Source: Mesotoga sp. Brook.08.105.5.1
GTDB lineage: Bacteria; Thermotogota; Thermotogae; Petrotogales; Kosmotogaceae
Direction of reading: 5' to 3'
NCBI RefSeq assembly: GCF_002752635.1
Contig: NZ_AYTW01000007.1
Location: 1-64,000 of the forward strand
Length of the DNA: 64,000 bases
A program made the position numbers and the translations under genes. Under the pieces are notes generated by a model. That model ran no database searches and was not told where the DNA came from. It saw only the letters and a list, made by a program, of their open reading frames with translations. The first letter of the stretch is position 1, and every line of letters starts with the position of its first letter. Below are positions 1 to 64,000 of this stretch, piece after piece.

Positions 1-364
1 AAGACAGGACAAATACCACTTGTCAATAAAAAGCTGGAAGGAAAACTGGGAATCTCTCTCAACCTTCTTTCAATATCCAGAGGAACTGAGAAGATTGGTT
101 TATACAACTAATCCCATTGAATCAGTTAATAGACAACTGAGGAAGGTAACGAAGAATAAGGGAGTCTTTCCTACGGATACTTCTCTCTTAAAGATGGCTT
201 ATCTAGCAATAATAAATATAACAAAGAAATGGACAGTAAGAACCCTTGAATGGTCAAAGATCCTTACTCAACTTGTGATAAAGTATGAAAGATTAGCTAA
301 GTACATAAGCTGATTCTTAAACCCATTACAAAAAAGGGGTTTACACAAAAAAAGAGACAGAACC
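1..364 (+). mobile_element. Right part of an IS256-family insertion sequence
   Basis: The window opens inside a transposase gene, and the element appears to end shortly after it. Downstream of the stop at 311-313 is an AT-rich stretch, then GGTTTACACAAAAAAAGAG from about 338, which looks like the terminal inverted repeat of IS256-type elements. The exact right boundary, near 360-364, is inferred. The left end lies outside the window, so neither the partner repeat nor a target duplication can be checked. Confidence 0.6.
2..313 (+). CDS. IS256-family transposase, C-terminal part (partial)
   Basis: This is the C-terminal 103 residues of a mutator-type (IS256) DDE transposase, the enzyme that cuts and moves its own element. 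The frame is open to the window edge; an internal TTG at 20 is not the true start, because the codons before it read on as RQDKYH in the way the family does. The segments KSWKENWESLSTFF and YTTNPIESVNRQLRK are the family's conserved end, and the latter contains the Glu expected to complete the DDE triad. The frame has no stop or shift in the visible part. Whether the full element is intact cannot be judged. Confidence 0.85.
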   Translation, partial: RQDKYHLSIKSWKENWESLSTFFQYPEELRRLVYTTNPIESVNRQLRKVTKNKGVFPTDTSLLKMAYLAIINITKKWTVRTLEWSKILTQLVIKYERLAKYIS

Positions 365-385
365 TGCACGGGATCTGCTCTTCCT

Positions 386-455
386 AACCAAGTCTCGATA
401 ACCCGCTTCTATCAACCCGATCTTTCTAACCCGCACTTAGTAACCCGTTCCTAGA
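386..455. repeat. 14-bp tandem repeat, five units (AACCCG plus 8 variable bases)
   Basis: Five consecutive units of exactly 14 bases start at 386, 400, 414, 428 and 442. Each begins AACC; four begin AACCCG, and the first reads AACCAA. The remaining eight bases differ between units but are pyrimidine-rich. A possible outlying unit, AACCTGCACGGGAT, lies at 361-374, out of phase by 11 bases. There is no open reading frame of note. The run ends just before the hairpin array. Confidence 0.75.
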
Positions 456-469
456 CTAGGCTCTTCCGG

Positions 470-666
470 CCGGCGCAAGCCGGACTGGCCTGCGCAGCAG
501 ACTGGCCTTTGCGAAGAAAAGACTGGCCACCGAAGGTGACTGGCATTTATTTCCCTCCTGCGCAGCAGCATCACTTCCCCGGATGCTCCTCCGGGCATCA
601 CTTCCTGGGATGTACTTCCCAGCCTCACTTCCCGACGAAGTCGGCCTCGCCTCCTGCCGAAGGCAG
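470..666. repeat. Array of nine mini-hairpins with conserved linkers
   Basis: Nine short inverted repeats follow one another: 470-483 (CCGGC/GCCGG, loop GCAA), 490-500 (CTGC/GCAG), 507-516 (weak, CTT/AAG), 528-538 (CACC/GGTG, loop GAA), 558-568 (CTGC/GCAG), 578-595 (CCCGGA/TCCGGG), 605-622 (CTGGGA/TCCCAG), 632-644 (CCGAC/GTCGG, loop GAA) and 654-666 (CTGCC/GGCAG, loop GAA). The linkers are conserved: ACTGGC at 484, 501, 522 and 539, then CATCACTT at 569 and 596, CCTCACTT at 623 and CCTCGCCT at 645. Stem sequences differ but pairing is kept. No function is known to me. Weak reading frames across it on both strands look accidental. Confidence 0.8.
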
Positions 667-698
667 CATTGTGTCTTCCAACTGCTGTCTCACATGCA

Positions 699-727
699 TT
701 ACGTCCATAAATCAATCTTGGTATAAT
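699..727 (+). promoter_or_regulatory. Promoter of the lipase-like gene at 783
   Basis: A perfect -10 box TATAAT lies at 722-727, with a weak -35 (TTACGT, 699-704) 17 bases upstream. It follows the hairpin array, so the array is upstream of the predicted start of transcription. Confidence 0.55.
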
Positions 728-782
728 CAAGAATCGCGATAATGTCTGGAATTCTTGCAGCTTCTGCAGGGGAGGTGAGTCT

Positions 783-1961
783 TTGAGATCGAAAGTGGGT
801 AACGCAACCGTCTATGCTATTCTTGGAATTCTTTTGGGAACTCTTGCTCTTTTAGACTATCTCTTCCCGTTGAATCACATGCCCGTACCTGACGGACCTC
901 ATAAGGTCGGTTTTCGTTCTTTCGAAGTGACGAATCCCGAACCGATTGGAGTTGCTGGAATAAGCTACTCGGATTCAACGAAGATAGGTCTGGATATCTG
1001 GTATCCGGCAGATGAGATTTCCGGTTATGAAAGAAAGGGTTGGATAGACAATGATCCGATTATCTTTGAGGGGTTCGAGATAATGACCGGTTACCCGAAG
1101 GGACTGTTCGAGCATCTATACCGAGTACGAACTAATTCGTTCATAGGCGCGCCTCCATCCATGAACTCGTCTGGCTGGCCCATTATCATATTGCTTCTCG
1201 GTTGGTCGTCAATAAGTGAATTACATACCTCCCTGGCCGAGTCCCTGGCTAGCAGCGGATATCTTGTCGCAGGAATAGAGCACCCGGGCGCCTGTGCAGT
1301 AGTGACATTTTCGGACAATAACGTCTACTATTTTTTGGGAAACGACCTTCTTGACGGTTTGCCTGAAGGCACAAGAGAGAATAAGCTCAGGTTTCTGTCG
1401 GAGTATCTTTCTCGTGATATAGACTATGTAATTGAGTTTCTAAAAGAGATGAATGAAGATCCTTATTCAGATTTCTATGAAAGATTGAATATGGAGGACA
1501 TCGGTCTCTACGGCCATTCCGGAGGCGGGAGCGTTGCCTTACGGTACGCGCTTTCAAACGAAGAAGTTCCGATGGTCCTGGCCGATCCTACCCTTGAAGG
1601 CTTCACCATTGAGGAATTGGTTTCAGGGCTTTCAAATCCAGTATTATTGATGACTTCAAGTGAATGGGAATCCGGTGTCAATGGCGAGTTTCTTTCAATG
1701 GTTTCGAAAGATTCTGCCAAATCGAACTACAACTTAAGCATAAGCGGCATGAGACATGTCGACTTTGCAATGGTCAGAAATCTCTCTCCACTAACTTACT
1801 TCTTCGGCGAGACAGGAAGGTTCATGAACAAGAGAGACGCGGTAAATTACCTGGACAGCGCGGTGAAGTTCTTCTTTGATAGTATCTTTTTCGGAAGAAG
1901 CATAGAGGCGCTTTTCAAGCTCTCGGATTCCGTGCCCGAATTCTCTTTGAGTGAGTATTAG
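783..1961 (+). CDS. PAF-acetylhydrolase-like alpha/beta hydrolase, membrane-anchored
   Basis: This is probably an esterase or phospholipase of the alpha/beta-hydrolase fold, related to platelet-activating factor acetylhydrolase and dienelactone hydrolase. The nucleophile elbow GHSGGG puts the catalytic Ser at residue 246; Asp268 (in LADPT) and His325 (in GMRHVDF) complete a credible triad in the right order. Residues 8-28 form a hydrophobic helix without a lipobox, so the enzyme is likely tethered outside the membrane. The start is TTG at 783, behind GGAGGTGAG. The gene stands alone, with its own promoter, and its stop overlaps that of the converging ispD by four bases. The substrate cannot be told from sequence. 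Confidence 0.75.
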   Translation: MRSKVGNATVYAILGILLGTLALLDYLFPLNHMPVPDGPHKVGFRSFEVTNPEPIGVAGISYSDSTKIGLDIWYPADEISGYERKGWIDNDPIIFEGFEIMTGYPKGLFEHLYRVRTNSFIGAPPSMNSSGWPIIILLLGWSSISELHTSLAESLASSGYLVAGIEHPGACAVVTFSDNNVYYFLGNDLLDGLPEGTRENKLRFLSEYLSRDIDYVIEFLKEMNEDPYSDFYERLNMEDIGLYGHSGGGSVALRYALSNEEVPMVLADPTLEGFTIEELVSGLSNPVLLMTSSEWESGVNGEFLSMVSKDSAKSNYNLSISGMRHVDFAMVRNLSPLTYFFGETGRFMNKRDAVNYLDSAVKFFFDSIFFGRSIEALFKLSDSVPEFSLSEY

Positions 1962-2662
1962 TCTCTTCTATTGAAGTCATATTCTCTATTTATCAGTAGC
2001 TCGGCCATTTTGAAGTCGAGAGGAGTAGTTATCTTTGGGTTTGGAGCGATCGAGTCGACAGTAACCACTCTGCCGCCAAATCCTATGAAAAGTTGCGCAT
2101 CATCAGTTGAGCAATGAATCCCTTCTTCGGCTGCTTTTCTGTGTGCCTGCAGGATTTCGCAGAACGTGAAGGTCTGTGGGGTCTCTGCCCGTCTGAGATT
2201 ACTTCTATTAGGAACGTCGACCACCACTTCATCTTCCACCAGATAGACTGTATCTGTTGCTTTCTCAGTTACTACGACTCCCGTTCCGGGTGTAATAAGT
2301 CTAAGGATCTCCGGAATTTGCTCTTTCGAAAAGAAAGGTCTTGCTGCATCGTGGATCATGACTATCTCTGGTCTGATTGTTTCGCAGAACAAAAGCCCGT
2401 TTTGAACTGACTCTTGCCTTGTCTCTCCTCCAGAAACTACACTTACTGAGTTTATTCCTCTTTTCTCGAGAATCCTCCTTGCCTGACCTAGCCAGTCTTT
2501 GTGAACGATCAGCACAATGAAATCAACATAAGCAGATCCGTGAAATACTTCCACGGATCTGACGAATATCTCTTTTCCTGAAAGAGGCATAAACTGTTTT
2601 GGAAGAGAGGAATGCATTCTCAGTCCTAGACCGCCTGCTACTATTAGAGCCCCAGTTTTCAT
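1958..2662 (-). CDS. ispD: 2-C-methyl-D-erythritol 4-phosphate cytidylyltransferase
   Basis: IspD transfers CMP from CTP to methylerythritol 4-phosphate, the third step of the non-mevalonate isoprenoid pathway. At 234 residues it has the family length. Visible signatures are the nucleotide-binding start (ALIVAGGLGLRM, then PKQF), TRQESV, HDAARPF, ATDT, a QTPQTF segment and TDDA near the C-terminus. Its start overlaps the end of the DUF1015 gene by four bases (ATGA), so the two are probably translated together. The related ribitol-phosphate cytidylyltransferase TarI shares these motifs, but no teichoic-acid gene is nearby, so IspD is preferred. Confidence 0.88.
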   Translation of the reverse strand: MKTGALIVAGGLGLRMHSSLPKQFMPLSGKEIFVRSVEVFHGSAYVDFIVLIVHKDWLGQARRILEKRGINSVSVVSGGETRQESVQNGLLFCETIRPEIVMIHDAARPFFSKEQIPEILRLITPGTGVVVTEKATDTVYLVEDEVVVDVPNRSNLRRAETPQTFTFCEILQAHRKAAEEGIHCSTDDAQLFIGFGGRVVTVDSIAPNPKITTPLDFKMAELLINREYDFNRRD

Positions 2663-3900
2663 CTAAGTAAATGAACCACAAGTCCACTGCGCAGTTTTGG
2701 TTCGAACCAGGTTGATTTCGGAGGCATTATCCTTCCCTGATCGGCGACAGCCAAAAGCTCCTCCATCGAAGTGGGGAACATTGAGAACGCGACCGCCCAG
2801 CCATTCGCTATTCTGTTCTCAAGAGCCTTCAGTCCTCTTATTCCTCCTACGAAGTCGATTCTGGAATCCTCTCTTGGATTGTCAATTCCAAGAATGGGAT
2901 CGAGAAGATTCTTCTGAAGAATGTCTACATCGAGGCTTGAAACAGGATCGCTTTCATCAAAAGTACCCTCTCGGGCCGTCAATCTGTACCACTTGCCTGT
3001 CAGACACATTCCAAATTCGTGTCTCTTAAGAGGCCTGTATGGAATATCGGGAGCTTCTTCAACATCGAAAGCCTTGCTTACCTTTTCGATGAAATGCGAT
3101 TCGGTCATGCCGTTCAAATCCTGAACGACTCTATTGTAGTCCATTATCTTTAGATGAGAATGGGGAAACGCAACGGCCATGAAAAAGTTGTATTCTTCGT
3201 TCCCAGTATGTGCTGGATTTTCCTTCTTGAAAAGCTCTCTTACCCTGGAAGACGAAGCTGCTCTGTGATGACCATCGGCAATATACATGCACTCGACACT
3301 TGAAAACGCAGCTCTCAGTTCATCGACTTTCTCTCTTTCCTTTACTGCATAAAGTCTATGTTCAACATCATTTTCATCGATAACACGCATTGATAATGGC
3401 AGTTCCTTGGAGTATCTCTGAAGAATCGTCTCAAGCCCTTCATTTGCTCGGAACGTCAGGAAAACCATGCCCGTATTTGCACCGGTGGTTCTTATGTGTT
3501 TAACTCTGTCCTCTTCCTTGTCCTGCCTCGTTAGCTCATGTTTCTTTATGAGGTCTTTCTGATATTCATTTACACTGGCTCCTCCAACCACTCCGATCTG
3601 AACGTGGTCTTTCATCTTCTGCCAATAGATGTAGTACATCGGCTCATCTTCCTGCACGAGAATTCCATCCCGGATCATTCTATCAAGGTTATCCCTTGCC
3701 TTCAAATAGATCGTGTCGGCGTAATGATCGGTTTCCATTGGAAGGTCGATTTCTGCCCTAATCACATGCATGAAACTCTCGGGACTCCTCCCGATCTCTC
3801 TCGCTTCTTCAAATGAAACAACATCGTATGGTGGGCAGTTCACCTTTTGCGCCATTCCTTCTGCAGGTCTTACTGCTCTAAATGGTCTAAAATCAGACAA
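2659..3900 (-). CDS. DUF1015 family protein
   Basis: This 413-residue cytosolic protein belongs to the widespread but biochemically unassigned DUF1015 family. The start FRPFRAVRP, the segment NCPPYDVVS and the central YIADGHHR are typical. There is no signal peptide or membrane helix. In this window it sits in a leftward run after phoH, the HD protein and ybeY and directly before ispD, with a four-base overlap. The run suggests cotranscription but does not reveal a reaction. The conserved GHH segment suggests a nucleotide or metal site, which is inference only. Confidence 0.8.
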   Translation of the reverse strand: MSDFRPFRAVRPAEGMAQKVNCPPYDVVSFEEAREIGRSPESFMHVIRAEIDLPMETDHYADTIYLKARDNLDRMIRDGILVQEDEPMYYIYWQKMKDHVQIGVVGGASVNEYQKDLIKKHELTRQDKEEDRVKHIRTTGANTGMVFLTFRANEGLETILQRYSKELPLSMRVIDENDVEHRLYAVKEREKVDELRAAFSSVECMYIADGHHRAASSSRVRELFKKENPAHTGNEEYNFFMAVAFPHSHLKIMDYNRVVQDLNGMTESHFIEKVSKAFDVEEAPDIPYRPLKRHEFGMCLTGKWYRLTAREGTFDESDPVSSLDVDILQKNLLDPILGIDNPREDSRIDFVGGIRGLKALENRIANGWAVAFSMFPTSMEELLAVADQGRIMPPKSTWFEPKLRSGLVVHLLR

Positions 3901-3903
3901 AGC

Positions 3904-4332
3904 CTATCCCTCCTTAACAAAGCGCGTGAAATAACCTTTCTGGAGATCAAACATCTCTTCTCCACCATTATCGTATCCTTCATGAGTGTACCCTAGAACA
4001 TGTAGGACGCCGTGAATGAGAATGTAGTATAGTTCTTCCTCAAAAGAATTGTCGAACTCAGCAGCTTGCTCAGAGATTCTGTCAAGCGAGATTACTATAT
4101 CACCAATAGTTTCCTCTTCCAAGCCATACTGGAAAGAAAGAACATCGGTTGATTCATCTTTGTTTCTGAATTCCCTGTTTATGCTTTTGATTTCCGAATC
4201 GCCCGTGAGCAGAATGTTCAGTACCCCCGGATTTTTATCACCAAGCTCTGCTCTTATTACTTTCTCCGCGATGTCAACTACTATGTTCTCTTCTACCTTC
4301 CTCTGTGTCTTGTTTTGTATCAGAATCTCCAT
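3904..4332 (-). CDS. ybeY: Endoribonuclease / rRNA maturation factor YbeY
   Basis: YbeY is a zinc metalloprotein needed for 16S rRNA 3'-end maturation and ribosome quality control. The zinc motif H-x3-H-x5-H is present as HGVLHVLGYTH, with the family's STDVLSF segment upstream. A longer frame starts at 4374, but the ATG at 4332 is preferred: it has AGGTGGT eight bases upstream and gives the usual 142-residue length. Even so, the gene starts inside the end of the HD protein gene, overlapping it by 59 bases. The order phoH - HD protein - ybeY is conserved in many bacteria. Confidence 0.88.
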   Translation of the reverse strand: MEILIQNKTQRKVEENIVVDIAEKVIRAELGDKNPGVLNILLTGDSEIKSINREFRNKDESTDVLSFQYGLEEETIGDIVISLDRISEQAAEFDNSFEEELYYILIHGVLHVLGYTHEGYDNGGEEMFDLQKGYFTRFVKEG

Positions 4333-5767
4333 TGATGGACACCACCTTTTCGGTAGCCTCTTTAGGGTATTCAATTCTTGGCCGATTCATACTCATTAGA
4401 ACTCTAGTGAAAGCTTCAATGATCTTCTCAAGATCATCGAGATCTAATCCACTTTGATCAAGCTGCCTTTCATTGTAGATACCGTTGACGACCTCTTCAA
4501 CAAGCTCTTGAGTCTTTGCGGGAGTAGGTTTCTTTATACTCTTGAACGCTGCTTCAACGGAATCCGCCAGCATAATTATCCCAGACTCCTTGAACTGCGG
4601 CTTCGGACCAGGATATCTGAAGTCATCGCTTCTCTCTTCCTGACCCATCGTCTTGGCTTTGTGAAAGAAGAATTTCTTTATTCTTGTTCCATGATGTTCT
4701 TTTATTACGTCCTCTACAAGAAGCGGAAGCCTATACTTTCTAGCCTGTTCGATTCCTTGCTTCACGTGTTCATTTATAACGAGATTTGACATTGATGGCG
4801 TGATATTGTCGTGAGGATTTGTCCCCTCTTGCTGGTTCTCAGTGAAGTACTGCGGACGTTTCGACTTTCCGATGTCGTGAAAATAGGCTGCTACTCTCGC
4901 CAGTATGGCGTTTGCTCCTATCCTCTCCGCGGCAGCTTCAGAGAGATTTGCAAGGGAGATGCTGTGATAGTAGGTCCCTGGCGCGTATATCGACAGATTC
5001 TTCAGCAAAGGATGGGATAAATTTCCGAGTTCCAGCAAACCCATATCCGAGTAAATCCTGCTTGCGTATTCGAGATAGGGTATTATTCCAATTACAATCA
5101 CAGACGACAGAATGGGATTAGCAAAAGCTATTAACAGATCGACCACACGAATTGCCTCTCCTTGAAGTGACATTCTGATCCCATTTACCACCGTAAATAT
5201 CAAGCTAACTTCGAAACCGGCTCTAGCGATCTCAATTCTTCTCTCTATAGCTCTTGTGGTAAGAGCTGTTGCAAGAACCACCACCGACAACAGTATGAAT
5301 GTTTCAAGAGAGTTGTCGAGATTCGCAGATGCAAGGAAGGACATGAACAGACCGCTGCCAATCCCCTCCTGGTAACCAATCAGAACTGTCACAATTGAAA
5401 CACTCAGAAAAATCGGTGTCATTTCCGGTAGAAGTGCTTCGTCTGCAAGAGAGGGTACAAAAGAATTCACAAAAACACCAAAAGAAACAACAGAAAAGAA
5501 AGTTATCCGATAAGCTCTATGAAGGTTGAAATACCTGTTATTTCTGACGGATCTCTCCGCGAATATGTACCATAAGATCGCCGAACCCACGAAGTAGAGA
5601 AATGGTTTTGAAGGAAGCGAAAGGAACGGCAATCTATTGAGCAGTGCTAGGAATATGGGAAAGACTACGAAATTTGTGAGATCTTTGACATTCAGAAGTC
5701 TCTCAAGAGGGAACTGAACCTTTGATATTTCACTATTCTTCGTCTTTTTCTTCTCGTTCATACTCAT
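4274..5767 (-). CDS. PgpH-like membrane HD phosphohydrolase (short form)
   Basis: This multipass membrane protein has a cytosolic HD domain. Related PgpH proteins hydrolyse the second messenger cyclic di-AMP. Residues about 30-240 hold roughly seven membrane helices. The HD domain follows, with HSISLANLSE, the metal pair His297-Asp298 in YFHDIGKSKRP, and later EHHGT. At 497 residues it is much shorter than full PgpH (about 700-800). The large extracytoplasmic domain that normally precedes the membrane helices is missing, and only a short N-terminal segment is left. ATG codons at 5767 and 5761 are both possible starts; the first overlaps phoH by 35 bases. Cyclic di-AMP as substrate is inferred from family and from the phoH/ybeY context. 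Confidence 0.75.
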   Translation of the reverse strand: MSMNEKKKTKNSEISKVQFPLERLLNVKDLTNFVVFPIFLALLNRLPFLSLPSKPFLYFVGSAILWYIFAERSVRNNRYFNLHRAYRITFFSVVSFGVFVNSFVPSLADEALLPEMTPIFLSVSIVTVLIGYQEGIGSGLFMSFLASANLDNSLETFILLSVVVLATALTTRAIERRIEIARAGFEVSLIFTVVNGIRMSLQGEAIRVVDLLIAFANPILSSVIVIGIIPYLEYASRIYSDMGLLELGNLSHPLLKNLSIYAPGTYYHSISLANLSEAAAERIGANAILARVAAYFHDIGKSKRPQYFTENQQEGTNPHDNITPSMSNLVINEHVKQGIEQARKYRLPLLVEDVIKEHHGTRIKKFFFHKAKTMGQEERSDDFRYPGPKPQFKESGIIMLADSVEAAFKSIKKPTPAKTQELVEEVVNGIYNERQLDQSGLDLDDLEKIIEAFTRVLMSMNRPRIEYPKEATEKVVSINGDSDTKQDTEEGRREHSS

Positions 5768-6710
5768 CGTATGCCTTTATAATATCCTTAACAAGAGGGT
5801 TTCTCACAACATCCTGATCGGTCAAATATGAGAAGCCGATCGTTTGGATATCTCCAAGCACTTTCTGAATGACCACTAAACCCGACCCTGAATCTCTAGG
5901 AAGGTCAATCTGAGTAATATCCCCAGTCACAACTACTCTCGAACCAAATCCAATTCTAGTAAGGAACATCTTCATTTGCTGGTAGGTTGTGTTTTGAGCC
6001 TCGTCAAGGATGATGAATGAGTTGTTCAAAGTCCTTCCTCTCATATAGGCAAGAGGGACGACTTCGATTATCGAACTCTCTCTGTAGTAGGCGAGTTTCT
6101 CAGCGGGTATCATTTCCATGAGTGCGTCATAGAGAGGTCTCAGATAAGGATCTACCTTATCGAGAAGAGTGCCCGGGAGATATCCCAATTTCTCTCCGGC
6201 TTCTACGGCGGGTCGAGTGAGGATTATCCTTTGTACCTTACCTGACTTCAGAAAGTCTACTGCCATAGCTACAGCAAGATAGGTTTTCCCGGTCCCAGCA
6301 GGACCAATGGAAAAGACGAGTTCTTTCTCCTTCATCGTCTCCATATAGTTCTTCTGCCCGATGGTTTTCGGTCTTATCCTGTTTGAAAGCAGTGTTGTTT
6401 CCTTTACTTCGTTGTAGACGCCCTTGAAGCTTCCCCCATCCTCGTCATACTGCAGGTGTTGATCTACTATATATTCAAACTCCCTCCACTCAACAAGGTG
6501 GCCATCTCTGCTTATCTGAACAAGTTCATCCACTATCTTTCCTGCAATATCTATTCCTGTTCCATCTTCACCTTTTATCCAAATCTCATCACCGATGATC
6601 GAAATTCTTACATCCAGCTTCTTCTGAATATACTTAGCTTTTCGATCATACTCTCCGAAAAGCTCGGCGACTTCAACCCCTGTTGGTAGACTGAGCTTTC
6701 GTATCGCCAA
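5733..6710 (-). CDS. phoH: PhoH-like ATPase
   Basis: This is a cytosolic P-loop ATPase of the PhoH family (325 residues), thought to act on RNA together with YbeY. The Walker A motif GPAGTGKT is at residues 136-143. The family signature LTRPAVEAGEKLGYLPG and the Walker B region FIILDEAQNTT follow. The first 100 residues carry a small domain with a KH-like look (VRISIIGDEIWIKG). The start is TTG at 6710, behind a clear GGAGGTG. It is the first gene of a leftward run that continues with the HD protein, ybeY, DUF1015 and ispD, with overlaps or gaps of only a few bases. Confidence 0.88.
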   Translation of the reverse strand: MAIRKLSLPTGVEVAELFGEYDRKAKYIQKKLDVRISIIGDEIWIKGEDGTGIDIAGKIVDELVQISRDGHLVEWREFEYIVDQHLQYDEDGGSFKGVYNEVKETTLLSNRIRPKTIGQKNYMETMKEKELVFSIGPAGTGKTYLAVAMAVDFLKSGKVQRIILTRPAVEAGEKLGYLPGTLLDKVDPYLRPLYDALMEMIPAEKLAYYRESSIIEVVPLAYMRGRTLNNSFIILDEAQNTTYQQMKMFLTRIGFGSRVVVTGDITQIDLPRDSGSGLVVIQKVLGDIQTIGFSYLTDQDVVRNPLVKDIIKAYDEYEREEKDEE

Positions 6711-6732
6711 AAAAACACCTCCTACTCCAGAG

Positions 6733-6738
6733 ATTATA
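6733..6738 (-). promoter_or_regulatory. -10 box of the phoH operon
   Basis: A perfect TATAAT reads leftward here, 22 bases before the phoH start. No good -35 box is visible 16-18 bases upstream. The placement fits a short leader. Confidence 0.4.
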
Positions 6739-6779
6739 CATTAATATTTTCGCATAAGGAGAGTCCGATGATCGTGGTT

Positions 6780-8102
6780 TCACTCTTCTCCATCACTTCG
6801 TGTTGGATTATTGGCGGAGCTGTTAAGCTCAGCAAGGAGATCTCTGATCCTTCTTGTAGTCAAACCAAATTCCTTTGAGAGTTCGTTAATATCGTTTCCG
6901 AGGACTTCTGAACGTTGTTGGAGTAGTTCCTGAGAGGCGCTTTTATAGACTTCCTGGAGAAAGTCTTTGTAGGTTGTTCCGTTTACTATTCTAGCCACCA
7001 TCGCCTCTTCGGCGAGAAGTTTGACATTTTTCGACATCGAAGAGTTTACGGAAGCTTGAACAACATCGTTGACCGCCAGATACTCTTCAACCATGTTGAT
7101 CAACTCCCTGACGTTGCCTGGGTAGTTGTAGGTAAGAAACCTCTCCTTAAGCTCTTTAGGGATATTATCGAATTTTACAAGGTATCCCTTCTTCTCTAGA
7201 ACGTCGTCAAAAATCAGCGGGATGTCCGTCTTTCTCTCTCTTAGCGGTGGGAGATCTATCTTCACTGCGGACAGTCTGTATCTTAGGTCATTTCTTAATG
7301 CAGAATCATCATATCTGTTCGTTGCCGTTATGAACCTAACATCTACCTTCATCGGTTTTGTCGCGCCTATTTTGAAGAACTCCCGGTTTTCTGTTATTGC
7401 AAGTATCTTGGCCTGCAGGTTCAGCGGCATGTCTCCGATCTCATCTAGAAATAACGTCCCGTAGTTCGCCTGTTCGATAAGACCAACTTTTTCGGAAGTT
7501 GCTCCGGTGAAGGCCCCCTTCTTGTACCCAAAGAGCTCGCTTTCCAGTAAGTTCTCCGGTATCGCCGCGCAGTTTATCGAATAGAAGGGCCTGGAACCTC
7601 TTGGAGAGAGCTTGGCTATTACTTCTGCAAGTAGATTCTTGCCAGATCCCGTCTCTCCGAGAATCATTATTGAGCCGTCATAAAACATAGTGAGGACCAT
7701 CATCTTCTTCATCTGAAGAACTCTATTGCTTTTTCCGATTATCTTATCCAGGCTGCCGTCGATACTGGATACTATCTCCTGAACTATCTGCCTCGCACTC
7801 TTGTAGCTGCTGACAACGCGGTAGTAACCTTTGAACTCCTGCAGCTCTTCAGAATAACCCCTGATAATGAATGCCCGAATCGGGTTGTTGTTAATCAGAA
7901 TTATGTTTGTGAATGCAAAGATCCAGTCGTTTAGAACATCTTTGCTGTATTTGCTTGCATCTATGAAAAGAATCGTCGGCATATCCTTTCCAAGACCGAC
8001 CAGATAGTCGAAGTCGACATCAAACAGGCTTTCGAAATACATCTCGCACTGCATGGATTCAAGATTCTCTCCAACCATGATCTTTCTGTAGAGCAAAATC
8101 AC
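6780..8102 (-). CDS. Sigma-54-type AAA+ transcription activator
   Basis: This is a 440-residue bacterial enhancer-binding protein. Residues 1-115 form an N-terminal domain that resembles a response-regulator fold but has no obvious phosphoacceptor set. The AAA+ domain follows: Walker A GETGSGKN (149-156), the sigma-54 contact loop GAFTGA (196-201), Walker B GTLFLDEIGD (215-224) and the arginine-finger region NDLRYRL (271-277). The C-terminus (about 403-428) holds a Fis-like helix-turn-helix. All parts for remodelling sigma-54 polymerase are there. The start is uncertain: GTG at 8102, or TTG at 8096 behind GGGGGTGTGA. A leftward TATAAT lies at 8133-8138. No target operon or sigma-54 promoter was recognised nearby. 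Confidence 0.8.
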   Translation of the reverse strand: MILLYRKIMVGENLESMQCEMYFESLFDVDFDYLVGLGKDMPTILFIDASKYSKDVLNDWIFAFTNIILINNNPIRAFIIRGYSEELQEFKGYYRVVSSYKSARQIVQEIVSSIDGSLDKIIGKSNRVLQMKKMMVLTMFYDGSIMILGETGSGKNLLAEVIAKLSPRGSRPFYSINCAAIPENLLESELFGYKKGAFTGATSEKVGLIEQANYGTLFLDEIGDMPLNLQAKILAITENREFFKIGATKPMKVDVRFITATNRYDDSALRNDLRYRLSAVKIDLPPLRERKTDIPLIFDDVLEKKGYLVKFDNIPKELKERFLTYNYPGNVRELINMVEEYLAVNDVVQASVNSSMSKNVKLLAEEAMVARIVNGTTYKDFLQEVYKSASQELLQQRSEVLGNDINELSKEFGLTTRRIRDLLAELNSSANNPTRSDGEE

Positions 8103-8239
8103 ACCCCCAAATTGTTAAGTGCCGCCTTAGTGATTATACAACGCATGCTTTTCCGTGATGGCATCAAAACACTCTTACTATTCGACTCATATAGGGAGAT
8201 TTCTTTCAGCTGTAGAACTTGTATGCCGAAGATAAGCTA

Positions 8240-8268
8240 TGCCAACCCGTAAGTTGTACTATATAATT
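8240..8268 (+). promoter_or_regulatory. Promoter of the phosphohexomutase gene
   Basis: TATAAT at 8263-8268 lies 17 bases after ATGCCA (4/6 match to TTGACA). The segment TATGCC occurs twice, at 8223 and 8239, the second overlapping the -35. The rest of the 192-base gap shared with the leftward regulator gene shows only the leftward -10 at 8133-8138. Confidence 0.55.
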
Positions 8269-8294
8269 AGTTAAAAGAGAAAAGGAGGCTTGAT

Positions 8295-10025
8295 ATGGAT
8301 TACAAGAGCCGTTATCAGAGGTGGCTTAATAGCCCCGAAATCGATGGACCTACGCGAAATGAATTGCTCTCTATATCGAACAGTGACGACGAGATAAAGG
8401 ACCGCTTCTATAAAGAGCTCGAGTTTGGTACAGCAGGTTTAAGGGGCAAGTTAGGCGCTGGCGACAACAGGATGAACAAGTACAACGTTGCCAGAGCAAC
8501 GCAGGGATTGGCGAATCTGATTCTGACCGGAAGTCTTGAGCAAAGGGATAGAGGTGTTGTAATCGCCTACGATTCCAGACATATGTCAAGAGATTTCGCT
8601 GAAATTGCTGCATCGGTACTTACAGCAAATGGAATAAAAGTCTACCTCTTTAATGATATAAGGCCAACACCGCTGCTTTCCTTCTCCGTTCTTACACTCT
8701 CAACAGTAGCGGGAATTATGATTACCGCCAGCCACAATCCAAAAGAGTACAATGGGTACAAGCTATACTGGGAAGATGGGGCTCAAGTACTGCCCGAAGT
8801 GGCCGACAAAGTCTACACCCAGATGCGAAAAACAGAGCTGTTTGTTGGCCCGAAGACGATCCCTCTAGAAGAGGCAAGAAGGAATGGACTGCTGGTTGAT
8901 GTGGGTAAGGAGCTCGATGATCTCTACATCTCCAAGGTCTTGTCACTTACCCTTCGAGATTCAGAGGAGGAGCTGGACAAATCAATTAGAATCGTCTTCA
9001 CTCCTTTGAATGGTACCGGCAACGTCATGATACGTCGTGTATTGAGAGAACGGGGCTTTAAGAATGTTTTTGTGGTTCCTGAACAGGAGAATCCAGATCC
9101 AGACTTCTCTACAGTTGGTTATCCAAATCCTGAAGATGTTAGGGCCTTTGCACTTGCTAGAAAGCTCGGGCTTGAAAAGAAGGCCGATTTGCTTCTTGCA
9201 ACTGATCCAGATGCTGATCGTCTCGCAGTAATGATCAAAAAGAATGAGGACTATGAACCACTTAACGGGAATCAGACGGGGGCACTCCTCGTTTGCTATC
9301 TTCTTCTATCAATGAAAGAGAAGGGAGTTCTACCTGAAGATGGCTTCATCGTTAAGTCTATAGTAACGGGAGATATGGCGAAAACGATTGCGCAAGAGTA
9401 CGGGGTAAGAACTTTCGAAGCGTTGACTGGATTCAAGAATATCTGCGGAAAAGCCATTGAAATTGAAGAGGGTGGAAAGGGGAGATTCATATTCGGATAC
9501 GAAGAAAGCATAGGTTATGTCACGGGAAGCTTTGTAAGAGATAAGGATGCCGTTTCTTCATCCATGCTTCTTTGTGAGATGGCAGCTTATTTCCTAAAGA
9601 GAGGAAAGTCATTGTTGAACGTACTCGATGAGCTATATGTCAAATACGGTGTCTTCTCGGAGAAGCAGATATCAATAATTCTTGAAGGCGTATCGGGACA
9701 AAAGAGGGTCGACAGAATTATGAAGGAGTATAGGATGGAGTACCCCGTTAAGATAGGCACTTCGAGAGTGGTGAATTACATAGACTTTCTGAGCGGCGTT
9801 AATACTGATCTTCGTACCGGAAAAGCGAGCGCAACGAAGATTCCAATCTCCGATGTCATTAAGTTCATCTTCGATGATGGTTCATGGTATGCGATAAGAC
9901 CGTCGGGAACAGAGCCCAAACTGAAGGTTTACATCTATGCTAGAGCGAAAGATAAAGACGAGGCGTTAACTAAACTAGTAAGAATAGAGCAATTGGTACT
10001 TGAGAAGATAGAGTCCATACAATGA
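8295..10025 (+). CDS. pgcA: Alpha-phosphohexomutase (phosphoglucomutase/phosphomannomutase)
   Basis: The enzyme interconverts glucose (or mannose) 1- and 6-phosphates through a phosphoserine, linking glycogen and glycan building to glycolysis. It is 576 residues, the length of the PgcA/PGM2-like branch. Four domain signatures are visible in order: FGTAGLRG near 45, the active serine loop TASHNPKEYNG near 145, the metal loop DPDADRLA near 300, and GYEESIGY near 400. The phosphate-binding RPSGTEPK lies at the C-terminus. A strong GGAGG stands seven bases before the ATG. It is followed after 33 bases by a membrane protein gene. Sugar preference cannot be decided from sequence. Confidence 0.9.
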   Translation: MDYKSRYQRWLNSPEIDGPTRNELLSISNSDDEIKDRFYKELEFGTAGLRGKLGAGDNRMNKYNVARATQGLANLILTGSLEQRDRGVVIAYDSRHMSRDFAEIAASVLTANGIKVYLFNDIRPTPLLSFSVLTLSTVAGIMITASHNPKEYNGYKLYWEDGAQVLPEVADKVYTQMRKTELFVGPKTIPLEEARRNGLLVDVGKELDDLYISKVLSLTLRDSEEELDKSIRIVFTPLNGTGNVMIRRVLRERGFKNVFVVPEQENPDPDFSTVGYPNPEDVRAFALARKLGLEKKADLLLATDPDADRLAVMIKKNEDYEPLNGNQTGALLVCYLLLSMKEKGVLPEDGFIVKSIVTGDMAKTIAQEYGVRTFEALTGFKNICGKAIEIEEGGKGRFIFGYEESIGYVTGSFVRDKDAVSSSMLLCEMAAYFLKRGKSLLNVLDELYVKYGVFSEKQISIILEGVSGQKRVDRIMKEYRMEYPVKIGTSRVVNYIDFLSGVNTDLRTGKASATKIPISDVIKFIFDDGSWYAIRPSGTEPKLKVYIYARAKDKDEALTKLVRIEQLVLEKIESIQ

Positions 10026-10058
10026 TCTGATTCTTCTATCTGGACTGGAGGTAGTGGC

Positions 10059-10826
10059 TTGAAAGTATCTAAAAGCACAATAATGATCTTCCTCTCGATA
10101 TGGGTCTTCTCATACATCCTTGCGGTGATCCTGACGGAAATCATTTCCTCGAACAGCAATGGATATCTGCTCTCTGCGATTTCGAGGAGCCTTCTGTGGC
10201 CAATTCTAATCATTGCACACTTTCTTTTCGTAAGGAAGTTCGAAGAAACTGCTTTTGACGGCTTCTGGCTTGTCTCTCTCTATGCCATGCTTGCCGGTTG
10301 GATTCTCTTCGCTGCAGTAAATGTGGGTAGCGCATTGCTGATTCTATCAATTCCGATCGTCTTCCTGTCCTTACAGCTCTTCAGGCTGAGCAAGATGAAC
10401 TACGGCAACTTGTTGAAGCATATCAGATCAAGCTTCCTTGGAAGTCTCACTTTCTCATTAAGTCTTGTAATTCTTGTCTGTAGCCTTTCTTTCTTCTTTT
10501 CTTCAGAAGCTACCTCTGTCTTGCTTTTGTTCGCTCTGCTTATCCCATCGGTACTCCTCACCCATTTCAAGGCAGACGTCTTATCGGGAAGCGTCTTCGC
10601 ATGGTTCTCTTTTGCAGTTGGAATGGCGAACAGGGGAGCCTCTGGTCACATAGCGGTCGCCGGCTTCTCTCTTGGACCAATTTTCATGCTTTTATCTATC
10701 TTCTCTTCTTTACTGGCAAGTGAAGATCCATCTAAAAAGGTTTTTGCAACGGTGAATCCAAGAAAGCCAGTAGATGAAGATGATCTCAGAATTCAACTGG
10801 GCGCCGACAGGACTAGATCGAAATAG
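10059..10826 (+). CDS. Membrane protein of unknown function
   Basis: I do not recognise this 255-residue protein. It is very hydrophobic, with about seven predicted membrane helices between residues 8 and 225, and ends in a charged cytosolic tail of about 30 residues. No catalytic or transport motif stands out. The start is TTG at 10059, behind GGAGGTAG. It lies 33 bases after the phosphohexomutase gene and is probably cotranscribed. Its 3' end overlaps the converging PhzF-like gene by 14 bases. Confidence 0.65.
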   Translation: MKVSKSTIMIFLSIWVFSYILAVILTEIISSNSNGYLLSAISRSLLWPILIIAHFLFVRKFEETAFDGFWLVSLYAMLAGWILFAAVNVGSALLILSIPIVFLSLQLFRLSKMNYGNLLKHIRSSFLGSLTFSLSLVILVCSLSFFFSSEATSVLLLFALLIPSVLLTHFKADVLSGSVFAWFSFAVGMANRGASGHIAVAGFSLGPIFMLLSIFSSLLASEDPSKKVFATVNPRKPVDEDDLRIQLGADRTRSK

Positions 10827-11613
10827 TGCCCCTTATTAACGTGACTGCTTCTCCCAGGATTAAAATCCTGTTTTCCTCCAATAATCTGAGCTCGATTTCT
10901 CCCATTCTAGAAGAGAGTTGACAGGCCTTGAGAACTCTCTTTCCGAGTTGATTGGACCAGAAAGGACCTAGAACTGTGTGAGCAGATCCGGTTACCGGAT
11001 CTTCGTTTATGCCTACCCATGGAGCGAAATATCTAGAGTAGAAATCATATCTTTGGTCGCCGGGAGATGTAACGATCAAACCCTTGACTTCAATACCAAA
11101 GTCCATCTTCTCAAGAAGATTGAAGTCCGGCAAAATCGCTTCGAGCTCAGAGATTGATGGTATGAAGTAGAGAAGTTTTTCCGTTGCGGGTGAATAGTAG
11201 CCTTTCCCTTTCACTCCGATGATACTCTCCAATGCATCATCGATTGGTACCCTAACTGGATTATCTGAAGGGAAATCCATCTCTATCTTTCCATCGACAT
11301 ACCGAACCTTCAGTCTGCCGCTTAGAGTCTCATAGAAGATTTCTCCTTCTATTCCCAGCTCGGTGAACTGTACCCAGGCAGTAGCAAGAGTGGCGTGCCC
11401 GCACATTTTCACTTCAGTCTTAGGAGTGAACCACCTCAACCCAAAAGTATTACTCTTCGTCAAAGGATTCACAAAAGCAGTCTCGGAAAGATTCATCTCA
11501 GCCGCAATGTTAAGATACTGCCTCTCTTCAATTTCCTTTTCAAGTACACAGACCCCTGCAGGATTTCCACCGAAAGGCACTCCCGTAAATGAATCTACCT
11601 GAAAGATCTTCAA
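10813..11613 (-). CDS. PhzF-family isomerase-like protein
   Basis: This is a member of the PhzF / YddE family, two-lobed enzymes with a diaminopimelate-epimerase fold. Visible family features are the start FQVDSFTGVPFGGNPAGV, MNLSETAF with the probable catalytic Glu, KMCGHATLA and a DPVTGSAHTVLGPFW segment in the second lobe. The start is placed at the second of two TTG codons (11613), because AAGGAGGGGAG lies just upstream; a longer ATG frame (11637) would place that ribosome binding site inside the gene. The length is about 266 residues, usual for the family. Most bacterial PhzF homologues have no known substrate, and no phenazine gene is here. Confidence 0.82.
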   Translation of the reverse strand: MKIFQVDSFTGVPFGGNPAGVCVLEKEIEERQYLNIAAEMNLSETAFVNPLTKSNTFGLRWFTPKTEVKMCGHATLATAWVQFTELGIEGEIFYETLSGRLKVRYVDGKIEMDFPSDNPVRVPIDDALESIIGVKGKGYYSPATEKLLYFIPSISELEAILPDFNLLEKMDFGIEVKGLIVTSPGDQRYDFYSRYFAPWVGINEDPVTGSAHTVLGPFWSNQLGKRVLKACQLSSRMGEIELRLLEENRILILGEAVTLIRGTISI

Positions 11614-11636
11614 CAATCTCCCCTCCTTCTGCCACA

Positions 11637-11665
11637 ATTATACGTAGTTGATTCACTCCTGTAAA
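11637..11665 (-). promoter_or_regulatory. Promoter of the PhzF-like gene
   Basis: Reading leftward, TTTACA (11660-11665) and TATAAT (11637-11642) are 17 bases apart. That is 5/6 and 6/6 to consensus, 21 bases ahead of the TTG start. Confidence 0.7.
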
Positions 11666-11742
11666 ATCCACTTAGGTCATTGGGAACGATCCACCTGGAT
11701 TCTTTTCAGATCGTTCACTATGCAGCGGTAGCCGTTTAATGA

Positions 11743-11772
11743 TACAATCTTATTGAGACAAATTCTCAATAA
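11743..11772 (+). promoter_or_regulatory. feo promoter -10 with Fur-like palindromic operator
   Basis: A -10 box TACAAT lies at 11743-11748. Directly after it is a perfect inverted repeat, 11750-11772: arms TTATTGAGA and TCTCAATAA (nine bases) around CAAAT. The core TGAGA-n5-TCTCA resembles Fur-box half sites of the TGAGAAT/ATTCTCA kind. It would cover the transcription start, so a bound repressor would block initiation. Iron-dependent control is inferred from the feo genes that follow. Confidence 0.65.
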
Positions 11773-11783
11773 TGGTGATTTCG

Positions 11784-12230
11784 ATGGTTGTTCCACTGTC
11801 AAGAATGTGCGAAGGTGAAAAGGGCAAAATCAGAAAACTAGAGCTTCCCCCGATAACGAGGGAGCGGTTATGTGGTCTCGGTTTTGTTAGCGGCGAGGAG
11901 ATACAGCTGATCAAAGTCGCTCCTTTTGGTGATCCAAAAGTCTACAGAATAAAGGGCACAGATATTACTCTTAGAGATGATATATCCATGTGGATACTTG
12001 TAGAGACATCTTCAATTTCTCTTTCATACGCTTCCAAAGGAGATTACTTGGTAAGTCTCATAAACGGTGGGATGGGATTTAGAGAAAGGCTGCGATTGCT
12101 GGGGATCGAAGAAGGCAAAGGACTTACAGTAATCGATAATCTTGGAAGGCGGATTGAAATCAGCGTAAAAGGCAATTATGCAACGCTTTCGAGAGGTCAG
12201 GCGATGCGAATCATAGTCAGGGAGAGATAA
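11784..12230 (+). CDS. feoA: Ferrous iron transport protein A, two FeoA domains in one chain
   Basis: FeoA is a small SH3-like protein that supports FeoB in Fe(II) uptake. Here one chain of 148 residues seems to hold two FeoA domains: the first about 5-75 (PLSRMCEGEKGKI ... ERLCGLGF) and the second about 80-145 (ERLRLLGIEEGKGL ... LSRGQAMRIIV). Normal FeoA is about 75-90 residues. The ATG at 11784 is favoured because GGTGAT lies just upstream and the ATG at 11772 falls inside the operator palindrome. The gene heads a probable operon with feoB eight bases on and a small membrane protein gene. Confidence 0.85.
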   Translation: MVVPLSRMCEGEKGKIRKLELPPITRERLCGLGFVSGEEIQLIKVAPFGDPKVYRIKGTDITLRDDISMWILVETSSISLSYASKGDYLVSLINGGMGFRERLRLLGIEEGKGLTVIDNLGRRIEISVKGNYATLSRGQAMRIIVRER

Positions 12231-12238
12231 ACTTATCC

Positions 12239-14188
12239 GTGAAAAATCAGCCAGATAGAATCGATTCAAAGGAAATTACCGTAGCGCTTCTAGGAAACCC
12301 AAACGTTGGAAAGACAAGCATATTTAACAGTCTAACCGGCTCGAGACAGGTTGTTGCGAACTGGCCCGGTGTTACTGTTGAAAAGAGAGCCGGAGTGATG
12401 AGGCATCACAATCACACCATAGATGTTGTTGATCTGCCAGGCACTTACACTCTGGGTGCCACCAGTCTTGATGAAAAAATAGCCAGGGATTTCCTTGTGA
12501 ATGAGAAGCCTGGTGTCGCAATAGTCATAGGTGATGCCGTCAACCTGGAAAGAAGTCTCTATCTTCTTCTTCAAGTTCTTGAGCTTCGCGGAGATGTAGT
12601 TCTTGTAGTAAACGCAGTCGATGAAGCGAGGAAAGCAGGCTTTGAGATCGACAAGAACGAGCTTTCGAAGCAGCTTGGCATTCCGGTTGTCGTTACCTCG
12701 GCGGTCACAGGCGAAGGTATCGAAGAGCTGAAGAATACTCTTGTGAAGAGCACCAAGAGCAGCAGCCATGTCCACTATCTTTTCTCCGATGAAGTGGAAG
12801 CTCACCTTAGGGATCTATCAGAGAGAATAAAGGGAAACCCTTCTCTGGCCGGGTTTGACGAACGTTGGCTTTCGATAAAGCTTCTGGAAAAGGACTATGA
12901 AGTTCAAAAAATAACGGGAATAACTCTGGACTACGACTTCTCTGTGGAAATCGCTGAAACTCGCTATAAATATATAAAAAGGATCCTTTCCACATCAGTT
13001 AAGGGTAAAGAAAAGATAGGGTGGAATTTTTCCGAAGCAATAGATCACGTTATGACTCATAGATTTCTTGGGATTTTGATATTCCTTGCGGTTATGTACA
13101 TCGTCTTCCAGCTGACCTTCACTATCTCAGGACCCTTATCGATCGTGATTGAAGAACTGCTCGGAGGCCTCGGCCGCGCATTTGGCGGCTTCATCGGCGT
13201 AGATTGGCTTCGCTCTCTCGTTGTTGAGGGAATAATAGGAGGCGTTGGAGCCGTTTTGGTTTTCGTGCCTAACATTTTCATACTTTTCCTAGCGCTTGGA
13301 ATTCTTGAAGAAACCGGCTACTTGCCTAGAGCTGCCTTTGTCATTGATAGACTAATGTATTCAATGAAACTCAGCGGGCGCTCCTTCATGTCTATGCTCC
13401 TTGGATTTGGATGCAATGTTTCATCTATTATGTCGACAAGATCGATCTCTGAACCAAAAGAGCGAATAGTAACCATTCTTGTCTCGCCGTTTATCTCTTG
13501 TAGCGCGAAGCTTCCAGTCTATGTTTTGATTGCAGGCACCTTCTTCGGCGCAAGAGCCGGTGTAGTGATTTTCTTTTTGTACGTTTTAAGTATTGTTATA
13601 ACGGTCCTTTCCGCGCTGCTGATCAACAAGCTCTTCTTCAAGGGCGAGCCCTCCACGTTGATAATGGAGCTTCCACGTTATAGAAAACCGAGGCTAAGTT
13701 CATTAATTCTCTATACCTGGAACAAGGGGCGTCACTTTCTCGAAAAGGCTGGTACGATAATACTTGGCGCCTCTGTTGTAATATGGTTTCTCAGTTACTT
13801 TCCCTCAGAAGGGACAGGGAGTTTCGCAGCCATGATTGGGAAATCACTTGAACCGCTCTTCATACCCCTGGGTTACACGTGGGAAATGATAACCAGTTTG
13901 GTTTTCGGAATAGCCGCGAAAGAAGTCATCGTTTCATCGCTCACAACGTTCTTTGGAAATCTTAGCGTCTCAGGAAGCTCTCTTGGTGCTATAAGAACGT
14001 TGATTACCCCTGAAATAGCTTTGAGTTTCCTAGTTTTTGTACTTCTGTATGTTCCGTGCATGCCAACACTTGCTGTGATAAAGAATGAAACCGGAAGCTA
14101 CAAGTATGTATTCTTCTCCGTCTTCTACAGTCTTACAGTTGCCTATACTGTTGCACTAATCGTAAGAGTAGTTGGGGGATTCCTATGA
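12239..14188 (+). CDS. feoB: Ferrous iron transporter FeoB
   Basis: FeoB is the GTPase-coupled membrane permease for Fe(II). The N-terminal G domain shows G1 GNPNVGKT (residues 19-26), ANWPGVTVE (switch I), G3 DLPGTY, G4 NAVD and a TSAVTGEGI G5 segment. A helical spacer follows, then a membrane part from about residue 275, with both gate regions; the conserved Cys loop reads GFGCNVSSIMSTR. At 649 residues it is of the usual compact type. The start is GTG at 12239. The stop overlaps the next gene by four bases. The permease is expected in the cytoplasmic membrane and is probably iron-repressed through the palindrome at 11750-11772. Confidence 0.93.
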   Translation: MKNQPDRIDSKEITVALLGNPNVGKTSIFNSLTGSRQVVANWPGVTVEKRAGVMRHHNHTIDVVDLPGTYTLGATSLDEKIARDFLVNEKPGVAIVIGDAVNLERSLYLLLQVLELRGDVVLVVNAVDEARKAGFEIDKNELSKQLGIPVVVTSAVTGEGIEELKNTLVKSTKSSSHVHYLFSDEVEAHLRDLSERIKGNPSLAGFDERWLSIKLLEKDYEVQKITGITLDYDFSVEIAETRYKYIKRILSTSVKGKEKIGWNFSEAIDHVMTHRFLGILIFLAVMYIVFQLTFTISGPLSIVIEELLGGLGRAFGGFIGVDWLRSLVVEGIIGGVGAVLVFVPNIFILFLALGILEETGYLPRAAFVIDRLMYSMKLSGRSFMSMLLGFGCNVSSIMSTRSISEPKERIVTILVSPFISCSAKLPVYVLIAGTFFGARAGVVIFFLYVLSIVITVLSALLINKLFFKGEPSTLIMELPRYRKPRLSSLILYTWNKGRHFLEKAGTIILGASVVIWFLSYFPSEGTGSFAAMIGKSLEPLFIPLGYTWEMITSLVFGIAAKEVIVSSLTTFFGNLSVSGSSLGAIRTLITPEIALSFLVFVLLYVPCMPTLAVIKNETGSYKYVFFSVFYSLTVAYTVALIVRVVGGFL

Positions 14189-14580
14189 GAGGCAGGTCGA
14201 TAACATTCTGGCTTATGTTCGGTGGAGTACTCTTTGCAGCTCTCGCGATAAACTCATTTTTCGGATTGCTTCTGACTGATCGCGATCCGTTTCTTGCCAT
14301 CATCATTGGAATAAACTCCGCTATCTACTTTTTCGGAATCGCTGAGAAGAAAAGCAATGTAAGAAAACGGTATTCGCATCTGTTGGTTGGAAGCTTCTTC
14401 TCCTATGTGCTCTCAATATACCAGGTTCTTGTGGTGTTTAGTGTCTGGCTCGAGGGATTACTGATCTCAAGTTGCCTATTGACTATTGAGGTATTGAACC
14501 TCCCTCTCATTGTATCAGGCTTTGCAATATCCTTTCTTTTTGACTTCGCAAAGAAACAAATCGAGACAAACAGTTTCTAA
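14185..14580 (+). CDS. Small four-helix membrane protein coupled to feoB
   Basis: I do not recognise the family. The 131-residue protein has about four hydrophobic helices (roughly 6-27, 33-52, 65-85, 88-118) and a short charged loop (EKKSNVRKRY) in the middle. Its ATG overlaps the feoB stop (ATGA), so it is likely translated with feoB. In enteric bacteria the third feo gene encodes FeoC, a soluble winged-helix protein; this is clearly something else. A role in Feo complex assembly is a guess from position alone. Confidence 0.7.
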   Translation: MRGRSITFWLMFGGVLFAALAINSFFGLLLTDRDPFLAIIIGINSAIYFFGIAEKKSNVRKRYSHLLVGSFFSYVLSIYQVLVVFSVWLEGLLISSCLLTIEVLNLPLIVSGFAISFLFDFAKKQIETNSF

Positions 14581-14657
14581 GAATTCCATTTGTGGAAACT
14601 CTCAAACACTATTTGAGCTTAATGTGGTAATATGATTTGTGTTGTGGAGGTGATTGC

Positions 14658-15263
14658 ATGGCACTCGTTTACGTGGTCGATGACGAGCTGAATGTCAGGC
14701 GAATTGTCAAGAAGACCATGGAGAACGAAGACAATGAAGTCCATACTTTCGTGACTGCCGAGGAAGCCCTGGAAGAGATTGAGAAACGAAAGCCAGACCT
14801 CCTATTCACAGATCTTAGCTTGCCTTCTATGGATGGAATTCAATTCCTCCAGGAACTTAAGAATAGAGCATATTCAATTCCCGTAATAGTAGTCTCGTCA
14901 GACATATCTCCCGAATCAATGAGAAAAGCATTTAAAGCGGGAATAGTGGATTTTCTAACCAAACCGTTCACACCTCAGGAAATCAGAGATGCGTTTGAAC
15001 TTGCCTTGAGAGAAGAAGACAGTATCTATAAGCGCGCGAGGGAAATCAGAAGATTGATCGAAGATGGCCAAACCGCCAAGGCCGAATCACTGATGAGTGC
15101 CCTATTCTCCGACTTCCCTGGGTCACCATTCCCCCACTTTCTTTATGCACTGCTGGTGGCCAAAGATAATCCAAAACTTGCTGCAAAACATCTTAAAGCC
15201 TCACTTTCTCTTGATGAGGCTTTCAAAGAAGCTTCTGAAGAACTGAAGAAGCTGGAGGAGTAA
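14658..15263 (+). CDS. Response regulator with C-terminal helical (TPR-like) domain
   Basis: The first 120 residues form a CheY-like receiver: the acidic pair DDE (8-10), phosphoacceptor Asp52 in FTDLSLPSMDG, and Lys102 in LTKPF. The remaining 80 residues are helical and look like one or two TPR-type repeats; there is no DNA-binding domain, so it probably acts through protein contact. The start ATG at 14658 is chosen over 14637 because GGAGGTGATT precedes it and the receiver then begins at once. It is followed after three bases by the Trk potassium genes. No sensor kinase is nearby. Confidence 0.8.
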   Translation: MALVYVVDDELNVRRIVKKTMENEDNEVHTFVTAEEALEEIEKRKPDLLFTDLSLPSMDGIQFLQELKNRAYSIPVIVVSSDISPESMRKAFKAGIVDFLTKPFTPQEIRDAFELALREEDSIYKRAREIRRLIEDGQTAKAESLMSALFSDFPGSPFPHFLYALLVAKDNPKLAAKHLKASLSLDEAFKEASEELKKLEE

Positions 15264-15266
15264 GAG

Positions 15267-15719
15267 ATGCCTTTCATGAAGGGTGCAATCAAGAAGGATG
15301 AGTATTACATCGTTATCTTCGGTTGCGGTAGACTTGGATCGAGAATGGCTAACTGGCTCTCTTCAATGGGTTGCAGTGTGGTTGTCGTCGATAGAAACGA
15401 GTCTTCTTTCAATGCGCTCTCGTACGAATTCACAGGATTCAACATAATGGGCGACGCAACAGAACTCGATGTACTGAAGGAAGCCAAACTTGATAAGGCC
15501 GACGTTGCCCTCGTTCTCACTACGGATGATAATACTAACTTGATGATCTCAATGTCTGCCAAAGAGTACTTCGAAGTTCCAAGAGTCGTGGCAAGAGCTT
15601 ATGATCCGAATAACATCCAGATGTTCTCCGATTTTGGGATAGAAGTTATTTGTCCAACACTGTTAGCAGTTGAAAGCATCAAGAACGCGTTGTACTTCAT
15701 CGGCGGTGACGACAAATGA
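15267..15719 (+). CDS. TrkA-type NAD-binding subunit, N domain only
   Basis: This is a regulatory subunit of a Trk/Ktr potassium uptake system. The 150-residue chain is a single RCK N domain: Rossmann glycines FGCGRLGSRM, the acidic end of strand two VVVVDRNE, and MGDATELDVL. The C-terminal ligand-binding domain (TrkA_C) is absent. It overlaps the next TrkA gene by four bases. Splitting TrkA into a short and a long chain is a pattern I associate with Thermotogota. The subunit sits on the cytosolic face of TrkH and gates it in response to nucleotides. Confidence 0.85.
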   Translation: MPFMKGAIKKDEYYIVIFGCGRLGSRMANWLSSMGCSVVVVDRNESSFNALSYEFTGFNIMGDATELDVLKEAKLDKADVALVLTTDDNTNLMISMSAKEYFEVPRVVARAYDPNNIQMFSDFGIEVICPTLLAVESIKNALYFIGGDDK

Positions 15720-16375
15720 AGATCGTGCTTATCGGGGGCGAGAAGATCGCTTATCACCTGGCAAGGAGATTTCTGAGTAAGGGTCATAACGTGATGATGG
15801 TTAATAAGAACGATCGGTTTTGTGACGAAATGGCCAAGAAACTTCGTGCGGTGGTCGTAAGAGGCGATGGCAGCAAAAGATACATTCTTGAGCAACTAGA
15901 GCTTGATCGATCGGACCTCTTTGTTGCTTTGACTCCTAATGATCAGGACAATCTCGTTGCGTGCCTAACGGCCTCCAGAGTCTATGGTATCGAGCGCCCG
16001 GTAGCTATGGTGAATGATCCAGACAACAAAGCAGTCTTCGAAAAGATGGGAATAAAAAGTGTTGTAAGCCCAACGGAAATACTGGGCGTTGCTCTTGAAG
16101 ATAGCCTCTTCAGAGAGCATATTACGAACCTCCTTCCTTCTTCGGAGAAAGTCTCGATTCTAAGGATAGAGATGACGGACAAGTCCCCAATAATCGGAGA
16201 AGCTATCAAGGATATCCCTCTTCCGGACGAAAGCGTCATAGGTGCGATTGTCAGGGATGACGAAGTGGTCATTCCAAGAGGTAATACAATCATTGAAAGG
16301 GGCGATGTTCTTCTAGTTCTGAGCAGTCCAACCGTTCAATCTTCAGTCTTTGAAACTCTCCTGGGAGAGGTGTAG
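15716..16375 (+). CDS. trkA: TrkA-type regulatory subunit, N and C domains
   Basis: This 219-residue chain has an RCK N domain (1-125) and a TrkA_C domain (about 138-215, with PLPDESVIGAIVRDDEVVIP). Its nucleotide loop is altered: IGGEKIAYHLA lacks the third glycine position of GxGxxG, while the neighbouring chain at 15267 keeps it. One possible reading is that the two chains pair and only one binds nucleotide well. It overlaps the upstream gene by four bases, and its stop directly precedes the trkH ATG. Confidence 0.85.
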   Translation: MKIVLIGGEKIAYHLARRFLSKGHNVMMVNKNDRFCDEMAKKLRAVVVRGDGSKRYILEQLELDRSDLFVALTPNDQDNLVACLTASRVYGIERPVAMVNDPDNKAVFEKMGIKSVVSPTEILGVALEDSLFREHITNLLPSSEKVSILRIEMTDKSPIIGEAIKDIPLPDESVIGAIVRDDEVVIPRGNTIIERGDVLLVLSSPTVQSSVFETLLGEV

Positions 16376-17860
16376 ATGTTTCAAAACATTCTGAAGCAAA
16401 GATATAGGCTTGTTTTCGGATACTTGGGGAATCTCTTCATCTTCTTCCCGATACTATTGCTGATTCCCTTGTCATATTGCATTTGGAATCCCTCCACATT
16501 TGCCGAGAGTCTTTCCTTCATCGTAACTGCGTTTCTGAGTTTTGTCATGGGACTTGTTCTTAAAATGACAATGCGAGTTAAACCTGGCTCCGCAATCACA
16601 GTTCAAGAGGGCGCGATAGTAGTCCTCTTCTCCTGGATAATCGCAATTCTACTGTCTGCCCTTCCTTTTGTTATCGGGGGTTATCTAGACTTCACACAGG
16701 CAGTTTTTGAGTCGACAAGTGGTTGGACAACGACTGGTCTAACCCTTGTGGACGTTGAAAAAATCCCCGGAACGTTTCTGCTTTGGAGAAGCTTGATGCA
16801 GTACTTCGGTGGAGCTGGCATTGCAATCATAATGATGTCCGCGATTCTCGGACCTTCGGGGCTCGGTCTTTATAAGGCCGAAGGACGAATGGATAATCTC
16901 GTTCCGAATATAAAGAGCTCCACGCGAACTATAGCAGTGATTTACGGTTCATATGCACTGGCAGGAATCGCGATGTACGTGCTAGCTGGAATGAATGTCT
17001 TCGATGCTGTAAATCATTCTTTGACGGCTCTGGCAACTGGCGGATTTTCGACTAGAACCGGATCAATAGGGGAATTCAACAGCATCTTCATAGAAATAGT
17101 CACTATAGTGTTGATGATACTGGGTGCCACCGGATTCGGAATACATTATGCATTGTGGAAGAGGAATTTCAGAGCCTTCTGGAAAAACGGTGAACCGAAA
17201 CTGATGTTCGTAATTCTTGCTGTTTTCACACCTCTTCTTATGACCGGTACTCTTACGGTGGTTTACTCATCGGGCGCAGAAAGATTTCGGCACGGCCTGT
17301 TTCAAACTGTTTCTGCTCTAACAGGTACCGGTTTCTCTACCGTGGACTTTGTCCCTTGGAATCAGTTCGGTATCTATTTGATAGTTTTGTTGATGATTTT
17401 CGGTGGAGACCTTGATTCAACCTCGGGAGGCCTCAAGCAATACCGTTTGTTTGCTCTGATCATGATTCTCTGGCTCGAAATCAGACGCTATTTCCTTCCA
17501 AAGGATGCGCTTCTCAAACAGGAGATATGGAAAGGTGAAACAAAAAGGTATATCGACGATTCACTGGTCAAAGAGATTCTGTTGGTCTTTTCATTGTACT
17601 TCTTCACTTATGCAGTCGGAACAGGAATATTGATGTCATATGGAAACTCGATGGCTCTTTCTGTCTTTGAGTTTGCTTCGGCATTGAGCACTGTTGGCCT
17701 TTCGGTAGGTATAACGTCCCCCGGAGCACCGGCCGGACTCCTATGGACCGAGACGATAGGAATGTTTCTCGGAAGGCTTGAATTCGTTGTCGTAATATAT
17801 GCTATAACTAAACTACTTAGAGATGGAAAGATCATATTCAGAAGACGGAGGAATGCTTAA
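16376..17860 (+). CDS. trkH: Potassium uptake channel subunit TrkH/KtrB
   Basis: This is the pore-forming membrane subunit of a Trk/Ktr potassium transporter, 494 residues with the usual four M1-P-M2 repeats plus two leading helices. Selectivity-filter segments are visible in all four repeats: TTTGLTL, ATGGFSTR, LTGTGFSTVDF and STVGLSVG. The gene starts directly after the stop of the TrkA chain, completing a three-gene unit with the response regulator ahead of it. The 3' end overlaps the longest hisS frame, though not the preferred hisS start. Confidence 0.92.
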   Translation: MFQNILKQRYRLVFGYLGNLFIFFPILLLIPLSYCIWNPSTFAESLSFIVTAFLSFVMGLVLKMTMRVKPGSAITVQEGAIVVLFSWIIAILLSALPFVIGGYLDFTQAVFESTSGWTTTGLTLVDVEKIPGTFLLWRSLMQYFGGAGIAIIMMSAILGPSGLGLYKAEGRMDNLVPNIKSSTRTIAVIYGSYALAGIAMYVLAGMNVFDAVNHSLTALATGGFSTRTGSIGEFNSIFIEIVTIVLMILGATGFGIHYALWKRNFRAFWKNGEPKLMFVILAVFTPLLMTGTLTVVYSSGAERFRHGLFQTVSALTGTGFSTVDFVPWNQFGIYLIVLLMIFGGDLDSTSGGLKQYRLFALIMILWLEIRRYFLPKDALLKQEIWKGETKRYIDDSLVKEILLVFSLYFFTYAVGTGILMSYGNSMALSVFEFASALSTVGLSVGITSPGAPAGLLWTETIGMFLGRLEFVVVIYAITKLLRDGKIIFRRRRNA

Positions 17861-17864
17861 AGTC

Positions 17865-19127
17865 ATGATTACAAGAATAAAGGGAACTCAGGACATATCT
17901 TATGAAGACATTGGATACTGGCATTATGTTGAAGAGGCCATAAGGAATATATCTCATAAGTACGCCTTCACTGAAATCAGAACGCCAATCTTTGAAGCGA
18001 CTGAACTCTTTCAGAGGAGCGTGGGTGAATCTACCGACGTTGTCCAGAAGGAGATGTACACATTTGAAGACAAAGGCGGCAGGTCGATCACTTTGAGACC
18101 CGAAGGAACGGCAAGCGTGGCCAGAGCATTCATCGAAAACTCTTTTGTGAACCTCGGGTCGCCTATTAAGCTCTTCTACAACGGGCCGATGTTTCGCTAC
18201 GAAAAGCCACAAGCCGGTAGACTAAGGCAGTTTCATCAGTTCGGCGCGGAAATACTTGGCTCTGAAAGTCCCTTGGCAGACTTCGAGATAATTGAGATGG
18301 CTTACAGCTTCCTCAAAGAATTGAGATTGAACAAAGCGAAGTTATTCATAAACTCTATCGGCTGTCCTAAGTGCAGAGAGGATTATAAGACGGCTCTCAA
18401 AAAATACTACAGTGACAAGCTTCCGGAAATGTGTTCTGACTGTCAGCGTAGGTACGAAACGAATGTCCTAAGACTTCTTGACTGTAAGGTTGATAGAGAA
18501 AGGGTTGCAGGAGCCCCCAGTATTCTTGATTACCTCGACGTTGACTGTAGAAGTCACTTTGAAGAGCTTCAATGGTACCTCGATAAAGCAGGTATTCAGT
18601 ATGAGGTTGATCAATTCATGGTCCGCGGACTAGATTATTACAGTAGAACTGCCTTCGAAGTAAGGTCCTCTTCTTTAGGTAGCCAGGATCAGTTAGTCGG
18701 TGGGGGTAGATACGACGGTCTTATTGAGTACATTGGAGGAAAGAGCTGCCCCGCAGTTGGTTTTGCGATAGGTCTTGAGAGAATTGTAATGCTTCTCAAA
18801 TCGGAAAACTCGAAAGCCGGTATCCCAAGAGGCTCAGAAGTTGCAGTTCTTACCTTTGGAAGAGAAGAGAGTGTTAAAGGATTCGATTATGCCAGAAGGC
18901 TCCGGAAAGCTGGGGTCTCAACTTACGTTGACGTGATGGAAAGAAACATGCGAAACAAAATGAAACATGCTGCAAGAATCGGAGCGAAGATCTCTCTGAT
19001 TATCGGAAAGGAAGAAATCGAAAGAGATATAGTGACCGTCAGGGTAATGAGTGACGGGTCGCAGTTTCAGGTAGATAGCGACTATATGGTTGACTACGTG
19101 GTCGATAAGCTAAGAGATATTACGTAA
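17865..19127 (+). CDS. hisS: Histidyl-tRNA synthetase
   Basis: HisRS charges tRNA-His. The class II motifs are clear: LRPEGTASVARA, the motif 2 region FRYEKPQAGRLRQFHQFG, the histidine-A signature RGLDYYSRTAFEV, and motif 3 in GFAIGLERIVML. The C-terminal anticodon domain begins near residue 315. The start is taken as ATG at 17865, giving 421 residues like other bacterial HisRS. GGAGG lies 13 bases upstream, rather far; ATG 17853 is an alternative, but its spacing is far too short. It follows trkH by four bases. Confidence 0.93.
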   Translation: MITRIKGTQDISYEDIGYWHYVEEAIRNISHKYAFTEIRTPIFEATELFQRSVGESTDVVQKEMYTFEDKGGRSITLRPEGTASVARAFIENSFVNLGSPIKLFYNGPMFRYEKPQAGRLRQFHQFGAEILGSESPLADFEIIEMAYSFLKELRLNKAKLFINSIGCPKCREDYKTALKKYYSDKLPEMCSDCQRRYETNVLRLLDCKVDRERVAGAPSILDYLDVDCRSHFEELQWYLDKAGIQYEVDQFMVRGLDYYSRTAFEVRSSSLGSQDQLVGGGRYDGLIEYIGGKSCPAVGFAIGLERIVMLLKSENSKAGIPRGSEVAVLTFGREESVKGFDYARRLRKAGVSTYVDVMERNMRNKMKHAARIGAKISLIIGKEEIERDIVTVRVMSDGSQFQVDSDYMVDYVVDKLRDIT

Positions 19128-19261
19128 AACTGCCAATTTAAGTTGTCTGCGAAAGAAAATTGATAATAATCACCTTTAGTCAACTGTAATCACTTGAATT
19201 ATCTTCCTGGAGTATGTTATCATCTACTCGTGGAGAAACTCATGCCCAGGAGGTTTTCAAC

Positions 19262-19996
19262 ATGATTAACGAAGAAATTCAATCATTTTTAAGTACCGAC
19301 CCGACGATTCAGGATCTCCGACGTTTCGCGAAAATGATGGGGATTAACCTTAAGAGAACTATGGGAAAAAAGGATATCTCTCGTGCTCTGAAGAAGCATG
19401 CTCAGGAGAGCAAACATGTTTCGAGCGATGCAGCGACAAAGACTCCCTCAGAGATCCTCCGCCCTTCCAAGCCAGTAAATGCAGAGATCCCATCATCGTA
19501 CTTTCATGATTTTGTTACTATCCATCCAGTGAATCCTTACTGGGTGTATGTGGTGTGGGATCTTTCTGAACGAACTGCTCGAGATCTTTCGACCTCTCAA
19601 TTCAGGCTTCTTGTAAGAGTCAGTGATATTACTAACATCATCTACGATGGAAAGAATGCTCACAGATTTAAGGAGTCTGACATCTCTATCGATGCGGGCA
19701 ACTGGTATTTCCAGGTTGATTTTCCCGATGCAGACTACATTGCCGAGATCGGTTACTACATTGACGGTCATTTCAAGAGCGTTCTTAAATCTGGAATTAC
19801 GCGGACACCGAGGAACTCGCCGAAGTTTACCGATAATGAAATCTGGGTAGATCTGAGAAAAGGCTCTAGGAAAGAGTTGAAAGTCTCTCACGAGAGTTCT
19901 AGACGTGCGAGAATCACGAAATCTTCGGGACCAACAGGCAATCCTTCTTCTGAAGAGTTCATCAAAACTATCTCGAAGAGCAGAAGCGGGAGATGA
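19262..19996 (+). CDS. DUF4912 domain protein
   Basis: This 244-residue soluble protein contains a DUF4912 domain, about residues 70-190, recognisable from NPYWVYVVWDLSE and the sugar-binding-like beta pattern after it. The first 50 residues look like a small helical SAP/Rho-N type motif (IQDLRRFAKMMGINLKR ... KKDISRAL). The function is unknown. The ATG at 19262 has AGGAGGT seven bases upstream. The next gene, a GH57 enzyme, starts four bases after its stop, so a role in alpha-glucan metabolism is likely but inferred only from the pairing. Confidence 0.8.
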   Translation: MINEEIQSFLSTDPTIQDLRRFAKMMGINLKRTMGKKDISRALKKHAQESKHVSSDAATKTPSEILRPSKPVNAEIPSSYFHDFVTIHPVNPYWVYVVWDLSERTARDLSTSQFRLLVRVSDITNIIYDGKNAHRFKESDISIDAGNWYFQVDFPDADYIAEIGYYIDGHFKSVLKSGITRTPRNSPKFTDNEIWVDLRKGSRKELKVSHESSRRARITKSSGPTGNPSSEEFIKTISKSRSGR

Positions 19997-20000
19997 TTTT

Positions 20001-21605
20001 ATGAGCAGAGGGAGATTCGTATTAATGCTCCATGCGCATTTGCCGTTTATCAACCACCCTGACTTCCCGAGCTTCATGGAAGAGAGATGGCTGTTCGAGG
20101 CCATTACAGAGACATATATACCTCTCTTACAGGCTTTCAGAAGGCTGAGGAGTGACGGAGTGAATTTTAAAGTGACGATGAGCATAACTCCGCCTCTGAT
20201 GGAAATGCTTGCTAATAACGACCTGCAGAAGAAGTATCTCAATTATCTTGGATCATCGATTGAGCTTGCAGGAATAGAGATTTCGAGAACCTCTGCAGAA
20301 CACCCGGCCGCCAACAGGCTGGCTACGCATTATCTTCATGAACTGGAAGACATTAGGAAAGTCTATGAAGAATGCAACTGCAATCTGGTTGGAGAATTCT
20401 CAGGGTTCCAGGATAGCGGAGAATTGGAGATTGTAACATGTAACGCTACTCATGGTTTTCTACCTCTGATGACCAATTTCCCTGAGGCGATAAATGCTCA
20501 AATAAGCATCGGAGTTGACTCCTATAGGAGACATGTTGGGAAGGACCCCAGAGGAATCTGGCTGGCCGAGTGTGGTTATGTCCCAGGCTTCGATTCGTAT
20601 TTGCGCGAACACGGACTTTCTTTCTTCTTTGTTGACTCTCACAGCCTTTGGTACGGAGATCCGGCACCGAGATACGGAGTATACAGACCGGTAGTTACAC
20701 CAGAGAATGTTTTTGTGTTCGCAAGAGATCCCGAATCAAGTCAACAGGTATGGAGTGCCGAAGTTGGTTATCCCGGTGATTCAAGGTATAGAGAGTTTTA
20801 TAGAGACGTGGGCTTCGACAGGGAAGAGGACTATATTAGGCCCTACATAGATCCGAGTGGAGAGCGGTGCAACACTGGAATAAAGTATTATAAGATAACT
20901 GGTAAAGATGTACCCCTCAACGAAAAGAGCTATTATGACTTGGACGATGCCCGAAGAGCTACTGTAGAACACGCAAAGGATTTCGCAAACAGAAAGAGAG
21001 AACAGGTTAGGAGGTTATTCAGTCAGTTTGACGGAGAAGAACCTGTAATCGTTGCTCCTTTCGATGCAGAGTTGTTCGGTCACTGGTGGTATGAAGGCCC
21101 TCTGTTCATTGAGGAGCTTTTCAGAGAACTTAACGGAGATGACATTGTTGTTCCTTCAACTCCTTCAGAAGTTATCAACTCAATGGATCAGGCACAGGTA
21201 GTCACTCCCAATACCTCTACCTGGGGAGCCAACGGATACAACGAAGTTTGGCTGAATGGTAGAAACGACTGGATATATAGGCATCTGGACGAAGGCTCCA
21301 GGAGAATGATTGAACTCGCAAGGAAGTTTGAAAGAACAGACGACGCACTTAGAATCAGGGCGCTAAATCAGATGGCTAGAGAGCTTCTTCTTGCTCAGTC
21401 AAGCGACTGGGCATTCATCATAACAACTAACACGACAGTGGAATACGCTGTTAACAGAACCAAGACTCATATTGACAGGCTGCTGAGGCTCTATGGAGAA
21501 ATCGAGAGTAATTCGATAGATGAAAGCAGACTGAAGACCCTGGAATGGATTGACTCAATATTTCCGCACATTGACTTCAGGGTCTACGCTAAGCAGGTCG
21601 GTTAG
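20001..21605 (+). CDS. GH57 1,4-alpha-glucan branching enzyme-type protein
   Basis: This glycoside hydrolase family 57 enzyme, 534 residues, acts on alpha-1,4-glucans; its architecture (GH57 barrel plus DUF1957 C-terminal helices) is that of branching enzymes. HAHLPF marks the start of the barrel. The probable nucleophile is Glu190 in WLAECGY and the acid/base Asp355 in PFDAELFGHWW, close to the positions known for archaeal GH57 branching enzyme. The start ATG at 20001 has GGGAGATG upstream; an in-frame ATG at 19905 would overlap the upstream gene by 92 bases and has no ribosome binding site. There is no signal peptide, so it acts in the cytosol, probably on glycogen. Confidence 0.85.
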   Translation: MSRGRFVLMLHAHLPFINHPDFPSFMEERWLFEAITETYIPLLQAFRRLRSDGVNFKVTMSITPPLMEMLANNDLQKKYLNYLGSSIELAGIEISRTSAEHPAANRLATHYLHELEDIRKVYEECNCNLVGEFSGFQDSGELEIVTCNATHGFLPLMTNFPEAINAQISIGVDSYRRHVGKDPRGIWLAECGYVPGFDSYLREHGLSFFFVDSHSLWYGDPAPRYGVYRPVVTPENVFVFARDPESSQQVWSAEVGYPGDSRYREFYRDVGFDREEDYIRPYIDPSGERCNTGIKYYKITGKDVPLNEKSYYDLDDARRATVEHAKDFANRKREQVRRLFSQFDGEEPVIVAPFDAELFGHWWYEGPLFIEELFRELNGDDIVVPSTPSEVINSMDQAQVVTPNTSTWGANGYNEVWLNGRNDWIYRHLDEGSRRMIELARKFERTDDALRIRALNQMARELLLAQSSDWAFIITTNTTVEYAVNRTKTHIDRLLRLYGEIESNSIDESRLKTLEWIDSIFPHIDFRVYAKQVG

Positions 21606-21638
21606 TTAAATCCATCATTTTTCTTGACGTTGCGCCGA

Positions 21639-21667
21639 TTACAAGAGCAAACTTACTATGGTATAAT
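21639..21667 (+). promoter_or_regulatory. Promoter of the foldase gene
   Basis: TTACAA (21639-21644) and TATAAT (21662-21667) are 17 bases apart. Transcription should begin near 21674, just before a strong hairpin. Confidence 0.7.
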
Positions 21668-21677
21668 TCGTGAAGCC

Positions 21678-21699
21678 GGGGGAGGCATGAACCTCCCCC
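21678..21699 (+). other. Hairpin at the 5' end of the foldase mRNA
   Basis: GGGGGAGG (21678-21685) pairs perfectly with CCTCCCCC (21692-21699) around a six-base loop, CATGAA. No T run follows, so it is not a usual terminator. It could protect the 5' end. It also hides a ribosome-binding-site-like GGGGGAGG and an ATG in the loop. Confidence 0.65.
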
Positions 21700-21737
21700 T
21701 CTTGGTTGTAGAGTATTTGGTGCTTGGAGGGAGTTGA
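21687..21737 (+). CDS. Possible 16-codon leader peptide
   Basis: An ATG in the hairpin loop opens a frame MNLPLLVVEYLVLGGS that stops at TGA 21735-21737, seven bases before the foldase ATG. The stop lies inside the region where the foldase ribosome binding site would be. GGGGGAGG precedes the ATG by one base, which is unusually close. It may couple translation or regulate it. No coding evidence beyond position can be given. Confidence 0.3.
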   Translation: MNLPLLVVEYLVLGGS

Positions 21738-21744
21738 AAAGTAA

Positions 21745-23946
21745 ATGCCAAAGAAGAAATCCAGAGGAAATCCTAATTTCATGAAATCTATTCAACGGCC
21801 TGTCGTTTGGGCAGTAGCTGTACTCTTTGGAGTTGGAATTATTTGGTGGTCCGTTGCCCAGTATATTGGAGGCGGCTCTCAAGGAAATCAACAGAACACA
21901 GGAGCTACGGTCAATTTCAGCGAAACCGTTGGAGGGCTCACAAAGGACGGCACACCTCTTTCTGATCCAAATTACTGGATTACCTATTCAGAGTACGAAA
22001 CATCGGTACGCGACACACTAACGAACCTGAGAAGCCAGGGGTATACCCTAGATCCGTATTTTGAGATGGAAAACTATCCCAGTGAAATGGGAATTAGATA
22101 CGACATATTCATGTCATTGATCGATCAGAAGACACTGCTTCTCTATGCAACAGAGAATGAAGTCCTTCCGACGACTGCACAGGTCGAGTCTGAGACAAAG
22201 AGGATAGTTGATCAGTATGTTGCAGATGAAGAAACCAGATCCGCAATAATTTACCAGTACGGTTCTGTCGATGCCTTTTCAGCGCTCATCAAAGACTATG
22301 TGGCAACGCAGTTGCTAACTGTGAATGTCGCAAACAAGGCGATTCCAGACATGAATAGTCGCTTCCAGACTTTTGTTGAAGAGAATCTAGAAGGTTTGAA
22401 GTTCGATTATGAGAGGGTAGATGCAGACCATATCCTTGTTTCTGATGAAGCGAGCGCAGTCGAAATAAAGGCGATGATTGAGAATGGTGAGGTCTCATTT
22501 GCCGAAGCCGCTACTAGGTATTCGATAGACACAGGTACTGCAGCCAGTGGCGGTGCCCTTGGGCAGTTCAGAAGAGGAGAGATGGTTCCTGAATTCGAAG
22601 ACGCTTCTTTTGACGCAACTCCCGGCGTTTTGGTCGGCCCTGTCGAGTCACAATTCGGGTACCACCTTATACTTGTAAACAACAAGTCTACATTCGACAG
22701 CTTCGAGGAATTCGTTAACACTCCCTCTTATCAGACTGAAATGAATCAGTTTGAGAACGCTGAATTCGACAAATGGATCGCAGAATACAGAGTGGAGAAT
22801 AATCTATCGCATATGATAAACGATCCCGATCTTGAGATGTATTCCAAGTATGATGAAGCAAGAAGAGACAGACAGGCGGCCAAGAGATTTCTGGAAGAAC
22901 TCGAAAGCGACTATTTTGACGAATCCGGAAATGTCCTCATAGGCGAATCGTACCTTCCGGTTGTCTTCTATACGCAGTTAGTTGAGGACGAGGTAACCAA
23001 CCTCAGATATCAGGTGTTCGATTTGGAAGATCTAGAGGATCTCTTGTTGGCTCTTCCAGCAACCGCAACATCGATGTCGATCGAGGATATTAACGATCAG
23101 CTTGAAACAATTCCGGCAACAAACACTGAATTGAGAAGTGTTCTTTCTGAAGCTAAAAGGGCCCGAGAATACATGACAGAATTCGGTGTTGAGAGTTTGG
23201 AAGAAGTTCAGGAGATGCTGGCAGATAAGCGGAAAGTCTATGACGAAACGAACTCCCGTTTCGAGAGCTCTGTTAGATACCTCTATTCTGTAATGCCCAA
23301 CTCAACAAAAGTCGTAAACTATATGTACCAGATAGACGGCAACAATCCAGAAGTCGCATACATGTACAACGAGAACTCCTACAACTTGAACGTGAGGCCT
23401 CTGCTGGAGAACTCCGCCTTGCTGGATAGCTATCTTCAATACTACAGTCAGTACTTTGGAGCGCAGGCTAGATCTCTCTTGATTGACTCTCCTATTCAGA
23501 GCATAGAAGGAGATCTGAATCGAAAGGTAATTAACTCTACAGAAGCCGCGACGGATCTGAAGATTAGTGCGCTTTATCTGCTTGTTGACATCTATGAGAA
23601 GATGGCAAATCTGGAGCAAAACGAACCGCTAATGGAGATCTACCTTATGGCTGAAAAGCATTACCTGGAGAAGCTTCTGGAATTTAATCCGGAAGACGAG
23701 ACTATCAGGGGTCTAATTGAGAGTATCGAATTCTATATCTCAGAACTGAACGCTAGCCAAACGATCGATGCAACCGAGACGGCTGACTCAACGGAGTTCG
23801 AAACCTCTAGCGACATGGACCTTGACACCGAAGTTACTTCAGGAGAATTGAGTGTTCCATTTGAAATCGAGGCACCTTCACAAATAGGAGATGTCGATCT
23901 GGACGTAACTCTTGATAGTGAAGGACCGAACGAGACAAATAACTAG
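21745..23946 (+). CDS. Membrane-anchored parvulin-type peptidyl-prolyl isomerase
   Basis: This is a PpiC/SurA-like foldase, 733 residues, with an N-terminal signal anchor (about 20-40) and the body outside the membrane. A SurA_N-like helical segment (about 65-210) is followed by one parvulin domain near 225-320 (ADHILVSDEA ... GGALGQFRRGEMVPEFE ... FGYHLILV). The C-terminal 400 residues are helical and acidic, without a recognised domain, and end in a low-complexity tail rich in Glu, Thr and Ser. Family members help exported and outer-sheath proteins to fold. The ribosome binding site GGAGGG is 13 bases away, longer than usual; an ATG at 21781 is possible. A terminator follows. Confidence 0.82.
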   Translation: MPKKKSRGNPNFMKSIQRPVVWAVAVLFGVGIIWWSVAQYIGGGSQGNQQNTGATVNFSETVGGLTKDGTPLSDPNYWITYSEYETSVRDTLTNLRSQGYTLDPYFEMENYPSEMGIRYDIFMSLIDQKTLLLYATENEVLPTTAQVESETKRIVDQYVADEETRSAIIYQYGSVDAFSALIKDYVATQLLTVNVANKAIPDMNSRFQTFVEENLEGLKFDYERVDADHILVSDEASAVEIKAMIENGEVSFAEAATRYSIDTGTAASGGALGQFRRGEMVPEFEDASFDATPGVLVGPVESQFGYHLILVNNKSTFDSFEEFVNTPSYQTEMNQFENAEFDKWIAEYRVENNLSHMINDPDLEMYSKYDEARRDRQAAKRFLEELESDYFDESGNVLIGESYLPVVFYTQLVEDEVTNLRYQVFDLEDLEDLLLALPATATSMSIEDINDQLETIPATNTELRSVLSEAKRAREYMTEFGVESLEEVQEMLADKRKVYDETNSRFESSVRYLYSVMPNSTKVVNYMYQIDGNNPEVAYMYNENSYNLNVRPLLENSALLDSYLQYYSQYFGAQARSLLIDSPIQSIEGDLNRKVINSTEAATDLKISALYLLVDIYEKMANLEQNEPLMEIYLMAEKHYLEKLLEFNPEDETIRGLIESIEFYISELNASQTIDATETADSTEFETSSDMDLDTEVTSGELSVPFEIEAPSQIGDVDLDVTLDSEGPNETNN

Positions 23947-23953
23947 TCATAAG

Positions 23954-23978
23954 AAAGGGTGGCGATAGCCACCCTTTT
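23954..23978 (+). terminator. Bidirectional terminator between the foldase gene and tRNA-Gln
   Basis: AAAGGGTGGC (23954-23963) pairs with GCCACCCTTT (23968-23977), loop GATA, followed by a T run on this strand. The A run on the left makes it usable leftward too, where it would end tRNA-Gln transcription. Confidence 0.85.
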
Positions 23979-23979
23979 C

Positions 23980-24055
23980 TGGCTGGGGCGGCAGGATTCG
24001 AACCTACGGATGTCAGAGCCAAAATCTGATGCCTTACCAACTTGGCTACGCCCCA
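23980..24055 (-). tRNA. tRNA-Gln (anticodon TTG)
   Basis: A complete cloverleaf reads leftward. The acceptor stem is TGGGGCG/CGCCCCA, the anticodon stem TCAGA/TCTGA with loop TTTTGGC, and the T loop TTCGAAT. The discriminator is G and CCA is encoded. The anticodon TTG reads CAA/CAG. Confidence 0.95.
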
Positions 24056-24065
24056 CAGCAAATAG

Positions 24066-24094
24066 ATTCTAACATCGACTATTTGTGGTGTCAA
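24066..24094 (-). promoter_or_regulatory. Promoter of tRNA-Gln
   Basis: Reading leftward, a perfect TTGACA (24089-24094) and TAGAAT (24066-24071) are 17 bases apart, ten bases ahead of the tRNA. Confidence 0.8.
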
Positions 24095-24111
24095 TGATTT
24101 GGAGTGATTCT

Positions 24112-25776
24112 ATGGCTAACCACGAGATTTTCGTAAAGGAATTGAATAAGAAGATTCCAGTTACCAAAGAGACTACTTTCTATGAACTTTCCAAAATGTG
24201 TGACGGCTTCCACAGAGCTCCCATCATGGCCGCAAAATCAGGCAATGCTTTGATAGAGCTTTGCAGAAAGGTAAACGAAGAACAGGAAGTAGAGTTCGTA
24301 GATCTGTCTTCTCTAGACGGGTTAAGAATCTATACAAGGGGAACTCTCTTCATTCTCTTCATAGCAATCAGAGAGCTCTTTGGAGCTGTGCAACTAAATG
24401 TTCATCACTCAAGAGGCCCTGGCCTTGTCTGTGATATTGAGGGTGTAGAGCCTACTTCGGATAATCTGAAGACAATTGAAAATAAGATGAGACAGCTTGT
24501 TGAAGAGGACCACGTCTTCGAAAAGGGAACGTTGGGCAAATTCGAGGCCATTAGGATGTTCAACGAAGATGGGCAGAGAGACAAGGCTCTTCTGTTCAAA
24601 TACCGAAAGAAGTCAACTGTGAACATTTACAGATGCAAGGGATACCTGAATTACTTCTATGGATATATGCCCTTTTCGACAGGTGCGGTTAAGAACTTCG
24701 CGCTAATTCCGTATGGAGAATACTTCATTCTGAACCTCCCCAATACTGAAGAGCCAGACAGACTACCAGTATTTGTTGATCAGCCAAAGATCTCAACAGT
24801 CTTTCTGGAGCACGAGAAATGGGGGAAGATTCTTGGTGTTAAGACCGTGGGCGAGCTGAACGAAATAATAAGCAAAGGTCCAAAGGAGATAAGAGAGATA
24901 ATCAATATTGCGGAATCTCTCCATGAAAAGAAGATCGCTGCGATTGCAGATCTCATAGCCGCACACAAAGAGCCTAGTCTTATCCTTATAGCCGGCCCTT
25001 CAAGCTCGGGCAAGACTACCTTTTCTCAGAGGCTGATGCTGCATCTAAAAGTACTGGGAATGAAACCTGTACAGATATCTATTGACGACTACTTCGTTGA
25101 TAGAGAGAAGACTCCGAGAGATGAAAACGGAAACTATGATTTCGAATCGATTTATGCTCTCAACATAGAGCTATTTAACGAACAGATTTCACAGCTGCTT
25201 GACGGAAAAGAAGTCTTGCTTCCAAAGTTTGACTTCATTCTTGGAAAGAGCGGATTTCATGACAAACCTATCAGGATCTCTGAGGGTCAGCCTGTCATAA
25301 TCGAGGGAATTCACGGCCTAAATGAGCTGCTCAGCAGTTCCGTACCTCACGAGAGAAAGTTCAAAATATACGTCAGCGCTCTGACGCAGATGAATCTCGA
25401 TAACCTGAACAGAATACCTACTACTGATGTCAGATTATTGCGTAGAATCGTGCGTGACAATCGATTCAGAGGGCACTCGGCGCTCGATACAATAAGAATG
25501 TGGTCAAGCGTTAGGAGAGGAGAAGACAAGTATATCTTTCCCTTCCAGGAAGAGGCGGATGTGATGTTCAATTCTGCAATTGTATACGATTTGGCAGCAT
25601 TGAAAGCATTCGCAGAACCTTTGCTAGTTCAGATAGACGATTCGGTACCAGAGTATCTTGAAGCTAAGAGGCTTCTGAGGTTCATAGATTACGTGCTCCC
25701 CATGACGAATCTGGAGGATATTCCGAGAACCTCCATTATAAAGGAGTTCATAGGCGGCAGTGTATTCGGTTCCTAA
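24112..25776 (+). CDS. Nucleoside (uridine-type) kinase with TGS and ThrRS-like N-terminal domains
   Basis: This cytosolic protein of 554 residues has three parts: a TGS-like domain (about 1-60), a domain resembling the second editing-type domain of threonyl-tRNA synthetase (about 60-250, with HHSRGPGLVC and NIYRCKGY), and a phosphoribulokinase/uridine kinase domain (about 280-480). The P-loop is AGPSSSGKTTFS, and SIDDYFVDR carries the probable catalytic Asp. Such fused kinases occur in Thermotogota and Firmicutes; phosphorylation of uridine or another nucleoside is likely but not certain. The ATG at 24112, behind GGAGTGA, is preferred to one at 24085. Confidence 0.8.
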   Translation: MANHEIFVKELNKKIPVTKETTFYELSKMCDGFHRAPIMAAKSGNALIELCRKVNEEQEVEFVDLSSLDGLRIYTRGTLFILFIAIRELFGAVQLNVHHSRGPGLVCDIEGVEPTSDNLKTIENKMRQLVEEDHVFEKGTLGKFEAIRMFNEDGQRDKALLFKYRKKSTVNIYRCKGYLNYFYGYMPFSTGAVKNFALIPYGEYFILNLPNTEEPDRLPVFVDQPKISTVFLEHEKWGKILGVKTVGELNEIISKGPKEIREIINIAESLHEKKIAAIADLIAAHKEPSLILIAGPSSSGKTTFSQRLMLHLKVLGMKPVQISIDDYFVDREKTPRDENGNYDFESIYALNIELFNEQISQLLDGKEVLLPKFDFILGKSGFHDKPIRISEGQPVIIEGIHGLNELLSSSVPHERKFKIYVSALTQMNLDNLNRIPTTDVRLLRRIVRDNRFRGHSALDTIRMWSSVRRGEDKYIFPFQEEADVMFNSAIVYDLAALKAFAEPLLVQIDDSVPEYLEAKRLLRFIDYVLPMTNLEDIPRTSIIKEFIGGSVFGS

Positions 25777-25787
25777 GAGGTGAAGGC

Positions 25788-26063
25788 ATGCACGGAGTTG
25801 ATGAAGAGACCAGGAAAGCGGTCTTGAATAGGTTGAAGAGGATCGAAGGCCAGATCAGAGGCCTGCAGAAAATGGTTGAAAACGACAGGGTTTGTGGAGA
25901 CATTCTTACTCAGGTCTCTGCAGTGAACTCGGCTCTTTCAAGAGTATCGGAGATGATTGTCAAAGGCTACGCAAGAAAGTGCGTTGTCGAAGCCAGTGAA
26001 TCTGGCCAAATCGAAGAACTCGATAGCCTGATTGAGAACATAATAAAACTCAGAGGAGTCTAG
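25788..26063 (+). CDS. CsoR/RcnR/CstR-family metal- or sulfur-sensing repressor
   Basis: This is a 91-residue all-helical DNA-binding repressor of the DUF156 family, with the typical RLKRIEGQIRGLQKMV start. In copper sensors of this family the ligands are Cys36, His61 and Cys65. Here Cys36 and Cys65 are kept, but position 61 is Tyr (KGYARKC). Loss of the His with both Cys present is closer to CstR-type persulfide sensors than to Cu(I)-sensing CsoR. No copper pump or sulfur gene is adjacent. It lies between the kinase gene and trmI in a tight run, so its target may be elsewhere or its own operon. Confidence 0.85.
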   Translation: MHGVDEETRKAVLNRLKRIEGQIRGLQKMVENDRVCGDILTQVSAVNSALSRVSEMIVKGYARKCVVEASESGQIEELDSLIENIIKLRGV

Positions 26064-26843
26064 ATGATTGAATACGGTGACAAAGTACTGATCCTGCTTG
26101 AAGATGAAGAAACAAAGTACTTCTCTGAGGTCGAGAAAGGGACAGTTCTCAAGACTCACTATGGAAACCTAATGATTGATTCAATTGTAGGCAAGGAGTT
26201 CGGAGAGAGGATCAGTCTTGGTCTGAGAGATGCGTATTTGATAAAACCGTCTATCATCGACGGAATCTTTTCGTTGAGAAGATCAACTCAGATCGTTTAC
26301 CCAAAGGATATTGCGTTCATTCTCTTAAACCTGGACATAAAACCGGGTGACGTTGTCTACGAAGCCGGAACGGGTACTGGTGTAATGACTTCAGTCTTCT
26401 CTCGTCAAGTAGGTGAGTCTGGCAGAGTCGTCACCTACGAGAAGAGATCAGACTTCTTAGAGAAGGCCAAGAAGAATGTCGGGCACCTTGGATTTGCAGA
26501 AAGGGTGAACTTCGTAGCGGGAGATATTGTAGAATGCAAAGACAGTAAGGTAGCCGATGCCTTCTTTCTTGATGTTCCCGAACCTTCTACTTCTCTTGAG
26601 ACTTCGACAACTATCCTGAAGAGAAGCGGTAGGATCTGCGTTCTATGCCCTACAGCCAACCAGGTTCAAGAAACGATCGGGATTCTTAGGAATCTAGGAG
26701 TTATCGATGTTCAGGTATGGGAGATAATGGCAAGAAGCTATAAGACCAATCCCGAAAGGTTTAGGCCGGAAGACAGAATGGTCGGCCATACTACATACCT
26801 GGTGTTCGGTATAAAAGTAGAAGGGAGGAAGTTGCATGACTAA
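26064..26843 (+). CDS. trmI: tRNA (adenine-N1-)-methyltransferase, m1A58 type
   Basis: TrmI methylates A58 in the T loop of tRNAs, using S-adenosylmethionine. The chain of 259 residues has an N-terminal beta-rich domain (1-80) and a Rossmann methyltransferase domain: motif I VYEAGTGTGVMT near 94, acidic YEKR, and the catalytic-type FLDVPEP near 170. The gene starts at the codon after the stop of the repressor gene and overlaps the protease gene by eight bases. It is expected to work as a tetramer in the cytosol. Confidence 0.88.
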   Translation: MIEYGDKVLILLEDEETKYFSEVEKGTVLKTHYGNLMIDSIVGKEFGERISLGLRDAYLIKPSIIDGIFSLRRSTQIVYPKDIAFILLNLDIKPGDVVYEAGTGTGVMTSVFSRQVGESGRVVTYEKRSDFLEKAKKNVGHLGFAERVNFVAGDIVECKDSKVADAFFLDVPEPSTSLETSTTILKRSGRICVLCPTANQVQETIGILRNLGVIDVQVWEIMARSYKTNPERFRPEDRMVGHTTYLVFGIKVEGRKLHD

Positions 26844-28074
26844 GAAGAAAGCCTTTAGGATAACGGCGTCGATCGCGGTTCTTATTGCGGTCTTCTTCCT
26901 GGGGGCATTTACAACTATGACGGACGATGAGATGTTCGAGAAGTTCAGTCCTGTGTTTCAGATACTTACATATATAGAACGAAACTACTACGACATTGAC
27001 AAAGTAGATTATGACGATGTGCTCAACGAAACTTTAACAGGTACGATGCGTGGACTCGATGATCCATTTGCATGGTATTTTGATCCCGTTCAAACCAGGG
27101 AGAATGAGCTTGACACAAGCTCCAAGTATGGAGGTATTGGTTCTACTGTTCAGTACAACATTAAATTTGATTGTCTTGAAGTGGTGGCACCTATGGCCGG
27201 GAGCCCGTCAGAAAGAGTGGGCCTAAGACCCGGCGACTTGATTCTTACAATAGATGGAGTACCAATTTCCGATGTCGGCTATTACGGTGCCGTCAACATG
27301 CTCAGAGGAGACCCCGATACCCAAGTGGTTTTGGAGGTCTACAGAGAAACTCTCACTGAGCCTTTCTTCGTTGAAATTACCAGGGCATTCATTGAAATAA
27401 GGAGCGTAAAGAGTGAGTTGATAGATATTGAAGATATCGAAATCTCTTATATACACATTACGGGCTTCAACGCGCCAACCTACGATGAATTCCAGGATGC
27501 TCTAAACCTTAGCAGAAACAGCGAGGCCTACATAATCGATCTGCGAAACAACCCAGGCGGACTTCTGCAAAGTGTTCTGAACATCTCATCTCTCATTCTG
27601 CCCAAAGGCCAGAGAGTAATAACGATTAGGTACAGAGACGGTCAGGAAGAAATATACAACTCATGGGGATCCAGATACAATGCCTACTTCAAAGACAAAC
27701 CAATCGTTTTGCTTGTTAATGAAGGAAGCGCATCGGCCTCAGAGATACTTACTGGAGCGTTGAAAGATCACGGACTGGCAACGGTTATCGGAACAAAGAC
27801 CTTTGGGAAGGCGGCAGTTCAGACTGTTTTCAATCTTTCCAATGGAGGCGAAATATGGCTACCAACTGCTCATTATTTCACTCCAGATGGTAATGATATT
27901 CATCTTCAGGGTATAGAACCAGATATCATCGTTGAACCGGGTGATGATGTCCTTGAAGAGGACGGAAGCGAACTAACACTATCCAAAGCCACTATAGACA
28001 TCGAACATGATCTTCAACTTTTAAAAGCAATCGAGATAATCCTCGAAAGTCTAGGAGTGAAGACCGTAAATTGA
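26836..28074 (+). CDS. S41 carboxyl-terminal processing protease
   Basis: This is a Ctp/Tsp-type serine protease that trims C-termini of exported proteins. A signal anchor covers residues 7-28. A PDZ domain lies at about 95-180 (GSPSERVGLRPGDLI), then the S41 protease fold. Ser300 in EGSASASE and Lys325 in TFGKAAVQ form the Ser-Lys dyad, 25 residues apart as in E. coli Tsp. At 412 residues the length is typical. GGAGG precedes the ATG. The next gene starts within its stop codon. Confidence 0.9.
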   Translation: MTKKKAFRITASIAVLIAVFFLGAFTTMTDDEMFEKFSPVFQILTYIERNYYDIDKVDYDDVLNETLTGTMRGLDDPFAWYFDPVQTRENELDTSSKYGGIGSTVQYNIKFDCLEVVAPMAGSPSERVGLRPGDLILTIDGVPISDVGYYGAVNMLRGDPDTQVVLEVYRETLTEPFFVEITRAFIEIRSVKSELIDIEDIEISYIHITGFNAPTYDEFQDALNLSRNSEAYIIDLRNNPGGLLQSVLNISSLILPKGQRVITIRYRDGQEEIYNSWGSRYNAYFKDKPIVLLVNEGSASASEILTGALKDHGLATVIGTKTFGKAAVQTVFNLSNGGEIWLPTAHYFTPDGNDIHLQGIEPDIIVEPGDDVLEEDGSELTLSKATIDIEHDLQLLKAIEIILESLGVKTVN

Positions 28075-28745
28075 GAATCGCAAGTTTGCCAATCGCAATT
28101 TCGCTAATTGCCCTGATTTTCGGGCTTTTGGTGATATTGTATGTTAATCTGGAAGCTCTTCAGAATATCGGGAGACGGAGTGCCGCTCCCGACTTCTTTC
28201 TTAGAAACAAGTTTCTGCCGGTGCTTGAAGGTTTCAAGAATCATCTCGAAGCAGTTGAGGAGTTCAGCTCTGTACTTAAACAGCTAGAGAAGGAAAACGT
28301 AGGACCCTGGATAATGTCTACTGAAAACGGGATGAGAACGTTTGTCAGTCCATACTTTGAAACCTTCTCGAGATTGCAGACACTTTTTGTCATTGAAAGC
28401 GGAAAACAAGGTTCAAGAGAAAGAGAGACAATCGACTTTTTCGGTTCAGTTGTAACCAGGCTGGAGTTCATCGACTACGGAGCTTTCCGACTAAGTTATA
28501 TCCCCGGCTACACAATCGTTATGGAATCAGACTTCAATTCATTGCAGGAAGAAGGGTTCGAATTCGCCAGAGTCCATTATATGCACTCTCTCAGTCCTGG
28601 AAGGTTCGTTTCAGATGTTTTCTCCGGCAGTGGACCCATTGTGGTTCTCAGAGAAGGCGCGACTATTAGCGAATCCTTCTTACAGACGGTCGAGAGATAC
28701 TCGATACCATTTCTTCCGGTCAGATATTTTCTTATCAGGGACTGA
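28071..28745 (+). CDS. Single-pass membrane protein of unknown function
   Basis: I do not recognise this 224-residue protein. One hydrophobic helix (residues 5-27) is followed by an extracytoplasmic region with no known motif. Its TTG start overlaps the TGA of the protease gene (TTGA), so translation is probably coupled, and a partner or substrate role with that protease is possible. No ribosome binding site of its own stands out. Confidence 0.6.
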   Translation: MRIASLPIAISLIALIFGLLVILYVNLEALQNIGRRSAAPDFFLRNKFLPVLEGFKNHLEAVEEFSSVLKQLEKENVGPWIMSTENGMRTFVSPYFETFSRLQTLFVIESGKQGSRERETIDFFGSVVTRLEFIDYGAFRLSYIPGYTIVMESDFNSLQEEGFEFARVHYMHSLSPGRFVSDVFSGSGPIVVLREGATISESFLQTVERYSIPFLPVRYFLIRD

Positions 28746-28795
28746 ACACTCAGCTTTGGTCGCTTAATATCGATCTCTGGCCATGCAAAAGTTGA

Positions 28796-28801
28796 TATAC
28801 T
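28796..28801 (+). promoter_or_regulatory. Possible -10 box of the RND exporter gene
   Basis: TATACT lies at 28796-28801 in the 82-base gap; no good -35 is seen. If used, transcription would start near 28808, which favours the ATG at 28828 over the TTG at 28810. Confidence 0.35.
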
Positions 28802-28827
28802 AGAGTTGCTTGTTCAATTTAGAAGAA

Positions 28828-31260
28828 ATGACTGAGAGTGATTATTTGTTGCAGAGATTGAGTGAGTTCGTGGTAAGACACCGTGCAGCAGTAGTAGTGT
28901 TTTTCGTAATTCTTGGCGCATTTGGTGCATACCTTTCATTGAAACTGAATATTGATTCAGATCTGCTTAAGATTCTTCCACAGGACGATCCTGTCGTGAA
29001 GCAGTACAATCGCTTCATAAACGGAGACACTTCTGGCGACGTCACTTACATCGTTCTGCAAACACAAGACAAAACTGAAAAGGGAATAGAGAATCTTATT
29101 TCGGCTGCGAGAGGGATTTACGAAGGATCGAACGAATTCAGGAGTATCGAATCCTTTGTGAGGTTCGATCTAATGTCTGATCTCGGGCCTCTGGGCCTCC
29201 TAATGGTCGATCCAGGACAACTCTCCTCAATCAGAAATCGAGATCAGGATCTTTCAAGGACCGTCCAAAGACTCGTCAACTACGATTTCTCTGCTATTCG
29301 AAGCCTTGGACAGATGTTGCTCGGTTTTGAGGACCTCAAAGGACTAGTTGCAAACGAACCGGAAGGAGAAGACTTCTTCAGCTTCATAAGACTTCCAGAA
29401 TCAATTCCTGTTAACGACCCGATGGTTTTGGTTATGGGTATCAGGCTCGATGGGCCTTCTTCCGATGTATCATACGTGAAAAGAGTGATTCCAGCACTAA
29501 GAGAGTGGCTTGATGGTGTTTGCGGAGTTCACGGAGTAACTTATGGAATGGCAGGAGATCACTTCGGAACTTACGACTCGCACAGGCAAGTAAGTGATGA
29601 TTTCATGCTGACAACAGTGCTGTCGCTTGCAGGAATCTCTCTTCTCTTCTTCATTGCCTATTCAAGCTGGAAGGTTACCCTTTGCGTTTTCTCTTCACTG
29701 GCTATTTCGATGTTCATCACTCTCGGCCTTGCTTACGTAATCTTCGGCTCTCTAAACATCATCACTACCTTCGTCACCGCCATAACGCTTGGACTGGGAA
29801 TCGACTATGGAATACATATGATAACCAGACTTTCGGATGGTGCAAACAGAGAGAAGAACCCGGTAACTCTATTGTACAGCTCCTATAAAGCTCTTATAAA
29901 GCCTCTTTCGGCAAGCATGATAACGACAGCTCTTGTCTTCATGATCCTTGCAGTAATCAGCTCCCCGGCCATTAGAGAACTGGGGATTCTCTCTGCAATC
30001 GGTATTGTTGTCTTCTTTATCGTAATGACAGTCTATCTCCCGGCAATTTCGATCATGACCGTAATAAATCCTGAAAAGAAGGCAAACATTCACCTGCTCG
30101 ACAGATTTTTCCTGAGAATCTCGAAGGTAATCTTGAAATTCGGCGTCGTTTTCGGAGGAGTTGTCTTCATGCTTATCCTGATGCTCAGTTATCTTGGTTT
30201 GAACAATATTAGAAGCTTTTCCTATACTCCTCCCGGATTGATGTCAACCGACTCAGAACAGATCGCAGTTCCCAGCCTAATTGAAAGAACCTTCGGGGGA
30301 AGCATTATAAACACAGTGCCATTTATACTTCCAGATATAGATTCTCTAAGAAGGGCGCATGAGGAAATCGATCAGAATCCGAATTTCAAGAGCTCCTTCT
30401 CAATACTTTCTGTTATCGAAGGAGGAGAGGGAGATTACATTAATCAGATGCAGCAAGTTACCAGGGAAATCAATGCGCTGAGAGACTCTCCGTTAATTGA
30501 GGCCGTTTTCAAGAAAGCAAATTACTATGACTTCGTTGTAGAACTCCTTGACAGAGCGGAATCCATTGAAGGCTCGAATGATCTTATTGACCTTGCTACC
30601 GAGGTCATACCGGAAAGCCTGAGAGATCAGCTTCTCTACGAGGCTGCCAATGGTGAGACGTATTTTGTTATGAACTCAGAACCATTATCGATGATCTATA
30701 GAAACAACGTCATAAAGATTATTTACGACAGTCTCAGTCCTGAACTCAGAGCTTCTTTCGGAGGGTATCCCAAAGTCTTCCATTACCTGATGGACCTTGT
30801 GAGAATCATCTCCCTTCCAATATGTCTGGTTGCCTTCGTAGCAATCTTTGTCGTCGTTTCTATCGAAAGAAAGTCCATCATAGACGGACTCAAAACATTA
30901 GTTCTAATGGTCGGAATTTTGATGTCGATGTTTGGTTTAATGGAATTGATGGGAATTGAGACGACTTTTGTAACTGTAATCTCTGCCCCGCTGATAATTG
31001 GAATTGGTGTGGACTCACTTGTTTACGTTATACATAGTTCTAGGGAGAAGAAGAACACAGAGCTGGCCAGAACCCTAAAATCAATAACCATGTCTTCGGC
31101 AACGACTATGCTAACCTTCTTCTCATTCATTTTTGCAAGGGGAAAACTCCTGAGCACATTCGGTGTAAGCCTCGGATTTGGGGTTCTTGTCGCACTTGTT
31201 GTTGCAACCTTTCTAGTTCCTGTGCTACCATGGAACAGCAAAAAAAAGATCGGAGGTTGA
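28828..31260 (+). CDS. RND-superfamily (MMPL/HAE3-type) exporter
   Basis: This polytopic membrane protein of about 810 residues shows the RND layout: two repeats, each with one helix, a large extracytoplasmic domain, then five helices. The first loop is about 40-245 and the second about 430-620. The membrane segment GLGIDYGIHMITR near 335, with its Asp, and GIGVDSLVYVIH near 725 carry the charged residues expected for proton-driven transport. No membrane-fusion or outer-membrane partner is adjacent, as usual for the HAE3/MMPL branch, which tends to move lipids or hydrophobic compounds. The substrate is unknown. The start ATG at 28828 is chosen over TTG 28810. Confidence 0.85.
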   Translation: MTESDYLLQRLSEFVVRHRAAVVVFFVILGAFGAYLSLKLNIDSDLLKILPQDDPVVKQYNRFINGDTSGDVTYIVLQTQDKTEKGIENLISAARGIYEGSNEFRSIESFVRFDLMSDLGPLGLLMVDPGQLSSIRNRDQDLSRTVQRLVNYDFSAIRSLGQMLLGFEDLKGLVANEPEGEDFFSFIRLPESIPVNDPMVLVMGIRLDGPSSDVSYVKRVIPALREWLDGVCGVHGVTYGMAGDHFGTYDSHRQVSDDFMLTTVLSLAGISLLFFIAYSSWKVTLCVFSSLAISMFITLGLAYVIFGSLNIITTFVTAITLGLGIDYGIHMITRLSDGANREKNPVTLLYSSYKALIKPLSASMITTALVFMILAVISSPAIRELGILSAIGIVVFFIVMTVYLPAISIMTVINPEKKANIHLLDRFFLRISKVILKFGVVFGGVVFMLILMLSYLGLNNIRSFSYTPPGLMSTDSEQIAVPSLIERTFGGSIINTVPFILPDIDSLRRAHEEIDQNPNFKSSFSILSVIEGGEGDYINQMQQVTREINALRDSPLIEAVFKKANYYDFVVELLDRAESIEGSNDLIDLATEVIPESLRDQLLYEAANGETYFVMNSEPLSMIYRNNVIKIIYDSLSPELRASFGGYPKVFHYLMDLVRIISLPICLVAFVAIFVVVSIERKSIIDGLKTLVLMVGILMSMFGLMELMGIETTFVTVISAPLIIGIGVDSLVYVIHSSREKKNTELARTLKSITMSSATTMLTFFSFIFARGKLLSTFGVSLGFGVLVALVVATFLVPVLPWNSKKKIGG

Positions 31261-31263
31261 GAT

Positions 31264-31881
31264 ATGCCATTACATCTTCTGGTGGCTTACTATGTAGTTG
31301 ATCATGCATTTGTAAATAATCGAAAGCTTGCAAAGATGGATGATAAGAAGTTCTGGATGCATTTCATTTGGGTCGTTCTGATCTTTCTTGCCTTCACTTT
31401 CGACGTCTTTCTATCAAGCCCTCTTGGAATACTTTTACTGATACTTTCTGTCGGCCTGACAGTCACTGTTGACATGGGCCGCAAGAGGTTGCCAAACCTC
31501 TTGATCGAAGTCATTGCGTTTTTCCTGCTGCTTTTTTTCACCTTACTGGGAAGAAGCTTCCTCGTAGAATCATTTGTCACTGTTGAGTTTTCCTGGTATC
31601 TCATGGGAATGCTTCTGGTAACCGTGGGTGTCACTTACTTTCTTCGAGGGGCCATAGTGCCGGAAGAGGCTACCGACTCAATCGGAATCGCTGAGAGAAT
31701 GTCTATATTTATCTTCATTCTTGCAAATCACTGGACTTGGGTCATTATCTCGGTTGCTGCCGGGCTTGCTTTCCGGGCAGTCTTTTCAAGGGACTCCAAG
31801 AAAGAATGGATAATTAGCCCGCTTGCAGGAATTGTAATATCCTTTCTCTGGCAACTCTTTATGAGGAGATTTCTCGGTTGA
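31264..31881 (+). CDS. Polytopic membrane protein, DUF3307-like
   Basis: This 205-residue membrane protein has about six helices. The first part (LLVAYYVVDHAFVNNRKLAKM followed by a short loop and helices) faintly recalls DUF3307 proteins, but the match is weak. GGAGGT lies before the ATG, three bases after the exporter stop. The gene overlaps the phosphatase gene by four bases. No function can be proposed. Confidence 0.6.
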   Translation: MPLHLLVAYYVVDHAFVNNRKLAKMDDKKFWMHFIWVVLIFLAFTFDVFLSSPLGILLLILSVGLTVTVDMGRKRLPNLLIEVIAFFLLLFFTLLGRSFLVESFVTVEFSWYLMGMLLVTVGVTYFLRGAIVPEEATDSIGIAERMSIFIFILANHWTWVIISVAAGLAFRAVFSRDSKKEWIISPLAGIVISFLWQLFMRRFLG

Positions 31882-32498
31882 CCTATGCAATCGGTGACAT
31901 ACACGGTTGCCTTTCACCGCTCAAAAGACTTATAAAGGCGATCGATCTCAAAGCTGACGACACTCTTGTTTTCATTGGTGATTATGTGGACCGTGGACCG
32001 AACCCCAGGGGAGTCATCGATTTTCTGATATCACTTTCCGTAAACCATGACTGTCATTTCATTCGAGGTAACCACGAGCAGATGTTCCTTGATTATCTGA
32101 GAGGCGCCGAAGGATCTACGATCTGGGCTTATAACGGGATGGAAACAACAATCAGAAGTTATGGGAGTATTAGATCTGTTCCAGAATACCATATTGAGTT
32201 TCTCAACGAGACTGTTCTTCACTACGAAGAGAACAACTTCATTTTCGTTCATGCCGGGGTACGGCCGGGAATCTCCTTGAAGAAGCAGAATTCAAAGGAT
32301 CTTCTGTGGATCCGAGAACCATTTCTGGAGACGCCAAACCCTATCAGGAACCGTACGGTTGTGTTTGGTCATACACCCTTAATTAGCGGCCCTCTAATTC
32401 AAGAAGGAAAGATCGGTATAGACACTGGCTGTGTTTATGGAGGCTATTTGACGGCTTACAGAGTCGACGACAACTTCTACTTATCTGAGCGACTCTGA
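31878..32498 (+). CDS. Metallophosphoesterase, bacterial Ser/Thr phosphatase-like
   Basis: This calcineurin-like phosphoesterase has 206 residues, close to the PrpA/ApaH-related branch. All metal motifs are visible: GDIHG (7-11), GDYVDRG near 35, GNHE near 66 and later histidines in FVHAGV and FGHTPL. The substrate could be a phosphoprotein or a dinucleoside polyphosphate. The TTG start sits in the stop of the upstream membrane protein gene (TTGA). A hairpin that ends the converging gdhA transcript follows. Confidence 0.82.
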   Translation: MTYAIGDIHGCLSPLKRLIKAIDLKADDTLVFIGDYVDRGPNPRGVIDFLISLSVNHDCHFIRGNHEQMFLDYLRGAEGSTIWAYNGMETTIRSYGSIRSVPEYHIEFLNETVLHYEENNFIFVHAGVRPGISLKKQNSKDLLWIREPFLETPNPIRNRTVVFGHTPLISGPLIQEGKIGIDTGCVYGGYLTAYRVDDNFYLSERL

Positions 32499-32512
32499 TT
32501 CTCCCAACATAT

Positions 32513-32541
32513 AAAAAGAGCGGAAGACAATTCTTCCGCTC
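32513..32541 (-). terminator. Terminator of gdhA
   Basis: Reading leftward, GAGCGGAAGA and TCTTCCGCTC pair perfectly around a four-base loop (32518-32541), and a run of five T follows. The hairpin may also stop rightward transcripts, but there is no T run on that side. Confidence 0.85.
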
Positions 32542-32563
32542 CGTGAATCTGACAGCAGATATA

Positions 32564-33817
32564 TCAGGGATAGATTCCTCTGAGTTTTGTGGCGTGAGCA
32601 ACCTTCTCTATAGAGTCAACATATGCGGCAGTTCTCATATCGATGTTGTACCTGTTCATTGTCGATGCTACGGAAGCGAAAGCCTCTCTCATTATCTTTT
32701 GGAGAGCTCTTCTTACGTCCTCCACATCCCAGAAATAATGCTGTAGTCCCTGTACCCATTCGAAATATGAGACTGTGACTCCTCCGGCATTTGCCAGGAA
32801 GTCGGGAACAACGAAGATCTTGTTTCCAAGAACTATGTCTTCCGCTTCCGGTGTCATAGGACCGTTTGCGCCCTCGACGATTATTCTTGCCTTTATGTTC
32901 TTTGCATTCTTCTCAGTAATCGCATTCTCAAGAGCTGCTGGAACGAGGATATCCACATCGAGTCCGAGCAGGTCTTCGTTACTGATCTTCTGTCCCTTCG
33001 GGTAGCCCTCGATCACTCCGTTGTTCTGATCCCTGTATGCGATCAGATCATCAATGTCGAAACCCTCAGGATTATAAAGTCCACCAGAAACATCACTCAC
33101 ACCGATGACTTTTGAACCCATCTCTTCATCTATTAGCTTCGCCGCAAACGATCCTACGTTTCCGAATCCCTGAACGGCCACCTTCGCCTGCTTTGGATCC
33201 ATGTCTTTGTACTTTAGAGCCTCTTCGGCAACCACTCTTACTCCGCGACCCGTTGCTTCCGTTCTTCCCTTAGAACCACCTATTTCCAGAGGCTTGCCTG
33301 TAACGATTCCGAGAACTGAATGACCAATGTTCATGGAGTATGTGTCCATGTACCAGGCCATTATCTGAGCGTTAGTATTTACGTCTGGCGCAGGAATGTC
33401 TTCTCCTTCACCTATTATGATCTGAATCTCTGAGAAGAATCTCCTTGAAAGTCTTTCAATCTCGTTGATTGAAAGCTCTTGAGGGTTCACACAAACTCCG
33501 CCCTTTCCACCTCCGTACGGGATACCAACTACCGCGCATTTCCATGTCATCCAGAAAGCCAGTGCCTTCACTTCATCGAGAGTAACGTTCTGATGGTACC
33601 TGATTCCTCCCTTTGCCGGACCTCTGGCTACATTGTGCTGTACCCTGTGCCCAGTGAAGACCTTGATTTCCCCGTTATCCATTCTTACGGGGAAATTCAC
33701 AGTTAGCTCTCTTTTCGGAAAAGACAAGACCTGCCTCATGCTCTGGCTAAGATCCATGACATCGGCAGCTTTATTGAACTGCTTAAGTGCATTTTGGAAC
33801 AGACTTGTTTCGGCCAC
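32564..33817 (-). CDS. gdhA: Glutamate dehydrogenase
   Basis: The enzyme converts 2-oxoglutarate and ammonia to glutamate, or the reverse. It is a 417-residue member of the hexameric Glu/Leu/Phe/Val dehydrogenase family. Substrate-domain motifs are KGGIRYHQ and IPYGGGKGGV with the catalytic Lys; the nucleotide domain has VQGFGNVGSFAAKL near 215. The start is GTG at 33817, with GGAGGAGGT upstream. It is a single-gene unit with its own promoter and terminator. Coenzyme choice is not decided by the sequence as read. Confidence 0.93.
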   Translation of the reverse strand: MAETSLFQNALKQFNKAADVMDLSQSMRQVLSFPKRELTVNFPVRMDNGEIKVFTGHRVQHNVARGPAKGGIRYHQNVTLDEVKALAFWMTWKCAVVGIPYGGGKGGVCVNPQELSINEIERLSRRFFSEIQIIIGEGEDIPAPDVNTNAQIMAWYMDTYSMNIGHSVLGIVTGKPLEIGGSKGRTEATGRGVRVVAEEALKYKDMDPKQAKVAVQGFGNVGSFAAKLIDEEMGSKVIGVSDVSGGLYNPEGFDIDDLIAYRDQNNGVIEGYPKGQKISNEDLLGLDVDILVPAALENAITEKNAKNIKARIIVEGANGPMTPEAEDIVLGNKIFVVPDFLANAGGVTVSYFEWVQGLQHYFWDVEDVRRALQKIMREAFASVASTMNRYNIDMRTAAYVDSIEKVAHATKLRGIYP

Positions 33818-33853
33818 GAGAATACCTCCTCCATATTGGTGTTCTTCATTAGA

Positions 33854-33882
33854 ATTCTATGATCATAATGAATACTTCTCAA
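33854..33882 (-). promoter_or_regulatory. Promoter of gdhA
   Basis: Reading leftward, TTGAGA (33877-33882) and TAGAAT (33854-33859) are 17 bases apart, about 37 bases ahead of the GTG start. Confidence 0.7.
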
Positions 33883-33974
33883 ATCGATGTACGGGCGAAT
33901 GGCACCGTCTACAGCTAATTAACGTACTCTAAGTAGCCTTTTCTGTACCAGTTTCCATTATGCTAATTACCAAT

Positions 33975-33997
33975 AAAAAAGGCGAGGAAAACCTCGC
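33975..33997 (-). terminator. Terminator after tRNA-Arg
   Basis: Reading leftward, GCGAGG and CCTCGC pair around TTTT, followed by six T. It lies three bases past the tRNA 3' end. Confidence 0.85.
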
Positions 33998-33999
33998 GC

Positions 34000-34074
34000 T
34001 GGTACCCCCAGAAGGAATCGAACCTTCATCTGCGGATTAGGAATCCGCTGTTCTATCCGTTGAACTATAGGGGC
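34000..34074 (-). tRNA. tRNA-Arg (anticodon CCT)
   Basis: A full cloverleaf reads leftward. The anticodon stem is GCGGA/TCCGC with loop TTCCTAA, so the anticodon is CCT (AGG codons). The T arm is GAAGG/CCTTC with loop TTCGATT, and CCA is encoded. The first acceptor pair is an unusual G-U. Confidence 0.95.
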
Positions 34075-34085
34075 ACATCGTGGAA

Positions 34086-34114
34086 ATTATAGCATCATGG
34101 TTCCGGCTTTTCAA
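34086..34114 (-). promoter_or_regulatory. Promoter of tRNA-Arg
   Basis: Reading leftward, TTGAAA (34109-34114) and TATAAT (34086-34091) are 17 bases apart, 11 bases ahead of the tRNA. The rest of the gap up to psuG (34115-34299) shows no clear rightward promoter. Confidence 0.8.
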
Positions 34115-34299
34115 TGACGCGACTTTTTGAGTAGATTTAATTATCATACATTACGTGACGTTCTGTTAAAATTGATTGGACAGACTTCTTAGAGCCTGCT
34201 TCAACAGTTCTTTGAAACCTGTGTTTGCAGCTGTTCTGGTTGTCTGAAAAGTTTTGTACACAGCTTGCCGCATATGAGAATTATGAGAGGTGAATATTG

Positions 34300-35157
34300 T
34301 TGAAAAGAGTTGTAGCTCTTGAATCTACAGTTATAGCTCACGGCCTTCCACAAGGTATTAACTTCGAAACTGCTCTGAACATGGAGCGGGCAGTCAAAGA
34401 AAATGGCGGAATACCAAAAACCATAGGAATTCTAGACGGAAGAATTATCGTGGGTGTAAACGAGGAAGAGATGAGAAGACTTGGAACGGGTCGAAATGTC
34501 CTCAAGGTTGGTACTGCAGAGATATCCTACGCAACAGCGATGAAGAGAGATGCAGCAACGACCGTCAGCGCTACAATGGCTATTGCAAAGTTGAATGGAA
34601 TCTCTGTATTCGCTACGGGGGGAATCGGAGGAGTTCACAGAGGAGTAGATTGGGATGTCTCTCAAGACATCATAGAGCTTTCGAGAACTAGAATGATCGT
34701 AATATCGGCAGGCGTGAAGAGCATTCTTGACGTACCAAAGACCCTGGAGTTTCTTGAAACCTTCGGAGTAACAATCGTTGGTTACAAGACCGATTGTTTC
34801 CCGTTCTTCCACTGCTCAAAAAGCCCTTACAAAATCAATCTAACCATAGACTCCCCAAAAGAGGCAGTGATGATTCTGAAAGAAAAAGAAAGGCTTGGAA
34901 TAGAGGGCGGACTGCTAGTAGCTAATCCTATTCCCGAAATGGACTCTATGGACTACGATGAATTGAGCGCTCTCATTGAATCCGCTCTAAAAGCAGCCGT
35001 AGAAGAAGGGATCTCGGGGAAGACTCTCACTCCATATCTGCTCGGCAAACTCGCGCTGCTGTCAGGAGGGAAGACACTTGATGCAAACATTTCCCTACTG
35101 ATAAACAATGCCGCGCTCGGTGGTCTTATAGCCGCTAACTCGGGAGAAGAACTATGA
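34300..35157 (+). CDS. psuG: Pseudouridine-5'-phosphate glycosidase
   Basis: PsuG splits pseudouridine 5'-phosphate into uracil and ribose 5-phosphate, and can also run in reverse. The 285-residue chain has the family start (VALESTVIAHGLPQG), GGIGGVHRG near 110 and SAGVKSILDVPKTLE near 150 with the region of the active-site Lys. Two TTG codons stand in tandem; the second (34300) is six bases after AGAGGTGA and is preferred. No pseudouridine kinase (psuK) is adjacent, although it often is. The stop overlaps an amidohydrolase gene by four bases (ATGA). Confidence 0.9.
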   Translation: MKRVVALESTVIAHGLPQGINFETALNMERAVKENGGIPKTIGILDGRIIVGVNEEEMRRLGTGRNVLKVGTAEISYATAMKRDAATTVSATMAIAKLNGISVFATGGIGGVHRGVDWDVSQDIIELSRTRMIVISAGVKSILDVPKTLEFLETFGVTIVGYKTDCFPFFHCSKSPYKINLTIDSPKEAVMILKEKERLGIEGGLLVANPIPEMDSMDYDELSALIESALKAAVEEGISGKTLTPYLLGKLALLSGGKTLDANISLLINNAALGGLIAANSGEEL

Positions 35158-36587
35158 ACGGTTACTCCTTGAAAGGCGGATTTGTCTATTTGGAAGAGAC
35201 CGGAGCTTATTCTTGCAAGGACCTCTACATTGACTCAGGAGAATTCTCTGCAGATACTCCTTATGGTGCTCAAGAGATAGATATTTCAGGCAAATTCGTT
35301 TACCCTGGATTTGTCGACTCGCATGCACACCTCATTGGAACGGGAAGAAAGTCTCTGGAGGTTGATCTAGAGGGCTGCAGCTCTATCGAATCGCTTGCCG
35401 ATAGGTTGAGCGTTGATCGAAGGATAGTAAGAGCTAGAGGCTGGGATCAGGAAGTGTTAGGGTTTATGCCCGTGAGAGGAAAGCTTGATCTCATCACTTC
35501 AGAACCAACGATTATTACCAGAAGGTGCGGACATATCGCCTGCGTAAACTCGTCCCTGATAAAGCTATTAGACCTTGAAAGACTTCACGGTCTTGATGGT
35601 TCGGACATCGATCTTGGAATACTCAAGGAGAGAGCTCTAGAGGAGATGGACCGGATAGCAAAACTCTCTCCTGCTGAAGTCAGAGAAGCGATTGAAGCGG
35701 GAACAAGGTCCTTTTTGAAATATGGAGTGACTTCGGTACACAGTGACGATTATCACGGCATAGATTATGAACTCCTTATGGAGGCTCTCTCGAGCGCGAA
35801 CAAAATGAGAGTCTACGAAAAGCTCTGCATCTCCAGAAAAGAAGATCTGGAATTGATCAAACATGGCAGGCAATTCGAAACTGATTTCTTCCGACTGAGA
35901 GCTGCAAAGATGTATCTTGACGGGTCGCTCGGAGCAAGAACGGCGGCGATGATTGAGCCTTACCACGATTCTCCGACCGAAACCGGCGTCCTATATATGA
36001 CTGCCGATGATCTTAGGCCGATCGTGAGGAGAGCAGACAGAGAAGGAATTCAGGTCTGCGTACATGTTATAGGAGATCGGTCACTGGAAGAGGCCCTCTT
36101 GGCTTTTGAAGGATCGAACAGTGAAACTCTCAAGCATAGACTAATTCACGTTCAGATCGCGTCTGAGGACCAGATAAGAAGGATTGCCGGCCAGAGACTA
36201 ACCGCATCGATTCAACCGGTTTTCGTTGACTCTGACAGCACAATTGCACCGGAGAGGTTCGGGCCGATCCGGATCAAAGATGCCTACCCGTTTGGAAAGA
36301 TGAGAGATATGGGAGTAGTTGTTGCCTTCTCAACCGACTCACCGGTAGAGAGCACTTCGGTAGTCAAGAACCTCGTTTCGGCCGATAGATTCTTCTCCAG
36401 AAAGGACAGCATAGAGATGTATAGCAAAGCCGGACACACTCTAGCAAACAGTGTCAGATCCTTCGCGCTCAATCCAGGGGACCCAGCAGATTTCTTCGTA
36501 ACCGGCTCAGATCTCTTAAAGACGAGAGAAGATACTTTCGCGGACATGACATTTGTTTCAGGAAGGTTAGTGCATACACTAGAATGA
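35154..36587 (+). CDS. Amidohydrolase, YtcJ-like
   Basis: This metal-dependent hydrolase of the amidohydrolase_3 group, 477 residues, is cytosolic. Metal and active-site landmarks are DSHAHL (57-62), MYLDGSLGART near 257, HVIGDRSLEEAL near 305, HVQIAS near 330 and STDSPVE near 395. The family removes amide or related groups from unknown small molecules. The four-base overlap with psuG suggests a joint role, perhaps in breakdown of modified nucleosides, but this is inference. Confidence 0.8.
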   Translation: MNGYSLKGGFVYLEETGAYSCKDLYIDSGEFSADTPYGAQEIDISGKFVYPGFVDSHAHLIGTGRKSLEVDLEGCSSIESLADRLSVDRRIVRARGWDQEVLGFMPVRGKLDLITSEPTIITRRCGHIACVNSSLIKLLDLERLHGLDGSDIDLGILKERALEEMDRIAKLSPAEVREAIEAGTRSFLKYGVTSVHSDDYHGIDYELLMEALSSANKMRVYEKLCISRKEDLELIKHGRQFETDFFRLRAAKMYLDGSLGARTAAMIEPYHDSPTETGVLYMTADDLRPIVRRADREGIQVCVHVIGDRSLEEALLAFEGSNSETLKHRLIHVQIASEDQIRRIAGQRLTASIQPVFVDSDSTIAPERFGPIRIKDAYPFGKMRDMGVVVAFSTDSPVESTSVVKNLVSADRFFSRKDSIEMYSKAGHTLANSVRSFALNPGDPADFFVTGSDLLKTREDTFADMTFVSGRLVHTLE

Positions 36588-36725
36588 AATCAGTCTCGAA
36601 CCGTAAACCGTAACTCGTATTGTACATAAATGCTTCATCTACTTTCTTTACGCTTCGTCACTTATATGTTAAATATAAGAAAACTATCTTGAAGAACACT
36701 GGCAAAACTGCTAAAATTAGTACAG

Positions 36726-36746
36726 AAAAAGGCGGCATAAGCCGCC
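36726..36746 (-). terminator. Terminator after tRNA-Met
   Basis: Reading leftward, GGCGGC and GCCGCC pair around TTAT, followed by five T. Confidence 0.85.
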
Positions 36747-36751
36747 GAGTC

Positions 36752-36829
36752 TGGTGGGCTCGGGTGGAGTCGAACCACCGACCGCCCGGTTATGAGCCGG
36801 AAGCTCTAACCAAACTGAGCTACGAGCCC
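36752..36829 (-). tRNA. tRNA-Met (anticodon CAT), elongator type
   Basis: A full cloverleaf reads leftward: acceptor GGGCTCG/CGAGCCC, anticodon loop CTCATAA, T loop TTCGACT, CCA encoded. The G1-C72 pair and the absence of three stacked G-C pairs at the base of the anticodon stem argue against the initiator. An Ile2 tRNA with modified C34 cannot be fully excluded. Confidence 0.92.
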
Positions 36830-36842
36830 AGACACAAAATTG

Positions 36843-36871
36843 ATTATAATATTCCTCATGACTTGTGTCAA
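36843..36871 (-). promoter_or_regulatory. Consensus promoter of tRNA-Met
   Basis: Reading leftward, TTGACA (36866-36871) and TATAAT (36843-36848) are both perfect and 17 bases apart, 13 bases ahead of the tRNA. Confidence 0.88.
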
Positions 36872-36891
36872 GAGGTTCAGGAGATGGTCCA

Positions 36892-37065
36892 ATGCTAAAC
36901 AACAGCTCTGTGGGTCTTCGGATATCTGCAGATCCGGTTCAGGAAATGACTGTGAAGTATCCTAGGGTTCTTGTAATAAAGGCCGCGTTCTCTCTTCTGA
37001 AAGACGGAAAGTCAATTGAACATAGAGATCTGGAAAAAACTTTACAGACCTTGCTCTCGCGATAA
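36892..37065 (+). CDS. Small protein of unknown function (57 residues)
   Basis: This short frame, not recognised as any family, begins with ATG at 36892, six bases after AGGAGATGG. An in-frame ATG at 36865 has no such site. The product has no membrane helix and looks mostly helical at its end (EHRDLEKTLQTLL). It lies just past the tRNA-Met promoter, in the opposite direction, and ends 21 bases before mnmG, which converges on it. No promoter of its own is clear. The good ribosome binding site is the main support. Confidence 0.5.
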   Translation: MLNNSSVGLRISADPVQEMTVKYPRVLVIKAAFSLLKDGKSIEHRDLEKTLQTLLSR

Positions 37066-37086
37066 AACCAGAACCCAACTCGGATC

Positions 37087-38973
37087 TTATTTCTGGTTGT
37101 GATGCTTGAGATGAAAAGATAGATTCATGATGTCTGAGGGTGTCAAGCCGGGTATTCTCGTTGCTTGGCCTATCGTTGTAGGCTTTGTTCTTTTCAGCTT
37201 TTCTCTTCCTTCTGTTGAGAGGTTGGATACTTCACCATAATCTAAGTTGGAGGGGATTTGATCTCCCTCGAGCTCTTCAAGTCTCTTGACCTCTTCCCTA
37301 AGACGCTTAATATATCCACTGTACTTGATCTCTATTTCAACTTGTTCTATCACTTCATCATCAACAATCGGTTCGGGATCGTAATCTGAAAGGTCCCTGT
37401 ACTCAACTCCCGATCTTTTTAGCAGACCCGAAAGCTTTGCGGGCGTATCAAGTCTCGAACTCCTCTTACTAATTAATAGCTGGTTCAACCTTTCAGAAGG
37501 TCTGACGGTCACTCTTTCAAGTCTTAAGACCTGATTCCTGGTCTGGTTTGCTAATCGGGATACCTTCTCACTGAACCAGTCGGGCACTAGTCCGTATTCA
37601 TGACCGTACTCTGTAAGCCTTATGTGCGCATTATCGTGCCTGAGAAGCAATCTGTACTCCGCTCTTGACGTGAGAAGTCTATAAGGTTCATCCACTCCCT
37701 TCGTCACAAGATCGTCGATCATAACTCCAATATAAGCTTCCGATCGACTTAGTACAAGCTGCTTCCCGCCATGCAGCTTCGCTGATGCGTTGATTCCCGC
37801 GATCAAACCCTGACCGGCAGCTTCCTCGTAACCACTGGTCCCGTTTACCTGACCAGCGAAATACAGATTCTCGACTAATTTGCTCTCCAGCGTTGAGTAC
37901 AACTGAGTCGGATCTATATAGTCGTACTCGACAGCATAAGCCGGCCTGACGATTTCCGCCCTCTCAAGCCCCTTTATTGTTCTGATCATTTCCAGCTGTG
38001 TCTCGAAAGGAAGGCTGGTTGAAAGACCGTTCAAATAGTACTCGTCGCTCAAAGCACTCTCGGGTTCAACAAACAATTGATGGCTACTCTTATCAGAGAA
38101 CTTGATCACCTTATCCTCAATCGAAGGGCAGTATCTCGGTCCCTTTGAATCGATAAGCTTAACATCCCCGTACAGCGGCGAGAATCTGAGGTCTCTCTTG
38201 ATGATGTCGTGTGTTCTCTCATTTGTCCTGGTCAGCCAGCACGGATGATCGTCTTCAAGGACAAAGGGCTCGGAAAAGTATGAGAAACAAAGCGGGGTAT
38301 TTGAGGTACCCTGACGCTCCATACTGGAGAAATCGATTGATCTGCCTGCTATTCTTGCAGGGGTCCCAGTCTTGAAACGTCTGACTTCGAACCCCAAAGC
38401 TTTAAGCGATGCAGTTAGCTCGGTTGCTGGAAACTCACCAAGCCTTCCTGCGGGAAACTCCTGTGGTCCGATGAATATCTTCCCTCCAAGAAAGGTGCCC
38501 GAAGCAACTATTACAGAACGTGCAGAGTACCTGAGGCCAAAGTGCGTCGTGATGCCTCTTACACGACCCTTATCCACTTCTATGGACTTCACAATTCCAG
38601 ACTGCAAGTGCAGATTTTCCTGCATCTCAAGTATTCTCTTCATTATCTGGCTATACCTGTTCTTGTCCACCTGAGATCTCAGTGCTCTGACGGCGGCTCC
38701 TTTGCTGGTGTTTAGAACTCTTATATTGAGTGATGCCTTATCTGTTGACTTGGCAATCTCCCCACCGAGCGCGTCTATCTCTCTTACGACAATGCCTTTC
38801 GCTGGGCCCCCCACAGCCGGATTGCAGGGCGTCCAACCAACCGTGTCGAGGTTAATATTTAGAATAAGCGTTCTCATGCCCATTCGCGCGCCAGCTAATG
38901 CGGCCTCGATACCGGCATGTCCGGCCCCTATGACGATTATGTCGAATTCGTAATCTCTTTTATTTGATCGCAT
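37087..38973 (-). CDS. mnmG: tRNA uridine-5-carboxymethylaminomethyl modification enzyme MnmG
   Basis: MnmG (GidA) works with MnmE to modify U34 of certain tRNAs, using FAD and a folate. At 628 residues it is of normal length. The FAD-binding [19 protein letters not shown] lies at the start, the conserved [22 protein letters not shown] near 50, [11 protein letters not shown] near 160, and the C-terminal MnmE/tRNA-binding region ends in [21 protein letters not shown] precedes the ATG. It is divergent from the carboxyltransferase gene, with 48 bases between. MnmE is not in the window. Confidence 0.95.
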
Positions 38974-39021
38974 AACATCACTCCTCTATCATAGTATTGT
39001 ACACAGAAAGGAGGCATTAAG

Positions 39022-40416
39022 TTGAGAAAAGTCCGTTTCGTTGACACTACGATGAGAGATGCGCACCAGTCACTTCTGGCCACTAGGGTCACAACAGCTG
39101 AGTTGGCAGATATAGCTCCTCTTGTCGATCAGGTTGGTTACCACGCAGTGGAGGTCTGGGGCGGAGCAACCTTTGACTCCTGTGTTAGATACCTTAATGA
39201 AAATCCTTGGGAAAGACTCGATGTACTCAAAGAGAGATTTAAGAATACCAAGCTTCAGATGCTTCTAAGAGGTCAAAATCTTCTCGGTTACAGAAACTAT
39301 GCAGATGATGTTGTAGAGCTCTTTGTTAAGACTATGGCAAATCACGGGATTGATATTGTAAGGATCTTTGACGCCCTTAACGACCTAAGAAATCTGGAGA
39401 AGTCGGCAAGCGCAGTAAAGGATGCTGGAATGCACCTTCAAGTAGCAATGTCGTATACAACCAGTCCCGTTCATAACATCGATTACTTTGTGAAGATCTC
39501 CGACAAAGCTGCGGATTTGGGCGCAGACTCTCTCTGTATTAAGGACATGGCAGGCCTTCTGAAGCCTGGAACGGCTTCAACTCTTGTAAATGAGATCAAG
39601 AAGAGGCACTCTATCCCTTTGGAGGTACACTCTCATTTCACAACGGGTATTGCCGATATGGCTTACTTGAAGAGCGCTGAGGCCGGGGCCGATATTCTCG
39701 ACACCGCCACGTCTTCAATGGGATTCGGAACCTCACAACCTGGTGTCGAGAGCATATGGACAACATTACACGATATGGGGCTCTCAGAGAAGCCAAATTA
39801 CCCTCTACTCAAAGAGATAAACGACTACTTTTCAAGGGTTAGGAAGAATCACAGTGGCACTGATGCAGGTTTCACTATAAACACTTCAGTTTTGGAAAAT
39901 CAGATTCCGGGAGGAATGTACTCCAATCTAATAAACCAACTGAAATCTCAGAACATGAGCGACAGATTCGAAGAGGTTCTCGAAGAAGTTCCTCAGGTAC
40001 GCGCTGATCTCGGTTATCCCCCCCTTGTTACTCCAACATCTCAAATAGTGGGCGTGCAAGCGGTCTTGAATGTTATGAACAACGAGAGATACAAGACGAT
40101 CACGAAAGAAGTAGAAAGATACATAAGGGGATTCTATGGAACACCTCCTGCAGAAATCGACAAGTCACTGAAATCAAGAGTTATGGGAGATGAAGAGTCG
40201 ATTTCTCATAGGCCGGGCGACACTCTTGACCCAGAAGTCGAAAAAGGAAGAAACGAACTCGGCCTGCTGGCCGAATGCGATGAGGATCTTCTTATATACC
40301 TGTTACTTGGAGAAGTTGGAAAGAAGTATCTTAGTCAGAGATACAGAGATTCTCTCAGAGTCGACTTTGAAGTCGCGAAGGATTTTAGAGAAGGGATAAC
40401 GGTATACCCAGTTTGA
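39022..40416 (+). CDS. Biotin-dependent carboxyltransferase subunit (oxaloacetate decarboxylase alpha / pyruvate carboxylase B type)
   Basis: The enzyme moves a carboxyl group between biotin and a 2-oxoacid. The TIM barrel begins DTTMRDAHQSLLATR; the metal and carboxylysine region is LCIKDMAGLL near 175, with HSHFTTG near 205. The PYC_OADA conserved domain follows at about 300-460. The chain ends at residue 464, where longer relatives carry a biotinyl domain, so biotin must be on a separate protein. Oxaloacetate, pyruvate and methylmalonyl-CoA systems share this subunit type, and the choice is open. The start is TTG at 39022, behind GGAGG. Confidence 0.85.
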   Translation: MRKVRFVDTTMRDAHQSLLATRVTTAELADIAPLVDQVGYHAVEVWGGATFDSCVRYLNENPWERLDVLKERFKNTKLQMLLRGQNLLGYRNYADDVVELFVKTMANHGIDIVRIFDALNDLRNLEKSASAVKDAGMHLQVAMSYTTSPVHNIDYFVKISDKAADLGADSLCIKDMAGLLKPGTASTLVNEIKKRHSIPLEVHSHFTTGIADMAYLKSAEAGADILDTATSSMGFGTSQPGVESIWTTLHDMGLSEKPNYPLLKEINDYFSRVRKNHSGTDAGFTINTSVLENQIPGGMYSNLINQLKSQNMSDRFEEVLEEVPQVRADLGYPPLVTPTSQIVGVQAVLNVMNNERYKTITKEVERYIRGFYGTPPAEIDKSLKSRVMGDEESISHRPGDTLDPEVEKGRNELGLLAECDEDLLIYLLLGEVGKKYLSQRYRDSLRVDFEVAKDFREGITVYPV

Positions 40417-40487
40417 TTCGTAGTATTAACAATATTCACGAAGATAGAACTATATTAAAGCTAACAAGAGGCAACTGTAGACTACTT

Positions 40488-40521
40488 AGCGCCTTCATGA
40501 AGAATGGGGGCGTTTTTTTTG
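40488..40521 (+). terminator. Terminator of the carboxyltransferase gene
   Basis: CGCC (40490-40493) pairs with GGCG (40509-40512), with an inner TTCATGAA palindrome, and eight T follow. The stem is imperfect, but the T run is long. Confidence 0.7.
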
Positions 40522-40544
40522 TTCAATCTCTGCATTAACACTTC

Positions 40545-40573
40545 TTTAATTAACCGGAACTTTCTGATACAAT
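40545..40573 (+). promoter_or_regulatory. Promoter of malEFG
   Basis: TTTAAT (40545-40550) and TACAAT (40568-40573) are 17 bases apart, 44 bases ahead of malE. No operator was identified. Confidence 0.6.
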
Positions 40574-40617
40574 TTGTTTAGGGTGTATCCCAATTCTATC
40601 AAAGGAGGGTTCAGAAG

Positions 40618-41808
40618 ATGAGAAAACTCGCAGCTGTTCTTTTAGTGCTACTTCTAGTCTTATCTTTTGCAAGCGCAAAGTTGGTGATTTGGTCCTCTGA
40701 GAACCAGATCCCTGCACTTGAGAAGTTGGCGGCAGATTTCGAAAGTGACTACGGAATTCAAGTGGAGATTCAGCAGGTGAACTTTGGCGACATAAAGTCC
40801 AAGTTCCTTACCGCAGCTCCCGCAGGCGAGGGCCCCGACATCATAGTAGGCGCACATGACTGGGTTGGTGAACTCGCTATCAATGGCCTTATCGAACCGA
40901 TTCCATTTCTTCCCGAAGCCGATCAGTACTACGATGTCACTCTAGATGCCTTCAGCTACGGCGGAAACCTCTACGGTGTCCCCTATACTGTTGAGGCGAT
41001 TGCAATCATCTACAACAAGGATCTCGTATTCAAAGCACCGAAAACAATCTCAGAGCTTGAAGAACTTGCTTTCGAGGCTGCAGATGATGAAGTCGTGGGC
41101 CTGATCTACGCAGTTGGGGATTTCTATCACTCCGCACCTTTCATACTGGGAAGAGGCGGCTATATCTTCAAGGAGACTGCTGCGGGTCTTGATGTAACCG
41201 ACATAGGCCTGAACAACGAGGGTGCGATTGCAGGCGGAAACCTCATCAAATCTTGGTTCGACAAAGGCCTAATTCCTGGCGGTCCAAATTACAACCTGAT
41301 GGACTCTTTGTTCAAAGACGGACTGGCCGCATTCATTATTAACGGCATATGGGCAACCCCAAGTTACCGCGATGCGGGTATCGACTACGCGATTCTTCCT
41401 TTCAGCGAAATCACATTCGACGACGGTACAACTCCGAGACCATTCGTCGGAGTACAGGGCTTCATGATAAACTCAAAGTCTCCGAACAAGCTTGAAGCCA
41501 CTGAATTCGTGGTGAACTACATCGGAAGCTTCGAAGGCCAGTACGGAATGTTCCTCGGAGAGAGAAGAGGTACGGCAAGAGCCGACGTGTTTGCATTTAT
41601 TGAAGCGGACGCCGGTCCAGAGCTGTATGATGTTTTACAGTTCTCCAAGAGCGCTTCAGTAGGAACACCAATGCCAAACGTTCCGGAAATGGCGAGCGTA
41701 TGGGGAGCAATGGGCGATGCACTTGGCCTTATTATCAACGGTCAGGATACAGTGGAGAACGCTTTCAATTCTGCAGTAGAGAAGATCAAGACTACAATTG
41801 GAAAATGA
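40618..41808 (+). CDS. malE: Maltose/maltodextrin ABC transporter, substrate-binding protein
   Basis: This 396-residue solute-binding protein of the MalE family is secreted to the space outside the membrane. A signal peptide covers residues 1-20, with cleavage probable after ASA (before KLVIW); there is no lipobox. The mature start LVIWSSENQIPALEKLA, the hinge DIIVGAHDWVGELA, and GVPYTVEAIAIIYNKD are typical of maltodextrin binders. GGAGGG precedes the ATG. A strong hairpin separates it from malF. Maltodextrin as ligand follows from family and from the two permease genes. Confidence 0.9.
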   Translation: MRKLAAVLLVLLLVLSFASAKLVIWSSENQIPALEKLAADFESDYGIQVEIQQVNFGDIKSKFLTAAPAGEGPDIIVGAHDWVGELAINGLIEPIPFLPEADQYYDVTLDAFSYGGNLYGVPYTVEAIAIIYNKDLVFKAPKTISELEELAFEAADDEVVGLIYAVGDFYHSAPFILGRGGYIFKETAAGLDVTDIGLNNEGAIAGGNLIKSWFDKGLIPGGPNYNLMDSLFKDGLAAFIINGIWATPSYRDAGIDYAILPFSEITFDDGTTPRPFVGVQGFMINSKSPNKLEATEFVVNYIGSFEGQYGMFLGERRGTARADVFAFIEADAGPELYDVLQFSKSASVGTPMPNVPEMASVWGAMGDALGLIINGQDTVENAFNSAVEKIKTTIGK

Positions 41809-41852
41809 TTGTTCTCTCTTGACTTATCCACATATCTAAATCTTGTTAGACT

Positions 41853-41875
41853 GAGCGCGGGAGACTCCCGCGCTC
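41853..41875 (+). other. Intercistronic hairpin between malE and malF
   Basis: GAGCGCGGG (41853-41861) pairs perfectly with CCCGCGCTC (41867-41875) around AGACT. No T run follows. Position and shape fit an element that protects malE mRNA from 3' decay or partly stops transcription, which would give more binding protein than permease. Confidence 0.75.
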
Positions 41876-41901
41876 TGGTTTAACTGTCCGGAGGGATTAC
41901 C

Positions 41902-43644
41902 TTGAGTGGAAGACGATTTGTAATCTTTCTCTTTTCCCTGGCTATCCTCGCAATATTCAATGCCTTTTCTCTATGGAGCATATATCTGTTATTTGCCGAT
42001 GGGAATTTCGGCTTGATGGTAACAATGGTCATCCTGACTCTGCTAATTGATATAATTGCGTTGAATCCAAAGGGTTACCCGTACAGATATATGATTCCCG
42101 CAATGATATTGCTTTTCATTCTCACGCTATATCCAATGTACTACACTTTCAGAACTGCCTTCACTAATTACGGAACCGGGCATCTATTCACAAGGCAGCA
42201 GTCAATTCAAAAGCTCCTCAGCGATTACTTCTACATCCCGGAAAACCCCGAGGAATTCGAGTTTTCCATCTTTATCGAGCTCGACAACTATAGCCCCACA
42301 GACAGATTCATAACTCTTCTGAAGTCGAAGACGGATGGAGAGATGTATGCCACTCTTAGGCCTCAGGTTGTAAGCAGAGATGCATCGGGGAACATCACAC
42401 TGGCCACCGCCAAGATGTTCGAGATAAAATCGGACAGTTTCGTTATCGGCGGGGTGAACTACACTCTTTCACGCTCTCCGGATGACCGAATCCTGGCTAT
42501 CCTATCTGATGCCGGTGCAAGGTATATATACTTTTATTCTCCCCAAGACACCTCCACCAGGCCGAACGCTCCCTTCTACTTCAGCGAAATAAGAGGAGTG
42601 TGGCTCCGAAATGCCGAATTTACAGACTCGGAGGGTAATCAGATAAGACTATTCCCAAACTCTCTTTACACAACCTTTGCCACCACTGAAAGGAAGTATG
42701 CGTTAAGGACTGAGACTTCATTCTCCGCCGGAAGAGCCATTCAGGAGACCGTTGTCTATAACAGGCAGACGGGAAGGACCTTGATCGAGGAGGGTGGCTT
42801 TTTCTATGATATCGACGCAAATGGAAACGAGTTCATAGTTGAGGGCTACATATCTGACGTTGGTTTTTGGAACTTCGTTAGGATGTTCCAGGATCCGAAG
42901 ATAAGGGACCCGTTTTTTCAGGTATTCGGCTGGACGTTTACCTGGGCCGGACTTAGCGTTCTCTTCTCATTCGTAATTGGCCTGGCGCTGGCAATCACAC
43001 TGAATGATCGGAGACTTAAGGGAAAGAAGATTTACAGAACACTGCTCATCATTCCCTGGGCCGTACCTGCCTTTATCTCTGCTCTTGTATGGAGAAATGG
43101 CTTCTTCAACGAAACCTATGGAGTTCTGAACAGGTTCATTGTTCAGGGACTCTTTGGGCTTGAACCAATAAAGTGGCTGAACGATGCCTTTTGGGCCAAA
43201 GTTTCAGTCTTGATTGTCAATACATGGTTGGGCTTCCCGTACATGATGACAGTAAGCCTCGGTGCTTTACAGAGTATTCCCGAAGAGTTTTATGAGGCCT
43301 CATCGATCGATGGTGCAACGAGACTCCAGAGATTCAGAATGATTACCTTCCCCCTGTTAATGGTTACTGTTGCACCTTTGCTTGTCGGCAGCTTTGCCTT
43401 CAACTTCAACAACTTCACCGGCATTTATCTGGTGACCCAAGGTGGACCCGCAATTCCTGGAGCTTCGACACCCGCTGGGGCAACTGATATCTTGATCTCA
43501 TACACTTTTAAGCTGGCGTTTGAAGGGAGAGGTCAGGACTTTGGCTTTGCCAGTGCCATTTCAATTATCATATTCATAATCGTCGCCGGCTTCAGCTGGA
43601 TAAACTTTAAATTGTCCGGTTCCTTTGAAGAGGTGAGCAGATAA
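41902..43644 (+). CDS. malF: Maltodextrin ABC transporter permease MalF
   Basis: This is the first of two membrane subunits of the importer. The 580-residue chain has about three N-terminal helices, a large extracytoplasmic loop (about 90-335), then the permease core. The ATPase-contact loop reads EEFYEASSIDGATRLQRF, near 465. The start is TTG at 41902, behind GGAGGG. Its stop shares one base with the malG start. No malK ATPase gene follows; as in many relatives, it is likely shared and encoded elsewhere. Confidence 0.9.
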   Translation: MSGRRFVIFLFSLAILAIFNAFSLWSIYLLFADGNFGLMVTMVILTLLIDIIALNPKGYPYRYMIPAMILLFILTLYPMYYTFRTAFTNYGTGHLFTRQQSIQKLLSDYFYIPENPEEFEFSIFIELDNYSPTDRFITLLKSKTDGEMYATLRPQVVSRDASGNITLATAKMFEIKSDSFVIGGVNYTLSRSPDDRILAILSDAGARYIYFYSPQDTSTRPNAPFYFSEIRGVWLRNAEFTDSEGNQIRLFPNSLYTTFATTERKYALRTETSFSAGRAIQETVVYNRQTGRTLIEEGGFFYDIDANGNEFIVEGYISDVGFWNFVRMFQDPKIRDPFFQVFGWTFTWAGLSVLFSFVIGLALAITLNDRRLKGKKIYRTLLIIPWAVPAFISALVWRNGFFNETYGVLNRFIVQGLFGLEPIKWLNDAFWAKVSVLIVNTWLGFPYMMTVSLGALQSIPEEFYEASSIDGATRLQRFRMITFPLLMVTVAPLLVGSFAFNFNNFTGIYLVTQGGPAIPGASTPAGATDILISYTFKLAFEGRGQDFGFASAISIIIFIIVAGFSWINFKLSGSFEEVSR

Positions 43645-46415
43645 TGGCCGTTGAGAGAAGAAAATACTGGTTAAGACACATAATCTTGATAGCTGTTGTC
43701 GTTGTGGTTCTCTTTCCCATGGTTTGGTTGATAACCACTTCAATAAGACGTGACCAGGCAGCTTTCTCGTCAAGGCTCTTTTCAACCAGAGTAACTCTTC
43801 AACACTACAGGAACCTTCTTTTCCCGGAAAGAAGCGTAGGAAGGCTTGTTCTTGATCTCCAGAGTGCAACATACGCCACAGGAGACTACAGAGGGAAAAG
43901 CCAGGAGGATCTGAAGAATACTGTTGAGAAGTTCCTCACTAAATTCGATTCTCTTATGGATGAGAGCGAAGAAATGGTTAGGGCAGTCGAAGGCGGTACC
44001 GCTGCAATTGAAAGCAATCTGGTAGAAATGGAGAGCATGATAATCAAGGAAATGAATGAGCTGAGACTCAAAGACAAGGTCCTCTTCGAAGAGAGACTCA
44101 AAGAGATAGGTGGACTAGACGAACTGAAGACGGCCTACGCGGTAGGAGAAATTCTTCAAACCGCCTCACCTTCTCTTGAAGGAACCTATCCCTTCTACAT
44201 CGGATTGCTTGGCGAAAGGTCATCACAAGTCATCGAGTCTCTCGAAGCTTACAGAAACCTGTACGAAGAGGTATTCCGTCATCGCGACGAGACGCTGCTA
44301 GCAATAGAAACCCTTGAATTTGAGAACAAGAAAGAAGTGGTGGAATCACTGAATTCTGTTGAAGATTACATATCTCTCTCTGGCATTGACTACTCTGAAT
44401 GGCGAAGAGTTGAGTGGCTTCAAGTTATTAACAGATATCTAAGGGAGGTCGAATCTTCGATGCCCGAAGATCAAGCCTCCGAGCTCAACCGGATCAGGAC
44501 AGGCCTATATGATTCCTTCAGATCTGCCGGTAACGCATGGGAAGCGGCAGCTGCTTCCAGTGCAGCCCTTTCTGAAGAACTATCTTTCCTGGCGGAGACG
44601 GCCTTTGGAACCGACTACTATGAGTACCTGGCCGCAAATGAAAAGTTGGAAGCAATAAAAAAGAACCTCGAGTCTACCGAAAAGGCTCTAGTCGTCTCAA
44701 ATTCGGCATTAGGCGAACTAGAAGACTCTTTTGAAGTCGCATTGCCGACCGTCGTGTCTGAAACTAGAAAACTCTCTGCCGTCGTTCCACCGCTGCAAAT
44801 GATAATCACTAAAGGCGCAGGTAATAGTACGGCTGTGACGGAGGCAAAAGTCAGGTCATCACTCGAGAGAATCGATTCAGCAAAGGAGACCATAGATCTT
44901 CTCCAGCGGCAGCTATCAAGTATGCAGAACGTCCGTGGGCTGAGCACAAGTCTTTCCGATCTCTCGGATAAGATGGCCTGGTTCTTAGGCAATGGCGAAG
45001 CTCTCGTAAGCGCATCTGCAAACTCAGAAGTCTTAAAGGGAGCAGACGTAATAGACATAGCCCTGTCAAACTTGTCGAGGGTATTGCCTGTTCTTGAGAT
45101 GAGTGTTGCAGAGTATATTGAGGTATCGGAGAGAACGATCGCTCTCACGACGGAACTGGAATCCCTGAAGAAAAGCATGGAAGACCTCGAGAACAGGATC
45201 TCTGAACTTCAAGAAGAAGCTGAGAGAGCAGAAAGAGAGCATGCAAAAGTCCTTGAAGCGATTAGTATACAAGCTGCGATGCTGTTTGTGGAGGAGGAAA
45301 TAACCTCGCTGGAAGGCGCCAGAAATTATGTATCGAAGCTGTCCGGTGTGCTGAACAACTACTTCAACATAAGAGCATCAACCCGTTACAGGACCCTTCT
45401 GTGGTACGATGATTTCATTCGGGCTGATTTGGAGGCAAAGGAAGGGACGGCTCTGCTGAATCAGCTAATCTCTACTATGAGATCGATGAAGGATGAACTT
45501 GCATCCAAGGTAAACTACTACATCGATCTGAGATTCCTTGGGACTTCGGTAACCCTAGATGACTTCGGAAAGATGCAGGAGACTTACAATTCTCTCTTTC
45601 AGCAGGTTAACGCTAAGTACCAACGTGCATCTAGGTTAATATCCGATCTAATCGAGAAGCCCACAACCTATTCATCTCCATATGATGGCATATTGAAGGA
45701 GATAGACAGAGCCTTATTCAGAACAAATCAGATCTGGGCACAAAAAGAGAGTACTTATTTCTATTTCGTCAGGTGGCTTCTTAATTCAATAATCGTAGCA
45801 CTTTCTGTGTCGCTTATCAGCGTTGCCGTTGCAGCTCTAGCTGCGTATCCTTTCAGCAGAATGAGATTCCGTGGAAGGAAGCAAGGTTTGCTTGGCCTCC
45901 TCCTTATTCAGATGTTCCCTACAATAATGTTCATGGTGGCTCTCTACGCTTTGCTGCAGTTCATTGGAAGTTTAATTCCATTCCTGGGACTAAACACGCT
46001 TGGAGGCCTGATATTTGCTTATTCAGGAGGAATTGCCTTCAACATCTGGCTGATCAAAGGCTATTACGATACAATCTCTAACTCTCTCGAAGAGGCAGCA
46101 ATGATCGACGGGGCAACGAAATTCCAGGCCTTTTTAAAGGTGATTTTACCGCTTGCCAGACCGATTCTGGCTGTTGTGGCTATTCTGACGTTTATGAACA
46201 TCTTCAACGAGTATCTGATTGCAAGGATAATTCTTCAGGACATGAACAAATGGACATACGCAGTTGGCCTTTGGCAGTTCTCGGGAAGATTCGAAACGAG
46301 CTGGGGCCCATTCACTGCCGCAGCGTTGATTGGAGCAGTTCCGATGGTCATATTCTTCCTCGTGTTACAGGACTACATCGTTGGGGGTTTGACACAGGGA
46401 GGAGTGAAAGAGTAA
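43644..46415 (+). CDS. malG: Maltodextrin ABC transporter permease MalG with giant coiled-coil insert
   Basis: MalG is the second membrane subunit of the importer. An ordinary MalG has about 280-300 residues; this chain has 923. The first helix is at about 12-32 (HIILIAVVVVVLFPMVWL). The other helices and the core begin near 705 (FVRWLLNSIIVAL), with the ATPase loop NSLEEAAMIDGATKFQAF near 815. Between them lie about 650 residues, mostly helical, with heptad-like runs (for example LESLKKSMEDLENRISELQ). The insert should stand outside the membrane. The frame is intact and codon use looks uniform, so it is not a misassembly. I recall that Thermotoga MalG is also enlarged. Confidence 0.9.
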   Translation: MAVERRKYWLRHIILIAVVVVVLFPMVWLITTSIRRDQAAFSSRLFSTRVTLQHYRNLLFPERSVGRLVLDLQSATYATGDYRGKSQEDLKNTVEKFLTKFDSLMDESEEMVRAVEGGTAAIESNLVEMESMIIKEMNELRLKDKVLFEERLKEIGGLDELKTAYAVGEILQTASPSLEGTYPFYIGLLGERSSQVIESLEAYRNLYEEVFRHRDETLLAIETLEFENKKEVVESLNSVEDYISLSGIDYSEWRRVEWLQVINRYLREVESSMPEDQASELNRIRTGLYDSFRSAGNAWEAAAASSAALSEELSFLAETAFGTDYYEYLAANEKLEAIKKNLESTEKALVVSNSALGELEDSFEVALPTVVSETRKLSAVVPPLQMIITKGAGNSTAVTEAKVRSSLERIDSAKETIDLLQRQLSSMQNVRGLSTSLSDLSDKMAWFLGNGEALVSASANSEVLKGADVIDIALSNLSRVLPVLEMSVAEYIEVSERTIALTTELESLKKSMEDLENRISELQEEAERAEREHAKVLEAISIQAAMLFVEEEITSLEGARNYVSKLSGVLNNYFNIRASTRYRTLLWYDDFIRADLEAKEGTALLNQLISTMRSMKDELASKVNYYIDLRFLGTSVTLDDFGKMQETYNSLFQQVNAKYQRASRLISDLIEKPTTYSSPYDGILKEIDRALFRTNQIWAQKESTYFYFVRWLLNSIIVALSVSLISVAVAALAAYPFSRMRFRGRKQGLLGLLLIQMFPTIMFMVALYALLQFIGSLIPFLGLNTLGGLIFAYSGGIAFNIWLIKGYYDTISNSLEEAAMIDGATKFQAFLKVILPLARPILAVVAILTFMNIFNEYLIARIILQDMNKWTYAVGLWQFSGRFETSWGPFTAAALIGAVPMVIFFLVLQDYIVGGLTQGGVKE

Positions 46416-46456
46416 CTTACCCTAAACTCGTCCGATTTGTGATGAGAGCCAGTTAA

Positions 46457-46505
46457 TTTTCAGGAGCCCGTCCCTAAGCAACCGGGATCGGGCCCCTGAA
46501 TTTTG
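46457..46505 (+). terminator. Terminator of malEFG
   Basis: TTCAGGAGCCCG pairs with CGGGCCCCTGAA, with one mismatch and an inner TCCC/GGGA extension; TTTT follows. The rest of the gap up to 46673 holds a TATAAT at 46561-46566 and a small leader hairpin, CACTCT-GTT-AGAGTG, near 46600. Confidence 0.75.
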
Positions 46506-46673
46506 AAGGTCGTGAGTATTTCGAACAGTGAATGTTGGGAGCGGAAAGACCTATGTCATATATAATTGAAGAGAAAGGATTCAGTAAAGTTTTTTCTCAC
46601 TCTGTTAGAGTGTAGATACTAGTAAGATAGGAATCTGTCGCACTCAAGATTGTCCAGATGGAAGGTGTTGCAG

Positions 46674-47858
46674 ATGGAGTTCATTTATCCCAATTACGAC
46701 ACAGGTTCAATAGTAAACCTATCAGCTGCCATTCTGAAGCACTTCGATGCTGAGATACCTTCAGGGGTGAAGGAGTATTGCTTCTCAGAACACGGAATTA
46801 GCATCGATGGAATAGATAAGCTAGTGGTATTCATAATCGATGCTGTTGGCTATTATAACTTGATGAAGGTCCTTGAGAAAAGCAGTTTCAAACACTTCTC
46901 TGTCGAAGATGTAAGAAGTCTGACTTCTGTCTTCCCTTCAACCACTTCCAGTGCTCTCACTTCGTTGTTCACGGCCACAACGCCTGGAGAGCACGGAGTA
47001 CTCGGGTATCTTCTCAATATTCCAGAGTACGGCGGACTAGTGAATATGATCGAGTTGACTCCCTACACTCAGGATAGAGACAATCTCACCAGATTGGGCT
47101 TTGACCCTCTTAAGTACAATCAAAATCCAACTATCTTCGAATCTCTGAAGGAAGCTGGCGTAAAAGGTTATCATCTCACATCCAAGAGTTTCGTGAACAC
47201 AGGACTGACGAGAATGCATTCCCGCGGAGGCATAGCCAGGGGTGTTCATGGATTGGGAGATATGTTCGAGGAACTCAATACCATCCTTGCTGCGGATGAA
47301 TCCGAAAGTCTGACGGTTGTCTACTGGGGTCTTATCGATACTTACGGTCACAAGTACGGTCCAAACTCCTTATCTTTCACTTCGGAAACCGCAGCTCTTA
47401 TCTCGGCGATCGAAGGGTTCTTCGATGAGACGACTGAGAGAAACACCGCATTCTTCATCACTGCCGATCACGGTCAAATCGAAACCCCTTGGGAGCAAGA
47501 GATCTGGTGGTCAAAGTTCGACGATATCTTCGATGAGATGTACTCCATGCCGGGAGGTGAACAGCGCATGTCCTACATATATTCTCTCGATAAAGAAAAA
47601 ACAAGAAAGAAGATGGAAGAGCTTTTTGGAGATTCTATTGAGATCATAGAGCCATCCCGTCTTGATGAAATAAAGCTCTTCGGCAGGCCTCTGAGCAATT
47701 CTTTCAGGAAGAGGATAGGTGAGCTCATTACCGTATCCAAGGACGACTCATCATTGTGTTTCAAATACACAGGTCAGGAACACTCGCTCAAAGGAAGGCA
47801 CGGAGGTTTGACAAAGGAGGAAATGAACGTCCCTCTAATACTTCTGAGAAGGGATTAG
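46674..47858 (+). CDS. Type I phosphodiesterase / alkaline phosphatase superfamily protein
   Basis: This 394-residue hydrolase of the alkaline phosphatase superfamily is closest to nucleotide pyrophosphatase/phosphodiesterases. Metal and active-site landmarks are FIIDAVG near 44, the nucleophile Thr in FPSTTSSALTS, WGLIDTYGHKYG, TADHGQ and finally GRHGG. No signal peptide is seen, so it is cytosolic. The ATG at 46674, behind GGAAGGTG, is preferred to one at 46650. The stop overlaps that of the converging tsaB gene by four bases. The substrate is unknown; a phosphodiester or sugar-phosphate mutase role is possible in this fold. Confidence 0.78.
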   Translation: MEFIYPNYDTGSIVNLSAAILKHFDAEIPSGVKEYCFSEHGISIDGIDKLVVFIIDAVGYYNLMKVLEKSSFKHFSVEDVRSLTSVFPSTTSSALTSLFTATTPGEHGVLGYLLNIPEYGGLVNMIELTPYTQDRDNLTRLGFDPLKYNQNPTIFESLKEAGVKGYHLTSKSFVNTGLTRMHSRGGIARGVHGLGDMFEELNTILAADESESLTVVYWGLIDTYGHKYGPNSLSFTSETAALISAIEGFFDETTERNTAFFITADHGQIETPWEQEIWWSKFDDIFDEMYSMPGGEQRMSYIYSLDKEKTRKKMEELFGDSIEIIEPSRLDEIKLFGRPLSNSFRKRIGELITVSKDDSSLCFKYTGQEHSLKGRHGGLTKEEMNVPLILLRRD

Positions 47859-48514
47859 TGGCTTTTTTCAGTCTTTCTATTCTCCCAGTTTATTTCAGCG
47901 ATTGACTTCTGCAAGTATATCGGTTTAAGGTCAGAATAACCTATGAACTCTCCTGCAGCAAACTTCTCAACTGCGATTTCTCTCATCGCTGAGGGGTCCT
48001 GATGTCTCACTTCACTGCAATCAAATCTTTCGAAGGCCTGTTCTATTTCACCGTCAAAAAAGAGTTTCGTCCCTGACAAGTCGATCGCGGAGACTAACTC
48101 GGCGGTACTACTGAACTCAGTTTCTCTGACTGGCACTCTCTCTCTGTATTCTCTCCAGTAATAGTGCCCCTCTCTTCCGCGTCTCAGGAGAATGAATCTC
48201 TCATCACCGATCGAGCTTGCCAGTATATCAAGAGAGTTAAAAGGAACTACGCGGATATCATACGGAAAGGCGATACCTTTGGCTGTTGCAATGCCTACTC
48301 TCAAACCCGTAAGGGAACCGGGACCAACACCGACCCCGATGAAGTCGAGTTTCGGGACCTCAATCTTGAGATTCTCTATCATCTGCTCTACCATTACGGC
48401 TAACAAAGAACCGAATTTGTCGATTTCTCGAGCCTTTATCTCCATCTCTCCCCTGCCATTACAGGCCGAGAGAAGAAGAGTTTTAGAAGAAGTGTCGAAA
48501 CATATATACTTCAT
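47855..48514 (-). CDS. tsaB: tRNA threonylcarbamoyladenosine biosynthesis protein TsaB
   Basis: TsaB is the non-catalytic partner of TsaD in making the t6A37 modification of ANN-reading tRNAs. The 219-residue chain shows the actin-like start ICFDTSSKTLLLSA and the highly conserved GVGPGSLTGLRVGIATAKG near 62-80. GAGGAGATG precedes the ATG. It is the last gene of the leftward heat-shock run, nine bases after the YitT-like gene. TsaD, TsaC and TsaE are not in the window. Confidence 0.9.
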   Translation of the reverse strand: MKYICFDTSSKTLLLSACNGRGEMEIKAREIDKFGSLLAVMVEQMIENLKIEVPKLDFIGVGVGPGSLTGLRVGIATAKGIAFPYDIRVVPFNSLDILASSIGDERFILLRRGREGHYYWREYRERVPVRETEFSSTAELVSAIDLSGTKLFFDGEIEQAFERFDCSEVRHQDPSAMREIAVEKFAAGEFIGYSDLKPIYLQKSIAEINWENRKTEKSH

Positions 48515-48523
48515 CGCATCTCC

Positions 48524-49381
48524 TCAGCTGAGATTCTTGAAGCCTTCACCGAAGACATCGGCATTGTTCACAATTATCACAAAAGCCCGTTTGTCTGTGG
48601 CCTTCACTATATGCCTTAACTGCCCTATCTCTCTTCTTCTTATTGATACCATCAAAACAGGTCTGTCTTCTCCGGAAAAGCCGCCCGTCGCCTTAATCAT
48701 CGTCGTGCCACGCTCCATTTCCTCAATAATTCTCTTCTTTATTGAATCACTTTCCACGCTAATAATGAAAGCCGTTCTTGTGTTGCCGATACCCTCGATT
48801 ATCCCATCTATTGTCTTGCTTGTAGTGAAAATCGTTATTATTCCGTACATTGCTGCGATAGGTCCGAATACGACAATGGCGAGCATTGTGATTAGTGAAT
48901 CGCTTATTAACAGACCCGTTCCTGTGCTGAAATTCAGATACTTTGAGAAGATCATAGCAAGTATATCTGTTCCTCCAGTGGAAGCTCCGCGCCACAACAC
49001 CAAGCCCATGCCAGCACCAGCAATAACGCCACCGTAGATTGCCACCAGCAGAAACCCGTCTTGTGTAGAAGAAGCATCGAAAACCGGGAAGTCCAGCTTC
49101 TGAAGAAGATCAACCGTTATGGACATAAGTACCGCCGAGTAGATCGACTTTATTCCAAAACCTACTCCCAGAATCACGAATGCAAGAAGAAAGAGAGCAA
49201 TGTTGTACACAAACATCTGAGCTCCCACCCAGAAACCGAAGACCCTGTAGATAATTATTGCAAGCCCGCTGACGCCGCCGGCGATAATGTTGTTCGGAAT
49301 CAAAAACGAAACAATTGAAACAGCAGTCAGTATTGAACCGACCGTAATCAGGAAGTAGTCAACGAATACCTTCCTATTCAC
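48524..49381 (-). CDS. YitT family membrane protein (DUF161/DUF2179)
   Basis: This 285-residue protein has about five to six membrane helices in the first 190 residues (start VDYFLITVGSILTAVS, then NNIIAGGVSGLAIII and WRGASTGGTDILA). A cytosolic DUF2179 domain covers about 200-275 (RGTTMIKATGGFSGEDRPVL). The family is widespread and without firm function. The start is GTG at 49381, one base after the dnaJ stop, so it is cotranscribed with the chaperone genes. Confidence 0.85.
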   Translation of the reverse strand: MNRKVFVDYFLITVGSILTAVSIVSFLIPNNIIAGGVSGLAIIIYRVFGFWVGAQMFVYNIALFLLAFVILGVGFGIKSIYSAVLMSITVDLLQKLDFPVFDASSTQDGFLLVAIYGGVIAGAGMGLVLWRGASTGGTDILAMIFSKYLNFSTGTGLLISDSLITMLAIVVFGPIAAMYGIITIFTTSKTIDGIIEGIGNTRTAFIISVESDSIKKRIIEEMERGTTMIKATGGFSGEDRPVLMVSIRRREIGQLRHIVKATDKRAFVIIVNNADVFGEGFKNLS

Positions 49382-49382
49382 T

Positions 49383-50510
49383 TCACTCTACGACCCTTGA
49401 GTTTTTCAGTTTTGCGATTTGCTGTAGGAGCTTCCTCTCTTTGCTTGAAGGCTTGTTAATATTCACCCTCACCGTTACGAGAAGATCTCCACGCCTATTG
49501 CCGGAAACACTTGGAACACCAAGGTTTTTCATCCTGAATACCGTGTTTGGACTAGTTCCCGCCGGGATCTTAAGGGTCTCCGTACCTCCTTCGGGAAGGG
49601 GTATCTCAACCGTGGTGCCTAGTGCACCTTCAACATAGTCTATCTCCTTGGTAATATACAGATCGTTTCCACTACGTCTGAACTCCGAAGGCATTTCGAC
49701 TCTTACACTTACGTAAAGGTCTCCGTACGCACCTCCATTCTGCCCTGAATTCCCGTGACCGCCAATTCTAAGAGTTGCTCCATTCTCAACTCCTGCAGGA
49801 ATCGTAACGCTCACCTGGTGTCTCTCCTTCACGTAGCCTCTGCCGCTGCACTGACCGCAGCGCTTATCGATTATCCTTCCCGTTCCGTTGCAGGTATTGC
49901 AGGCATGAGTGTTGCTGAACATCCCAAAGAATGATCTATGCTCCTCTTTCACATAACCGCTTCCATTGCAGGTAGGACATGTCCTGAAACTCGTGCCGTC
50001 TTCGGCTCCCGTTCCTTTACACTTGTGACAGACCTTATTTCTGTCATACTCAAGTATCACTTTCTTCCCAAGTATTACGTCTTTCAAATCTATGGCAACC
50101 GAAGCATGAATGTCCTCTCCCCTAACCGCTCTTGGACTCTGGGATCTGGAACTCGTACCTGACCTGCTTCCTCCAAAGAAGACATCGAAGACATCCTGAA
50201 AATCGCCGAACATATCGTCGAAGCTTCCTCCAGCGCTTCCAGGAGTTCTTCCAGAGCCACGGCTATAGGAAGAAGGATCTCCCACATATCCGAAACGGTC
50301 GAACATCGCACGCTTTTCTTTGTCGGACAAGACCTCATAGGCCTCCTGAATCTCTTTGAATTTCGCTTCGGCATCCTTCTTGTCTGCACCTTTGTATGCA
50401 TCAGGATGCCATTCCTTGACGAGTCTTCTGTAAGCCTTCCTTATATCTTCATCAGACGCATTTCGTGAGACTCCTAGAATCTCATAATAGTCTTTTCTTG
50501 ATTGAGCCAT
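49383..50510 (-). CDS. dnaJ: Chaperone DnaJ
   Basis: DnaJ delivers unfolded proteins to DnaK and stimulates its ATPase. The order is classic: J domain (5-70) with HPD in EWHPDAYKG, a Gly/Phe/Ser-rich region (75-130), four zinc-binding CxxCxGxG repeats ([32 protein letters not shown]) at about 150-220, and two C-terminal substrate-binding domains. At 375 residues it is full length. It follows grpE after 21 bases. DnaK is not encoded nearby. Confidence 0.95.
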
Positions 50511-50531
50511 CTAAATCACCACCGAATGCTC

Positions 50532-51149
50532 TTATTCAGACTCGGAAGAGTTGTTTATGGCAACAACGACTCTTGCAGGTTTGAGAACCTTGCCGTTAAG
50601 ATAGTATCCATGTTCGACGACATCATGAATCGCCATATCGGGAACATCGTTTGAAGTAATCGTCTCTTCAACTTCATGAGTGAAAGGATCAAAGGGCCTG
50701 CCCACCTCGGGGATTATCAGGGATAGCCCTTCGTCGAACATGAGCTTTTCAATCGATTTATGAATAAGCCTGACACCAGAAATGAACCCTTTCCTAGAAT
50801 CTTCTGAGTTTCGCAGAGCGCGACCAAGATTTTCATAGATTTCGATGATTCTAAGGATCATCCTCTCTTTGTATCTTTTTGCATCCTCCTCCGACTCACG
50901 AATAAGAGCATTTCTATAGTTGATGAATTCCGATCTCAGCCTGGAGTTTTCATCTTTGAGAACCCTTATTTCATTCTTAAGACTCTCCACTTCATCTATT
51001 TCAAGCTCCTTTTCTTGTTTTTGTACGTCTTCCAACTTAGTTTCTTCCTCTTTTACTTCTTCGGACACATTTGGTTCATTCTCTTCTTCAATCGAGCCAC
51101 CCTTTTTCTCTAGATCCTCGAGATTCTTGGTGTTCTTGTCCTCCAACAT
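50532..51149 (-). CDS. grpE: Nucleotide exchange factor GrpE
   Basis: GrpE releases ADP from DnaK. The 205-residue chain has a very acidic, Glu/Lys-rich N-terminus (1-60), a long coiled coil (about 60-130, ESLKNEIRVLKDENSRL), and the C-terminal beta domain with the family end VVEHGYYLNGKVLKPARVVV. GGAGGAGTGA precedes the ATG. It lies between hrcA (12 bases) and dnaJ. Confidence 0.92.
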   Translation of the reverse strand: MLEDKNTKNLEDLEKKGGSIEEENEPNVSEEVKEEETKLEDVQKQEKELEIDEVESLKNEIRVLKDENSRLRSEFINYRNALIRESEEDAKRYKERMILRIIEIYENLGRALRNSEDSRKGFISGVRLIHKSIEKLMFDEGLSLIIPEVGRPFDPFTHEVEETITSNDVPDMAIHDVVEHGYYLNGKVLKPARVVVAINNSSESE

Positions 51150-51161
51150 AGTTCACTCCTC

Positions 51162-52205
51162 CTATCTATTCGAAAAAACCTCTGATAATCTGTTAATTGA
51201 GAAGTCGAGATAGGCGTTTACCTTCTCATAGTAAGTCAGCTTAGGCGAGATAACGAATACACTACCAATCTTCTCATCGTTTCTGGAATAGGGAGATACA
51301 AATACGGCAAAGTTTCTGAGCTCCTCTCTGCCAACTTCCTCACCTATGAAAACTCTTTGATCATAAATATCGCCAAAGGAGTTAAGCAATATCTCAAGAT
51401 TCCTCGGATTCTCAACCGATCTTACGAGTCCGGAAATGTCGGCAGAGTCCAGAAGATCGTTTGAAATTATGAACTCCAGGCCATATTTGTAGTACTTCTC
51501 TTCGTTCTCCTTATCAAAGATACTCTGAAGAAAATTTATTATGTCTTGCAATCTCCTATCATGCCACTGATCGTACCTCAGTTCAACGTCCCTTATTCCC
51601 TTTCTTATTTCCCCGATTGTCTTTCCTACGACTGCCATGTTCACGTACTTCTGGAAGCTGTCTATATCGAATTCACTAGCTCCAAGGAAGACTGTCGTAT
51701 TTAGACTGACTCCAAGATCGGTTACAATGGATACATTAAGATAACCATCGGTTATCTTCGAGATCGAAACGCTGTTCACCAGCAGTCTGTCAAACTTCGG
51801 CTTCTCAATGACCACAAAACCCGATACAGCACGTGCCAGAATTCTGGTCATACCCTGAAGAAGATGCTCAACATCACCCACAGTGCTGGTCTGTCTTATT
51901 GCAATTGCTACATTGCTTTCTTGAAGATCCTCGGTGATCGTTTTAACTGAATCGAAATAGAACCTTAAGCCCTTGTCGGTCAAAATCCTGCCTGCTGAAG
52001 TATGAGGTTGATAGATATAACCTAAAAACTCCAGCTTTCGCATGTCGTTTCTTACGGTCGCAGAACTATACTTGAGGTTAGAGTGCTCCAGAACCTGCTT
52101 TGAACTCACAGGTCTTCCAGAGGCTATGTATTCTCTCGAAATACAATAAAGCACTCTTATCTGCCTTGGATTCAATTCTGGACCACCTGTACGTTTTCTT
52201 GACAC
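51162..52205 (-). CDS. hrcA: Heat-inducible transcription repressor HrcA
   Basis: HrcA binds CIRCE operators and represses chaperone genes until stress. The 347-residue chain has an N-terminal winged helix (about 10-75, RQIRVLYCISREYIASGRPV ... ATVRNDMRKLE) followed by a GAF-like dimerisation and inserted domain. The start is GTG at 52205, one base from a CIRCE element that also contains its ribosome binding site, so it should repress itself, grpE and dnaJ, and probably the YitT-like gene and tsaB. Confidence 0.93.
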   Translation of the reverse strand: MSRKRTGGPELNPRQIRVLYCISREYIASGRPVSSKQVLEHSNLKYSSATVRNDMRKLEFLGYIYQPHTSAGRILTDKGLRFYFDSVKTITEDLQESNVAIAIRQTSTVGDVEHLLQGMTRILARAVSGFVVIEKPKFDRLLVNSVSISKITDGYLNVSIVTDLGVSLNTTVFLGASEFDIDSFQKYVNMAVVGKTIGEIRKGIRDVELRYDQWHDRRLQDIINFLQSIFDKENEEKYYKYGLEFIISNDLLDSADISGLVRSVENPRNLEILLNSFGDIYDQRVFIGEEVGREELRNFAVFVSPYSRNDEKIGSVFVISPKLTYYEKVNAYLDFSINRLSEVFSNR

Positions 52206-52232
52206 CTAGCACTCCCTCCCATAGACTGCTAA
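52206..52232 (-). promoter_or_regulatory. CIRCE operator (HrcA binding site)
   Basis: CTAGCACTC - nine bases - GACTGCTAA, each arm one base off the consensus TTAGCACTC-N9-GAGTGCTAA. It touches the hrcA GTG start. On the coding strand the spacer and inner arm contain GGGAGG, the only candidate ribosome binding site of hrcA. Confidence 0.9.
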
Positions 52233-52235
52233 TAA

Positions 52236-52264
52236 ATGTTACCATATGCCGCCTCTGTTGTCAA
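52236..52264 (-). promoter_or_regulatory. Promoter of the hrcA-grpE-dnaJ operon
   Basis: Reading leftward, a perfect TTGACA (52259-52264) and TAACAT (52236-52241) are 17 bases apart. The expected start of transcription falls in the CIRCE element. Confidence 0.85.
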
Positions 52265-52286
52265 CTTCAGAGACCGGTGATACAAT
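52258..52286 (+). promoter_or_regulatory. Promoter of the murein (murE) operon
   Basis: TTGTCA (52258-52263) and TACAAT (52281-52286) are 17 bases apart, 26 bases ahead of murE. Its -35 shares five of six positions with the -35 of the opposite hrcA promoter. Confidence 0.8.
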
Positions 52287-52312
52287 CTTTAAGAGCGAAA
52301 GGGGTGTGATCA

Positions 52313-53809
52313 ATGAGGTTATCTCAGGTCATAGAACTCCTCGGTAACAGTGTTCTTCAGGTTGTGAATCCCGGCAATACAGATCCGGAATTTGATCATA
52401 TCGAGAGTGACTCACGTGTTCTTAGAGAGAGAAACCTCTTTGTATGCATTAAGGGTTCGAGCTTTGATTCACACCTGGTTGTGAGGGAGCTTCAGAGAAG
52501 GGGCGCAGTCGCTCTGATAGCGGAGCTGCCGATTGAAGACGAAGAAGTCGTCGTTCCGATTGTTTACGTGAAGAGTTCTCGTCTTGTTGAAGCACTACTT
52601 ACCATGGAGGAGCACAGCCATCCTTACAGAAAACTCACTACTATCGGTGTAACTGGCACAAACGGGAAAACAACAATTACAACTCTCATCTATCACGTTC
52701 TCTCTTCCTTTGAGAGAAAGGCATCTTTAATTGGCACCGTTAGAAATGTGGTTGGCGAGAGCATTTACTCAAATCCAAAGAACACCACTCCGGGACCTAT
52801 AGAACTTGCTAAGCTTCTCCAACTGTCGGCGGAGAAGAAGAGTGAATACTTCATTATGGAGGTCTCATCACACTCTCTTTCGATGAACAGGGTCGAAGGT
52901 ATGCGTTTCGATGTCGGGATAATCAGCAATGTTACGAGAGATCATCTAGATTTCCACCCGACTTTCGATGATTACTATAGATCAAAGATGAGACTGTTCT
53001 CGTTGTTGAAGACTAATGGAATCGCCATTGTAAATGGAGACAAGATAAACATTGCAGATATCCATATAGCCAGAAACAGGATAACAACCTACGGATTTGG
53101 CGATGAATCAGATTACAGAATCGAGAATCTCGATATATCGAGGACGGGGATGGACTTCACCATACAGACTCCATACGGTTCTTCCCATAGAATATATTCG
53201 AGATTGATCGGCGAACATAATGCTTACAATATTGCAGCAGCAGTAGCAACTCTAAACTCACTGAATTACGACCTCGACCACATCGCTAAAGCCATTTCTT
53301 CCTTTGGAGGGGTACCGGGGCGATTCGAGTTTGTTGAGGAGGCTACCAAATATGGCTTCGATGTGGTAATAGACTTTGCCCATACGCCAGATGCTCTTGA
53401 GAAGCTTCTTAAGACAGCGAGAAGACTGACTCCCGGAAGACTAATCCTGGTATTTGGTGCCGGCGGGTCGGCCGATAAGGGGAAGCGACCGCTGATGGCA
53501 GAAGTATCTTCGAAGTTCAGCGATGTGGTTATACTCACTTCTGACGATCCGAAACTCGATGATCCCACCGAGATTCTTAGCGATCTCGAGAGCGGAGTAG
53601 ACAAGTTCAAACCTTATCTCGTCATTCCCGATAGACGGGAAGCTATATCGGTTGCTCTCACCCTAGCAAACCGCCAGGATATGGTCTTGATAGCAGGACG
53701 TGGTCACGAAGACTTCCAGCTTCTGCGTGACAGGAAGATCCCCTTCAACGACAAACAGGTCGTAAAAGATATTCTAGAAAGTAAGTTTCGGAGGCACATC
53801 AAGAAGTGA
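52313..53809 (+). CDS. murE: UDP-MurNAc-tripeptide synthetase MurE
   Basis: MurE adds the third amino acid to UDP-MurNAc-L-Ala-D-Glu in the cytosol. The 498-residue chain has the ATP loop GVTGTNGKTTI near 117, the carbamoyl-lysine region and the C-terminal ligase domain. The specificity loop reads DDPK (411-414), not the DNPR of diaminopimelate-adding enzymes. I recall DDPR for the Thermotoga enzyme, which accepts lysine. So lysine or another diamino acid is likely. It opens the murein operon and overlaps murF by four bases. Confidence 0.93.
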   Translation: MRLSQVIELLGNSVLQVVNPGNTDPEFDHIESDSRVLRERNLFVCIKGSSFDSHLVVRELQRRGAVALIAELPIEDEEVVVPIVYVKSSRLVEALLTMEEHSHPYRKLTTIGVTGTNGKTTITTLIYHVLSSFERKASLIGTVRNVVGESIYSNPKNTTPGPIELAKLLQLSAEKKSEYFIMEVSSHSLSMNRVEGMRFDVGIISNVTRDHLDFHPTFDDYYRSKMRLFSLLKTNGIAIVNGDKINIADIHIARNRITTYGFGDESDYRIENLDISRTGMDFTIQTPYGSSHRIYSRLIGEHNAYNIAAAVATLNSLNYDLDHIAKAISSFGGVPGRFEFVEEATKYGFDVVIDFAHTPDALEKLLKTARRLTPGRLILVFGAGGSADKGKRPLMAEVSSKFSDVVILTSDDPKLDDPTEILSDLESGVDKFKPYLVIPDRREAISVALTLANRQDMVLIAGRGHEDFQLLRDRKIPFNDKQVVKDILESKFRRHIKK

Positions 53810-55131
53810 TTCCAACATCGGTAATTGAAGAACTCTTGAGTTACTCGGAAGATAGTCGAATTGCTCTCGATTCCAGAAAGGTGTCTGCCGGAGACGTCTT
53901 CGTCGCAATAAAGGGAGATATAGCCGATGGAAATGATTTCGTTGAAGACGCATTATCTGCTGGCGCGACTCGCGTTTTTTCGAACAGACCGTGCGCGGAT
54001 CCTAGAGTGATTACGGTTCATGATACGGTTGAGCTTCTTATGGAAGCGGCTAAGGAAGTCATATCGCGCTCGCACCTCAAGAGCAGAATAGCCATAACCG
54101 GCTCCAACGGAAAGACCACGACGAAGGAAATCACAGCCTTTCTTCTTTCACAGCTTGGAAAGACCTTCAAAACGGCCGGCAATCTCAACACAGAGATAGG
54201 CTTGCCTCTCTCCTTACTCGAAAACAGGAGGGAGCTGCTATCGGCTAAATATGGGGTTTTTGAACTAGGTACCAATGCCAAAGGAGACATAAGAAGACTT
54301 GTGGATCTTGTTGAACCCAATCTTTGCGTTCTTCTAAATGTCGGCACGGCACACGTTGGAAACTTTGGAGGAATCGATGAACTGCTTGAAGAGAAGTTGT
54401 CAATCTTCGAATCAGGAAAGCTCTCCAGAGCTGTTTTGGGCGGAACCGACGAAAGATTGAGGAAATTCGCCGCCGATATGCCTGTTGAAACTCGTCTCTT
54501 TGGAAGGAATGACGCAGACTTTTCCATAGTAGACTTCTCTTACGGCAGTGGCGAGACTTTGCTTCATTTCGACTGCGAAGGCGATAGATTCGTCCGACTT
54601 AAAGGTATCTGGAGTCTTGGACAGTTGATGGATCTGGGGGCCGCTTACCTTGTGGCTAACTTTGAAGGCCTCGAAGAACCTTCAATCTTCCTGAGCGATT
54701 ACAAGTCTCCATTCAGAGATCGTTTCAGCGTCGAACACCTTCATGGAATAACTCTGATCAGCGATTTCTACAACAGCAGCCTCGAATCTTGGGAGTCGGC
54801 AATTGTCTCTATTGAGAAGCTCAGTTACTCCCGAAAAATCGCTGTAGCGGGCTCTATACTGGAGCAGGGCGAAGAAGAAGCTAATACTCATGAAAAGCTT
54901 GGCAGATTGCTGGGGAAGTTCGATATTACGATTCTTTTCAATCATGACAAAGCGATTGAGGCTGCATCGAAGTATGTAGAACCCTCGCTAATTACTGACA
55001 GTGTTGAACAGTTAGCCGAATGGCTATTCGAGAACGTAAGAAAAGGGGACCTGGTTTTTCTCAAGGCTTCAAGGGCAGTAGCCCTGGAAAGAGTGCACAA
55101 AGCGTTTGTCGAGATGATGAGAAATGCATAG
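53806..55131 (+). CDS. murF: UDP-MurNAc-tripeptide-D-alanyl-D-alanine ligase MurF
   Basis: MurF joins D-Ala-D-Ala to the UDP-MurNAc tripeptide. The chain of 441 residues shows the N-terminal substrate domain with IALDSRKVSAGDVFVAIKG, the ATP loop AITGSNGKTTTK near 97, FELGTNAKGDI, and the C-terminal ligase domain (LISDFYNSS). The start is GTG at 53806, overlapping the murE stop. It overlaps mraY by eight bases. Confidence 0.92.
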   Translation: MIPTSVIEELLSYSEDSRIALDSRKVSAGDVFVAIKGDIADGNDFVEDALSAGATRVFSNRPCADPRVITVHDTVELLMEAAKEVISRSHLKSRIAITGSNGKTTTKEITAFLLSQLGKTFKTAGNLNTEIGLPLSLLENRRELLSAKYGVFELGTNAKGDIRRLVDLVEPNLCVLLNVGTAHVGNFGGIDELLEEKLSIFESGKLSRAVLGGTDERLRKFAADMPVETRLFGRNDADFSIVDFSYGSGETLLHFDCEGDRFVRLKGIWSLGQLMDLGAAYLVANFEGLEEPSIFLSDYKSPFRDRFSVEHLHGITLISDFYNSSLESWESAIVSIEKLSYSRKIAVAGSILEQGEEEANTHEKLGRLLGKFDITILFNHDKAIEAASKYVEPSLITDSVEQLAEWLFENVRKGDLVFLKASRAVALERVHKAFVEMMRNA

Positions 55132-56050
55132 GGAAGCCCTTTCCTTTCTCCTGGCATTTCTGCTGGCAGCTATTGTCATTGAGCCTTTCAAGAGATTTCA
55201 AAGGAAGAAGAAAATAGGCCAGTACATTCGAGAAGAAGGACCGGACCTCCATAATTATAAAACGGGAACACCAACAGCCGCCGGAATTGTCTTTCTTCCT
55301 ATTGCTCTTGCAATTTCCGTCATATTTGCCTTTAGGATAGAGGTTTTGCTGGTTGTTCTTACGGGCGTTTTATTTGGCCTGATAGGTCTCGTAGACGATG
55401 TCTCTAAGATCGTTAAGAAGAACGCATCCGGTTTGAGTGGCAAGAAGAAGTTGTTGCTTCAATTGGCTTTTGCATCAGCCATGGTCTTGGTCATTCAGGT
55501 TATCAATCCACATACTCACATGGCGTTTCCACTTTTAGGAGAGATAGATTTTGGCCTTGCCTACTATCCAATATCGACCGTGGTAATTGCCGGAATGAGC
55601 AATGCAGTTAACCTTGCTGACGGGGTAGACGGGCTGGCAGGTTCTATGTACATATTCTCGCTGGCTCCAATGATGCTTCTTCCAGTTTGGCAGAATGGGA
55701 TAATCGCACCGATTTGCGGTGCACTGGCAGGATTTCTGTGGCACAACTGGTTTCCCGCCACGGTTTTTATGGGCGACACAGGGTCGATTTCTCTCGGAGC
55801 AATGATAGCCGTGATGTTCGCATTGGACGGACGGGAAGGCTTCCTTCTCTTTTTCGGTATGATGTTCCTCGTAGAGATGTTTAGCGTGATTATTCAGGTG
55901 TTTTCATTCAAAGTCTTCGGGAAGAGAGTGTTCAGGATGTCTCCAATACATCATCACTTCGAACTGCTCAATTGGAAGGAAAGCAAAATCGCTTTCAGGT
56001 TTTCATTGATCGCTTTTATTGGTGCAGTCTTCGGTCTGCTCTCATGGTAG
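55124..56050 (+). CDS. mraY: Phospho-N-acetylmuramoyl-pentapeptide transferase MraY
   Basis: MraY moves phospho-MurNAc-pentapeptide onto undecaprenyl phosphate, forming lipid I. It is a membrane protein of 308 residues with about nine to ten helices. Motifs are TPTAAGIVF (the usual TPTMGG), GLVDDVSKI with the Asp pair, NLADGVDGLAGS, FMGDTGSISLG, and the histidine-rich loop MSPIHHHFEL near 272. It is slightly shorter than the E. coli protein (360). Confidence 0.93.
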   Translation: MHREALSFLLAFLLAAIVIEPFKRFQRKKKIGQYIREEGPDLHNYKTGTPTAAGIVFLPIALAISVIFAFRIEVLLVVLTGVLFGLIGLVDDVSKIVKKNASGLSGKKKLLLQLAFASAMVLVIQVINPHTHMAFPLLGEIDFGLAYYPISTVVIAGMSNAVNLADGVDGLAGSMYIFSLAPMMLLPVWQNGIIAPICGALAGFLWHNWFPATVFMGDTGSISLGAMIAVMFALDGREGFLLFFGMMFLVEMFSVIIQVFSFKVFGKRVFRMSPIHHHFELLNWKESKIAFRFSLIAFIGAVFGLLSW

Positions 56051-56059
56051 GTGAATAGT

Positions 56060-57382
56060 TTGCTTGAAGGAAGAATCGGTCTTGTGGGATTTGGCGTCTC
56101 AAATCAGACGCTCCTGAGAAGGTTAGTAGAAGATAAAGATCCTTTCTCTTTGTTCGTCTCCGACAACGGTAATATTGGGGATGAAGGAAAGAGAATACTG
56201 AAAGAGAATCTAGTGGAGTATGAAGAAGGCGGACATACGGAAAGGTTGTTCAGCTGCGATGCTTTCGTGGTTTCACCCGGTATATCGCCCTTTTCCGATG
56301 TCGGCAAAAGGATAATTGACTCTGGAAAGCTCTTCACTACAGAACTCGAAATCTCCCTTGACCGACTGTGGTCAAAACCAAGAGGGACGGTCATTGGCGT
56401 AACCGGAACAAATGGAAAGTCGACAACCGTAACGATGCTGAATCACATTATCTCCGGAAAGAATAAGAAGGTCTTTCAGGGCGGGAACCTCGGAAACCCT
56501 CTTGCAGGAGTGAAAGACGACTTTGATTACTATATTCTGGAGGTTAGCTCCTTTCAGCTAAGATGGTTTGCAGAGGAAAAAATACGGTTCCACCTGTCCG
56601 CTATAATAAACCTAGGAGAGGACCATCTAGACTATCACAGGAGCATTGACGATTACTTCAAGTCGAAGTTGAGAATTGCAAGAATGACTGAGGGTTTCAC
56701 TCTACTGCCGAAGGCTGTAGCAGACAGTCAAAAGGAGAATCTTGCCAACTGCAAGCTCATGCCTTTCTCTACTTCCTGCGAAGCAGACAACTGCTTCGAC
56801 AGGGAACATTTAATGGTAGCGGGAGTGCCGTTTGAGACTTCATCCCTTCCGTTCACCGGACTACACAACTATGAAAATTCTCTTGTAGTTCTCATGATCT
56901 CACGACTCATTGGGCTGTCTGCAGAAGATGTTTTTGAAGAGCTGAGAAGCTATTCATTTCTCTCCCATAGACTTCAGCTGGTAAGAGAGTTTGAAGGAGT
57001 CAAGTACTACGACGATTCGAAGGCGACCAACGCCCACGCAGTCAGTGCCGCTCTGAGGAATTTCGAACTATCGAAAACAATTCTGATTCTCGGGGGTCAG
57101 GAGAAGGATGAGACATACATCGAGTTGATCGAACAGCTTGGTCAACTTAAGCACGTGGTTATGCTGGGAAACTCAATGAAGATATTATCTGCTAAACTTC
57201 AAATGAGAGGAATACCGTTATGCATTGCAGGAAACATGGCAGAAGCAGTTGGTATTTGCAGAAGGTTAGCACTCTCAGGCGATAGCGTAGTGCTGAGTCC
57301 GGCCGGTTCAAGCTTTGATCTTTACAAGAACTATGGAGAAAGAGGAAATCATTTCAGAGAGATAGTCAGCGCATTGGAGTAG
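56060..57382 (+). CDS. murD: UDP-MurNAc-L-alanine-D-glutamate ligase MurD
   Basis: MurD adds D-Glu to UDP-MurNAc-L-Ala. About 440 residues: a UDP-binding start (GRIGLVGFGVSNQTLL), the ATP loop GVTGTNGKSTTV near 115, NLGEDHLDYH and YYDDSKATNAHA. A GTG at 56051 directly after the mraY stop is possible, but TTG at 56060 lies five bases after AGGTGA and is preferred. The next gene follows after two bases. Confidence 0.92.
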   Translation: MLEGRIGLVGFGVSNQTLLRRLVEDKDPFSLFVSDNGNIGDEGKRILKENLVEYEEGGHTERLFSCDAFVVSPGISPFSDVGKRIIDSGKLFTTELEISLDRLWSKPRGTVIGVTGTNGKSTTVTMLNHIISGKNKKVFQGGNLGNPLAGVKDDFDYYILEVSSFQLRWFAEEKIRFHLSAIINLGEDHLDYHRSIDDYFKSKLRIARMTEGFTLLPKAVADSQKENLANCKLMPFSTSCEADNCFDREHLMVAGVPFETSSLPFTGLHNYENSLVVLMISRLIGLSAEDVFEELRSYSFLSHRLQLVREFEGVKYYDDSKATNAHAVSAALRNFELSKTILILGGQEKDETYIELIEQLGQLKHVVMLGNSMKILSAKLQMRGIPLCIAGNMAEAVGICRRLALSGDSVVLSPAGSSFDLYKNYGERGNHFREIVSALE

Positions 57383-57384
57383 TC

Positions 57385-58494
57385 ATGAAGAGAACGTATC
57401 TGTTACTGGCACTGTATAGTAGCGTCTTTATTATCTTTGGATTTGTGTTCATTTACAGTGCCGGAATAAGTATGGAGGCAAGACATCCGGGAGTGACTGC
57501 TTCGGAGTTCCTTGAGACGCAGTTGATAGCTTTTGCAATAGGTCTGGCCGGCGCGCTGATAATCATCTACATGAAAGGCTCCTGGCATTTTAAGAGGGCC
57601 TTCACGGTTTATTACCCGCTTACACTTTTACTGCTTGTCGCAGTTCTCTTCTTTCCCGATAGGGGCGGCTCAAACAGGTGGATAGATATCGGAAGTTTCT
57701 CGCTCCAAATTTCGGAATTTTCGAAGATCTCCCTGCTGATAGTTCTAGCTAGATATTTCGGAGGGTTGAAGAAAAGGAACTTGGTGACGACGTTCTTGAT
57801 TCCGCTGGGAATCCTCGCGCCAATCGCTATGCTCGTGTTTATAGAACCCGACCTCTCCACAACTGGGATACTGGTTGCGATCACTCTTGTTATGATGATA
57901 ATCGGAGGAATAAAGCTGCGCTACATTGCGCTTGCGTTGCTCTTTGTGGTTATACTGGTGCTTGTTCTGTACAGCGGAGGGTTTATAGAGGATTATCAGA
58001 TTCAAAGAATAACCTCTTTCCTTACTTCGATTACCGGTGAGGAACATGAGCAGGTCTCATATTCGCTGATGGCGATTTCATCCGGGGGCCTCACCGGAAA
58101 AGGGTTGGGAATGGGGCTTGTCAAGTATTACCTGCCGGTTAGCTACTCCGACTTCATATTCGCCGTCATTGGAGAGGAACTTGGCCTGTTAGGTCTTCTC
58201 TTGCTGATGTTCGCATATGTGGGGTTCATAAGGGAATTAATAGTTGCTGGCCTGAAGGGCTCCACTGCTCTCGAGGGGAAGCTTTACATAGTTGGGTTTG
58301 CACTATACGTGATGATTCAGGCTACAATCAATATTGCAGTCAATCTTGGACTCTTTCCTCCAACAGGTGTCACGCTTCCATTCGTTAGCGCGGGCGGTTC
58401 CTCGATGATGTCTCTGATGATAGGATACGGTCTTGTCTTCTCTATACTAATAGAGTCTAACGAAGAAAGGGAAAGAGAAGATGAAGAAGCTTAG
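57385..58494 (+). CDS. ftsW: SEDS-family glycosyltransferase FtsW/RodA
   Basis: This polytopic membrane protein of 369 residues, with about ten helices, belongs to the SEDS peptidoglycan polymerases. Landmarks are FIYSAG at the start, FPDRGGSNRWIDIG, ILIVLARYF-like segments, FIEPDLSTTG with the conserved Asp near 155, and FVSAGGSSMMSLMIGYG near the end. Its place between murD and murG suggests FtsW rather than RodA, but sequence alone does not settle this. No paired transpeptidase gene is in the cluster. Confidence 0.88.
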   Translation: MKRTYLLLALYSSVFIIFGFVFIYSAGISMEARHPGVTASEFLETQLIAFAIGLAGALIIIYMKGSWHFKRAFTVYYPLTLLLLVAVLFFPDRGGSNRWIDIGSFSLQISEFSKISLLIVLARYFGGLKKRNLVTTFLIPLGILAPIAMLVFIEPDLSTTGILVAITLVMMIIGGIKLRYIALALLFVVILVLVLYSGGFIEDYQIQRITSFLTSITGEEHEQVSYSLMAISSGGLTGKGLGMGLVKYYLPVSYSDFIFAVIGEELGLLGLLLLMFAYVGFIRELIVAGLKGSTALEGKLYIVGFALYVMIQATINIAVNLGLFPPTGVTLPFVSAGGSSMMSLMIGYGLVFSILIESNEEREREDEEA

Positions 58495-59551
58495 GGTAGC
58501 TTTCTGCGGGGGAGGCACCGGCGGCCACTACTATCCCGCCGTTGCCATTTTGCATGAGCTTAGCAAATCTAGAGAGCTCGATCTGCTGTATTTCACAGTC
58601 TCAGGAAAGATCGACGACAGGAACGTCGAACAAGACTTCCCCGGGGCTAAGAGAGTACCTCTTAGGCTGACAGGCCTGAGAAGGCCACTCTACAATCCGG
58701 CAAATGCCGGAATACTTTTCTCGCACTTCAATACTGAACGCTACGTGAAGAGGCAGCTGAGCGAATTCTCTCCCGATTTTCTTTTCTCAACGGGAGGCTA
58801 TGTATCCTACCCAGTTGTGAAGGCCGCTCATCAACTTGAGATACCGGTTTTCATTCACGAACAAAACTCCGTAGTCGGAATCGCAAACAAGAGGCTCGCC
58901 AAGTACGCAAGGCTTTTCTTCATCTCTTTTGAGGAAAGCAGGGAGGCTCTTGATATTCCCCAAGAGAAGATCGTGTCTTCGGGAAACCCGGTAAGGGAAG
59001 CAAGAGCCTCGAGAAGCGAAGTCTTCAAGAAATTCAGTCTTTCAGAGAAAAGTCCACTCATTGTCGTATTAGGTGGAAGTCTTGGATCAGAGACCATAAA
59101 CAAGGTATTTGAGGAGCTTTACTGTGAAATGAGAGAGAGAAAGAAGGAATTGTCCTTTGTTCACTCGACAGGTAACGATGAGACGGCCCTATCACTACGA
59201 AGATTTCCATTTGTACGTCCTTACGCTTATATAGAGAACCTTACAGATGTAATAGCCTGTGCGGATCTTGTCGTGTCAAGAGGTGGGGCAACCACTATCG
59301 CAGAGCTACAGTATTTCGGAAGAAAGGGTATAATTATTCCGTGGCCCGGCGCATCTGAAAATCACCAATTTCATAACGCGCTCTCTCTGGAAAGAGTTGG
59401 ACTGGGTTATGTTATACTGGAAGAGAAATTGACCTCCGCAGCTTTGAGCATTGCAATAGACGAAATGTTGCAAAAGGAAATCAGTTACAAACCTCCAAGA
59501 AGACCAGTTGAGATTGTGTTGGATAATATACTCCGGGAGGAATCGATTTGA
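58481..59551 (+). CDS. murG: Lipid II synthase MurG
   Basis: MurG transfers GlcNAc to lipid I on the inner face of the membrane. The 356-residue GT-B enzyme shows FCGGGTGGHYYPAVAI at the start, FSTGGYVSYPV near 105, IHEQNSVVGIANK, VLGGSLGSETIN, and SRGGATTIAEL near 265. It overlaps ftsW by 14 bases and murC by four. Confidence 0.94.
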   Translation: MKKLRVAFCGGGTGGHYYPAVAILHELSKSRELDLLYFTVSGKIDDRNVEQDFPGAKRVPLRLTGLRRPLYNPANAGILFSHFNTERYVKRQLSEFSPDFLFSTGGYVSYPVVKAAHQLEIPVFIHEQNSVVGIANKRLAKYARLFFISFEESREALDIPQEKIVSSGNPVREARASRSEVFKKFSLSEKSPLIVVLGGSLGSETINKVFEELYCEMRERKKELSFVHSTGNDETALSLRRFPFVRPYAYIENLTDVIACADLVVSRGGATTIAELQYFGRKGIIIPWPGASENHQFHNALSLERVGLGYVILEEKLTSAALSIAIDEMLQKEISYKPPRRPVEIVLDNILREESI

Positions 59552-60891
59552 AATATCACTTTATTGGCATTGGCGGAATTGGCATGAGCGCTCTGGCAAT
59601 GCACTTAGCATCTGAGGGTGACCAGGTTAACGGATCGAACTATGAAGAGAATGAAAGAGTAGATTACCTTCGGTCGAAGGGCGTGAGTGTTTTCATTGGT
59701 CATTCCTATGAAAACCTTGAAAGTCCTGATATCGTTGTAAGAACAACGGCTATAAAACAGGGCAATCCCGAACTGGTCAAGGCGATTTCGAAGAGTATTC
59801 CAACGATATATCGAATGGAACTGCTTAAAAGCCTTCTTTCAAGAAACACCTCTCTCTGCGTAACGGGAACCGACGGGAAGACTACCACTACCGCTATGGT
59901 ATCCAAAATACTTGTCGACTCGGGAAGGGACCCCACCGTCTTTTTGGGGGGAATCAACCCTCTCTTGAACGATGGGAACTACAGAAAAGGAAATGGTATT
60001 ACAGTTACTGAGCTAGACGAAAGCGATGGCTTCTTTGCTTCCTTCAAGCCGGACTATGCGATTATCACCAACGTTCGGGGCGACCATCTCGAACACTATG
60101 ATAATTCATTTGACAATCTCAAAAGCCACTTCAGATACTTCTCCAGAGGTGTCTGTAAGTTACTCGTGACAAATGCCGATGACCCCGTCTCCGAAAGGAT
60201 ATTCAAGGGAAGTCTCACTTTCGGGAGAGACAGAGGGCATTATCGCTTTTCGGATAGGACAACAGGAATAATGAATCAGACTTTCAGATGCTGGAAAGGC
60301 GATACAGATCTCGGCATTTTCAAACTGATGATCCCGGGCGAGTACAACGCTTACAACGCCACAGCAGCCGTTGCCCTAACTCATGAAATGGGAGTCCCAA
60401 TTGAGTCGATCCGAAGCTCTATAGAGTCTTACAGATCTGTCGACAGAAGGTTCACATTCAGAGGTCTCGATGATTTCAGGAACCTTTTTTTCTTTGACGA
60501 CTACGCACATACTCCAGATGAAATAAGCAGCACAATTAGAGGTGCTCGAGAATTCTTCCCCGGGAAGAACGTTATCGTCGTCTTCCAACCTCATAGATAC
60601 TCCAGACTGGTCAGAGAAAACGGTCGTTTCGCAATGTCACTCAAGGATGCCAGTGAAGTCTGTGTTTACAAGCTCTACGAAGCTTATGAGAAGGGGGAGT
60701 ATGCGATAGATGAGACCGAAGTTCTGAAGGGTCTCAGCAGCTACGGAGTTCCGGCGGTCCATGCGGTAAACTACACCGAGATACTCGAATGGCTAGAAAA
60801 GAAGAGAGACGCAGTAATACTCTTCCTTGGAGCGGGCGACATCACAGAGGCATCAAAAATGAGCGCCCTCAAACTCTGTGAAGCACATTAG
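59548..60891 (+). CDS. murC: UDP-N-acetylmuramate-L-alanine ligase MurC
   Basis: MurC adds L-Ala to UDP-MurNAc, the first peptide step. The 447-residue chain has HFIGIGGIGMSALA at the start, the ATP loop CVTGTDGKTTTTA near 107, TELDESDGFF, and FDDYAHTPDEI near 315. The start is TTG at 59548, behind GGGAGG. It closes the murein operon; its end overlaps the converging radical SAM gene by 23 bases. Confidence 0.94.
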   Translation: MKYHFIGIGGIGMSALAMHLASEGDQVNGSNYEENERVDYLRSKGVSVFIGHSYENLESPDIVVRTTAIKQGNPELVKAISKSIPTIYRMELLKSLLSRNTSLCVTGTDGKTTTTAMVSKILVDSGRDPTVFLGGINPLLNDGNYRKGNGITVTELDESDGFFASFKPDYAIITNVRGDHLEHYDNSFDNLKSHFRYFSRGVCKLLVTNADDPVSERIFKGSLTFGRDRGHYRFSDRTTGIMNQTFRCWKGDTDLGIFKLMIPGEYNAYNATAAVALTHEMGVPIESIRSSIESYRSVDRRFTFRGLDDFRNLFFFDDYAHTPDEISSTIRGAREFFPGKNVIVVFQPHRYSRLVRENGRFAMSLKDASEVCVYKLYEAYEKGEYAIDETEVLKGLSSYGVPAVHAVNYTEILEWLEKKRDAVILFLGAGDITEASKMSALKLCEAH

Positions 60892-62647
60892 CGACGTTTA
60901 GGGTTTGGCAAACTGCACAGCCGGTACAACCTTCCCATCTGCAATCGTCTGTAGTTTCTCCTCTCAGTGCTTTCTCGAATTCATCAATGAGAAACTGCTT
61001 CGAAATACCAACTGAAATGTGTTCCCAGGGAAGATCCTCTTCAAGGGTGAATCCTTTCATATAACTTTCAACATCTATTCCAGCATCTGCAAAGGCCTGC
61101 TGCCACAATGAGGCATCGAACTCTTCATTCCATTCATCGAAGATCGCTCCCGATCTGTAAGCCCTAAATACTGCTTCACCGACCTTTCTGTCTCCTCTGC
61201 TTAGAACTCCCTCGACCGTACTGCTCGAAGGATCATGGCTGCTGAACTGGATTCCTCTTCCGGAAACCCTTCTGAGAATACGAAGTTTTCTCTCTGCTTC
61301 CTCTCTGTTTATCTGTTCAGAGAACTGGAACGGAGTATGTGGCTTTGGAATAAAGATAGCCGCAGAAACTGAGACCTCTCTGAAACCGACCGCTTTAACA
61401 CGTCTCGCGAGCCTAACAATCTCCTGCAAATCTTCATCTGTTTCTGTGGGAAGCCCTATCATGAAATACAGCTTCACTCTCTGCCAGCCGCTGTCTCTTG
61501 CCGCCTTCACTGCAGACATAAGATCGTCTTCCGAAACGTTCTTGTTAATCACGTTTCTAAGTCTTTGAGAACCGGCTTCGGGGGCGAAAGTCAAACCCGT
61601 TTTCCTTATCGAAGCAATCTTTGAAGCTATCTCAACTCCAAAGGAGTCTATCCTGGTGCTGGGCAAGGAAAGTGCAACTCTCTCGGGTTCGAGCAAAGGA
61701 AGAACCTCTTCTGTCAGAACATCGATCGAGGAGTGATCCATAGTGGACAACGAGAGAAAGGAAACTTCTTCATAACCCGTAGCTCCCAGGACTCTCTCCA
61801 CAGATTTTTTGAGTTCCTCTACAGCTCGCTCTCTGACAGGTCTATAGATCATACCTGCCTGGCAGAATCTACAGCCCCGATTACAGCCTCGCATTACCTC
61901 CATAACAGCCCTGTCGTGTACAGTTTTCATATAAGGGACGATGGGCTTGCCGTCAATCTCATAGCTGGATAGGTCGGAAATCACGGCCTTGACTACCTCT
62001 TTCTTCCCCAGCGAGGGAACATAGACCCCCTCAATCTCAGACAGAATTCTGAGGAGCTCTCCCCTTCTCCCCGATATAAGCAAGTCGATATTTTCCTTCA
62101 CTGCCTTGCAGACAACCGGAGTTACGGCCTCTCCGTCTCCAATAACAAAGGCATCGAAGTAGTCTGCCATTGGCTCGGGGTTTGTCGAACACGGTCCGCC
62201 TCCAAGTACTATCGGCTCGATCGTTCTCTCTTTCTGAAGAACGGGAATACCTGCAAGATCTAGAAGAGCGAGGACGTTAGTGTATCCGAGTTCATATTGA
62301 AGAGTCAGACCGAGTATATCGAAATCTGAAGCCGGAGTATAAGTCTCTAGAGAGTACAGAGGGACTCCTGCGCTCCTCATCTGGCCGATCATGTCTTTCC
62401 ATGGAAGGTAAGTTCTCTCCGCAAGAAAACCCTCGATTTCGTTGAGCTCCTTATATAATATCTTAAGTCCCAAGTGAGACATTCCAACTTCGTATGTATC
62501 TGGAAAAGCAAGAAGGATTCTCAGCCGTCCTTCGGGATTCTTCACTACGCGATTGAGTTCCTTGCCGATATAGCGGCTCGGTTTTCCGACTCTGTGGAGG
62601 ACTCCTGAGGAAACGAGCCACTTCCTGATAGACTCAGAACCGATCAT
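60869..62647 (-). CDS. B12-binding-domain radical SAM protein, TIGR03960-like
   Basis: This 592-residue iron-sulfur enzyme has an N-terminal cobalamin-binding-type domain (about 40-200) and a radical SAM domain with the cluster motif CNRGCRFC near 255. A C-terminal region follows (FQFSEQINREEAERKL, then SSHDPSSSTVEGVLSRGDRK). It matches the widespread group whose members are often followed by, or fused to, a DUF2344 domain; none is present here. The last 25 residues carry four extra cysteines (CRWEGCTGCAVC) that could bind a second cluster or metal. The reaction is unknown. Its start shares a base with the M42 peptidase stop. Confidence 0.82.
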   Translation of the reverse strand: MIGSESIRKWLVSSGVLHRVGKPSRYIGKELNRVVKNPEGRLRILLAFPDTYEVGMSHLGLKILYKELNEIEGFLAERTYLPWKDMIGQMRSAGVPLYSLETYTPASDFDILGLTLQYELGYTNVLALLDLAGIPVLQKERTIEPIVLGGGPCSTNPEPMADYFDAFVIGDGEAVTPVVCKAVKENIDLLISGRRGELLRILSEIEGVYVPSLGKKEVVKAVISDLSSYEIDGKPIVPYMKTVHDRAVMEVMRGCNRGCRFCQAGMIYRPVRERAVEELKKSVERVLGATGYEEVSFLSLSTMDHSSIDVLTEEVLPLLEPERVALSLPSTRIDSFGVEIASKIASIRKTGLTFAPEAGSQRLRNVINKNVSEDDLMSAVKAARDSGWQRVKLYFMIGLPTETDEDLQEIVRLARRVKAVGFREVSVSAAIFIPKPHTPFQFSEQINREEAERKLRILRRVSGRGIQFSSHDPSSSTVEGVLSRGDRKVGEAVFRAYRSGAIFDEWNEEFDASLWQQAFADAGIDVESYMKGFTLEEDLPWEHISVGISKQFLIDEFEKALRGETTDDCRWEGCTGCAVCQTLNVANVLHRV

Positions 62648-63645
62648 CAGACTGTGAGCTCTGTGGAAAGAAGAAACATCAATCTCAGTAGATTGTCGTA
62701 ATCCTCGATCGAAATGTACTCCGTCTCTGAATGTAAGTACCTAACGGCAAGCGCCAGGGGAACCATTTTGATTCCCTTCTGCTGGAAGGGAATCCCATCG
62801 GTGCCGCCTCCGGTTACCCCGACCTGGAGAGGTATCTCCCTCTCCTTCGCAAATTCCATCAAACGCTTTCCGAGACCGTAATCTCCCAGAGAGGAGGTGT
62901 CAGACATCCTGAGTACGGCTCCGTTCCCCGGTCTTACATTACCCGTAAGTCTTGAGCAGCAGGCAAAGGAATCAACGGGAAAGAATAGGTTGGGCCTCAA
63001 GCGTTCTGAAAGGGCTCTAGATCCAATCAACCCAATCTCTTCCTGAACAGTCCAGGCAAGCACTATCCTTCTATTTAGGTTAACCTCAGAAAGCATATCT
63101 AACAGATCGAGGAGAGCAAGGCAACCGGATCTATCGTCCAAAGACCTTACGGATACGTACTTGTCGTTGAGAATAGAGATCTGTTTTCTGAAAACGGCAT
63201 AGTCGAGTACTTCTATTCCTAGACTCTCGGTTTCCTCTTTTGATGAGGTTCCCACATCTATCACGAGACTCTGCCAGGAAAGGTCTGGCTTCTCCCGAAG
63301 ATGCGGAGGTGTCATCCCGATTACACCATCTATCGACTCACCTGAAGATGTTATCACGTCCAGGTGTCTGCCGACGAGAAGTTCGTCTGCTATCCCACCG
63401 ATCTTCTTGAAGTTGAGAGTCCCATCTTCATTAACGCCGGTCACAAGCAGGCCTATCTCATCCATGTGGGCGGCGAAAGCGATAATCGTATCCCCGCTGC
63501 CGACCTCAACAATTACGTTCCCGAGATCGTCGATCGAAGCCTCCACACCTTCGGGAATCATCTCGATTATCTTGGCTCGAATCATCTCTTCTCGTCCGGT
63601 CATGCCGGGAACAAAGACAACGTCCGTCAATCTATCTAAATTCAT
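62647..63645 (-). CDS. M42-family metallo-aminopeptidase
   Basis: This cobalt- or zinc-dependent aminopeptidase of the TET/FrvX type, sometimes annotated as endoglucanase, probably forms a large tetrahedral complex in the cytosol. The 332-residue chain shows the metal ligands AAHMDEIG (His, near 60), RSLDDRSG (Asp), VQEEIG (Glu pair), PVDS (Asp) and RYLHSETEY (His). GGAGGTGG precedes the ATG. It is the first gene of a two-gene leftward unit with the radical SAM protein. Confidence 0.88.
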   Translation of the reverse strand: MNLDRLTDVVFVPGMTGREEMIRAKIIEMIPEGVEASIDDLGNVIVEVGSGDTIIAFAAHMDEIGLLVTGVNEDGTLNFKKIGGIADELLVGRHLDVITSSGESIDGVIGMTPPHLREKPDLSWQSLVIDVGTSSKEETESLGIEVLDYAVFRKQISILNDKYVSVRSLDDRSGCLALLDLLDMLSEVNLNRRIVLAWTVQEEIGLIGSRALSERLRPNLFFPVDSFACCSRLTGNVRPGNGAVLRMSDTSSLGDYGLGKRLMEFAKEREIPLQVGVTGGGTDGIPFQQKGIKMVPLALAVRYLHSETEYISIEDYDNLLRLMFLLSTELTV

Positions 63646-63742
63646 GAAGCCACCTCCTCACCAATTATAGCCTAAGGCCGTGAGTATAGGAAGTTCGACT
63701 CACAAAGACGTTCAGGACGGTTATAATCGTAAATGGTAGAGT

Positions 63743-63771
63743 TTGACTGCAAACGATAATTGATCTATCTT
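63743..63771 (+). promoter_or_regulatory. Promoter of the methylmalonyl-CoA mutase gene
   Basis: TTGACT (63743-63748) and TATCTT (63766-63771) are 17 bases apart, 40 bases ahead of the GTG start. A second -10-like TATAAT lies at 63722-63727. Confidence 0.5.
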
Positions 63772-63811
63772 CAAATCATCATATACAGACTTCATGAATG
63801 GAGGAGATTTT

Positions 63812-64000
63812 GTGAGCAATTGCGAGAGACTTCAGAAACTCAAAGACGAGTGGCAGAAGAAGAAAGTGATGCCTCTTCTCAAGAAATTCCCCGAAAGGAA
63901 GAAGGAGTTCAAGACTTCCTTCGATCAGAAGGTTGAGATTCTGTACACACCACCTGAGAAGGAAGAATACGAAGAGAAGGTTGGTTTTCCAGGTCAATAT
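63812..64000 (+). CDS. Methylmalonyl-CoA mutase, large-chain N-terminus (partial)
   Basis: The frame runs off the window; 63 residues are visible. They begin with a charged helix (RLQKLKDEWQKKK), continue with QKVEILYTPP, and end in KVGFPGQY. This is how acyl-CoA mutase alpha chains start, just before the PYTRG substrate segment, which would follow next. The enzyme interconverts methylmalonyl-CoA and succinyl-CoA with vitamin B12. The start is GTG at 63812, behind GGAGGAG. Related mutases such as isobutyryl-CoA mutase cannot be excluded from this short piece. Confidence 0.8.
   Translation, partial: MSNCERLQKLKDEWQKKKVMPLLKKFPERKKEFKTSFDQKVEILYTPPEKEEYEEKVGFPGQY

Follow-up and report, generated by a model that had tools for sequence, protein, structure and literature searches.

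Covarying mini-hairpin arrays with constant linkers in Mesotoga, a probable genus-specific variety of mosaic extragenic palindromes

Positions 470-666 of a contig of Mesotoga sp. Brook.08.105.5.1 (NZ_AYTW01000007.1; 'the window' is the whole stretch analysed, positions 1 to 64,000 of its forward strand) carry nine short stem-loops whose stems differ in sequence and yet pair, and the locus thereby raises the question of what kind of element this is and what keeps its stems paired. An earlier note, made from the sequence alone, had described nine stem-loops at steps of 17-30 bases, and this description holds: the hairpins start at 470, 490, 507, 528, 558, 578, 605, 632 and 654, with the same spacing of 17-30 bases between successive starts, and together they form 43 stem base pairs, against 14.5 +/- 6.3 (maximum 34) in dinucleotide shuffles, none of 500 of which reached 43. 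Under a stricter scoring that admits only stems of at least 5 bp, the stretch is the highest among the 197-base stretches sampled in the window, and single shuffles can match it. Between the hairpins stand ACTGGC four times (484, 501, 522 and 539), CATCACTT twice (569 and 596), CCTCACTT (623) and CCTCGCCT (645). The features of the locus are as follows.

361..376, + strand: right half of a CGTC/TGTC-tagged palindrome, the start of the composite (from comparison with L026 and L027)
400..447, + strand: direct repeats of AACCCG plus 8 variable bases, the first block of the composite
470..483, + strand: cap hairpin of the ACTGGC block, CCGGC-GCAA-GCCGG
484..544, + strand: block A, four ACTGGC linkers and three hairpins
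490-500, + strand: block A hairpin CTGC-GCA-GCAG
507-521, + strand: block A hairpin, damaged, CTTTGC-GAA-GAAAAG
528-538, + strand: block A hairpin CACC-GAA-GGTG
545..568, + strand: spacer and block B cap hairpin (558-568, CTGC-GCA-GCAG)
569..644, + strand: block B, linkers CATCACTT (569, 596) and CCTCACTT (623) and three hairpins
577-595, + strand: block B hairpin CCCGGA-TGCTCC-TCCGGG
604-622, + strand: block B hairpin CTGGGA-TGTACT-TCCCAG
631-644, + strand: block B hairpin CCGAC-GAA-GTCGG
645..666, + strand: variant linker CCTCGCCT and final hairpin CTGCC-GAA-GGCAG (653-666)

The stems do not 'always' pair, as had been claimed, since the hairpin at 507-521 reads CTTTGC-GAA-GAAAAG here and CTTTGC-GAA-GCAAAG in relatives. 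The folding energy of the whole stretch is ordinary (z of -0.32 for RNA and -1.0 for DNA of the plus strand, and -1.7 for RNA of the minus strand) and the signal therefore lies in the local, repeated hairpins.

The composite that contains the array reaches to the left of 470, for the AACCCG units at 400-447 belong to it, and a TGTC-ATCCCG hairpin of the CGTC-REP kind often heads such composites. The palindrome at 361-376 is intact in the relatives compared (L026 and L027), where it reads GTCATCCCGTGATGCACCTGCACGGGATCT, and here it has apparently been cut by the insertion sequence on its left side. Within window positions 2-376, directly left of the array, a transposase gene of the Mutator family (IS256-like, PF00872) comes to its 3' end; the contig begins inside this element, and the sequence after the gene resembles an insertion sequence end lying within the TGTC-ATCCCG palindrome, of which only the right half is present. 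Runs of AACCCG with a period of 14 bases, the other 8 being variable, occur in many intergenic regions (window 400-447; L026, L027, L035 and L126), further short-word blocks near them are repeated across genomes (ACCCCCGACC, CAGCGTTCAGCG, AACTTGCAACT and GGAGAACCGTTGACGG), and a long palindrome, GGGCGAACGGCCGTTCGCCCCTACA, lies upstream of many composites (L126 3521-4760; L134 6141-8720).

Searching with window positions 360-680 as the query, we found 68 matching places in the organism's own genome; arrays are present in 8 of 10 Mesotoga genomes, where they are intergenic and dispersed. A strict linker-spacer-linker pattern of the ACTGGC type gave 41 matches in the own genome (G000), 31 in G001, 26 in G002, 52 in G004, 77 in G009, 11 in G005, 5 in G008 and 6 in G006, of which five are hairpins; G007 gave only 2 matches, neither a hairpin, and G003 none. 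The corresponding TCACTT-type counts are 41 (G000), 41 (G001), 15 (G002), 19 (G004), 59 (G009), 4 (G005) and 8 (G008), with one non-hairpin match in G006 and none in G007 or G003, and over 93 other Thermotogota genomes this pattern stands at chance (11 matches against 15 for a reversed control). Arrays also lie on a 3.2-kb contig of a genome of a different genus (G010), a contig that is possibly misbinned, and the named records that carry arrays are those of Mesotoga sp. and a Kosmotogaceae bin. Two contigs binned as Bacteroidales (L075) and Acidobacteriota (L077) hold Mesotoga arrays within near-identical Mesotoga flanks and are probably misbinned Mesotoga contigs. Other matches outside the genus (L067, L068, L070-L074, L079 and L081) were rejected as unrelated repeats or lone matches, that in a Treponema record (L080) as a small separate tandem repeat, and viral contigs gave no array matches. 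Within G001, array positions near 1.82 Mb are repeated near 1.90 Mb at a distance of exactly 76,303 bases, which hints at a duplication of 76 kb.

From the fetched loci we extracted 495 linker-delimited units in 146 chains. The linkers are constant, of 6-8 bases, and define three kinds of block, namely A (ACTGGC), B (CATCACTT or CCTCACTT) and C (CCTTGCGT or CATTGCGA), each of which opens with a cap hairpin; the commonest order is a run of AACCCG-N8, followed by block A and then by C and B, either of which may come first, with all units of an array on one strand. The order of units is conserved within blocks A (CTCGCC, CTTTGC, CAGGC or CACC, CTGC) and B (CCCGGA, CTCGC, CTGCC), from which it follows that the hairpins are a limited, reused set rather than randomly written, and that many copies are not independent, so that counts of them overstate the sampling.

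The stems of the arrays, which are of 4-7 bp and mostly begin with C, covary. In the set of 85 distinct 19-nt units, Watson-Crick pairs fill 90% of the stem positions and 50 stems have no mismatch; permuting the 3' arms among these units reduces this to 65% paired with 14.7 perfect stems (maximum 25), and sliding the register by 1-3 bases leaves 16-44% paired and no perfect stem. Most other size classes agree, the 11- and 15-nt classes (12 and 19 distinct units) being too few to exceed every permutation. Perfect stems can be chained by single compensated pairs, as in CTGGGA, CTGGCA and CTGGCG or in CCGGGA and CTGGGA. At one orthologous site, adjoining a gene that reads as FAD-oxidase-like (an identity given by reading only), the cap stem is CTGGTGC/GCGCCAG in L069, with a T-G pair, and CTGGTGC/GCACCAG in L077, with T-A, the usual form being CTGGCGC/GCGCCAG, with C-G. 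In the divergent species G006 the linker and loops are kept and the stems are other. Imperfect stems make up 80 of 217 distinct units, and the persistence of many single mismatches implies that pairing is not strictly enforced. Near-constant linkers with compensating stems, as the earlier note had proposed, are thus real and recur in related genomes; neither of the findings that it named as fatal was made, since paired copies do recur in relatives and stems do exceed the shuffled level.

The loops are more uniform than the stems. Triloops take the form cGNAg in 123 of 139 cases and tetraloops cGNNAg in 49 of 53, 47 of those 49 having a pyrimidine as the third base; when only distinct units are counted the figures are 38/51 and 11/13. 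The array-free genome G007, over 400 kb, gives 57/753 and 50/821 by comparison. The remaining class of units has loops of 6-7 bases around YGNTYYT. Loops of the cGNAg form occur in RNA too, and the stable tetraloop rule of RNA, GNRA, calls for a purine in third place. In DNA, GNA and GNNA loops on a closing G-C pair give mini-hairpins that are extraordinarily heat-stable and nuclease-resistant (PMC4686876). The d(GCGNAGC) mini-hairpins of that work share with the arrays both the loop and the closing C-G pair, the difference being that they are a chemical motif and not a genomic family. Because most triloops and tetraloops are cGNAg or cGNNAg, we suggest that the hairpins would form when the array strand is present as single-stranded DNA; the array loops thus point to DNA, the tetraloop part of this resting on two stem families.

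The arrays turn over. The array of the window lies upstream of a PAF-acetylhydrolase-like gene (783-1961), and at the orthologous site G009, G008 and G002 carry different units, of the C type, G009 and G008 sharing the 3' boundary of the window's array, while G001 and G005, whose genes here are ~70% identical, carry no array. Elsewhere, G001 and G009 hold 1020 and 172 bp of array, respectively, between flanks that are 98.6% and 93% identical, and at the FAD-oxidase-like gene site L077 has a B block that is missing from G001. Orthologous sites with different units or none indicate that blocks turn over quickly. We found no cleanly empty site bearing a target duplication of the kind that a MITE would leave; the near-empty site beside the oxidase-like gene lacks recognised clean ends or duplication.

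We consider it reasonably probable that these are genus-specific, mosaic arrays of extragenic palindromes, REP/BIME-like in kind, that fold in single-stranded DNA and whose stems are kept paired by template switching, by selection or by both. The hairpins would fold while the array strand is single-stranded DNA during replication or repair, and template switching within imperfect palindromes would then copy one arm onto the other and keep the stems paired, with selection for folding possibly helping. Template switching is known to be able to create and maintain hairpin stems (PMC8794818), and such mutation could produce the change of stems with pairing kept, orthologous intermediates included, that is seen here. 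The arrays may spread and turn over as blocks when dispersed copies recombine or exchange by template switching or, alternatively, through a putative single-strand nuclease other than a RAYT; a host function would not be required, and the majority of copies may be neutral or selfish. Hairpin folding, arm copying and block spreading are steps that we infer from sequence comparison rather than from direct observation. The suggestion that a mechanism writes new hairpins survives in part: the limited, reused set and its conserved order speak against it, and the change of stems with pairing kept speaks for it. As an extension to which we give only a small chance, the linkers and DNA-type loops may be read by a putative protein acting on single-stranded DNA, separate from RAYT and IS200-IS605, that moves or rewrites the hairpin units; such reading of linkers and loops would leave the stems free to diversify.

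Several other explanations have to be weighed against this one. Tandem hairpins with covarying stems and constant loops and linkers might be a structured non-coding RNA or an mRNA element, bound by an RNA-binding protein or a ribonuclease, and GNA loops are formed by RNA as well. We nevertheless regard this as unlikely. The direction of arrays relative to the flanking genes, taken from a crude open-reading-frame caller, is random (-/- 21, +/- 17, +/+ 16, -/+ 13); single mismatches, at 18 G-T against 12 A-C, show no clear surplus of wobble pairs, whichever strand is taken, which is more in keeping with a process in DNA than with selection acting on RNA; the tetraloops follow GNNA with a pyrimidine third and not GNRA; Rfam covariance models found three tRNAs only in the 64-kb window and gave no match to the array; the array has neither a promoter-like match nor a convincing terminator; and its folding energy, as given above, is ordinary. 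Random direction, the lack of a clear G-T excess and the lack of an Rfam match together disfavour RNA, so that of the earlier alternative 'structured RNA or single-stranded DNA' the single-stranded nucleic acid stands, with the loops pointing to DNA, and the RNA, which the GNNA tetraloops also disfavour, is less well supported. Ordinary decaying tandem repeats with no structural constraint would explain units in tandem with fixed linkers, part of which Tandem Repeats Finder detects, but differing stems still pair, and permuted arms and slid registers lose that pairing; this covariation refutes the explanation, to which we attach hardly any probability.

Two candidates remain. Classical REP/BIME palindromes, moved on single-stranded DNA by a RAYT-type Y1 (HUH) transposase, resemble the arrays in being high-copy, extragenic, palindromic and mosaic, and RAYTs have been proposed as the builders of such arrays elsewhere (PMC2817692). 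However, PF01797 is absent from the array-rich, two-contig genome G001 and from G002, G005 and G008, and is present in the array-free G007, a distribution that does not follow the arrays and so disfavours a RAYT; there is also no GTAG head, and the units keep a single orientation rather than alternating. The idea, already weakened, seems to us rather improbable, a past RAYT, since lost, being the form in which it might hold. For the Y2 transposase PF04986 there was no match in the genomes searched, and its control also matched nowhere. Improbable to a greater degree are attC-like recombination sites, by which arrays would separate exchangeable accessory genes such as toxin-antitoxin pairs. In the densest G001 region (1.20-1.29 Mb) arrays do lie between small gene pairs that look by eye like toxin-antitoxin genes, and content differs between G001 and G009, but no shared partner emerges from the gene families adjoining arrays, which are little different from control genes, and the arrays themselves turn over, not the genes alone. 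One candidate partner, the PF05635 four-helix protein (4 of 136 array-neighbour genes), was rejected, being absent from the array-bearing G002 and G005; paralogues of this 23S rRNA intervening-sequence protein number 20 in the own genome, 10 in G009 and 5 each in G001 and G004. Sampled arrays of G001 lie on the minus strand in 23 of 32 cases before 1.5 Mb and on the plus strand in 15 of 15 after 2.0 Mb; dnaA lies at 1.1 kb and the skew defines no clear replichores, and since the arrays are also clustered and not independent we treat this asymmetry as a lead only.

Returning to mosaic palindromes folding in single-stranded DNA, the arrays look like a new variety of a known kind. With REP/BIME (GTAG, RAYTs) they share short extragenic palindromes, high copy number, mosaic clusters and variability between strains, and in REP/BIME, too, pairing is kept through complementary changes (PMC2817692); they differ in their many exchangeable stems, constant linker and loop, one-way units, linkers (ACTGGC/TCACTT/TTGCGT), and lack of a GTAG/GGAG head and of a link to a Y1 transposase. 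The CGTC REPs, whose family CGTC-3 occurs in M. prima and Kosmotoga olearia without a dedicated transposase (PMC3733652), share the genus and the same intergenic spaces, but have stems of 8-9 bp starting AT, a CGTC tag and mostly head-to-head dimers, where the arrays have stems of 4-7 bp, other linkers and tandem direct order. The defining features of both groups were looked for in the arrays and are lacking, which sets the arrays apart from each. RepRanger reports 1,814 REP-like palindromes in M. prima, and the present arrays are not described in the parts of that source examined (PMC12306157). The TAACTGA direct repeats of Beggiatoaceae, short words in many intergenic regions (PMC4679880), resemble the AACCCG block; unlike the arrays, they have no covarying hairpin stems and lie mostly just upstream of start codons. 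CRISPR arrays have direct repeats of ~23-50 bp and unique spacers, whereas the repeats here measure 6-8 nt, with hairpins that are used again and again in place of spacers. The earlier statement that no named element has this form is accordingly borne out as to names, none having been found in the literature searched, and needs qualifying as to kind, REP/BIME mosaics being close.

The arrays constitute a REP-like family without the usual transposase, and they display extra-stable DNA mini-hairpin loops on a genome-wide scale. With hundreds of stems, close relatives and orthologous sites, they also offer a natural experiment on how stems change while pairing is kept, one in which maintenance by template switching can be tested in bacteria against selection for folding.
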